Source: Gemmatimonadota bacterium (lineage in GTDB: Bacteria; Latescibacterota; UBA2968). From it: DNA of 33,988 nucleotides. Position 1 is the stretch's first letter. Each line of letters begins with the position of its first letter. The translations under genes and the position numbers were made by a program. The notes beneath the pieces were generated by a model. It was not told the origin of the DNA, searched no databases, and saw nothing but the letters and a program-made list of their open reading frames with translations. Shown here piece by piece: positions 1 to 33,988 of this stretch. The stretch covers positions 1 to 33,988 of the forward strand of contig JAPOXY010000092.1 in assembly GCA_026706845.1 (NCBI GenBank), in the 5' to 3' direction.

Positions 1-95
1 CAACTTGCGTCTATCTGATATGCCCATCTCTCATCTCCAGATTGTGATGTCAGTGCCGCCGGTTGATCAATAACCGACTTGATTGATGCAAACAT
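1..95 (-). CDS. Possible 5' end of a gene running off the left edge
   Basis: Reading leftward from an ATG at 95, the minus strand stays open for 31 codons to the window edge (begins MFASIKSVIDQPAAL). An AGGCAGG-like stretch lies just upstream of the ATG. The fragment is too short to recognise a family. It would be transcribed in the same direction as the dioxygenase-like gene that ends at 133, so it may be the next gene downstream. A random open stretch of this length is also possible. Confidence 0.3.
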   Translation of the reverse strand, partial: MFASIKSVIDQPAALTSQSGDERWAYQIDAS

Positions 96-129
96 GCCTG
101 CCTAATTGTACGCCATTAAAAATTTTTAG

Positions 130-150
130 TGACTATTCACCACTGATCCC
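130..150. repeat. Short repeat-like sequence at a gene end (copy A)
   Basis: On the minus strand this reads GATCAGTGGTGAATAGTCAC and contains the stop codon of the dioxygenase-like gene. It resembles the minus-strand sequence at 21458-21488, where AGTGGTCAGTAGCCA likewise carries the stop codon of a lipoprotein gene. The similarity is about 13 of 16 bases, so this is suggestive rather than proven. Confidence 0.35.
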
Positions 151-978
151 GTGTTCTTCAAGCCAGGTTTTGAGGGGCGCGTCTTCGGGAGTGGGGGAGG
201 TGTAGCCGCGACCGCCGGAGTAGCTGACGCCGAGGAGTTGTTTTTGGATGGGCGTGCAGCGGTCGAGGTAGTGTTCTACCTGCATGTCGTCTCGGGGGCG
301 AAGCCAGCGGTAGGAGTAGCCGTAGAAGAGTACGCGGCGGGGTTCTTTCCAGTAGTTGGTACTGGCTGAATGCCATAGGCGGCGGTCAAAAAATACGGCT
401 GATCCGGGCGGTACGAGCACCGGGATAGCGTCTTTGTGCGGCGCGTTGCGATCTTCTCCGGGAAATGTATTTTGCGTTTGGCTTTTGGGGAGGACGTAGA
501 AATTGCCGCGGCCGGGTTGGGTTGTATCAGTGAGAAAAAAGCCGATTTTGAGGGAGATCATGGGACGCGGGATCATGTCGAAGTCTTGATTGATGCGACC
601 GCTGTCCTGATGGAAGCCGAGTCCAGGTCCGTCTTTTTCGAGTGTTTTGTGCGGTTCTGCAGGGGGTGTCACGGTCATGTGGGTGTGGTAGAGCTGGATG
701 TGCCAGCCCAGGATGCCCCACACTTTGGGAAATGTTTTGTACCAGTCGAGCAAGGGCAAGAAGTGGTCGTCCTTGCCAATGAAGTCGTAGTGGTTGATGC
801 GCGCTGTGGCACTTTTTCCCATCCGTGCGCGTTCTTCTTTATCTACGCGATCTACTGCGACGACGAGATCGCTGACCATGTCGGGTGGTAGGGCGTCTGG
901 AACAATGAAATAGCCATCTCGTTTGAATTTGCGCGCTTCTTCTTCTGTCAGACAATAATCGAGACATTTGGGGTGCAT
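133..978 (-). CDS. Phytanoyl-CoA dioxygenase family protein (Fe(II)/2-oxoglutarate oxygenase)
   Basis: The 281-residue protein has the features of the PhyH family of non-haem iron oxygenases, which hydroxylate a substrate using O2 and 2-oxoglutarate. The iron-binding triad is visible as the HQD motif (His123, Asp125) and the distal His203 in RRLWHSAS; Arg214/215 in EPRRVLFYGY would hold 2-oxoglutarate. Length is normal for the family. The start ATG at 978 begins MHPKCLDYCLTEEE. The GNAT gene lies just upstream on the same strand. The substrate cannot be deduced: family members act on lipids, secondary metabolites, ectoine or phosphonates. The last residues and stop codon (SGE, TAG) fall in a short repeat-like sequence also seen near 21.5 kb. 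Confidence 0.88.
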   Translation of the reverse strand: MHPKCLDYCLTEEEARKFKRDGYFIVPDALPPDMVSDLVVAVDRVDKEERARMGKSATARINHYDFIGKDDHFLPLLDWYKTFPKVWGILGWHIQLYHTHMTVTPPAEPHKTLEKDGPGLGFHQDSGRINQDFDMIPRPMISLKIGFFLTDTTQPGRGNFYVLPKSQTQNTFPGEDRNAPHKDAIPVLVPPGSAVFFDRRLWHSASTNYWKEPRRVLFYGYSYRWLRPRDDMQVEHYLDRCTPIQKQLLGVSYSGGRGYTSPTPEDAPLKTWLEEHGISGE

Positions 979-994
979 TGTTTGGCTCCTTATC

Positions 995-1456
995 TCAGGT
1001 CTTTGTTTTGCAGCGTCGCGTCAGTACATACCGATCTTCTGCGGCGCGATAATAACCTTTCACAAAGTTTCTCTCGCTAAATCCCCATTTTTCGTACAGG
1101 GAAATAGCACTTTCATTTTCGGGATCTACGGTCAAAAAGCAATCCACACCGATTTGATCACAGGCGGCTAAAATCGCGTCGAACAAAGCGGAACCAATGC
1201 CTTTGCCGCGAAAGGGATGATCCACAAATACTTTGTGCAAACAATACAGCCTGTCCGTTCTCGTGGGAAATGCCAGCACAGCACCGATTAGTTTCTCTTT
1301 TTCCCATGCACAAAATACCAGTGCGTACTCTGTCCACAATCGCCAGACGTGCTCGCCATCGGGAATATACTCAGAATTCCGATTTTGTGCCCATGCTTCG
1401 CGATCTAATTTTGCGATTTCCAGAAAATCTCGCCTCTCGGCACGCTGAATATGCAT
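995..1456 (-). CDS. GNAT family N-acetyltransferase
   Basis: This is a small acetyltransferase of the RimI-like GNAT superfamily, which transfers an acetyl group from acetyl-CoA to an amine. The acetyl-CoA pyrophosphate loop is seen as RGKGIGSALF after a beta strand (VFVDHPF), followed by the motif-B region NESAISLYEKWGF typical of RimI-like enzymes. I chose the ATG at 1456 (MHIQRAERRDFLEIAKLD), giving 153 residues, because the GNAT fold begins there; a longer reading to 1522 adds 22 residues with no family character. It lies 16 bases upstream of the dioxygenase-like gene on the same strand. The acceptor substrate is unknown. Confidence 0.85.
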   Translation of the reverse strand: MHIQRAERRDFLEIAKLDREAWAQNRNSEYIPDGEHVWRLWTEYALVFCAWEKEKLIGAVLAFPTRTDRLYCLHKVFVDHPFRGKGIGSALFDAILAACDQIGVDCFLTVDPENESAISLYEKWGFSERNFVKGYYRAAEDRYVLTRRCKTKT

Positions 1457-1560
1457 CTCGAATATCCCTGTGATAGAGGATTGTACCTGTGTAGATATGG
1501 CGAAATGTTCGATGTGCGTCAAGTTATTTTGTATGTCTTATGGGAGATACTTCAAAGGCA

Positions 1561-1588
1561 TTGACATTCTCAGTGCAAGTCCTATCTT
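1561..1588 (+). promoter_or_regulatory. Candidate sigma-70-type promoter upstream of the TIM-barrel gene
   Basis: A perfect TTGACA at 1561-1566 is followed after 16 bases by TATCTT (four of six matches to TATAAT). It sits in the gap between divergently transcribed genes and points at the isomerase-like gene starting at 1686. This is pattern matching only. Confidence 0.35.
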
Positions 1589-1685
1589 CAGATGCGGTCG
1601 GCAACGATAAGTTCATCCACTTTCAGCTTTTGGCCCTTTGTTTTGCCGACCAATAGCGGCTGAGAGCTATCAACGGGAGATAAAA

Positions 1686-2447
1686 ATGAAGTTGGGTATT
1701 GTCACGTATCAAATCGCTGCAGAATGGGATGTTGCCACTATTATCGAAACCTGTGCCAAACTCGGTTATGGCGGTGCCGAACTGCGTACTACGCATGCTC
1801 ACGGCGTTGAATCAGACCTTTCGGCGGGACAAAGGCAGGATATCCGCAAAAAATTTGAAGATGGCGGTGTTGAAATCGCGGGTTTGGGCTCAGCGTTTGA
1901 ATACCATTCGGATGATCCAGGCGTTGTGCGCGAAAATATTGATGGTACTATTGAATACGCCAAACTCGCCGCCGACCTGGGTTGCCCGGGCGTTAAGGTG
2001 CGGCCCAATGGTCTGCAGACCGACAAAGGTATCTCGGTGGATCAAACACTCGAACAAATTGGCAAATCCGTGCGCGAATGCGCGATTGCCGCTGCTGATC
2101 TGGGAGTGCAAATCCGGTTGGAAGTACACGGGCGAGAAACGCAAGAGCCAGCGCATATGCGCACCATCATGGATTGGGCAGATCACGACAATGCAAAGGT
2201 ATGCTGGAACTCGAATTTGGGCGAAGTGGAAGACGGTTCTATCAAAGCCAATTTTGACCTGCTCAAACACAAAATCGGTCTGGTACACATCAATGAATTG
2301 TGCAATCCGGCCTATCCATGGCGCGAACTCTTCTCGCTCCTCAATGCCGAAGGCTATGCGGGATATACGCTGGCCGAAATCCCCGGTAGTTCAGATGCCG
2401 AGCGTCTGCTCCAGTATTACAAGGCTTTGTGGGAAGCGTATCAGTAG
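1686..2447 (+). CDS. Sugar phosphate isomerase/epimerase family TIM-barrel protein
   Basis: The 253-residue protein belongs to the xylose-isomerase-like TIM-barrel (AP endonuclease 2) superfamily, whose members isomerise or epimerise sugars or inositols using divalent metals. Visible markers are the start MKLGIVTYQIAAEWD, the metal-ligand strand IRLEVHGRE, the VHINELCNP strand and the C-terminal LAEIPGSSDAERLLQYY. I placed the start at the ATG at 1686 because GGGAGA lies a few bases upstream and the barrel begins there; the longer reading to 1638 adds 16 unlikely residues. A methyltransferase gene follows 18 bases after the stop. The sugar substrate is not predictable. Confidence 0.87.
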   Translation: MKLGIVTYQIAAEWDVATIIETCAKLGYGGAELRTTHAHGVESDLSAGQRQDIRKKFEDGGVEIAGLGSAFEYHSDDPGVVRENIDGTIEYAKLAADLGCPGVKVRPNGLQTDKGISVDQTLEQIGKSVRECAIAAADLGVQIRLEVHGRETQEPAHMRTIMDWADHDNAKVCWNSNLGEVEDGSIKANFDLLKHKIGLVHINELCNPAYPWRELFSLLNAEGYAGYTLAEIPGSSDAERLLQYYKALWEAYQ

Positions 2448-2465
2448 GCAGGCCAGTCCCCTTTG

Positions 2466-3191
2466 ATGAGCGTACAAAAAGAAATTTACGCCCTCAAACG
2501 CGAACTCGCCGGGCGCTATCAACTCGGCGAAGAACACCACAATATTTGCGGGCGCAAAATAGGTGTGACGTGTGTTGAAGATGCCGAGGCACTCTTTGAC
2601 AAAATGCAAATGGCGGATCCCAATAGCGTTGAGGTTCAGGATGAACGTCTGCCTTATTGGGCAACGCTTTGGGATTCTGCGCTTATTTTGTCCGATGTTC
2701 TGCTCGCGGATAATCTGATCGCGCCGGGCGAATCCGTGCTTGAACTCGGCTGTGGATTGGGCCTTGTCTCATCTATTGCCTGTCTCAAACGCGCGCGTGT
2801 CACGGCTACGGATTACCAGCTCGATGCTCTCAAGTTTGCGCAACTCAATGGGTTGCAAATTGCGGGCATTGTTCCCCAGACGATGCTCATCGACTGGCGT
2901 TCTCCACCGCAAGATCAACACTATGCCACCTTGTTGGGTGCAGATCTCGTGTACGAACCGCGTTTTTTCGATCCTCTTATCGCCACATTCGACGCCCTTC
3001 TCGCACCGGGAGGGCGCGTTTTATTTTCTGAACCCAATCGCATCTTAGGCAGACCTTTTTTTGATCGTTTGTGCAATGCGGGCTGGGCGTTTTCCACTAT
3101 AACCGAGCGGGAAGGGGCGACGGTGTATGAGATTGTGAGAGGCGAGGGGGCCTCACACAAAGACACAGAGATACAAAGATACAAGGCGTGA
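2466..3191 (+). CDS. Class I SAM-dependent methyltransferase (METTL20/21-like)
   Basis: The 241-residue protein has a Rossmann methyltransferase core: SAM-binding motif I is VLELGCGLGLVS, the acidic residue ending strand 2 is in ATDYQLDAL, and the motif GADLVYEPRFFDPL plus LAPGGRVLFSEPNR are typical of the lysine-methyltransferase-like PF10294 group (METTL20/21, nicotinamide N-methyltransferase-like). Its likely substrate is a protein lysine, but this is inference. It follows the TIM-barrel gene closely and probably shares its transcript. The final ~12 residues (SHKDTEIQRYKA) come from a repeat-like sequence and are probably not part of the fold. Confidence 0.82.
   Translation: MSVQKEIYALKRELAGRYQLGEEHHNICGRKIGVTCVEDAEALFDKMQMADPNSVEVQDERLPYWATLWDSALILSDVLLADNLIAPGESVLELGCGLGLVSSIACLKRARVTATDYQLDALKFAQLNGLQIAGIVPQTMLIDWRSPPQDQHYATLLGADLVYEPRFFDPLIATFDALLAPGGRVLFSEPNRILGRPFFDRLCNAGWAFSTITEREGATVYEIVRGEGASHKDTEIQRYKA
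3153..3186. repeat. AC/AG-rich dispersed-type repeat forming a gene tail
   Basis: The segment is built of CACAAAGACACAGAGATAC-like units (purine-rich on the plus strand). From general knowledge, very similar stretches recur between genes in many unrelated bacterial genomes. Here it has been read through and encodes the last residues and stop of the methyltransferase. Only one copy occurs in this window. Confidence 0.5.
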
Positions 3192-3232
3192 AAAGCACCC
3201 CTCTTACCTATTGTATATTACCTTCCACCACT

Positions 3233-4123
3233 TCAAAATATATCCAAAGCTGCTGCTTCAATTTCTTTTCGTAATGCTTTCTCTTCTTCCTCGTCGAGCG
3301 GACGTGTTGGCTTGACGGGATCGCCGCACTCGATTCCCTGCCAGCGCAATACGGCGCGTACGCTGCCGTGTCCACTGTATTTTTGACAAATCCGAATCAG
3401 TTCATTCACGTCTGCTTGCAATGTGCGTGCCGTGTCCAAATCGCGCTTGTTCACCGCTTCGTAAATGCCCACAAAATGCGCGGGCATCACATTGTAAAAT
3501 GTGCCGATTCCCCCCTGGGCACCTACCGCAATGCCCGATAGGGCCACTTCGTCATGTCCGTTAAAAATATGCGGCTTATGCGGTCCATTGAGTATGCGTT
3601 CCATTAAGAACAGGTTGAAATTTGTGAATTTAATGCCCACCACGCCTTCGAGTGCGAGCATCTGGTTGATTTGTTCAAACGAATACTCCTGATGCGTGAC
3701 CACGGGGATGTAATACACAAAGACCGGCAAGTTTGCCGCTGAACTCAGTGCGCTGTAATACGCCAATATGTCATCAAAACGATATCCCTGGACATAAGGC
3801 GGCAAACTCGAAATGCCATCGGCTCCTGCATCTACGGCGTGTTTGGCGAGTTCAACCGCGTCGCGTTCAGAGGGGGTGCCAACGTGTACTACCACTCGTC
3901 CATGTCCTTTTGATGCTTTGACGGCAATCTCTGTGGCCAACTTGCGCTCGGCCATTGTCATCAAATAACCTTCGCCCGTGTTGCCTGCCACGTACACGCC
4001 GTGTGATCCCCGTTCGTAAATACGCGCTATGAGTTTTTCATAGGCCGAGACGCTGAATGCACCTGTCCCATCCCTGGGGCTGACCAGTGCGGGATACATG
4101 CCCTTAAAACCGTCGAGTATCAC
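3233..4123 (-). CDS. Dihydrodipicolinate synthase / N-acetylneuraminate lyase family aldolase
   Basis: The 296-residue TIM-barrel protein belongs to the DHDPS/NAL superfamily of class I aldolases that act through a Schiff base with a keto acid, usually pyruvate. The Schiff-base lysine is Lys165 in VVGIKFTNFN, the catalytic tyrosine is Tyr137 in VYYIP, and the keto-acid carboxylate loop is GNTGEG at 47-52. The DapA-type residues after the tyrosine are absent, so a lysine-biosynthesis role is unlikely and an aldolase or lyase for sugar acids is more plausible. It is the last gene of the corrinoid-type operon; its ATG overlaps the stop of the ADP-ribosylglycohydrolase gene by four bases. Confidence 0.87.
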   Translation of the reverse strand: MILDGFKGMYPALVSPRDGTGAFSVSAYEKLIARIYERGSHGVYVAGNTGEGYLMTMAERKLATEIAVKASKGHGRVVVHVGTPSERDAVELAKHAVDAGADGISSLPPYVQGYRFDDILAYYSALSSAANLPVFVYYIPVVTHQEYSFEQINQMLALEGVVGIKFTNFNLFLMERILNGPHKPHIFNGHDEVALSGIAVGAQGGIGTFYNVMPAHFVGIYEAVNKRDLDTARTLQADVNELIRICQKYSGHGSVRAVLRWQGIECGDPVKPTRPLDEEEEKALRKEIEAAALDIF

Positions 4124-5127
4124 AGGGCGCCTCCGGTCTTTTCGTAAAGCTCGCGGGATAGTGATTCGATTTCTGTGCGTTCAACCAGTGTCTCTACGAG
4201 ATGTTGCGGCAAACCCGCTGTTCCGTGATACAAACCGCTCAGGGTACCGGCAATGGCTGCAAATGTATCTACATCTCCACCCGTGAGCAGCGCGCGCTCA
4301 ACAGTGGGGATAAATTCTCCTTCTGAGCGCAAGAACGCCTCTAAAGCCACGACAATTGTGGCCTGGGCTTCGCTCGGGATGGCATTTTCTCGCGCAGCTT
4401 CGGGCATTTTTACCATGGTTGCCCACGCATCTTCTTCGTTCATTGTCAGCAATGTCCCCACCTGTGCGATCAACTCGCCTGTAGATTCGCAAATCGGTCT
4501 GGCCGACCACTCGGCTACGTCCAGCACCTCATTTCCGTCCAGTGGGCGATGTGTTACCAGATGCCCCACCACATGGGCCATTGCGACTGCAGGCGCAACT
4601 GCGCGTGGGTCCTGGTGTGTCACATGGCTCGCTGCAATTGCATCGTCCAGGATATTTTCACCGGTTGCCCAGTGCCACAAGCCCACTGGCGCGATTTTCA
4701 TGACCGCTCCGTTGGATGGGTGGTCTTTCGATGCGGCTTCGGACCACGCCAGACCCTGATCGAGGCGTTCCAGGGTTTCCCGAAAAGCCCGGCCATACAT
4801 TTGCAGGAGTCCCTCGCGCCACATCGCCAAAAAACGATTGCTCAGGTCTTCGGGATCGACCTTTTCACACGCTATAATTGACTCAACGAGGACGAGGGTT
4901 TGCTGGGTATCGTCTGTATATTCTCCTGCTGGGCGGGTTACCACGCCTTCCCGATTGACCCGCCCTCGATAGTGGTCTGTCAATCCCTCTACCGCTTTGA
5001 TCCGATCCCGGTCCCATCCCTCGCAAAAACAGCCCAGAGAATCGCCTATCGCACCACCCAGTAGCGCGCCTACAAACATATCTTCGACCTCGATATCTTC
5101 TATTTCGTCGTCCCAATAATCAGCCAT
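4120..5127 (-). CDS. ADP-ribosylglycohydrolase family protein
   Basis: This 335-residue protein shows the DraG/ARH signature of two-metal hydrolases that remove ADP-ribose from proteins or other acceptors. The first metal site is YTDDTQQTL (Thr71, Asp72, Asp73) after GALLGGAIGDSLG, and the second is GGDVDTFAAIAG (Asp285, Asp287, Thr288). All key residues are present and the length is normal. A GAGG motif precedes the ATG at 5127. It overlaps the downstream aldolase gene by four bases and follows the homocysteine methyltransferase by 44 bases. Some family members are used in nucleoside or sugar catabolism rather than protein de-ADP-ribosylation, which would fit this metabolic operon. Confidence 0.9.
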   Translation of the reverse strand: MADYWDDEIEDIEVEDMFVGALLGGAIGDSLGCFCEGWDRDRIKAVEGLTDHYRGRVNREGVVTRPAGEYTDDTQQTLVLVESIIACEKVDPEDLSNRFLAMWREGLLQMYGRAFRETLERLDQGLAWSEAASKDHPSNGAVMKIAPVGLWHWATGENILDDAIAASHVTHQDPRAVAPAVAMAHVVGHLVTHRPLDGNEVLDVAEWSARPICESTGELIAQVGTLLTMNEEDAWATMVKMPEAARENAIPSEAQATIVVALEAFLRSEGEFIPTVERALLTGGDVDTFAAIAGTLSGLYHGTAGLPQHLVETLVERTEIESLSRELYEKTGGAL

Positions 5128-5171
5128 AATTCAAACCTCAAGTTTAATCGGTGTAAAAATACAAGAGCCTC

Positions 5172-6170
5172 CTACCGCGTATCTACGATATTGCGAAATG
5201 CCCGAATGTGTTCGGGCGTGGTTCCGCAACATCCGCCTATCAAGAATCCACCGGCGTCCAACAAGTCCTCGACGTGTTGGGCCATGTCTTCTGGTCCTTG
5301 CGAATACGACGCCTGTTTGGTGACTTTGTCCAGGGTGGGTAAGCCCGCATTGGGATAGGCCATCAAGCGCTTGTTTTCAATGCCGCGATCCACAAGCGCT
5401 TTTTGCATCTGCACTGTGCCCTCAATTGCATAGGGCATGCCCGTGTGGTCTGTATTGCGCGTTTCAGCGCCGCAGTTCAGGCCCAGGAGTTGCACGTCGC
5501 CGAGCAGATTATCGCCATCTGAAAATTCGCCACTTGCCAAAATGTCCAGCACATCGCCGGGCGAAAAGCCCCAGTCCGTGCGGTAAATCAATTCACCCGT
5601 TTTGCGATCCTTTGTGAATTTATACGTCATATTCACGGCGATGGGTAAGCCCGTCTGCCGTGCAATATCAACGGCGATTGCAGCTTCTTTGGCGGAAAAC
5701 TGCGTTTCTATGACAAAAAAATCGGCGCCGCCTTTGACCATGGCAGAGATCACGCGCTCGTGGGCCGATCGCACATCGACATTGGGGATGCCAAAAACCG
5801 TATCGCCGGCATCGGCTTCGATAGCACCGGGGGAGGGACCGATGGAGCCACCCACATAAACATCCTTCCCGCTTTCTTCAACGGCTTGCCGCGCGTGTTG
5901 GACAGCTAATTCTGTCAAGTGCTCGGCATCATCTTCATCGGCATCGGCCATCTCGAGATGCAGGGGGGATACCACAAATGTGTTTGTGCCAATGGCGTTT
6001 GCACCCGCATCGATATACGCGCGATGCACTGCTACAACCTCTTTGGGGTGCGATAGATTGGCGATGGAACTGTTTGCCAGGTTTACCCCGTGTGCAAATA
6101 ATTGAGATCCAAATCCGCCGTCGTACACCATAGGTTGATCGTCTGCGAGGCGTTCTGCAAAAGACTTCAT
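5172..6170 (-). CDS. Homocysteine S-methyltransferase family protein
   Basis: The 332-residue protein is a stand-alone zinc-dependent Hcy-methyltransferase barrel like the N-terminal module of MetH, BHMT or MmuM. The three zinc cysteines are visible: Cys233 in LGLNCGAETRN and Cys314-Cys315 in GGCCGTTPEHIRAF. The start MKSFAERLADDQPMVYDGGFGSQL contains the typical DGGFGSQL opening. The stop of the upstream ASKHA gene overlaps by four bases. With the separate corrinoid protein and reactivase encoded alongside, the likely role is moving a methyl group between homocysteine and the corrinoid protein, as a split version of MetH; direct use of another methyl donor is the main alternative. Confidence 0.87.
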   Translation of the reverse strand: MKSFAERLADDQPMVYDGGFGSQLFAHGVNLANSSIANLSHPKEVVAVHRAYIDAGANAIGTNTFVVSPLHLEMADADEDDAEHLTELAVQHARQAVEESGKDVYVGGSIGPSPGAIEADAGDTVFGIPNVDVRSAHERVISAMVKGGADFFVIETQFSAKEAAIAVDIARQTGLPIAVNMTYKFTKDRKTGELIYRTDWGFSPGDVLDILASGEFSDGDNLLGDVQLLGLNCGAETRNTDHTGMPYAIEGTVQMQKALVDRGIENKRLMAYPNAGLPTLDKVTKQASYSQGPEDMAQHVEDLLDAGGFLIGGCCGTTPEHIRAFRNIVDTR

Positions 6171-8095
6171 ACCGTCATCCTCTTAAATTGACACCCTTCG
6201 ACAAATACGTCAAAAAAGTCTGGCTTTGTCTCCAGTTCCACATGCTCAATCCGCTTCACAAGGCGTTCTAAGCTCTCGCGTCGTTTCCGCGAGAGCAATA
6301 CTTCTCTCGCGCCCAATATCGCGGCATTTCCCACCTTTTCGATGCGTTCTTGTGGCACGGGTGCGAGAAAACCAATATCAATCGCATTTTGCACATTGAC
6401 GTAATTGGCAAATCCGCCAGATAGATAAAGTCGATGGATCTGGTCGGGGGCAATGCCAAATTCGCGCATGACAAGTAACTGCCCACAGTAATTTGCGGCC
6501 TTGGCCTGAGCCAGATTGCTCGCGTCTTCGCGCGATAGCGCAATGCTGTGTTCGGGCACTACAATCATTTCATATTGCTTGCGGTCGGCAAATACGCCCT
6601 TTTCCGTCATCATATCATGCCGCCGAAGTTCGGCCAATAAATCGATCAGTCCAGAGCCGCACAACCCCTGGGGCGTGCCATTACCTATTACGCGATAATT
6701 GAACTGACCACTTTCCCACGCCATCGATTCAATCGCCCCATCTTGTCCGGGCATGCCACAGGCGATACCGCCGCCTTCAAATGCGGGTCCCGCCGGACAA
6801 GAAGCTGCCACCAACCTGTCTCGGTTGCCCACTACGACTTCGGTATTGGTGCCCACATCGACGAGCATGAATATCTCGTCTTGAGCGCCCATTTCCACGG
6901 CCAGCATGTCCGCTGCGACATCGCCGCCCACATGGCTTGCAATAAGGGGCATGCCATATACCCGCGCTTTGGGATTTGTCCGAATGCCCAACCGCCTGCT
7001 GCTTTCATAAAGGGCGGTTGTTTTTCGCTCTCCGGCCAGATATTCGTGTTCTATTTGGGATTTATAGGGCTTTTGTCCAATGCTCTGCACATCGAGCCTG
7101 AAAAACATATCTCTCATGGTGGCATTGCCAGCGACGACAATTTCGTAAATTTCTTGTCGCTCAAAACCCAATTTTTCACATAGCACGAGAATTTCGTGGT
7201 TGATCGCATTTACCAGTGCTTTCCACAACTCATTTGGATATTCGCCATCATAGGAAATGCGATACATGATATCGCTGCCGCCAAAGCGCTGGGGATTTTC
7301 ATAAGATGCAATCGCAATACTTTCGCCAGATTCCAGATCTACGAGATCCATCACAATTGTCGTGGTGCCCACATCAATTGCCAGTCCGTAGATGTGTCCC
7401 CGAAACCGGTCGATGTCTTCTCCGTCGTAGAATACCCGGTCACCTTTACGCGTTACCACGGGATTGAGATCAATTGCTTTTTCCTGGCTCAAGGTCAAAA
7501 TTTGAGGCGCGCGGCGCAGGGGGACAAATTCGACTTCTGCATCTAAATCTACGACTTCAGCCTGACAGGCCAATCGGTAATTGTCTTTTAAGAAGGCTTC
7601 AGCTTCGGTTTTGGGGCATAGAGCTTCTTCGCCTTTTGCAATTTCTACCACGCATTCATGGCAGATACCCGACCGGAAACACGATGTTGGAACCCGAACA
7701 GATAGATCGTCGGCATAATCAAATATCGTTTTTCGTCCTTCGAGTTGTTGCACCTTGCCCATGTGTGTAATTGTGCCCGTTCCCTTTTTTCGGCGACGCT
7801 TTTTTTGTTTTTTGAGTGTGGTCTTCATCTCACGATAGGCATCTGGCTCTGTTTCCCAGGCCGTGCGATAGTCGAGGTTATCGTTGCTGGCACATTGAAA
7901 AAGCGCCCGGTTGGGCGCTGGTTTTCGCTGGAATTTACAGCCAAATTTGGCGGTGCACTCGTTGTCCTTGTTTTTGTAGGGACAGCGCATTTGCGCCTGT
8001 TCGTCGGCATGCTGGACAATATCTGAAAAAATTTCAGACATGCGGTCCAGCCGCTTTTGATAGGCTTCTCGATCTATTTTTTCACGCTCACTCAT
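6167..8095 (-). CDS. Corrinoid-activating ASKHA-domain protein with 2Fe-2S ferredoxin domain (RACo-like, DUF4445)
   Basis: The 642-residue protein matches the RACo-type reductive activators that return inactive Co(II) corrinoid proteins to Co(I) using ATP. A plant-type 2Fe-2S domain has Cys139, Cys145, Cys148 and Cys176. The ASKHA ATPase part starts near residue 235 (YGLAIDVGTTT), with a second phosphate loop FMLVDVGTNTE and the motif LCGSGLIDLLAEL. Unusually, residues 36-68 hold a further cysteine cluster (Cys38, 47, 53, 68), and residues 95-104 form a strongly basic linker before the ferredoxin. It lies directly after the corrinoid protein gene, whose stop it overlaps, and before the homocysteine methyltransferase. 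Confidence 0.88.
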   Translation of the reverse strand: MSEREKIDREAYQKRLDRMSEIFSDIVQHADEQAQMRCPYKNKDNECTAKFGCKFQRKPAPNRALFQCASNDNLDYRTAWETEPDAYREMKTTLKKQKKRRRKKGTGTITHMGKVQQLEGRKTIFDYADDLSVRVPTSCFRSGICHECVVEIAKGEEALCPKTEAEAFLKDNYRLACQAEVVDLDAEVEFVPLRRAPQILTLSQEKAIDLNPVVTRKGDRVFYDGEDIDRFRGHIYGLAIDVGTTTIVMDLVDLESGESIAIASYENPQRFGGSDIMYRISYDGEYPNELWKALVNAINHEILVLCEKLGFERQEIYEIVVAGNATMRDMFFRLDVQSIGQKPYKSQIEHEYLAGERKTTALYESSRRLGIRTNPKARVYGMPLIASHVGGDVAADMLAVEMGAQDEIFMLVDVGTNTEVVVGNRDRLVAASCPAGPAFEGGGIACGMPGQDGAIESMAWESGQFNYRVIGNGTPQGLCGSGLIDLLAELRRHDMMTEKGVFADRKQYEMIVVPEHSIALSREDASNLAQAKAANYCGQLLVMREFGIAPDQIHRLYLSGGFANYVNVQNAIDIGFLAPVPQERIEKVGNAAILGAREVLLSRKRRESLERLVKRIEHVELETKPDFFDVFVEGCQFKRMTV

Positions 8096-8849
8096 TCTCC
8101 TCCTCCCACTCCTTCAACAATTGTACAGCCAGTTCCACGCAGTCCAGGGCGTTTTCACCGTATCCATCCGCCCCCATGTCGTCGGCAAATTCCTGTGTCA
8201 CAGGGGCACCGCCCACCATGATTTTCACATCGTCTCGCAAGTCTTCGTCGATAAATGCTTCAATTGTCTTGCCCATATTCGGCATTGTCGTGGTCAACAG
8301 TGCGGACATGCCGAGCAATTTGGCTTCGTGTTCTTCGACGGCATCCATAAATTCGTCTTCGGATGTATCCACGCCGAGGTCGTGGACGACAAACCCGGCA
8401 CCGCGCAACATCATGATACACAAATTTTTGCCAATATCGTGCAAATCGCCTTTTACCGTGCCCATAATGACCGTGCCTACCGGCTCGACGCCCGAGGCTG
8501 ACAAGATGGGTTCAATATGCGCCATTCCCGCTTTCATTGCCCGGGCGCACGCGAGGACTTCGGGTACAAAAATAAAATTTTCTCGAAATTTAATTCCCAC
8601 AATGCCCATGCCAGCGATCAACCCATCGTCCATAATTTCCAGCGCACCTACGCCTGCATCCAGGGCTTCGCGCGTCAATTGATCGACATCGTGATGCGCG
8701 CCATCGATCAATGCGGCGGCAATTGCCTGCATCTCGGGACTCGCGTTTGCGAACAGATCGATATTGCGTTGTATCTCATCGGGGCGTTCTAAAAATTCTT
8801 CTATTTCCTCTTTGATAAACTCATTTTGAACATCGGATAATTCAGCCAT
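8088..8849 (-). CDS. Corrinoid (B12-binding) methyltransferase protein, MtbC/MtaC-like
   Basis: The 253-residue protein has the two-domain plan of small corrinoid proteins: an N-terminal helical cap and a C-terminal Rossmann cobalamin domain. The base-off motif DxHxxG is complete as GDLHDIG (Asp135, His137, Gly140), with GMSALLTTTMPNM and MVGGAPVTQEFA as the later cobalamin contacts. I chose the ATG at 8849 (MAELSDVQNEF), because a GGAGG lies 12 bases upstream; the ATG at 8870 adds only seven residues and would place this Shine-Dalgarno sequence inside the gene. It overlaps the end of the UroD-type gene by eight bases. It carries the methyl group between the partner methyltransferases. Confidence 0.9.
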   Translation of the reverse strand: MAELSDVQNEFIKEEIEEFLERPDEIQRNIDLFANASPEMQAIAAALIDGAHHDVDQLTREALDAGVGALEIMDDGLIAGMGIVGIKFRENFIFVPEVLACARAMKAGMAHIEPILSASGVEPVGTVIMGTVKGDLHDIGKNLCIMMLRGAGFVVHDLGVDTSEDEFMDAVEEHEAKLLGMSALLTTTMPNMGKTIEAFIDEDLRDDVKIMVGGAPVTQEFADDMGADGYGENALDCVELAVQLLKEWEEENE

Positions 8850-9894
8850 TAACGCTCTCTGCCTCCGCATGCCAATCCACGACTGCTTTTGGGATTTCTT
8901 TCAGATTTTCGATTGATGTTTGCAAGGGAATCGCACATTCAGGCCCCACCAGATGTACTCCTGCACTCAGGTTTTTATACACTTCTTTTTTTACGGTTTC
9001 CGGCTCTTTTGAAAATAGTGTTTCCGGGTTGTTGATATTGCCGACCAGCGCGATTCGTTCCTTTACAATATCAATTGACTCATCTGGATCGTTTTTGGAG
9101 TCGTAGTGAAATGCTGCCATGCCCGTTTGCGCGATGTATTCCATCCGATCAACGGTGCGCCCGCATATATGCAAAATTAGCGGAATGGGTATGCGGTCGG
9201 CAAATTCGATGTGCAATTCGCGCAAATACCGGTCGTAATAATCGCCGCTGACCAGATCCCCCGTTGCGTGATCGGGCAGGGTCAGGGCGTCGGCGCCCGC
9301 TTCAATTTGCGCTACGCCAAATGCGACGGTTACTTCTTTTAATTTGTCCAGAATTTGCCGCGTGTGATCCGGGTCGTCCAATGATAGGAGCAAAAAATCC
9401 TCTACGCCAAAGCAGTGATACGCCAGAGACCAGGGTCCCATTGTTTTACCGATAATCGCCACTTCATCGCCGTATTCTTTTCGCAATATGCCAATCGCGT
9501 CCAGCACGCATTTTGTATCGGGATGGGTCAATAAGTTCGATGGAATTTCAATATCATCTACCTTGTGCCAGATCGGTTCTCTCATTTGCACTGTGGGCCA
9601 GTTGTCTTTTTGTTCCCACTGGATTTTGCACCCGAGTGCGGATGATTCCTGGATGATTGTAAATACGGGCATGATCGTGTCAAAACCCAGTTCGGTATAG
9701 CTCGTTGCCGCCAGCCGTGCCATGAGTTCTGGTTCGCGATTTGCCTGCGGAAATGGCGCATCGACGAGATCCATCAATTCTACGGTTGCAACCGAAGTCG
9801 GGTTACAGGTCGGTGTGCGATCCACAGGCGCCCGATTGAGTGCGGCCAATACGCGGTCGCGCGGTTTCATTGGTTTTGTTGTCTGGTCGTTCAT
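8842..9894 (-). CDS. Uroporphyrinogen decarboxylase-fold zinc methyltransferase (MtaA/MtbA-like)
   Basis: This 350-residue protein belongs to the UroD-fold methyltransferases that pair with corrinoid proteins. The zinc ligands expected for MtaA/MtbA enzymes are all visible: His242 and Cys244 in ILHICGRT, and Cys320 in GPECAIPLQTS. True haem-pathway UroD lacks this zinc site. The N-terminus RDRVLAALNRAPVDRTP is typical of the family. The gene lies directly upstream of the corrinoid protein gene. It could be the substrate-specific demethylase loading the corrinoid or the enzyme unloading it; no CoM metabolism genes are in the window, so the first role seems more likely. Confidence 0.87.
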   Translation of the reverse strand: MNDQTTKPMKPRDRVLAALNRAPVDRTPTCNPTSVATVELMDLVDAPFPQANREPELMARLAATSYTELGFDTIMPVFTIIQESSALGCKIQWEQKDNWPTVQMREPIWHKVDDIEIPSNLLTHPDTKCVLDAIGILRKEYGDEVAIIGKTMGPWSLAYHCFGVEDFLLLSLDDPDHTRQILDKLKEVTVAFGVAQIEAGADALTLPDHATGDLVSGDYYDRYLRELHIEFADRIPIPLILHICGRTVDRMEYIAQTGMAAFHYDSKNDPDESIDIVKERIALVGNINNPETLFSKEPETVKKEVYKNLSAGVHLVGPECAIPLQTSIENLKEIPKAVVDWHAEAESVNG

Positions 9895-9909
9895 ATGTGA
9901 CTCCAGTTC

Positions 9910-10539
9910 CTAATTTTGCGCGCTCGGGGCTGCGAGCACGCCCCGGCTGGCAGCCTGTTCCAATTCTCGCATGACGGATCGCACATTGGGGGCGCGTACG
10001 AGTAGGACACCTATGAGGGGATCGTGTGTCATGCCGCAATCAAAGCGCACCTGGTCTTCTTCCACTTGTTCCAATTCGCCCAGTTTTGCAAGCCCTCCGG
10101 CCACCAATCGAATGCGCCGGTCTGCGCCTTTTTCATCGCTATCAGCCGTGATTTTGTATGCGCCATTAGATTGGGGCGTTGCGGAAATGTGCAATCCCGA
10201 TTTTTTGTCCAGGATGGTCAACGGACGCATAGATACGTCGTCATCCATGCCGAGTTTGCACGCTTCCAAGAATAGTCGCTTCACAGAGAGCAGATGTGTG
10301 GCGCCACACGGAAAGCGCAATAATCCCTCGCCTGCGTCTTCCATGCCTCCCAGGACGCGCATTGCATGGTTTACGGAATCTATACGCGCTTGCGCCCCGT
10401 CTATCTGGCTATATGTGTGAACGCGAAAAGTCGTGCCCTGTGCGTTTTCTTGCCGGTATAGCCCAATTGTGATGTCGTGAAAATGGACATCCATTGGCAC
10501 CAATTCTATTCGCCGACCTATGTCTAATGTCTGTCCCAT
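9910..10539 (-). CDS. Unknown protein with two internal CGxTH repeats, in corrinoid operon
   Basis: I do not recognise this 209-residue protein. It consists of two related halves: residues 38-96 and 128-186 align without gaps over 59 positions with about 18 identities. Each half ends in the motif RFxCGxTH (Cys78-His82 and Cys168-His172). There is no signal peptide or membrane segment, so it should be cytoplasmic. A GGAAGG motif precedes the ATG at 10539. It sits between the HAD phosphatase and the UroD-type methyltransferase with gaps of about 15 bases, so it is probably co-transcribed with the corrinoid system. The paired Cys/His motifs could bind metal, cobalamin or a thiol, but this is speculation. 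Confidence 0.8.
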   Translation of the reverse strand: MGQTLDIGRRIELVPMDVHFHDITIGLYRQENAQGTTFRVHTYSQIDGAQARIDSVNHAMRVLGGMEDAGEGLLRFPCGATHLLSVKRLFLEACKLGMDDDVSMRPLTILDKKSGLHISATPQSNGAYKITADSDEKGADRRIRLVAGGLAKLGELEQVEEDQVRFDCGMTHDPLIGVLLVRAPNVRSVMRELEQAASRGVLAAPSAQN

Positions 10540-10553
10540 GAGAATCCTTCCTC

Positions 10554-11417
10554 TTACCTATCAAGCACATATCGACGCACGGCTTTGGCAAATCCATCGT
10601 TTTCAATGTGGTCGGTTTGTAGAATATTTTCCCCGGTCACTGCGCGATGGGTTGCTGCATCTGCGTTGTGCATCAATACACCGGTTCCGGCTGCGCGCAA
10701 CATGGGCAGATCATTATTGCCATCGCCCACAGCCATCACCTCATCGAGGCTGCCGCCAATGTGGTTGGCTATCGCTGTGAGTGCTGCGCCTTTGTTCACA
10801 TCCGGGTGCATGATTTCGATGCGACCCGCCACGGCCCAGGCCATGTAAATTTGATCGCCGAATATATTTTTTAATTCATCAACTGTTTCATCGGCATGTC
10901 CGGGTTCGGGCAAGAGCATTATTTTGGGGGGCGAGGCCAATTCTTTTGTGCGTATTCGCTGCGCGAGATCGGCATCGACTTCATAGACCATATTGGTCAT
11001 TGTGGCTACCGCGCGGCTCATTTTTGTCATGCGGTCGGTGATATAAACTTCGCAGGGGCCTTCGCTATTCATGTCACAGCGACAATATACAAAATTCATG
11101 AGCCGGTCATCGGCATATTGGATCAGCGATGAGAATATGTCATCGGGCAGACGCTGTTCATGCATGAGTTGGCGTGTGCCATTCGTCCTGGGTGCGAAAA
11201 CCATTGCGCCATTATAGCATCCGGCATAGAGGGCGTCGGCCACGCTGGGATTGCGTACAAACGGAATTTGATTGCGTTCAAAATTGCGTCCACTCATAGA
11301 CGCTACAGCTACGCCGCGATCCAATAATTCGCAAATCGCCGCCATCGAAGCATCCGATGGGGTGTTGTTGTGATTTAAGATCGTTCCATCCAGGTCAAAT
11401 GCCACAAGTCTGATCAC
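10554..11417 (-). CDS. HAD superfamily hydrolase, Cof-type sugar phosphatase
   Basis: The protein has the HAD nucleophile motif LVAFDLDGTILNHNNTPSD, motif II in VASMSGRN, and motif IV GDGNNDLPML, with the large C2 cap of Cof-type phosphatases between them. Family members dephosphorylate sugar phosphates or cofactors. I chose the GTG at 11417 (VIRLVAFDLDGT; 287 residues) because AGGAGAT lies six bases upstream; the longer TTG start at 11435 would read through this ribosome site. The gene begins 10 bases after the Gfo/Idh/MocA stop. The substrate is unknown. Confidence 0.86.
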   Translation of the reverse strand: MIRLVAFDLDGTILNHNNTPSDASMAAICELLDRGVAVASMSGRNFERNQIPFVRNPSVADALYAGCYNGAMVFAPRTNGTRQLMHEQRLPDDIFSSLIQYADDRLMNFVYCRCDMNSEGPCEVYITDRMTKMSRAVATMTNMVYEVDADLAQRIRTKELASPPKIMLLPEPGHADETVDELKNIFGDQIYMAWAVAGRIEIMHPDVNKGAALTAIANHIGGSLDEVMAVGDGNNDLPMLRAAGTGVLMHNADAATHRAVTGENILQTDHIENDGFAKAVRRYVLDR

Positions 11418-11427
11418 TGCATCTCCT

Positions 11428-12465
11428 CTAATCAACCAGGGGCAATCGAACGGTTCCGCCGCGCTCTGCCGAGCGGTGAACCGCTTCGGTAAATTCCATA
11501 TATCTCATGCCTTCGTAAAAGCTGGTATCGCCCTGAGGCCCACCCTTGATGGCATTGATGAAATCGGCTTCGACCGTCCATTCGGCGGCTTCATCTTCGG
11601 GGATGGGTATTTCTTGCAGTCGTCGATCCCCCGTTTTTGCACCGCGAATTTGCGTTCCCATGTCGTAGGTCAATGTGCCGTCACTACCATAAGCTTCAAT
11701 GACAGAGCTTCCGCCAAATTGCGCGACGCCCGAAAATAGAAATGCCGCACGCGCACCATTTTCCATTTTGCCTATGATATGCGCCATATCAGGTGTTTCA
11801 ACCGGTCCAGTGTCAGACCCATCGGGTAGTGGTCGCTCTCTGGTAAAAATGTCAGTTTCAGCCGTTATGGTTGACATATAGCCAAATACGCGCTCGACGC
11901 GCTCGACGGTAATACCCATTCCCAGGATATTTAAGCCCGAATATCGGCGCATCTGTCGCCAGTGTAATGGCTCTTCGATATCCCAATAGCGCCCGCCCAG
12001 GTCGCGAACATATACGTGGAAAATATCGCCCAAATACCCTTCATCTATGAGCCGTCTCAAGAAACGCCCGCCTTTCCACGGGGGGGCTGGACAAATTTGG
12101 GTTACGAGATTGGATTCTCGACTTCTGGCATACATCAATCGGGCTTCGCGCAAGTTCATCGCCATGCGCGCCTGTACAAAGGTGTGTTTGCCAGCGTCTA
12201 AGGATGCGAGGACGAATTCACAGTGTTTGTACGGCCAGGTGCCGATCATTACTGCGTCGATATCGTCCCGATGCAACAGGGCCTGTGGGTCTGTCATAGC
12301 TTCGGCTGATAGGCCCTGTTCGGCTATTACCTTTTCGCCACTTTCTATGCTGCGGTTGCATATTGCCACGACTTCGGCGTCGTCAATTTTTGCCAGTCCC
12401 GGAAAATGTCGGCTCCGGAAAATACCACCCGCACCAATGATGCCAATGCGAATTTTATCTGCCAT
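11428..12465 (-). CDS. Gfo/Idh/MocA family oxidoreductase (paralogue 1)
   Basis: The 345-residue protein starts with a Rossmann NAD(P) motif RIGIIGAGGIFRSRHF and has the two-domain layout of glucose-fructose oxidoreductase/inositol dehydrogenase proteins. The conserved EKP-type motif that normally carries the catalytic lysine is replaced by FVQARMAMN, with alanine where lysine is expected. A GAGG motif precedes the ATG at 12465. It is the first gene of the nine-gene corrinoid-type operon. It is clearly related over its whole length to the protein at 18868-19917. Its substrate is probably a sugar or cyclitol derivative, and with the missing lysine it may not be a standard dehydrogenase. Confidence 0.87.
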   Translation of the reverse strand: MADKIRIGIIGAGGIFRSRHFPGLAKIDDAEVVAICNRSIESGEKVIAEQGLSAEAMTDPQALLHRDDIDAVMIGTWPYKHCEFVLASLDAGKHTFVQARMAMNLREARLMYARSRESNLVTQICPAPPWKGGRFLRRLIDEGYLGDIFHVYVRDLGGRYWDIEEPLHWRQMRRYSGLNILGMGITVERVERVFGYMSTITAETDIFTRERPLPDGSDTGPVETPDMAHIIGKMENGARAAFLFSGVAQFGGSSVIEAYGSDGTLTYDMGTQIRGAKTGDRRLQEIPIPEDEAAEWTVEADFINAIKGGPQGDTSFYEGMRYMEFTEAVHRSAERGGTVRLPLVD

Positions 12466-12513
12466 TTTTTACCTCGCTGTGTTGTCGTTGTTTTCCCCAG
12501 TGTTCAGGGGGGT

Positions 12514-12550
12514 AAAAACTGTAGTGCGAATGTATCACAGTTTTTGTCAA
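12514..12550 (-). promoter_or_regulatory. Inverted repeat beside a consensus -35 box upstream of the corrinoid operon
   Basis: Arms AAAAACTGT (12514-12522) and ACAGTTTTT (12537-12545) form a perfect 9-bp inverted repeat with a 14-base centre, ending about 50 bases before the ATG at 12465. On the minus strand a perfect TTGACA lies at 12550-12545, touching one arm. No convincing -10 box follows. The arrangement would suit a repressor site over a promoter; a weak AT-rich terminator for the methyltransferase gene ending at 12604 is the alternative. Confidence 0.35.
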
Positions 12551-12603
12551 TTAGCAAACAAATCGGCCACGGCCTCAGGCTGTATCGAACTTCCCTGAGT
12601 TCT

Positions 12604-13437
12604 CTATATATCTTTCATAGGAACAAGGTTGACGCCACTCCCCCTGTGGATGAAGATCGAACTCTCGCCATATTCGCCATGGCGAAAGATGGGCTCGAAT
12701 CCATAGGATCCGACTTCGGCCTGGAGTCGTCTCCAATCCCGATAACACCGCTTTGGAATGTAGGTCCTGCCATTCACAACAATTGTGTCCTCGCACGCTT
12801 CGATCCGCTCCCGTTCGGACGGGTATTTTTCGAGCGGTTCGTAGTAGTAATCTGTTGACGGATCGTAAAGACAGTCGTTGTCATAGATGTCATAGGTTTG
12901 GCCAGTTGATCGGTCGATGACTTTCATGTCCGGAGTATGTCGGGAGGGCTCGTAAACCGAGGAACTCACGAGATAGTAGCCCTCAGGCTTCAGTCGCGCC
13001 TTGACGCTTTCGAAGACAGATCTGCGCTCTTCTACAAACACGATGTGATTGATGCAGTAGCTGTCGACGATCAAATCGAACCGGTTTCCATTGTGCGGGA
13101 TTTGGGTTACGTCCATCACCTCATACTGAATGGACAAACCTCGAAGGGTAGCTATTTCCCGGGCCGTGTGAATCGCTTCAGGTATCAAGTCGTAACCGGT
13201 GACCTGGTAACCCCGCTCGGCCAGAAATAACGCGCCTGGACCCACACCGGTTCCGAGTTCGAGAGCCGTTGGATTCGGTGTCTCAAACCGGAGCCTCGGC
13301 AAGGCCGCTTCGAGAAAGTTGCGAGATGAAAAGTCGTGGAAGTCCGTGCCTCCATACGTCCTTTTTGCCCAATTCTCCAGACTCATCCGCGTCATGATTT
13401 CGTATCGCCGAATATTTTCACGGAAGTAGTATCTCAT
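12604..13437 (-). CDS. Class I SAM-dependent methyltransferase
   Basis: The 277-residue protein has SAM motif I as ALELGTGVGPGALFLAERG, the strand-2 acidic residue in VTGYDLIPEAI, and the motif NRFDLIVDSYCINHI. This is a generic small-molecule-type methyltransferase core. The ATG at 13437 directly follows the TAA of the propeller gene, suggesting translational coupling; an internal ATG (MTRMSLENWAKRTYGG) is an alternative start without a clear ribosome site. It is the last gene of a four-gene set with the propeller and two serine hydrolases. The substrate is unknown. Confidence 0.82.
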   Translation of the reverse strand: MRYYFRENIRRYEIMTRMSLENWAKRTYGGTDFHDFSSRNFLEAALPRLRFETPNPTALELGTGVGPGALFLAERGYQVTGYDLIPEAIHTAREIATLRGLSIQYEVMDVTQIPHNGNRFDLIVDSYCINHIVFVEERRSVFESVKARLKPEGYYLVSSSVYEPSRHTPDMKVIDRSTGQTYDIYDNDCLYDPSTDYYYEPLEKYPSERERIEACEDTIVVNGRTYIPKRCYRDWRRLQAEVGSYGFEPIFRHGEYGESSIFIHRGSGVNLVPMKDI

Positions 13438-14748
13438 TTAATCATTCCTATTTTCGCTTTTCGCCAAACTGGCACAAACCAGTTCTTTATCATTTCGGGC
13501 GAACACATGTTTATAGGCAAACGCAGGATGTGACCATGTGACACCACCTCTGCGGTTCAACTGGTCGCGCGTCGGTTCGATCAGTTTCGCGCGGCTGATG
13601 ATATTCAGCCCGTCCGGCGAAAGCGTTGTAATCAGGAGTTCGCCGCGCTCATTAAACATCCAGACCTTATCGCCATTTTTGATAAAATGAATGTTGCTCC
13701 AGCGCGCTTTCGGAACCGCGGTGAGGTCTTCCCAAATCCGATCGCCGTTGCGGGCATCGAGGCAGCGGAGTTCCCCATAGCTATCCACACCGTAAATGTA
13801 ATCGCCGAGTCGGATCGGGGTTGACATCGTGGAATGGAGCGCGTCTGTGTTCCGTTCATTTCTTCCCTTACGGTGCCAGCCGAATTGCATCATCGGCTTA
13901 TCTGGATTCAGTTTCAGCAGCAGTGAACCTTCAAAGAAATCGGTGATAAACAACTCATTTTGATAAAAAACGGGACTTGCGATCCCGATCTCCATGCGAG
14001 TCGGTGGAAACGGATGGCGCCAATGCGTGCTGCCTGTCTGCGGGTTGAGCCCGGCGATATTTCTACCTGTCCAACAGACGAGCACCCGCTCGCCCCCCTG
14101 TGTAATCACAATTGGAGTTGAGTAAGATGCGTTGTCTTCAAGGGCTTTCCATTTTTCGGCTCCGGTTTCGCGATCGAAAGCGACGATGCACGCTCCGGGC
14201 GTGCCGCCGATTTGTACGATGAGGTGAGAACCCTCGACAATCGGCGCGCTCGCAATCCCCCAGGTTGGCATCTTAATATTGTATTCGGCGTTGAGGTCTT
14301 TTTTCCACTTCAACGTGCCGGTTGCGGCATCAAAGCAGTGGAGATGCCCCATCGCTCCCAGGGCGTAAGCGAGTCCGTCATGAATGATAACATTGGCTCG
14401 AGGTCCGGCGGTATAGTCAATTCGGTATTCACACTCGTAGGTGAAGGACCAAATCAATTCCCCTGTTTTCCAGTCGAAACAGTGAACCCGTTCGACCTGT
14501 TTCGGTTTCGCGAGACGGTCAGTAACGTAAACGCGCCCGTCAGCGACGCTCGGGCCGCTATAGCCGCTGCCGATTGGCACTCGCCAACGGATCGGGATCT
14601 CCGGTCCGTCAAATGTCTCCAATATCCCGGTTTCGCTCCAAACACCGTCCCGGTGCGGTCCCCGCCACTGCGGCCATTCATCGGCCAAAACCGAAGAGAT
14701 GGGGACAAGCACAGCGAGCAGCATTAGTTTCAATAGGATTCGGTTCAT
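13438..14748 (-). CDS. Secreted PQQ-type beta-propeller repeat protein
   Basis: This 436-residue protein starts with a signal peptide (MNRILLKLMLLAVLVPISSVLA) followed by EWPQWRGPHRDGVW, the WRGP opening typical of planctomycete-type PQQ-like propellers. Repeated blades contain motifs such as VYVTDRL, HCFDAATGTLKWKKDL and VAFDRETGAEKW. It lacks the long catalytic domain of PQQ alcohol dehydrogenases, so it is more likely a BamB-like binding or scaffold protein in the periplasm or cell surface. It starts two bases after the class C-like hydrolase stop and abuts the methyltransferase gene. Confidence 0.85.
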   Translation of the reverse strand: MNRILLKLMLLAVLVPISSVLADEWPQWRGPHRDGVWSETGILETFDGPEIPIRWRVPIGSGYSGPSVADGRVYVTDRLAKPKQVERVHCFDWKTGELIWSFTYECEYRIDYTAGPRANVIIHDGLAYALGAMGHLHCFDAATGTLKWKKDLNAEYNIKMPTWGIASAPIVEGSHLIVQIGGTPGACIVAFDRETGAEKWKALEDNASYSTPIVITQGGERVLVCWTGRNIAGLNPQTGSTHWRHPFPPTRMEIGIASPVFYQNELFITDFFEGSLLLKLNPDKPMMQFGWHRKGRNERNTDALHSTMSTPIRLGDYIYGVDSYGELRCLDARNGDRIWEDLTAVPKARWSNIHFIKNGDKVWMFNERGELLITTLSPDGLNIISRAKLIEPTRDQLNRRGGVTWSHPAFAYKHVFARNDKELVCASLAKSENRND

Positions 14749-14750
14749 GG

Positions 14751-16103
14751 TTAATCATGTCCTTTTTTAAAACACAAATTTTTGACCCGGTTTCCCGTCA
14801 GCCTGAACCCTGTAATTTGTCCCGTATCGTCTCGCGTAAAATGAACTTCTGGGAAAAACCACGCATCCCCGACGAAATGATCGTCGTTACAGGTTAGCGA
14901 TATGTCGTCATGCCGTCTGTGTTGCGCCACAAGCCGGTCCCCTCGCACACAAATGGTATAGGTGGTATCGAGTTCTTCGGTGTAATAATCGCCTTCGAAT
15001 TCTGACAACTGTTCTGGTGATAGGGGTTCGATCTCGTTGCTTTCAGAGGGTTGCTTATCCGGCTCGGGTGCCTCGGGCGCAAGGACATCAGCGAGATAGA
15101 TATCAGCGATCTTTTTCGCCAGATTAAGTGGGGTGAAGGTGTCCAGATTGCACAATATGACAACGCCAAATTTCTGAGCTGGAAAACGTATGAGATGGCT
15201 GCGAAATCCCCGCCATGATCCGCCGTGTCCGGCCGTTTTCCGTGCTCTGTACTCGCCGATGTCCAATCCGAAGGCGTAATTGATCTGTTTCCCCTTATTG
15301 AGAACTCCCTGCTGGTGCATCTGCTCAACCACTGCCTTTCCGCCTATCCGTGCATCGTCAAAGTTCAGAATCCACTTTGCCAGATCTTCTACTGTTGAAT
15401 AGAGCGAACTCGAACCGAGGGCGGTTAAATTGTTCACAGCATTCTTGAACCCGTTATCTTTCGCGGACGAATAGGAATACGCCCGGTTCTTCACGATCAT
15501 CTCGTGGTCATCGTGAAAGTGGGTGTTGGTCATGGCGAGGGGCTTAAAGATGTTGGCGTCCGTCCATTCGCGAAATGATTCTCCCGTTATTGTTTCAACG
15601 ATTTCTGCCAGCAGATTATACCCCGTATTTGAGTATAAAAACGCTGTTCCAGGCTCGAAGTTGAGGTCTTTCTGACGCCTTACCATTTTCAAAATATGTT
15701 TAAACGAGATCACGTCATCCATCTGTCCGCCCGCGATGACGAGTGCCTGTACCCAATCCCGCAGTCCACTCGTGTGATGCACCAGATGTCGAATCGTTAT
15801 TTTTATTCCAAAATCCGGGACATCGGGCAAGTGCATCCGAATATCGTCATCCAGCGAGAGTTTCCCTTCATGCAACAACGTGGCGATGGCAAAGCCCGCA
15901 AATTGCTTGGAGACCGAAGCAATGTCGAAGATGGTTGTCGGTGCAATCGGGATGCCGTATTCCAGATTCGCCATACCGTATCCGCGTTTGTAGATAATTT
16001 CGTCGTCTCTGATAACCGACAGGGCCGCACCAGGGGAGTCTGGCTTGTCCCATTCCGCGAACACCTGATCGACTTTTGCCTCAAGTGACTCGTGATTTGT
16101 CAT
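14751..16103 (-). CDS. Serine hydrolase of the class C beta-lactamase / AmpH-like family
   Basis: The 450-residue protein has the catalytic SxxK motif SVSK at Ser63-Lys66 in FDIASVSKQFAGFA, a tyrosine motif in YSNTGYNLLAEIV and the third motif as HGGSWRGF instead of KTG, as in many esterase- or D-aminopeptidase-like members. A C-terminal lipocalin-like extension (SEFEGDYYTEELDTTYT onwards) is common in these proteins. No signal peptide is visible, so the enzyme appears cytoplasmic unless the true start differs. Likely activity is hydrolysis of esters, D-amino-acid peptides or peptidoglycan fragments; beta-lactam resistance is unlikely to be its main role. It overlaps the upstream hydrolase gene by four bases. 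Confidence 0.86.
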   Translation of the reverse strand: MTNHESLEAKVDQVFAEWDKPDSPGAALSVIRDDEIIYKRGYGMANLEYGIPIAPTTIFDIASVSKQFAGFAIATLLHEGKLSLDDDIRMHLPDVPDFGIKITIRHLVHHTSGLRDWVQALVIAGGQMDDVISFKHILKMVRRQKDLNFEPGTAFLYSNTGYNLLAEIVETITGESFREWTDANIFKPLAMTNTHFHDDHEMIVKNRAYSYSSAKDNGFKNAVNNLTALGSSSLYSTVEDLAKWILNFDDARIGGKAVVEQMHQQGVLNKGKQINYAFGLDIGEYRARKTAGHGGSWRGFRSHLIRFPAQKFGVVILCNLDTFTPLNLAKKIADIYLADVLAPEAPEPDKQPSESNEIEPLSPEQLSEFEGDYYTEELDTTYTICVRGDRLVAQHRRHDDISLTCNDDHFVGDAWFFPEVHFTRDDTGQITGFRLTGNRVKNLCFKKGHD

Positions 16104-16909
16104 TGGTCACCTTCTCCCGAGATCATGCCCGTCACTTGCATCGCGGCCCTGGCAATCTCGGAGAGCGCGCATTCGCTGGTGACGCGATCGCCGAGTTCCC
16201 GGCTGTAGAGCGCGATTACCATCGTCCCCGCAGGGGATTCGACGAAGCCGACGTCATTGATTACCCCCCGATTCGAGCCGGTTTTGGAACCCCAGCGATA
16301 GGTTTTGGAGGTCGGCACATATCGTCCGATGCGACGACCGTTCTGTTGCAGGGTCAAGGTGGTGAGCATGGCCTGACAGGATGCGGGGGATGCGGCCTGG
16401 TCGTCGAGAATCGTCTTGACGACGGTAGTGTAGTCATTCGGTGTGGCCCAATTTTCCTGTTCCCCTTCAATCGCGAGGCGCCCGCGCATGGGCCGTCCGA
16501 GAGAGGAGGCGGTCATACCGAGTTCTCGCATTGTCGCGTTGATGCGATCCATTCCGGCCACTTCAATCAATATGTTGGTGGCGGTGTTGTCGCTGATGGA
16601 CATCATCAAGTACAGAAGATCTCCAAACGACAGTTGCAGCCCGGTATGCATGTGTCGCAGTACACCACTGCCGGGGGATTTATCCACAGAGCGGACGATA
16701 TATGTGTCATCGAGCGCGAGTGTACCGCGATCAATAGCTCTGTAGATCTCGATCATGATCGGGATTTTAACTGTGCTGGCCGCCGGAAACTGATGATCAC
16801 CCCGTGAAGCCCAACGCTCTCCCTGAGGCGAAATCACACTGACGCCGATCGTACCGGGCGATTCGTAATCTTTAACCGTTTGTTCCAGCTTGCTCCAGTC
16901 TGTGGTCAT
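16100..16909 (-). CDS. Class A beta-lactamase-like serine hydrolase
   Basis: The 269-residue protein has the three penicillin-recognising motifs: STVK (Ser45-Lys48), SDN (106-108) and KTG (209-211). The omega-loop region (about residues 138-156) has no clear ExxLN motif, so the glutamate that speeds deacylation in true class A beta-lactamases appears absent or displaced. I chose the ATG at 16909 (MTTDWSKLEQTVKD), with AGGAACG upstream; the reading to 17014 adds 35 residues that do not look like a signal peptide. The protein is therefore predicted cytoplasmic. It is the first gene of the set that runs into the second serine hydrolase, the propeller and the methyltransferase. Confidence 0.84.
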   Translation of the reverse strand: MTTDWSKLEQTVKDYESPGTIGVSVISPQGERWASRGDHQFPAASTVKIPIMIEIYRAIDRGTLALDDTYIVRSVDKSPGSGVLRHMHTGLQLSFGDLLYLMMSISDNTATNILIEVAGMDRINATMRELGMTASSLGRPMRGRLAIEGEQENWATPNDYTTVVKTILDDQAASPASCQAMLTTLTLQQNGRRIGRYVPTSKTYRWGSKTGSNRGVINDVGFVESPAGTMVIALYSRELGDRVTSECALSEIARAAMQVTGMISGEGDQ

Positions 16910-16932
16910 GGTAACGTTCCTGAAACTCAGTC

Positions 16933-17166
16933 TCAGTTTGCCAGTGCGTCTTTGGCTTTGCAAGGCAGTTCGACAAAGATAAAATAAGATGCGGGATACA
17001 AGTAGTCTTCCCACGATTCGTCAATGACTCTCAAATATCCCTCTTGCGCTGCTTCTTCGTCGGGTAAAATCTGGTATATTTTCCGCTTCTCCAGATCGTC
17101 GCAGTCTCTATTCTCGATACACAGCGCGAATTGAGATTTTGATAGGTTCTCTTTCATTTTATGCAT
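16933..17166 (-). CDS. Small conserved hypothetical protein
   Basis: The 77-residue protein matches a small bacterial family with the pattern CxENxDCxDLExxKxYQxLPDEEAAxxGYLRVxDES-EDYLYPASYF. From memory, such proteins are often encoded beside toxin-antitoxin genes; a function is not established. The core here is intact. The start is ambiguous between the ATG at 17166, overlapping the end of the UPF0175 reading frame, and the ATG at 17157 two bases beyond that stop; no strong ribosome site is seen, so translation coupled to the broken upstream gene may be weak. Confidence 0.65.
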   Translation of the reverse strand: MHKMKENLSKSQFALCIENRDCDDLEKRKIYQILPDEEAAQEGYLRVIDESWEDYLYPASYFIFVELPCKAKDALAN

Positions 17167-17389
17167 GCAGTTCTACATCAATAGTCTCTGGTGTATCCAC
17201 TAAGATGGAAAACCCGAACTGCGGTAGCAACTCCTCAAACGCACGACGGGAAATCCCGAGTATGAAGCATGCTTCTTTCTCAGAGAGTTTTCCTACGTGG
17301 TAGAGTGTTGCAACCAGGACTTCTCTGAAATACGCCTAGTCGAGGTGGGCAAGCGCAGCCGTGTCTGGCAAGTCTAAAGAAATTTTCAT
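17159..17389 (-). pseudogene. UPF0175 family antitoxin-like gene interrupted by an amber stop
   Basis: Reading from the ATG at 17389, the frame gives MKISLDLPDTAALAHLD, then TAG at 17338-17336 as codon 18, then continues open to TAA at 17161-17159. The second part (REVLVATLYHVGKLSEKEA, then CFILGISRRAFEELLPQFG) is the UPF0175 helix-turn-helix core, so the frame is otherwise preserved. Members are usually antitoxins paired with DUF3368 PIN toxins, and no such toxin is present here. It could be a recent pseudogene, or be expressed by stop readthrough or from an internal start. A single-base sequencing error is also possible. Confidence 0.75.
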
Positions 17390-17405
17390 ATTGTATGCCC
17401 TTTGT

Positions 17406-17495
17406 TTATGAAGTGACCAACGCCTTACATGCATAAATATCTTCTTGAGTCAACGAAGGATATTCTGCAAAGTTTCGTTTTTCACGGTCTGTCAT
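17406..17495 (-). pseudogene. Truncated DUF433 C-terminal fragment
   Basis: A 29-codon frame from ATG 17495 to TAA 17408 reads DMTDREKRNFAEYPSLTQED and then IYACKALVTS. This matches the end of DUF433 proteins (compare GMTEDELLVDFPDLTPQHI in the intact domain at the right end of this window). The N-terminal two thirds of the domain, including the GKPCxxGTR motif, are missing; upstream lies the end of the sialidase-like gene. It is most likely a remnant of a lost DUF433-type antitoxin gene. Confidence 0.6.
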
Positions 17496-17498
17496 ATC

Positions 17499-18725
17499 TC
17501 AAGCGGTAATGGGCTTATAGACTGTACCGCCAAATAGACTCTGCGAATAACGATATGCGATACAGCTGGTTCCCCATTCTTTATGAGCCACATCCATTAG
17601 CGTATATGCTGTGGTCACAATGGTCCCATCTTCAAAACATACGGTACTGGGATACCCGCAGTCCGAATGGTAGGCCGTGTCGCTGATGATGTATTCGCGA
17701 TTTATATCAAAGGTGTTTCCTCCATCGTGACTCACAACAGCGCGAACTCCGAAGGGATATGCGCGATATCCGTATGTAATGAGTACTTTTCCATTTGGGA
17801 GAGCCGCAATACTGCCGGGTGAAGCCCCTTGGTTCTGTGCTTCGGAAATGGTTTTTTTCCAACGCGGCCAGGTTTTTCCCCCGTCAAAAGAGTGGGCAAA
17901 TTGATTTGGCTGATCGTTGAATCTGACATAGGCGAGCCAGTGCTTTTCATCCAGAGGTAGAAATCCCGTTTCGCTCCCGCCTGATTTCACGAGGGTTGAT
18001 TCCTTCCAGGTCTCGCCGTTGTCAAACGACCAGTAAAGATAACTCATTCTCTCTGGCAATTTGGGGTTCTCGTCATACGCCTCTTGCGTGTAGTATCCCC
18101 GTGCGTTGAACACAAGAGCCCCGTTTGAGACCCGTCGCATCTGACCATGGGGATGAAGCCGGAGATCTTTTTCGGGAAATGCCAGAGACACTGGCTCTGA
18201 CCATGTTTTTCCTTCATCTTCTGAGCGAATTACTTCGATCGATTTAAAGGGATCTCGCGTCGAGATACGCCCTTTCACGTCAATTTCGCTCATGACGCCA
18301 TAGGCAAGCACGAGGTGCCCGTTCTTCGCCTGTCCAAACGCCGGGTTTCGCAAGTCTAAATTTCGTTCGGGATCTCCCCGCACAACCGCCTGATAATCCG
18401 TCCAGGTCCTGCCTTTATCCGATGAAAAGGAAAGACTGATTTCACCTCCACTACCGGCATGACACGAACCGGTTCGCGATGCACAGCATAGCTTTCCGTC
18501 CGCCATCAACAAAAGTACGGGGAAAAATCCGCCCCCTCTGGCAAAAGGTTCGGGAAAGGTGCGCACATTCCCGTAGTCTTTTCTCAAGGGATCATCTTTG
18601 CATTCGGGGAACCGCAGAAAATGTTCGTCGGATGCCCTCCCTTCACGCAATGTTGGCCAACGCGTGCCCGTAGCAATAACGGGGACTTCTTCTATACGAT
18701 CGACCAGAGAGACAACCTCAAACAT
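17499..18725 (-). CDS. Sialidase-like BNR/Asp-box repeat protein
   Basis: The 408-residue protein is a six-bladed sialidase-fold protein with several Asp boxes (SxDxGxTW): SSDKGRTW near residue 102, then SEDEGKTW, SFDNGETW, SFDGGKTW and SHDGGNTF. Such proteins include exo-sialidases and other glycan hydrolases. The catalytic Arg triad cannot be assigned with certainty by eye. The start at ATG 18725 (MFEVVSLVDRIEEV) has AGGAG seven bases upstream, and there is no signal peptide, so it would be intracellular. It follows the Gfo/Idh/MocA and TIM-barrel genes, suggesting use on imported sugars. Confidence 0.83.
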   Translation of the reverse strand: MFEVVSLVDRIEEVPVIATGTRWPTLREGRASDEHFLRFPECKDDPLRKDYGNVRTFPEPFARGGGFFPVLLLMADGKLCCASRTGSCHAGSGGEISLSFSSDKGRTWTDYQAVVRGDPERNLDLRNPAFGQAKNGHLVLAYGVMSEIDVKGRISTRDPFKSIEVIRSEDEGKTWSEPVSLAFPEKDLRLHPHGQMRRVSNGALVFNARGYYTQEAYDENPKLPERMSYLYWSFDNGETWKESTLVKSGGSETGFLPLDEKHWLAYVRFNDQPNQFAHSFDGGKTWPRWKKTISEAQNQGASPGSIAALPNGKVLITYGYRAYPFGVRAVVSHDGGNTFDINREYIISDTAYHSDCGYPSTVCFEDGTIVTTAYTLMDVAHKEWGTSCIAYRYSQSLFGGTVYKPITA

Positions 18726-18867
18726 CGTTTTACTCCTGAATGAGTGTGCCGTCATCGCTTTCTATTCATCCATGAACGCATAATCAAGCCCCACGCGAAG
18801 CCTGCCATCAAACAGATGGGCAACTTATATCGGATTCATCTCTATGTATGCCCTCTGCTTGTTACCC

Positions 18868-19917
18868 CTAATCAACAATGGGCAAATGGACCGTTGCCCC
18901 GCGTTCGACAGAGCGGAATACCGCTTCGGTGAATTCCATGTATTTCACGCCTTGATAGAAGGTCGATTCGGCGGGTTTGCCGGTTTTGATCATGTCGATG
19001 AAATCCGCCTCAACCGTCCATTCGCGCCTGTCGGATGCTGGGACATCCAATTCCTGCAATGTGCCATCGCTCGCTTTGGCACCCAATATCCGCTGCTCGT
19101 CCAAAACGGGGGAGGTCTCGTAGATGAGTGTGCCGTCCGTACCGTAAATTTCAATGCTTTCACCCGGCGCGTGATGCGCGGTACCGGAGAAGAGATAGAC
19201 CGCAGTTGCGCCGCTTTCCATTTGCGCCAAAATATTCACGGTGTCTGGACGGTCAACTGGTCCCATGCCGTCCTCTGTAGAGCGTTCGGTCACATATGTT
19301 TCTGCGTGTGCGGATACGGATTTGGTATAGCCACACCAGCGGTGTACAAATTCCACCAGCATGCCCACGCTCATGGTGTTTAAGCCGGAAAAGCGACCGA
19401 TTTGTCGCCAGTGTAGTGGCGTACTGGGATCAATACCCCCAGGCGTCATTGAGCGGATGACGATGTTGCGAATATCGCCAACATATCCTTCGGCGATCAA
19501 CCGCTGCATAAACCAGTCGCCTTTTAATGCGTGCGGTGGCTGACATATCTGGTGCGCGAGGTCTGATTCCATTGCTGCGGCATACATGATTTTTGCCTCG
19601 CGCAAATTCATCGCCATGCGCGCCTGCACAAATGCATGCTTGTTCGCCTTGAGGGATTCGAGTACAAACTCGCAGTGTTTATAAGGCCAGGTGCCAATCA
19701 TTACTGCATCGATGTCATCTCGCGCAATGAGCGCGTAGGGGTCGGTCATCAGGTCGGGATTCAGTCCAAATTCAGCCGCAATTTTGCCGCCACTCTCTTC
19801 ACTGCGGTTGCAAATTGCCACGACCTCGGCATCGTCTATTTGGGCCAATCCAGGGAAGTGGCGGGTGCGAAAAATACCGCCCGCACCAATTATACCAATG
19901 CGAATTTTATCTGCCAT
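18868..19917 (-). CDS. Gfo/Idh/MocA family oxidoreductase (paralogue 2)
   Basis: The 349-residue protein begins MADKIRIGIIGAGGIFRTRHF and can be aligned along its whole length with the protein at 11428-12465, including the stretch RDDIDAVMIGTWPYKHCEFV and the ending MEFTEAV. It also has FVQARMAMN where the lysine-bearing EKP motif is usually found. GGAGG lies just upstream of the ATG at 19917. It follows the TIM-barrel gene by 13 bases and precedes the sialidase-like gene. A sugar or cyclitol derivative is the likely substrate. Confidence 0.87.
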   Translation of the reverse strand: MADKIRIGIIGAGGIFRTRHFPGLAQIDDAEVVAICNRSEESGGKIAAEFGLNPDLMTDPYALIARDDIDAVMIGTWPYKHCEFVLESLKANKHAFVQARMAMNLREAKIMYAAAMESDLAHQICQPPHALKGDWFMQRLIAEGYVGDIRNIVIRSMTPGGIDPSTPLHWRQIGRFSGLNTMSVGMLVEFVHRWCGYTKSVSAHAETYVTERSTEDGMGPVDRPDTVNILAQMESGATAVYLFSGTAHHAPGESIEIYGTDGTLIYETSPVLDEQRILGAKASDGTLQELDVPASDRREWTVEADFIDMIKTGKPAESTFYQGVKYMEFTEAVFRSVERGATVHLPIVD

Positions 19918-19930
19918 TACAACCTCCATT

Positions 19931-20926
19931 TTACGGCATGGTCAAATCTTCGTAGCCCGTCAGGTGATATTCATATCCCAGATAGTCGAGCAAATTGCAC
20001 AGGGCGCGGAATGCCACGCCAAAACCATCAATACCACTAAAGCCGCCAAATTGTCCACCGCCCTTTACATGCGGTTCCAGATCGATAAATACACCCGGCA
20101 CCCCCAGTTCCTGAAACTGGCTTTGCAGGCGCGGTACGAGTGTTTTAAAATCCCGCAGGACCATTTCATGTCCGGCATCGCCCTGATCCACGGGAATAAA
20201 CCGCGTCAATCCTCTCTCTGTTGCGCGGTCCAGCATCGGCTGATTGGCCGGCGCGTTAAATCCTTTGATGTGTATCCATCCCAATCCGGGCTTTGTTTTC
20301 TCATATTCGGCAAAAACGCTGTCCGGGCTGTGTCCCATGCTTTCCATATTGCCCACATCCATGATGATGCAGGTGTTGGGACTGTCGATCTTTTCGTGCA
20401 GTGCGAGCAGTGTTTCGCCATCTCCGCCGATTAAATGCGATTCTACTTCAGAACCGTAGATCAGGCCTTCGCTTGCACACAGGGCCACAATTTCTGAGAG
20501 CTGATCTGCCGCTTGATTTAGATGCGGCCAGGGATCGGTCCCATGTGGGTGGTAATAGCTAAAGCCGCGGATGAGTTTTGTGTCAAATGCATGGGCGAGT
20601 TCGATGGCGCGTTTGACATCTGTCTCCAGATATTCCTTAAACGGCACATAGCGATTGTCGGTCCCGTCATTCACGTCCAGCAATTTTATTTTTCCAAGTG
20701 GCGATCCAATGCTCGATACCGAAATACCAAATTCACCGTGCATTTTTTGGAGTTGTACAATCTCCTGCGCGGTCAATTCCATGGCGTTCTTTACGCCATT
20801 GCCCACGTCGATAAAACGGATTGTGTAATAAGACAAGCCAAGCGCGCGCATCATGGTAAACTGCTCTTCGGCACGCTTGCTCTCCGGTCCTTCGTCGGCA
20901 AAACCCGATAAAATCACCTCTGCCAC
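19931..20926 (-). CDS. Sugar phosphate isomerase/epimerase family TIM-barrel protein
   Basis: The 331-residue protein belongs to the xylose-isomerase-like barrel superfamily. Metal-ligand strands are visible as YGSEVESHLIGG, CIIMDVGNMESMG, GWIHIKGFN and FIDLEPHVKGGG. It is longer than the other two barrels in the window, mainly at the C-terminus. It starts MAEVILSGFADEGPESKRAEE at 20926, 14 bases after the lipoprotein gene. Pairing with a Gfo/Idh/MocA gene is a common arrangement for sugar or inositol interconversion; the substrate is unknown. Confidence 0.86.
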   Translation of the reverse strand: MAEVILSGFADEGPESKRAEEQFTMMRALGLSYYTIRFIDVGNGVKNAMELTAQEIVQLQKMHGEFGISVSSIGSPLGKIKLLDVNDGTDNRYVPFKEYLETDVKRAIELAHAFDTKLIRGFSYYHPHGTDPWPHLNQAADQLSEIVALCASEGLIYGSEVESHLIGGDGETLLALHEKIDSPNTCIIMDVGNMESMGHSPDSVFAEYEKTKPGLGWIHIKGFNAPANQPMLDRATERGLTRFIPVDQGDAGHEMVLRDFKTLVPRLQSQFQELGVPGVFIDLEPHVKGGGQFGGFSGIDGFGVAFRALCNLLDYLGYEYHLTGYEDLTMP

Positions 20927-20940
20927 AATAATGCTCCTTT

Positions 20941-21381
20941 CTATGAATCAGGCCAAAGCACGGGAATCAATCGCGGTGTGCCAGTGCCCTGATCGCAAGC
21001 TGGCGTAATCTCAATTGATTGACTATCCCTGAAATCCACGTTGGCCAATACAATGGCTGATAAAAAAGTACACGATCCTCCGGGGGCTATTTCAGAGGGT
21101 GTACATACATCTTCGCTCGTCCCCAACGGGGTGTCGTTTTCACCCAACACACGCACGCGCACCTTAAGGCCCGTGAGTTCCAAGCCCGATTGACTGTCAA
21201 GATTACCACTAATGCGGATAAAGCTCGATGGACTTTCAGGTGTACCCGCAGCTTCGCCTATAATGGATGGGTTGCCCAAGACGACTAAATCTTCGGGAAT
21301 AAAAACCCGCGATCCAGCAGAGTCGTCTTTAGAACATCCAAATAAAAAAAAGACGGACAAAAACCCAATGATATATTTCAT
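20941..21381 (-). CDS. Small lipoprotein of unknown function
   Basis: The protein starts MKYIIGFLSVFFLFGCSKDD, a lipoprotein signal peptide with lipobox LFGC. The mature part (about 130 residues) looks like a beta-sandwich with phrases such as GLKVRVRVLGENDTPLG and APGGSCTFLSAI, similar in style to FxLYD/CARDB-like domains. GAGG precedes the ATG at 21381; the longer reading to 21501 would hide the signal peptide. It follows another small lipoprotein gene and may act with it at the envelope. No known function. Confidence 0.75.
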   Translation of the reverse strand: MKYIIGFLSVFFLFGCSKDDSAGSRVFIPEDLVVLGNPSIIGEAAGTPESPSSFIRISGNLDSQSGLELTGLKVRVRVLGENDTPLGTSEDVCTPSEIAPGGSCTFLSAIVLANVDFRDSQSIEITPACDQGTGTPRLIPVLWPDS

Positions 21382-21457
21382 CGCTGTGTCCTCTGTTGTG
21401 TGATACGGCGCGTTTGACGCAACAATATACACGCCAATACTGTATCGGGCAAGGGGG

Positions 21458-21488
21458 GTATCAGTAGTTAGCTGGCTACTGACCACTT
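21458..21488. repeat. Short repeat-like sequence at a gene end (copy B)
   Basis: The segment contains CAGTAG and CTACTG arms around TTAGCTGG and carries the stop codon of the second lipoprotein gene (minus strand AGTGGTCAGTAG). Its ATCAGTAGTTAGC on the plus strand recurs exactly at 25045-25057. Confidence 0.5.
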
Positions 21489-21856
21489 TCCTCAAAATCA
21501 AATGTCACCACATTCTGCACGCCCGATAGATTCGAACGCGGGGCAAATTCCATTGTCAATGCAATTTTCTGCACCTGTCCCGCGTCAAATCTGGAAAACC
21601 GATGGGTTGTGCGGGCTATTTCTTCGCTGTTAGCGGTCTGCAATTTCCAGGTCATGATAAATGGGCTGATAATCGGTACTGGTCCCGTATTGACGACATC
21701 GGCCAGGATGTTTACTCCCACAATATCACCCGTTGCATTGTAGGTCGGCTCGCGGTGTACGTTGGCAATGGACATAAAATCCGAAAGAAGATCGTTCTCG
21801 GGCGATATGGGAACGCCCCCACAGCCGAGCAAAAGGCACGCGATCAGCCATCTCAT
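21476..21856 (-). CDS. Small lipoprotein, possible FxLYD-like domain
   Basis: The 126-residue protein has a very short signal peptide with lipobox LLGC (MRWLIACLLLGCGG). The mature part has beta-rich phrases ILADVVNTGPVPIISPF and ARTTHRFSRFDAGQVQKIALT, which resemble FxLYD/CARDB-type domains about comparing a newer and an older state of a protein; function is unknown. The stop lies in a short repeat. It starts seven bases after the end of uppP and precedes the other lipoprotein gene. Confidence 0.75.
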   Translation of the reverse strand: MRWLIACLLLGCGGVPISPENDLLSDFMSIANVHREPTYNATGDIVGVNILADVVNTGPVPIISPFIMTWKLQTANSEEIARTTHRFSRFDAGQVQKIALTMEFAPRSNLSGVQNVVTFDFEESGQ

Positions 21857-21863
21857 GGATTAT

Positions 21864-22643
21864 TCACTTTCCAAAATACGCTATACCTATCAGGCCGATG
21901 AGCCAGCAATAATAGGCAAATCGTGCAAAATGCCCGCCACTGAGCAATCCCAGGAGCCATCGAATGGCAAATACGCCAGACGCATAAGCGACAATAGCAC
22001 CGATTAGCAGGGTCCATAGCGCGTTCATTTGTGGGGGATGGGCGAGCAGGTCGCCGACCTCTAATGCGGTTGCGCCCAAAATGATGGGGATGGATAATAA
22101 AAAAGAAAATGTTGCGGCTTCGCGGCCGTCCAGCCCGCGCAACAGGCCCATGCCAATGGTTGAACCCGATCTGGAAATTCCCGGCAATACGGCGAGTGCC
22201 TGTGCACAGCCGATTAAAATGGCGTCTAAAAATGTAATTTTTACGCGGTTTGCGCGCGCAAACCGCGTGCTCCACAAAATACAGCCGGTCGCGATCAAGA
22301 ATCCGCACACGGCGATTGGGCTGGCGAAAGCCTCTTTGAGGATGTCTTTGAACAGGATTCCCACGACGCCTGCGGGAATAGATCCGATTATCAACAGGTA
22401 GATTGTGTGCCAGGATGCGCTATCGCGTCGCAAACAGCCGACGACTAAGTTGCTGATTCGCACGCGCAATGCGGTTACTATAGCCAGCAAAGTCCCAAAG
22501 TGTACGATCACTTCAAAGGTTATATTACCGGTTTGGATGCCCCATGCCGCTTGTCCCAATGCGAGATGTCCCGAACTGCTTACGGGCAAAAATTCGGTTA
22601 GCCCTTGCAATAGTCCTAAGAGCATGGCTTCAAATGGTGTCAA
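21864..22643 (-). CDS. uppP: Undecaprenyl-diphosphate phosphatase
   Basis: The 259-residue integral membrane protein has both UppP/BacA signature regions: LQGLTEFLPVSSSGHLALG (Glu17, His26) and GISRSGSTIGMGLLRG. It removes phosphate from undecaprenyl pyrophosphate to recycle the lipid carrier of peptidoglycan and other envelope glycans; overproduction gives bacitracin resistance in known bacteria. Length and the hydrophobic profile are as expected. The start at 22643 overlaps the end of the UMPH-1-like gene by 14 bases, so the two are probably translated from one message. Confidence 0.95.
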   Translation of the reverse strand: MTPFEAMLLGLLQGLTEFLPVSSSGHLALGQAAWGIQTGNITFEVIVHFGTLLAIVTALRVRISNLVVGCLRRDSASWHTIYLLIIGSIPAGVVGILFKDILKEAFASPIAVCGFLIATGCILWSTRFARANRVKITFLDAILIGCAQALAVLPGISRSGSTIGMGLLRGLDGREAATFSFLLSIPIILGATALEVGDLLAHPPQMNALWTLLIGAIVAYASGVFAIRWLLGLLSGGHFARFAYYCWLIGLIGIAYFGK

Positions 22644-23454
22644 GAGATTTCCTCAACAATTCTATCACGGGGGTCATAGATGCATCGTTGCAGATTACAA
22701 TATCGTAAGCGCGCAGATATGCAGCGCGATTTTCTTCGATTGATTCGTTCAAAAATCCCACGCGAATGATACAGTCTGCATCGGCGTCGTTCACCATCTG
22801 TGCATCTTCTATGGTGTCTCCCAGGAGGAGGACGTAGCTCTGTGGGGTACTTGCATGACGCGCTTTGTTAAAGCTGTGAATTATTGGTTCGCAAAATTCC
22901 GCCACTGCGCCATGTGTATCGAATATCAATTTGTTTGCCGTTATTGTCACATTTGCAGTGAGCAATGATCTGACTTTTAAGAATTTTGAAATTACGTTGC
23001 CAATGCCCGCGGATAAAATTGATAGAGGTATCTCTCTGTCTGCCAATATTTTAAAAAGATCGATGGAACCATCGCGCAAGCGCATGAAATCACGGATAGC
23101 AATGTCTTCTATTATCTCTTCGGTAAGTCCGTATTTTTGCATCATCGCAAGTGCCGCCATCCACCAATCGCGCATGGCTTTTTGTTTTTTCCGGTGCGAG
23201 ATTGTCTGCGATATTTCAATGGGGCGATACCGCGCGTACAGGCGATCCATTTCAACGCGATACGTTTCTCCCAAATAGGCTCCGTGCGCAATTACCGAAT
23301 AGGAGGTCGCATCTTGCCCATCTTCTGTTCGCGCTTTTGTCAATGTGCGGTCCCAATCGCTGACCACACACAGTTGCCCGGTTCTCGTATGGCTGTTCAA
23401 TTGCGCGATTTTGCCCTGCAGGACTACCTTATCAGCAATTAATACGCGTTCCAT
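22630..23454 (-). CDS. HAD-superfamily pyrimidine 5'-nucleotidase-like protein (UMPH-1 family)
   Basis: The 274-residue protein shows the HAD nucleophile motif VVSDWDRTLTKA (Asp33, Asp35), the UMPH-1-type motif LSILSAGIGNVISKFL and the motif YVLLLGDTIEDAQM followed by VGFLNE, which closely follow the cytosolic 5'-nucleotidase III pattern. Such enzymes hydrolyse pyrimidine nucleoside monophosphates, but this family is mainly known from eukaryotes, so the bacterial substrate is uncertain. The start is ATG 23454; it begins two bases after the third Gfo/Idh/MocA gene's stop. Confidence 0.78.
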   Translation of the reverse strand: MERVLIADKVVLQGKIAQLNSHTRTGQLCVVSDWDRTLTKARTEDGQDATSYSVIAHGAYLGETYRVEMDRLYARYRPIEISQTISHRKKQKAMRDWWMAALAMMQKYGLTEEIIEDIAIRDFMRLRDGSIDLFKILADREIPLSILSAGIGNVISKFLKVRSLLTANVTITANKLIFDTHGAVAEFCEPIIHSFNKARHASTPQSYVLLLGDTIEDAQMVNDADADCIIRVGFLNESIEENRAAYLRAYDIVICNDASMTPVIELLRKSLDTI

Positions 23455-23456
23455 AG

Positions 23457-24653
23457 TTATTCTTCAATCCGCTCGCTGATCTCACCGGTTTCTTTGTCTT
23501 TTACAATTCGCTTCAGGCGTCCATCGGGCATGCGCTCGGTTTTCAGGGTGACAAATGGTGCATCTGTTTCGGTCGATGTGGTTTCCCGATCTATTTCACC
23601 GCCGCGCCATTCCATTTCTATCGGCTCCCATTGTTTTGTTTTTGCCGATTTGTAACACGCGTCTATAATCGCATTGACGACATAGCCGTCATACAGTGTT
23701 TCCATTGGTTCGCGTCCTTCATCCCAGGCGTTGAACATATCTACAAACATGTCCGAATATCCCAGTTCGGCGACTTCGTCTCCCACTGGGAAGAGCCATC
23801 CCGTATCGCCTTCGGCTTTTTCCGCTACATAACCTCCTTGTCCCACAGCCGTGAACATGTCAAATCCAGTGCGCAACCAGTGGTTGAGCCAGATTGTTCC
23901 TTCTGTGCCTGCCACCTCATCCCGCAGGTCCATGCCTCCGCGAAATGCCCATCCGACTTCAAATTGGCCCATGGATCCATTTTCAAATTTGATTAATCCA
24001 ATTCCGTGATCCTCTGCTTCGACTGGATGTACGAGTGTGTCGGACCAGCACATCGCTTCTACTGGGCGAATGCCTTTGCCGATGAAGTTGCGAATGATTT
24101 CGATGCAGTGACATCCCATATCGACGATTGCACCGCCACCAGCTTTGTTTATGTCCCAGAACCAATCGCTATGGGGACCGGGGTGTGTTTCGCGCGATCG
24201 CACCCATAAGATGCGGCCCAGTGCGCCGTTTTTCACGGATTCGAGGGCTTTTAGGGTTTTGGGAGGATATACCAGGTCTTCGAGATACCCGCCAAATACG
24301 CCCGCTTTTTCCACTGCCTCCAGAATTTGCCGGGCTTCCTCAGCAGTGCGGCCGAGAGGTTTGGTACAAAATACGGCTTTGCCGGCTTGTGCCGCGAGTC
24401 TTGCGGCTTCGAGGTGTAGATCGTTGGGTAAGCCGATTACCACGCCGTCGGTTTCCTCGTCTTCAATTGCGGTTTTGAGATCCGTTGTCCATTTTGGTAT
24501 GTCCCATTCTTCCGCAAATGTCCTGGCGCGTTCTTCGGTCCGCGAATACACGACCTGCACGCGATCAATTCCCCGATGTCTGTGCAAGGTCATGGTGTAA
24601 AACATTCCGATCAGTCCAGTTCCCAACATGGTCAATTTATGTCCTTCAGCCAT
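23457..24653 (-). CDS. Gfo/Idh/MocA family oxidoreductase (third, with canonical lysine)
   Basis: The 398-residue protein begins [19 protein letters not shown] and, unlike the other two in the window, has the classic motif [15 protein letters not shown] with its lysine, so it is probably an active sugar or cyclitol dehydrogenase. The ATG at 24653 has AAGGAG just upstream; the longer reading to 24887 would overlap the palindrome and the divergent antitoxin gene. Further motifs include [21 protein letters not shown]. It is followed by the UMPH-1-like gene and uppP. Confidence 0.88.
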
Positions 24654-24672
24654 TTTAATCTCCTTGTCTTTT

Positions 24673-24690
24673 TGTATCCTATAGGATACA
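24673..24690. promoter_or_regulatory. 18-bp perfect palindrome between divergent genes (probable operator)
   Basis: TGTATCCTATAGGATACA is a perfect 18-bp inverted repeat without a spacer. It lies 55 bases before the antitoxin ATG at 24745 and 20 bases before the Gfo/Idh/MocA start at 24653. Antitoxins with HTH domains usually repress their own promoter through such sites, so it is a probable operator for the neighbouring HTH protein, perhaps also affecting the divergent gene. Confidence 0.65.
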
Positions 24691-24744
24691 TTTAACAAAT
24701 GATAGAAATTCGTCAGACAAATGTTTACATGGAAAAAAACAATC

Positions 24745-25032
24745 ATGGCAAAAACAAAAACATACCCCTGGAATGCGGCGACCCATCTGAAGACTAAAGA
24801 AGATATCGCCGCGTATCTCGAAGCCGTGCTCGAGGATGGCGACCCCAATTTAATCACTGCTGCCTTGGGCGACATTGCCTGTGCCAAAGGTATGACACAA
24901 ATTGCTCGGGAAACCGGTCTTGGACGCGCAAGCCTCTACAAAGCATTGTCACCTGAAGGTAATCCGGGTTTTGCCACAGTGCTCAAGGTTATACACGCAT
25001 TGGGATTTCGATTGCACGCGACCCCTATTTGA
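24745..25032 (+). CDS. Solitary HTH antitoxin-like protein (addiction module antidote family)
   Basis: The 95-residue protein matches the addiction-module antidote family (TIGR02684-like): [20 protein letters not shown], then [18 protein letters not shown] and [20 protein letters not shown], ending in a predicted DNA-binding HTH. The family is normally encoded just after a RelE/HigB-like toxin. Here the 91 bases before it contain no toxin, and the following gene is ogt on the opposite strand, so it is solitary. I chose ATG 24745 (MAKTKTYPW), as the reading from 24721 adds eight non-conserved residues. It may have become a plain repressor. Confidence 0.85.
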
Positions 25033-25042
25033 TTACTAAAAA

Positions 25043-25058
25043 GCGATCAGTAGTTAGC
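25043..25058. repeat. Short repeat-like sequence at a gene end (copy C)
   Basis: The segment shares ATCAGTAGTTAGC with the repeat at 21458-21488. On the minus strand it contains the stop of the ogt gene (TGC TAA followed by CTACTGATC). Copies at 130-150, 21458-21488 and here all coincide with gene ends. Confidence 0.45.
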
Positions 25059-25584
25059 AAAACAGCGTTGGCTGAATCACGCCTTCATGCGTTAAGAGAA
25101 ATCTTTTCTTGTCCATCCCTCCAGCATATCCCGTGAGATGACCAGATGCGCCGATTACGCGGTGACACGGTACCACTATTGCTACAGGATTTTTGCCATT
25201 GGCCGCGCCCACGGCTTGCGATGCGTCCGTATTGCCCAGTGCACGGGCGATGTCGCCATAGGTTCGCGTCTCTCCAAAGGGTATTTCCAACAGTAATTCC
25301 CACACGCGCTTTTGAAAATCTGTTCCTCGCAAATCCAACGGCAAATCAAAAACTTTCAGCGTTCCTTCGAAATACATCGCGAGTTGTTCGTCCGCCGTAT
25401 TTATGATGGGATGATTCACAGCGCGAGGGAAATTTATCTTCGCCTGTTCCGTGCGATCACCTTCAAATGCAATTGCATGTACGCCATTATCTGAGGCCAA
25501 CACGGTCAACGGTCCCAGTGGACTTGCCATATCTTCCCAGGTGGTCCCTCGCGGTAATTGTTTGAATATCTGTAGATTGAACAC
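25054..25584 (-). CDS. ogt: Methylated-DNA--[protein]-cysteine S-methyltransferase
   Basis: This is an Ogt-type suicide repair protein that moves the methyl group from O6-methylguanine to its own cysteine. The active-site motif is IVVPCHRVIGASG, followed by LTGYAGGMDKKRFLL; the HTH-like stretch is FGETRTYGDIARALG. I chose the GTG at 25584 (176 residues), since GGAGG lies five bases upstream; the ATG at 25656 would give a longer N-terminus (MYVLLSIRP) with no family character. The gene converges on the HTH antitoxin gene. Confidence 0.9.
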   Translation of the reverse strand: MFNLQIFKQLPRGTTWEDMASPLGPLTVLASDNGVHAIAFEGDRTEQAKINFPRAVNHPIINTADEQLAMYFEGTLKVFDLPLDLRGTDFQKRVWELLLEIPFGETRTYGDIARALGNTDASQAVGAANGKNPVAIVVPCHRVIGASGHLTGYAGGMDKKRFLLTHEGVIQPTLFC

Positions 25585-25621
25585 AGCGACCTCCGTGGAT
25601 AAGTCTTGCCTTATATTATAC

Positions 25622-25660
25622 AAAAAAACGGGACGTATGCTCAAAAGAACATACATTCCG
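25622..25660 (-). terminator. Rho-independent terminator (minus strand)
   Basis: On the minus strand, arms CGGAATGTATG (25660-25650) and CATACGTCCCG (25639-25629) form a stem of 11 pairs with two imperfect positions and a 10-base loop, followed at once by seven T residues (25628-25622). This is a textbook intrinsic terminator. The only candidate gene it could end is the response-regulator remnant just upstream on the same strand. Confidence 0.7.
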
Positions 25661-25683
25661 TTAGGGGAGAAAGATGGACAGGT

Positions 25684-25764
25684 TTACTCAATCGGCTTAA
25701 AACAGTATCCCACGCCTCTCACTGTGCGGATCATTTCCTGTGCTGTGCCCAGTTTTACCTCATC
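25684..25764 (-). pseudogene. C-terminal remnant of an OmpR/PhoB-type response regulator
   Basis: A short minus-strand frame reads KLGTAQEMIRTVRGVGYCF and then KPIE before TAA at 25686-25684. RTVRGVGYxF is the hallmark end of the winged-helix DNA-binding domain of OmpR/PhoB-family regulators. Upstream of the fragment the frame has a stop (25767-25765) and no further domain is visible, so the receiver and most of the effector domain are lost. A terminator follows 24 bases later, as in an intact gene. Confidence 0.65.
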
Positions 25765-25905
25765 TCAATTCTTGAATCCCCTTGTATTCCGTGTTATATT
25801 GAGCGGTCAAGTTGTAGGCTCTTAACCATCTACATGGGCAGCGGTGTCACTGACGGCAGTCCCATTAACCCAGAGTTCTGATTCACTGAGTCTGACCTAC
25901 GGGTT

Positions 25906-25949
25906 TTATCCTGTTCATCCTTTCATCCTGCTTATCCTGATTCTGACAG
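25906..25949. repeat. TATCCTG/TTCATCC-type dispersed repeat
   Basis: The segment is built of near-repeats of TTATCCTG, TTCATCC and TTTCATCCTG with a period of about 8-10 bases. From general knowledge, stretches of this kind recur between genes of many bacteria. It ends a few bases before the start chosen for the DUF6785 gene and would otherwise be read as the hydrophobic, spurious N-terminus of a longer frame from 25844. The gap 25585-25954 holds only this, the response-regulator remnant and the terminator. Confidence 0.55.
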
Positions 25950-25954
25950 TTTTC

Positions 25955-27910
25955 ATGGCCCTTTCATCTGAAATACAAGCTGAAACATCTCCCGCTCCGG
26001 ATACGATAACGTTTCGGTCTATTTTGTTGGGGTTGGTGACCATTGCGGTTGCGACGTGGTATATGAGTTATTTTGCGGGGAATCTGGTTAAGAGCTATTT
26101 GCCCGTGGCTGCTTTGATTCCCTTTGTGATGTGGGTGGGGATCAATGTGGGGTTGATTCATTTCGCGCCGCGATTCGCGCTGTCTCGCATTGAGTTGCTC
26201 ACGATTTTTTCGATGATGTGGATTGTCGGCAGTTTGCCAGCGGTGGGGTGGGGGTTTTATGCGGTGAGTCTGATTCCGTCGCCCGAGTTTTTCGCCTCGC
26301 CGGAAAATCGCTTGCGAGATACGGTCATTCCCTTTTTGCCCAGGTGGTTCTTTTTGGACGCCAATATACCCGATGTGCGGGCGGTGTACACCGGGCGTCA
26401 TCGCGGCGACCCCGTGCCGTGGTTGCTGTGGGTGCGGCCTTTTTTCTGGTGGTTTGTCGGCTGTATTAGCGCGGTGATGGCGGGTTTTTTTGGCAGCGTG
26501 CTTTTTTTTAAGCAGTGGCAGGAAAAAGAGCGTCTGGTCTTTCCCATGTCCGAATTTCCTGTGGCTTTGATCGAGGGCGCAGATGAAGGCCGCGTGCCCG
26601 CTGTGTTGCGAGACAAAATTTTCTGGATTGGGTTCTGGTGTGTGGGCGGTGTGATTTGCTGGAATATTGTGGGCTATTTTCAACTGAATATGCCCCGGAT
26701 TACGATTTTTGATCACTATCTTACCAAAGCCGTGGATTTGGGTCCGTATTTTCCTGCGTATTATTTGCGCGTGCAACCGCTGATTATGGGCCTGGCATAT
26801 CTTTGTCCGGCCGATATTTTGTTCAGTGTGTGGTTTTACAATGTGATCAATATTTTTAAGGTTGGGCTGCTGAATCGAACGGGCTTTACGGTGGGATTAG
26901 AGGGGCAGCCTGCTAAGGCCGGTGAGATTGCGATGCTCGAGATGCACGGCGCGCTGGCTTGCCTGGTGCTGTGGTCGGTGTGGGTTGCGCGGAAGCACTT
27001 AAGGGAGACGGTGCAAAAGGCTTTGAACCGTTCCCGCGCAGTTGATGATGGCGTGCCCGTTACGTATCGCACGGCATGGGTTGGGCTGGGGTTGGCAACG
27101 GTTGGTGTCGGCGGCTGGATGATGTCCTCGGGAGTGGGGTTCTGGGCGATGGTGGGGCAACTCATTCTGATGTTTATGTGTTATTTCGGCATTGCGAAAT
27201 ACGCGGCCGCAACCGGATTTACCTATCTCAATCCCGCTGGTGGTAAAGGCGTGGCGCTGATTCACTCTGTGATTGGTACGTCGAGGCTTTCGCCCACGTC
27301 GCAGTCGATGCTAATTCTGTTCAATCGCAATGTGTTTTTGGGAGCCTCAATCCGAACGACCTGTCTGGCTGCTATTCCGCATATTTTTCGCATGTTTGGC
27401 AATTCGCTGCGCCGGCATCCGTGGATATGGGGGATGGTGCCGCTGGCGTATTTGGTCGGGTATATGAGTGCGGGTGGTTTTTATTTGTTTCGGTGTTATG
27501 ACGAAGGCGGGTTGAATGGGCTGCTGGTGTCGTGGCCTATGGATTCACTCATTTCGCGGGTGCCCTATATTGAGGGCAGCAAAATATCGGTTTTTGATAC
27601 GCAAAAGCTCGGTGTGTGGTTGTTTGGTTTTGCAGAAGCAGGTGTTTTGACTTATTTGCGTTCGCAGTTTGCGTGGTGGCCTTTTCATCCAGTCGCCATT
27701 GCGTTTCCGCCCGGGCGATATGCGTTTTGTTTGTTGCTCGTGTGGCTGGTGAAGGTGGCTGTGTTGCGATTTGGGGGCGTGCAGCTTTACAGGCGGTCGC
27801 TGCCGTTCTGGTATGGCGCTATTGTCGGGTATTTATTTGGCATTGCGCTATCGAGTGTTGTGGATGCGATCTGGTTTCCAGATAGCAGGCATTTTGTTCA
27901 CGGTTGGTAA
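25955..27910 (+). CDS. DUF6785-family polytopic membrane protein
   Basis: The 651-residue protein has many hydrophobic segments spread over its whole length (for example LLGLVTIAVATWYMSYFA, PFFWWFVGCISAVMAGFFG, GAIVGYLFGIALSSVV), so it is an inner-membrane protein with about a dozen or more helices. The pattern and motifs such as FPMSEFPVALIEG and GKGVALIHSVIGTSRLSP recall the DUF6784/DUF6785 proteins common in planctomycete- and Latescibacterota-like genomes, with unknown function; transport is a fair guess. The start at 25955 (MALSSEIQAE) has no good ribosome site, so it is uncertain. Downstream genes encode a DUF3604 protein and a TIM barrel. Confidence 0.8.
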   Translation: MALSSEIQAETSPAPDTITFRSILLGLVTIAVATWYMSYFAGNLVKSYLPVAALIPFVMWVGINVGLIHFAPRFALSRIELLTIFSMMWIVGSLPAVGWGFYAVSLIPSPEFFASPENRLRDTVIPFLPRWFFLDANIPDVRAVYTGRHRGDPVPWLLWVRPFFWWFVGCISAVMAGFFGSVLFFKQWQEKERLVFPMSEFPVALIEGADEGRVPAVLRDKIFWIGFWCVGGVICWNIVGYFQLNMPRITIFDHYLTKAVDLGPYFPAYYLRVQPLIMGLAYLCPADILFSVWFYNVINIFKVGLLNRTGFTVGLEGQPAKAGEIAMLEMHGALACLVLWSVWVARKHLRETVQKALNRSRAVDDGVPVTYRTAWVGLGLATVGVGGWMMSSGVGFWAMVGQLILMFMCYFGIAKYAAATGFTYLNPAGGKGVALIHSVIGTSRLSPTSQSMLILFNRNVFLGASIRTTCLAAIPHIFRMFGNSLRRHPWIWGMVPLAYLVGYMSAGGFYLFRCYDEGGLNGLLVSWPMDSLISRVPYIEGSKISVFDTQKLGVWLFGFAEAGVLTYLRSQFAWWPFHPVAIAFPPGRYAFCLLLVWLVKVAVLRFGGVQLYRRSLPFWYGAIVGYLFGIALSSVVDAIWFPDSRHFVHGW

Positions 27911-27924
27911 AGGGGAGTGCGATT

Positions 27925-30147
27925 ATGTCTGATGCAGAAGTAAAAAAGTTATATGGGAGTGCGACAGTGAGCCCGTCGGAAGATGTGGTGGCCGGGTCCT
28001 ATGGCACGTGGACGCTGACTTATACGGCAGGAGAAAAAGGGGTTGCGAAAGGAGGGGCAATTCGGATTTATACGGATGCGGATTCAGACCGCGCAACGCC
28101 TCAGATGGATGATCCCGCAGGGGAAGATTATTTGACGATTGACGTGCCGAGAGAAGCGCGTGTAGGCGCGCTGGTGCAGAGTATGATGTCGCTTTTGCTG
28201 ACTGTAAATGGGCGCGCTTTGGCAGCGGGCGAGCAGGTCTCGGTGACTTATGGCGATACGACAGGCGGCGGACCGGGGTTTCGGTCACAGACTTTTGCCG
28301 AGGCGCAGCACTTTTTCTGGGTGGCGGTTGATGCGGGAGATGGCGAGGCCGAGATATTACCCGATCCGCCGTCTTTGCGCATTGTGGGGGGCGAGGCTGT
28401 GAAGCTGGTGGTCAATGCGCCGTCTATTGTCGCGTCTGGCAAACCGTTTCGCATTCAGGTCAAGGCCGAAGATGCCTGGGGGAATCCAGCGGTCTCTTAT
28501 CGCGGGAATGTGGTGCTCAATGGCAATGATGTGCGCGTGCCGCAAACCGTGAGCTTTGGCGATGCAGACGGGGGCGTGCGGTGGATGGATGAATGTGTGG
28601 TGGAGCGCGGGGGGATTCACCGTGTCGATGCCGACGATGGCACACTGGTCGCGCAGAGCAACCCGATTGCATGCCGCAATACAGCACCGCAATTCGCGCT
28701 GTATTGGGGAGACTCACACGGTGGTCAGGTGGCTATGGCGGAGAAGATTCCCGATTTTTTCAGGTACGCACGAGATGTTGCAGCCATTCACTTTGCGGGA
28801 TACCAGCGCAATGATCACGTTTTGAGCAAACGCGATTGGGTGTTGCAGCAAGAAACGGAACGCGCGTATAATCAGCCGGGGCAATTTGTCGCTTTGCCGG
28901 GCTTTGAGTGGTCGGCACAAACCACGCGGGGCGGGCATCACAATGTGTATTTTCGGCGGCACGATCAGCCGATCCGCCGGTCCGGACACGAGGGATTGGA
29001 TGACAAGTCGGACGAAGATACGGATTTGAGGCACATTACAGAGGTCTATGAAGCGTATCGCGGGACGGATACGGTGATTACGGCTCATGTGGGGGGCGAG
29101 CATTCCGATTTGCAATACCACGATCCCTATCTGGAACCCGCTGTGGAAGTGACGTCGGATCACGGGACATTTGAGTGGATTTTGCAGGAGACACTTGAGC
29201 GCAATTATCGCATGGGATTTTTCGGCGGGAGTGATAGCCACAACGGGCGACCGGGCGGGGATACGCCGGGTTTTCAGCACCGGCGTTATGCCAAGGCGGG
29301 ATTGGCTGCGGTGTATGCACCCGAGTTGACGATTGAGAGTGTTCTGGACGCGTACAAAGCGCGGCGTATTTACGCGACGACAGGTGCGCGGATTTTGCTG
29401 CATACTTCGTGTGAGGACCATTGGATGGGGGAGGAGTTCACAACGGGAAATACACCGCGTATCTCGGCTTTTGTAGCGGGTACTGCGCCGTATGAATCTG
29501 TGGAATTGTATCGCGGATTGGAACGGATTTACAGCCATCCGATTGAAGGGGCAAAAGACCGCAATCGCGTGCGTATTTTGTGGGAGGGCGCGAGTCGCAA
29601 GAGCAGTTATTCCGGCGTGATCTGGGAGGGTACACTGAGGGTTTCTGGGCGCGCGATTAATGGTGTTGAAAAGATCCGGTTTGACAGTCCGCGATCTCGC
29701 GTTTTTGATGTGTCCGATGAGGGGTTGCGCTGGTATTCTGTGGCGTGTGGGTATCGCAGTGGTCTTATTATCGACTTGCCGGGCGATGGCGACGTGGATA
29801 TTGAATGCGTGGTGAATACTTCGGTTATTACCGGTCCCTTGTTCGGCGATCAGGGTATTAAACCGCCGAGGCGCATGTCTTATGCACCGGCTGAAAAGGT
29901 CGGATTTCACGTTGGGTCAAGTGATCTGGAAAATGGTCCGGTGACAATGGAACTGGGACCATTGAATCGGCGCGTGACCATTGATTTCGCGCCCGAGGCA
30001 CAGGCCGCGGGAGAGGTGTCGTTCGATTTTACTGATGAAGACGCAAAGCCGGGCATTAATCCGTATTATGTTCGCGTGGTACAAACCGATATGGAGATGG
30101 CCTGGAGCAGTCCAATTTTTGTGGATTATGCCGTGGAGGAGGATTGA
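27925..30147 (+). CDS. DUF3604 domain-containing protein (PHP-like metal-dependent fold)
   Basis: The 740-residue protein has an N-terminal beta-rich part (about 1-250) and a DUF3604/PHP-like middle region. Metal-binding-type motifs are YWGDSHGGQ, GFEWSAQTTRGGHHNVY, VITAHVGGEH and GGSDSHNGRPG; GLAAVYAPELTIESVLDAY and RRIYATTGARILL are also typical. GGGGAG precedes the ATG at 27925. No signal peptide is seen. The DUF3604 family has no settled activity; the PHP-like motifs suggest hydrolysis of a phosphoester or similar bond. The stop is immediately followed by the TIM-barrel ATG. Confidence 0.85.
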   Translation: MSDAEVKKLYGSATVSPSEDVVAGSYGTWTLTYTAGEKGVAKGGAIRIYTDADSDRATPQMDDPAGEDYLTIDVPREARVGALVQSMMSLLLTVNGRALAAGEQVSVTYGDTTGGGPGFRSQTFAEAQHFFWVAVDAGDGEAEILPDPPSLRIVGGEAVKLVVNAPSIVASGKPFRIQVKAEDAWGNPAVSYRGNVVLNGNDVRVPQTVSFGDADGGVRWMDECVVERGGIHRVDADDGTLVAQSNPIACRNTAPQFALYWGDSHGGQVAMAEKIPDFFRYARDVAAIHFAGYQRNDHVLSKRDWVLQQETERAYNQPGQFVALPGFEWSAQTTRGGHHNVYFRRHDQPIRRSGHEGLDDKSDEDTDLRHITEVYEAYRGTDTVITAHVGGEHSDLQYHDPYLEPAVEVTSDHGTFEWILQETLERNYRMGFFGGSDSHNGRPGGDTPGFQHRRYAKAGLAAVYAPELTIESVLDAYKARRIYATTGARILLHTSCEDHWMGEEFTTGNTPRISAFVAGTAPYESVELYRGLERIYSHPIEGAKDRNRVRILWEGASRKSSYSGVIWEGTLRVSGRAINGVEKIRFDSPRSRVFDVSDEGLRWYSVACGYRSGLIIDLPGDGDVDIECVVNTSVITGPLFGDQGIKPPRRMSYAPAEKVGFHVGSSDLENGPVTMELGPLNRRVTIDFAPEAQAAGEVSFDFTDEDAKPGINPYYVRVVQTDMEMAWSSPIFVDYAVEED

Positions 30148-30148
30148 A

Positions 30149-30943
30149 ATGGATGTGACGCGCATTTCAGCGTGTAGTTTTCCGCTTCGGGAAAGAGATC
30201 TGGATTATACTTTCAAGGTGATTTCCGAGGCGGGGTTTGACAAAATTGATCTGGTGGGGCGCATGCCGCATTTTTCGGTGACTGATCCCGATTACGATAT
30301 GGACGAACTGTGTCGGGTATGCGATAAGTACGGCGTGGTGTTAGCAAATATCGGGTCGTACTGCGGGCGAGATTTTGTCGCCGATTCGGAAGATGACAGG
30401 CAGGCTGCAATGGATGAAATGAAAAAGACGCTGGATGTGGGGAAGGCGTTTGGTTCAAAGTCCATTCGCATTATGCCGGGTGATGGCAAACGCGCTTCGA
30501 TTGATACGATAGTGCCCTATTTTCAGGAATCCGCGGAGTACGCCGAGAAATTGGGTATTTACATGGGGATTGAGAATCACGGCACTGAAATTTCTGGCAA
30601 TCCAGAGGCCTGTCAGGAGATTTGTGAGAAGGTCGATTCAGAGTATTTTGGGATTTTGTACGAGCCGTGTAATTTGATGGCTGCAGGTGCAGATTATAAG
30701 TCTGCTTTTGATGTTTTTAAGGATTATATCGTGCATGTGCATATCAAGGATGGCGATTACAACTCGGAAGGGAAGTGGGAGCGGTGCATGCTCGGTGACG
30801 GTATTATCGATTATCACTGGGTGTGGGATCAGGTGGAAGCACTGGGCTACGATCGGGACTATGCACTGGAGTTTGAGGTGGGCGATATCGAACCCGTGGA
30901 GACGGGGTACCGGAAGTGGTATGAGACGTGGGAGAAGGCGTGA
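30149..30943 (+). CDS. Sugar phosphate isomerase/epimerase family TIM-barrel protein
   Basis: The 264-residue xylose-isomerase-like barrel has metal-ligand strands MGIENHGTEISG, ILYEPCNLMAAG, VHVHIKDGD and LEFEVGDIEP, the usual Glu, Asp/Glu, His and Glu positions. The ATG at 30149 lies one base after the DUF3604 stop and has GGAGGAGG upstream, so it is certainly the start; the longer frame from 29981 overlaps the DUF3604 gene. It is the last gene of the DUF6785-DUF3604 operon, suggesting metabolism of a transported sugar-like compound. Confidence 0.88.
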   Translation: MDVTRISACSFPLRERDLDYTFKVISEAGFDKIDLVGRMPHFSVTDPDYDMDELCRVCDKYGVVLANIGSYCGRDFVADSEDDRQAAMDEMKKTLDVGKAFGSKSIRIMPGDGKRASIDTIVPYFQESAEYAEKLGIYMGIENHGTEISGNPEACQEICEKVDSEYFGILYEPCNLMAAGADYKSAFDVFKDYIVHVHIKDGDYNSEGKWERCMLGDGIIDYHWVWDQVEALGYDRDYALEFEVGDIEPVETGYRKWYETWEKA

Positions 30944-30984
30944 GAAGGTAGAAGTTTGAAGGGAGATGACCGTTGATCGCGGCT

Positions 30985-31659
30985 TTACAATACCGCAATT
31001 GCCGCGTCGAGGCGGGGGAGTATGCGGTCGGCGTTGTCGTGATTTTGATGTGCGGTGAAGAAATTGGGCACGGCGAAGACGGTCATGCCAGCGGCTTTTC
31101 CAGATTGTACGCCTGCGGCACTGTCTTCAAATACGACACAGGTTTCGGGCGGGACATCGAGTTTTGCGGCGGTTTTGAGGTAGATTTCCGGGTCGGGTTT
31201 GGTATGGGTGACGTCACTGCCCGAAAAAATAGCGCCAAATATGTCGTGGAGCGCGTTGGCATTTACATAGGGCAAGACGCCGTTTTGAAGTGTCGCCTGC
31301 ATGCGCTGGCGCGGTGTGGATGATGCAATGCCGAGTTTGTAGTGTTTGTTTTGAAGATGTGATAGCAGGTCGAGAAAACCAGGCATGAGGTCAATTTGTT
31401 CGGGGTTTGAGATCGCGGTTTCAAATCGGGTCATCCAGGCTTCGTGGAAGTCTTCGGGACGGATCGGCAAGTCGTAGCGTTCGACGGCGTCTGCGCTGTT
31501 GCTTTCTACGGGATGTCCAACACAGCGCACATAACCTTCGCGCGGTATGTCAATTCCCAGTTCGTTGAGGGTCTGGTTATAGGTGTTGTAATAAATATTT
31601 TCCGTATCGACAATCAGGCCGTCCATATCAAATATGACGGCCTGGTATGGTTTAGGCAT
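30985..31659 (-). CDS. HAD family hydrolase, beta-phosphoglucomutase-like
   Basis: The 224-residue protein has the nucleophile motif VIFDMDGLIVDTENIYY, motif II in LGIASSTPRQRM, and the motifs KPDPEIYLKTAAKLDV and CVVFEDSAAGVQSGKAAGM of the beta-phosphoglucomutase / phosphatase subfamily. Length is normal. It converges on the TIM-barrel gene and lies nine bases before the stop of the DUF5615 gene in genome order. A sugar-phosphate phosphatase or mutase activity is likely; the exact substrate is unknown. Confidence 0.9.
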   Translation of the reverse strand: MPKPYQAVIFDMDGLIVDTENIYYNTYNQTLNELGIDIPREGYVRCVGHPVESNSADAVERYDLPIRPEDFHEAWMTRFETAISNPEQIDLMPGFLDLLSHLQNKHYKLGIASSTPRQRMQATLQNGVLPYVNANALHDIFGAIFSGSDVTHTKPDPEIYLKTAAKLDVPPETCVVFEDSAAGVQSGKAAGMTVFAVPNFFTAHQNHDNADRILPRLDAAIAVL

Positions 31660-31668
31660 GATTTTGTC

Positions 31669-32007
31669 CTACAAGCTCAAGGTGAGAAGGGAGTCTTCAT
31701 TCTGGTCGTCAAGAAAAGTTACGATCCGGTCTTTGTTCCGCAACAATAAGTCGGCAACCTGATTGTTCCCAGCATTTTTCCCTACAAGCCATACTACTTT
31801 TGGCGGATGACCTTGGGAGAAACTGAGTTGAGGAAAGTCTTTATCCCTTGACACGATTGCAAAACCCTGTTTGGCGGCGTAAGCCCAAATCGCTGGATCA
31901 GGTTGGCTCTGAAGACCAACTTGCTTGATACTGGCGGTGCCGGGAAAGGCTTCCGCAAGCCGCGCTACGAGTCGATGGCTCAGGTTCTCATCAAGAAGAA
32001 GTTTCAC
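31669..32007 (-). CDS. DUF5615 PIN-like toxin
   Basis: The 112-residue protein has the DUF5615 (Mut7-C/PIN-like) signature: MKLLLDENLSHRLVARLAEA at the start and AIVSRDKDFPQLS in the middle, each carrying a conserved aspartate, with KVVWLVGKNAGN after it. Family members are the toxin halves of TA pairs, normally encoded directly after a DUF433 antitoxin. Here the ATG overlaps the stop of the PIN-DUF433 fusion gene by four bases, exactly the place of the usual antitoxin. Confidence 0.85.
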   Translation of the reverse strand: MKLLLDENLSHRLVARLAEAFPGTASIKQVGLQSQPDPAIWAYAAKQGFAIVSRDKDFPQLSFSQGHPPKVVWLVGKNAGNNQVADLLLRNKDRIVTFLDDQNEDSLLTLSL

Positions 32008-33167
32008 GTTGTGGCACTGGATTCAAATTGGAGTTTATGGAAATCGGAAAAATCCCGTGCAGCGCGGATGTGCTGCGGCGTTAGATCCGGAAAATCAACT
32101 AATAGTTCATCCTCAGTCATTCCCCCAGCCAGGTATTCCAATATGTCATAGACGGTAATTCGGGTGCCTTTGAAGCAGGGCTTGCCACTACGGACAAAAG
32201 GTCGAGGCTCAATATAGTTTTTGAAGCTCATTTTGCCATACTTCGCGGCATCTTCCCGTAGATGAATCCCGCCTTTAGCCCGTGTAATTTCACTGGATCC
32301 ATAGTTACGTATTCTTAGGGCGAAATTTGCGGCATTCGCAAGGGCGATCCATTTCTTTTCTTTTGTGGCTATAACGTGGTCATCATCAGTCGCGTAAAGA
32401 AAGAAATCAATATCCCCACTATCGTTTTTTTCAGGCAAAATCCCTTCAGTCATCAGGCGAATCAAATATTGCGTGTACATGTGGGCGTAGCACTCTACCC
32501 TGGGAATGGCATCGGTAAGTCGTTGGGCAGAGAATACACGGACGTCATCCTTATCTGCTTGGACAAAAGCACGTATCTGGCAGGCGGATATGGCTTGGGT
32601 AAGCCACTCTTCTGACCGCATTCCGGCGAGGAATCTCTCCTTCTCTTCGCCTCGCAGTTTAGGTACAGACGAAGACCGCTTTTTTGGATCTTTGGCGTAC
32701 CACTTTTGAAATCCGGAGATATTTTCCGCCATCAAGGAGATGAGAGCATCCACCCACTCTTGCTCGCCCTTCTCGCGCCATGTCGCTGTAAACGGTACAT
32801 CCAGGCTCCATCGGTCACGAAGTTCGTAGTTCGGTACGCTTCTGCGAACTTCCTCAAGGCTTTGACCTGTGGCTAAGGCTTGGACAGCGTCGGAATATGA
32901 GGATATAGGTTCCGCCAACTTGTAACCAAATACCATAGCCAGATGCGATTCGGGATCCGGAAGTTCGTCTATCCGGTGCTTGAGAATGACTTTAGCCGCT
33001 GCCTTTCGATCTGCAAAAGATCTGTTGTTAAGTTTAGATACCAACTCAATGATTGAGATGGGAGAGTAACAGAGGTGCTCTCCAGGTTTTTTGACATCCT
33101 CAATGCAGATGCGATTCAGTCCTATGTCGTAAAGCACATTCGTATCAAAAATCACTGTCTTCGCCAT
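32004..33167 (-). CDS. Fusion of an N-terminal PIN-like nuclease to a C-terminal DUF433 domain
   Basis: The 387-residue protein starts MAKTVIFDTNVLYDIG, a PIN-domain opening with Asp8 and Asn10, Glu41 in SIIELVSKL and an acidic cluster (Asp252, 254, 261-263) that could complete the metal site. The last 75 residues (from Met313) are a full DUF433 domain: GKPCFKGTRITVYDILEYL and GMTEDELLVDFPDLTP. No strong ribosome site precedes Met313 (ATG at 32231), so one fused protein is likely. DUF433 normally stands alone as antitoxin to DUF5615; this gene is followed by DUF5615 with an ATGA overlap. It overlaps the small gene upstream by 23 bases. Confidence 0.83.
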   Translation of the reverse strand: MAKTVIFDTNVLYDIGLNRICIEDVKKPGEHLCYSPISIIELVSKLNNRSFADRKAAAKVILKHRIDELPDPESHLAMVFGYKLAEPISSYSDAVQALATGQSLEEVRRSVPNYELRDRWSLDVPFTATWREKGEQEWVDALISLMAENISGFQKWYAKDPKKRSSSVPKLRGEEKERFLAGMRSEEWLTQAISACQIRAFVQADKDDVRVFSAQRLTDAIPRVECYAHMYTQYLIRLMTEGILPEKNDSGDIDFFLYATDDDHVIATKEKKWIALANAANFALRIRNYGSSEITRAKGGIHLREDAAKYGKMSFKNYIEPRPFVRSGKPCFKGTRITVYDILEYLAGGMTEDELLVDFPDLTPQHIRAARDFSDFHKLQFESSATT

Positions 33168-33354
33168 GTTGTGCTCCTTTTTGTTTCCCTTCCCGACGCA
33201 GGTCTTTGTGAGGAGAGACAGTGCTTACTACGCGACTGCCATCTTGTATTTCAGCGGCTTTATAGCGGGCCACCAATTGGTTGAGATCGCCGCCGCTCTC
33301 TTCCAAGAGTTTCTGCCTCGTCTGGTGAATTTCTTCAACAATGGAATCACGCAA
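33145..33354 (-). CDS. Small antitoxin-like protein (start TTG)
   Basis: The 69-residue protein starts with TTG at 33354, supported by GGAGG five bases upstream, and reads MRDSIVEEIHQTRQKLLEES followed by GGDLNQLVARYK. This pattern (xDxIVEEVxxxRE...L..YDLxALxxxxKxxE) is common among small proteins encoded next to VapC-type PIN toxins. The C-terminal tail (about 45-69) is basic and not conserved to my eye. It overlaps the PIN-DUF433 gene by 23 bases, suggesting coupled translation and a role as its antitoxin, and directly follows the PIN-tail remnant. Confidence 0.7.
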   Translation of the reverse strand: MRDSIVEEIHQTRQKLLEESGGDLNQLVARYKAAEIQDGSRVVSTVSPHKDLRREGKQKGAQHGEDSDF

Positions 33355-33507
33355 TTATACCTCCATGAGTTCTTGGGGCGTACAGATTGTTGGCGGGTCG
33401 TAACCAAAGGTGCGGCAAATTGTCTCAATCTGAGGCCGCAATATAGCGTTGGCTATATGCGTACAATTCCAAGTTCGGGGGTATGCCAGGCAGTAGCCGA
33501 CAAGTTT
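33355..33507 (-). pseudogene. C-terminal remnant of a PIN-domain toxin
   Basis: An open minus-strand stretch ending at TAA 33357-33355 reads YPRTWNCTHIANAILRPQIE and then TICRTFGYDPPTICTPQELM. This matches the end of a common PIN-domain family (pattern YLVTWNCRHIANAxxRxxIExxCxxxGYEPPxICTPEELM). The catalytic N-terminal part is absent: the ATPase gene ends at 33506 and overlaps the fragment. In related genomes such PIN genes usually sit directly next to a small antitoxin gene like the one that follows here, so this is probably a truncated toxin. Confidence 0.65.
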
Positions 33508-33988
33508 ATGGTAGAGTCTTAACCCATTTCAGCATCTTTTGGCGATGCTGTTCCTCAAACTCGGGCGCAAGATATTGCTCAATGATACGGCGCGATACGA
33601 GATCTCCTAACTGTCCGCGTTCGAGCAATTCATCTGATCTCGGCAGGCTGTCCAATTCGACAAGATCGGCGGCTTGCTTTTCCTCGCTCCAGGTACAAAG
33701 AACGACCCCTTTCATCTGCTCGGCAGTCAAATTGTTCATGTTAGCAGGATTGTGCGTCGTGACAAGTGCGCGGAGGTCTCGCCGCTCAATTGCTTCCGCT
33801 ATTGCAGAAGTCAGAATGCCTACCCGACTGGGATGAAGTCCATTATCAAAATTTTCCACAATAATAGGGGAACCTTCCTGGACGATCTCCAGAGCCGTCA
33901 GGATAGCAAGTGTTCGCAATGTGCCATCCGATAAGTCGAGCATGGCGGCGAGCCGGTCGTTCACTGTGACCTCACGCGTTCGTCCTCT
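33506..33988 (-). CDS. AAA/SMC-like ATPase, C-terminal part (truncated by the window)
   Basis: The frame is open to the window edge, giving the last 160 residues of an ABC/SMC-type ATPase. The ABC signature is LSDGTLRTLAILTALE, Walker B is PIIVENFDNGLHPSR, and the switch histidine is in LVTTHNPANMNNL. These are typical of the AAA_15/AAA_21 ATPases found in stand-alone or defence-type operons (OLD-like, PARIS-like). The Walker A region lies outside the window. It is followed by the PIN remnant and the toxin-antitoxin-like genes, so a defence role is possible but not shown. Confidence 0.82.
   Translation of the reverse strand, partial: RGRTREVTVNDRLAAMLDLSDGTLRTLAILTALEIVQEGSPIIVENFDNGLHPSRVGILTSAIAEAIERRDLRALVTTHNPANMNNLTAEQMKGVVLCTWSEEKQAADLVELDSLPRSDELLERGQLGDLVSRRIIEQYLAPEFEEQHRQKMLKWVKTLP

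Follow-up and report, generated by a model that had tools for sequence, protein, structure and literature searches.

The window, by which we mean the whole stretch of 33,988 nucleotides analysed here, encodes a protein of two repeats whose family is undescribed in the libraries searched and whose gene occurs hand in hand with that of one methyl-transfer enzyme of the UroD superfamily. Judged from sequence, this occurrence suggests that the protein is probably a dedicated helper of the UroD rather than a metal carrier. More specifically, it may serve the UroD-type methyltransferase encoded just 3' of it as a dedicated accessory subunit, a reading to which we would give a probability of roughly 0.55.

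The two-repeat protein and its model

The open reading frame reported in an earlier note on this DNA is real, running on the minus strand from an ATG start to a TAG stop and preceded by a Shine-Dalgarno-like AGGAAGG (Table 1). The halves of the encoded protein are true repeats. Their gap-free pairing over 59 residues, to which the same note had drawn attention, is the best such window on its diagonal, with 18/59 residues identical (30.5%); the best ungapped pairing within the window protein is that of residues 38-82 with 128-172 (16/45 identical), and for this single sequence the half-half score is 69, whereas no shuffle out of 2000 scored above 51. When all homologues are used, hhalign pairs half one with half two at a probability of 97.2% (E 4.3e-11, score 62, 78 columns), the top score in 30 column-shuffled control runs being 16.2. 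The motif RFxCGxTH, described as common to both halves, holds for the window protein, but the family core is only F-x-C-x3-H: conservation does not extend to the T, and in the second motif the G is variable.

An alignment of 86 rows was prepared from 144 homologue matches, six of which (L009, L071, L122, L042, L063 and L064) were dropped for runs of X or a length below 190, and exact duplicates were removed. Positions conserved to at least 90% are concentrated at the C-terminus (19/36 in residues 173-208 versus 44/172 in residues 1-172), and D17, R52, R88, K113, Y128, R142, R182 and R187 are among many invariant polar residues spread over the two repeats.

The AlphaFold2 model, from 35 alignment rows, has a mean pLDDT of 89.4 and gives each half the same order of two strands, a helix, two short strands and a helix (beta-beta-alpha-beta-beta-alpha). 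The second helix of half two is modelled as extending to residue 203, and residues 201-209 fall below a pLDDT of 50 despite the conservation of the C-terminal region. The view that the protein belongs to no known family has held, as no credible match was found in Pfam, NCBIfam, PHROGs or PDB sequences, the best line of the PDB sequence search being an antibody chain (E 0.091). A Foldseek search of the model gave a best E of 0.096 and no convincing solved relative, and the best Z in VIA-align, 6.0, is below the noise level stated for that tool. Single repeats gave weak fold matches to the microcompartment proteins PduB (Z 6.0, rmsd 3.6, 82 aligned) and EtuB (Z 6.0, rmsd 4.6, 81 aligned), and to Sulfolobus Rpo11, of the Rpo11/Rpb11 fold (Z 3.7, rmsd 5.7, 70 aligned). 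These matches of a predicted structure lie under a meaningful level and we claim no relationship from them; equally, a missing fold match does not establish a new fold.

Distribution of the family

The two-repeat protein represents a real and widespread family, the scan of 84,980 species genomes having returned 119 confirmed loci, of which 80 are listed. All 80 listed records are metagenome-assembled genomes (MAGs) by title, and their hosts include Latescibacterota, Poribacteria, Acidobacteriota and Bryobacterales, Alphaproteobacteria and two 'Betaproteobacteria' MAGs, among others. Within 100 nearby genomes the gene was present in 44/47 from the class of the window, with E far below 1e-20, and absent from the other 53 (best E 0.049). 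It was found in 15/299 genomes of one acidobacterial class, in 16/22 genomes from the order to which a 'Rhodospirillaceae' MAG belongs and in 1/143 from the class containing a 'Betaproteobacteria' MAG, the one being that MAG itself. This patchy distribution suggests that the family has spread horizontally.

The operon and its neighbours

The genes on either side are as previously described, a HAD phosphatase gene 5' and the UroD gene 3'. The HAD gene ends 14 nt before the two-repeat gene and UroD begins 15 nt after it; 3' of UroD the genes for the corrinoid protein, the RACo/RamA activase and the homocysteine S-methyltransferase follow in that order and overlap. The HAD gene was considered as a core part of the system and rejected, being probably no such part since it is found in just 13/80 listed loci.

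Table 1. Features of the window discussed in the text.
Feature	Position	Strand	Remark
Two-repeat protein, 209 aa	9910..10539	-	Family undescribed in libraries searched
C78-G-A-T-H82, motif of repeat 1	10294..10308	-	Coordinates from residue numbers
C168-G-M-T-H172, motif of repeat 2	10024..10038	-	Coordinates from residue numbers
Residues 182-209 (RAxNVR..RE.E..RG.L.APS.Q), most conserved stretch	9913..9996	-	Last 9 residues of low pLDDT
UroD superfamily methyltransferase, MtaA/CmuA subfamily	8842..9894	-	H242/C244/C320 at zinc-ligand places
Corrinoid protein, B12-binding cap and B12-binding domain	8088..8870	-	Domain matches
RACo/RamA-type reductive activase with 2Fe-2S domain	6167..8095	-	Domain matches
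Homocysteine S-methyltransferase, BHMT/MetH N-terminal type	5172..6170	-	Domain matches
HAD-IIB phosphatase, 5' neighbour	10554..11435	-	In 13/80 related loci listed

The UroD of the window passes the cut-off of the MtaA/CmuA subfamily (257 versus 235 bits), and its H242, C244 and C320, conserved in 79/79, 78/79 and 79/79 aligned UroDs, are spaced like the residues which we take to be the zinc ligands of MtaA. The operon thus makes up a modular corrinoid methyl-transfer system, of the type represented by methanogen-like mlp clusters (PMC10418091) and marine Mtg systems (PMC12478193), in which UroD is the presumed demethylase and the acceptor would be homocysteine here and tetrahydrofolate in other genomes. 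That the module is the sole methionine synthase of the organism was rejected, as a full-length MetH (1653 bits) is encoded elsewhere in the genome; a stand-alone MeTr was not found in this genome, only the MetH domain.

Several further genes lie nearby. A GntR/FCD-type regulator gene is divergent and 5' of the two-repeat gene in 30/80 listed loci (e.g., L133, 7082-7819) and is likely to encode a sensor of the operon's substrate. An APH-fold kinase is encoded 5' of the gene in L123 (3118-4122) and 13 further loci; its weak likeness to methylthioribose kinase (57 bits, cut-off 275) may hint that the substrate is a methyl-sulfur compound. Upstream in the window are a PQQ-repeat protein and two beta-lactamase-fold proteins (13438-17014), and in a Poribacteria group (e.g., L093) PQQ-repeat and Beta-lactamase2 genes are likewise 5' of the two-repeat gene. 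Positions 12604-13437 encode a SAM methyltransferase weakly like the corrinoid-protein-associated CpaM (43.9 bits, cut-off 180). The operon of the window ends with genes for an ADP-ribosylglycohydrolase (4120-5127) and a DHDPS/N-acetylneuraminate-lyase-like protein (3233-4123), which were observed beside the module only in close relatives of the window.

Pairing with one UroD clade

Across 384 genomes the two-repeat gene and a UroD at least 73% identical to that of the window were either both present (74 genomes) or both absent (309), with one genome carrying the gene only and none the UroD only. The first subset of 63 genomes, all of them also among the 100 nearby genomes, contained 44 with both and 19 with neither; the acidobacterial class (299 genomes) contained 15 and 284; and the order of the 'Rhodospirillaceae' MAG (22 genomes) contained 15 with both, six with neither and the single gene-only genome (G429). 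In the latter the gene occupies minus-strand bases 84-728, at a contig edge, so its UroD would fall beyond the end of the contig. A UroD 74-83% identical to that of the window was also found in 18/18 chosen gene-bearing genomes, several of which overlap the 384-genome samples. UroDs of 43-46% identity occur in 4/63 genomes, which are without the two-repeat gene. Distant homologues beside UroDs of 41-46% identity were also sought, and no HMM match was obtained in the five such loci among seven scanned.

As for adjacency, UroD lies 3' of the gene and on the same strand in 79/80 listed loci, the remaining locus (L139, in genome G106) having the two about 14 kb apart on one contig of 75,870 bases. 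The gap between gene and UroD is below 100 nt in 103/110 loci of a redundant set, and in one genome (G021) the two are on different contigs. Over 47 shared loci the pairwise identities of the two proteins correlate (r 0.81), for which shared ancestry alone could suffice, the mean identity being 80% for UroD versus 57% for the two-repeat protein. The near-perfect way in which the gene accompanies and adjoins one UroD clade thus gives strong support to the note's view of the protein as a part dedicated to the methyl-transfer system.

Such co-occurrence would fit equally well with a separate enzyme or binding protein which acts just before or after UroD, preparing, delivering or removing its substrate or product without forming a complex, and the polar residues invariant over both repeats could line a ligand site. 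However, no enzyme family was matched in the libraries searched, and a conserved, flexible C-terminal tail would be more typical of docking to a partner; we regard this explanation as unlikely, though it is the strongest of the alternatives.

In the 63 loci with 8 kb of downstream sequence UroD was found in 62, the corrinoid protein in 53 and RACo in 53, and the acceptor-side genes were of BHMT type in 29, MeTr in 22 and MTHFR in 20. Six Poribacteria genomes have the gene adjoining UroD and the corrinoid gene (78-83% identical) elsewhere, and G106 carries a second, paralogous module of UroD (41%), corrinoid protein (72%), RACo (57%) and MeTr which is without the two-repeat gene (L225, G106:C57:12000-25000, 5578-10790). 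Together these cases link the gene with UroD rather than with general corrinoid handling. They bear on the suggestion that the protein is an accessory of corrinoid reactivation, a counterpart of DUF1638 in the modular methionine synthase of Phaeobacter and Ruegeria, for which there is the precedent of DUF1638, an extra protein of unexplained role encoded close to RamA-type modules (PMC5764234; PMC12478193). However, the two-repeat gene tracks UroD rather than RACo or the corrinoid gene, the second module of G106 has RACo and a corrinoid protein without it, and none of 35 family members matched the DUF1638 profile (PF07796) at E up to 10, which together make a reactivation accessory improbable.

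The cysteine and histidine residues

Each repeat contributes one C-x3-H motif, and C78, H82, C168 and H172 are all kept in 99/108 distinct sequences, 108 being the distinct rows of the tree (a count of 117 rows includes duplicates and was not used). All four are gone in eight sequences and one more is gapped there; partial loss was seen in none. That the four are kept or lost together argues for one joint site, which from the sequences is most likely a metal site common to both repeats and dispensable. The eight sequences form a single acidobacterial clade (SH-aLRT 100 in a quick tree), which implies one loss rather than many and limits the inference that can be drawn. This clade keeps the gene beside UroD and retains the invariant R52, R88, F90, R182 and R187. 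Loss of the four residues with retention of the gene beside UroD speaks against an essential role in metal delivery, and the clade is a ready natural control for metal hypotheses.

The earlier note had suggested, as examples, a metal or a substrate chaperone and had named non-conservation of these residues as evidence that would count against its reading; such non-conservation was found in one acidobacterial clade only, and the metal-chaperone proposal is weakened. A metal chaperone or zinc-insertion factor for UroD would agree with the paired motifs and with the H/C/C at the zinc-ligand places of UroD, but is very improbable given that a metallochaperone would be expected to keep its ligands throughout, that the Cys/His-free clade otherwise retains the protein along with its adjacent UroD, that four UroDs of this clade are in the 79-row alignment where H242 and C320 are invariant (the row with the change at C244 is unassigned), and that other MtaA-type UroDs are without such a partner.

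Proposed role of the two-repeat protein

As an accessory subunit of UroD, the two-repeat protein might work as follows. The two C-x3-H loops would meet and bind one stabilising metal ion, probably zinc, between the repeats, and the C-terminal helix and flexible tail would dock on UroD, where they may help it to bind or position the methyl donor. UroD would pass the methyl group to the corrinoid protein, which would hand it on, via the BHMT-type enzyme, to homocysteine; in other genomes it would go to tetrahydrofolate via MeTr and then MTHFR. RACo would re-reduce the corrinoid. The two proteins were also modelled as a fusion, the two-repeat protein being read through its TAG stop into the in-frame UroD (AlphaFold2, 53 rows: 23 fused, 15 of the two-repeat protein alone and 15 of UroD alone). 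This model had a pTM of 0.64 and a mean pLDDT of 78.9, values close to those expected of separate domains, and lent an interface no support, though its tether is short and its alignment shallow.

To our knowledge, no small accessory subunit of any UroD-family methyltransferase is known, and none is named in the papers compared. A bolder and decidedly tentative proposal is that a UroD-type corrinoid methyltransferase has in this family its second, obligate subunit, which directs UroD to a methyl donor handled by no MtaA, CmuA or Mlp enzyme, in a methyl-scavenging pathway common to sponge- and ocean-associated uncultured phyla. The strict pairing of gene and UroD offers a genetic handle on a methyl-donor pathway in bacteria seen here only as MAGs.

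Comparison with known systems

Literature searches found no paper on UroD and corrinoid proteins in Latescibacter, none on Versatilivorator, and none on demethylation by corrinoid methyltransferases of Poribacteria or on UroD methyltransferases of sponge symbionts. The closest systems, as far as the excerpts of the source papers describe them, are the MtaA/MtbA/CmuA (soluble coenzyme M methyltransferase) modules and the type 1 mlp clusters of Kountz and Balskus, which likewise place an MtaA/CmuA-type UroD, a corrinoid protein and a Ram-type activase in one operon. In the excerpted text type 1 mlp clusters comprise a corrinoid protein, a Ram-type activase and an MtaA-like protein in the same direction, and are defined by at least two MtaA-like proteins and by the exclusion of any THF methyltransferase within 20 kb (PMC10418091). 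The three codirectional genes are all present in the operon of the window. Unlike those clusters as excerpted, the window has one UroD (one among the 20 window proteins searched, and one place in the genome at E up to 1e-60) plus the extra two-repeat protein. Homocysteine or THF methyltransferases lie near two-repeat loci, with MeTr in 22/63 related loci but, in the window's own genome, none beyond the MetH domain. The same excerpts contain no mention of DUF, hypothetical or unknown-function proteins (PMC10418091).

A second point of comparison is MtgBCDE of marine roseobacters, described in the excerpted text as a modular methionine synthase and glycine betaine demethylase (PMC12478193). Common to both, on that description, are a corrinoid hub between a demethylase and homocysteine and THF methyltransferases, and RamA-type activation (PMC12478193); a corrinoid hub with a homocysteine methyltransferase is found in the window, and the BHMT type in 29/63 loci. 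The demethylase in the excerpts is MtgB, of the MttB family, where the window has a UroD-type enzyme, and the Mtg accessory is DUF1638 (PMC12478193), which is unrelated by HMM to the two-repeat protein. In contrast to the modular methionine synthase, the genome of the window also has a complete MetH. The system described here is a variant of the known modular corrinoid kind, and includes a protein family that none of the libraries searched describes.
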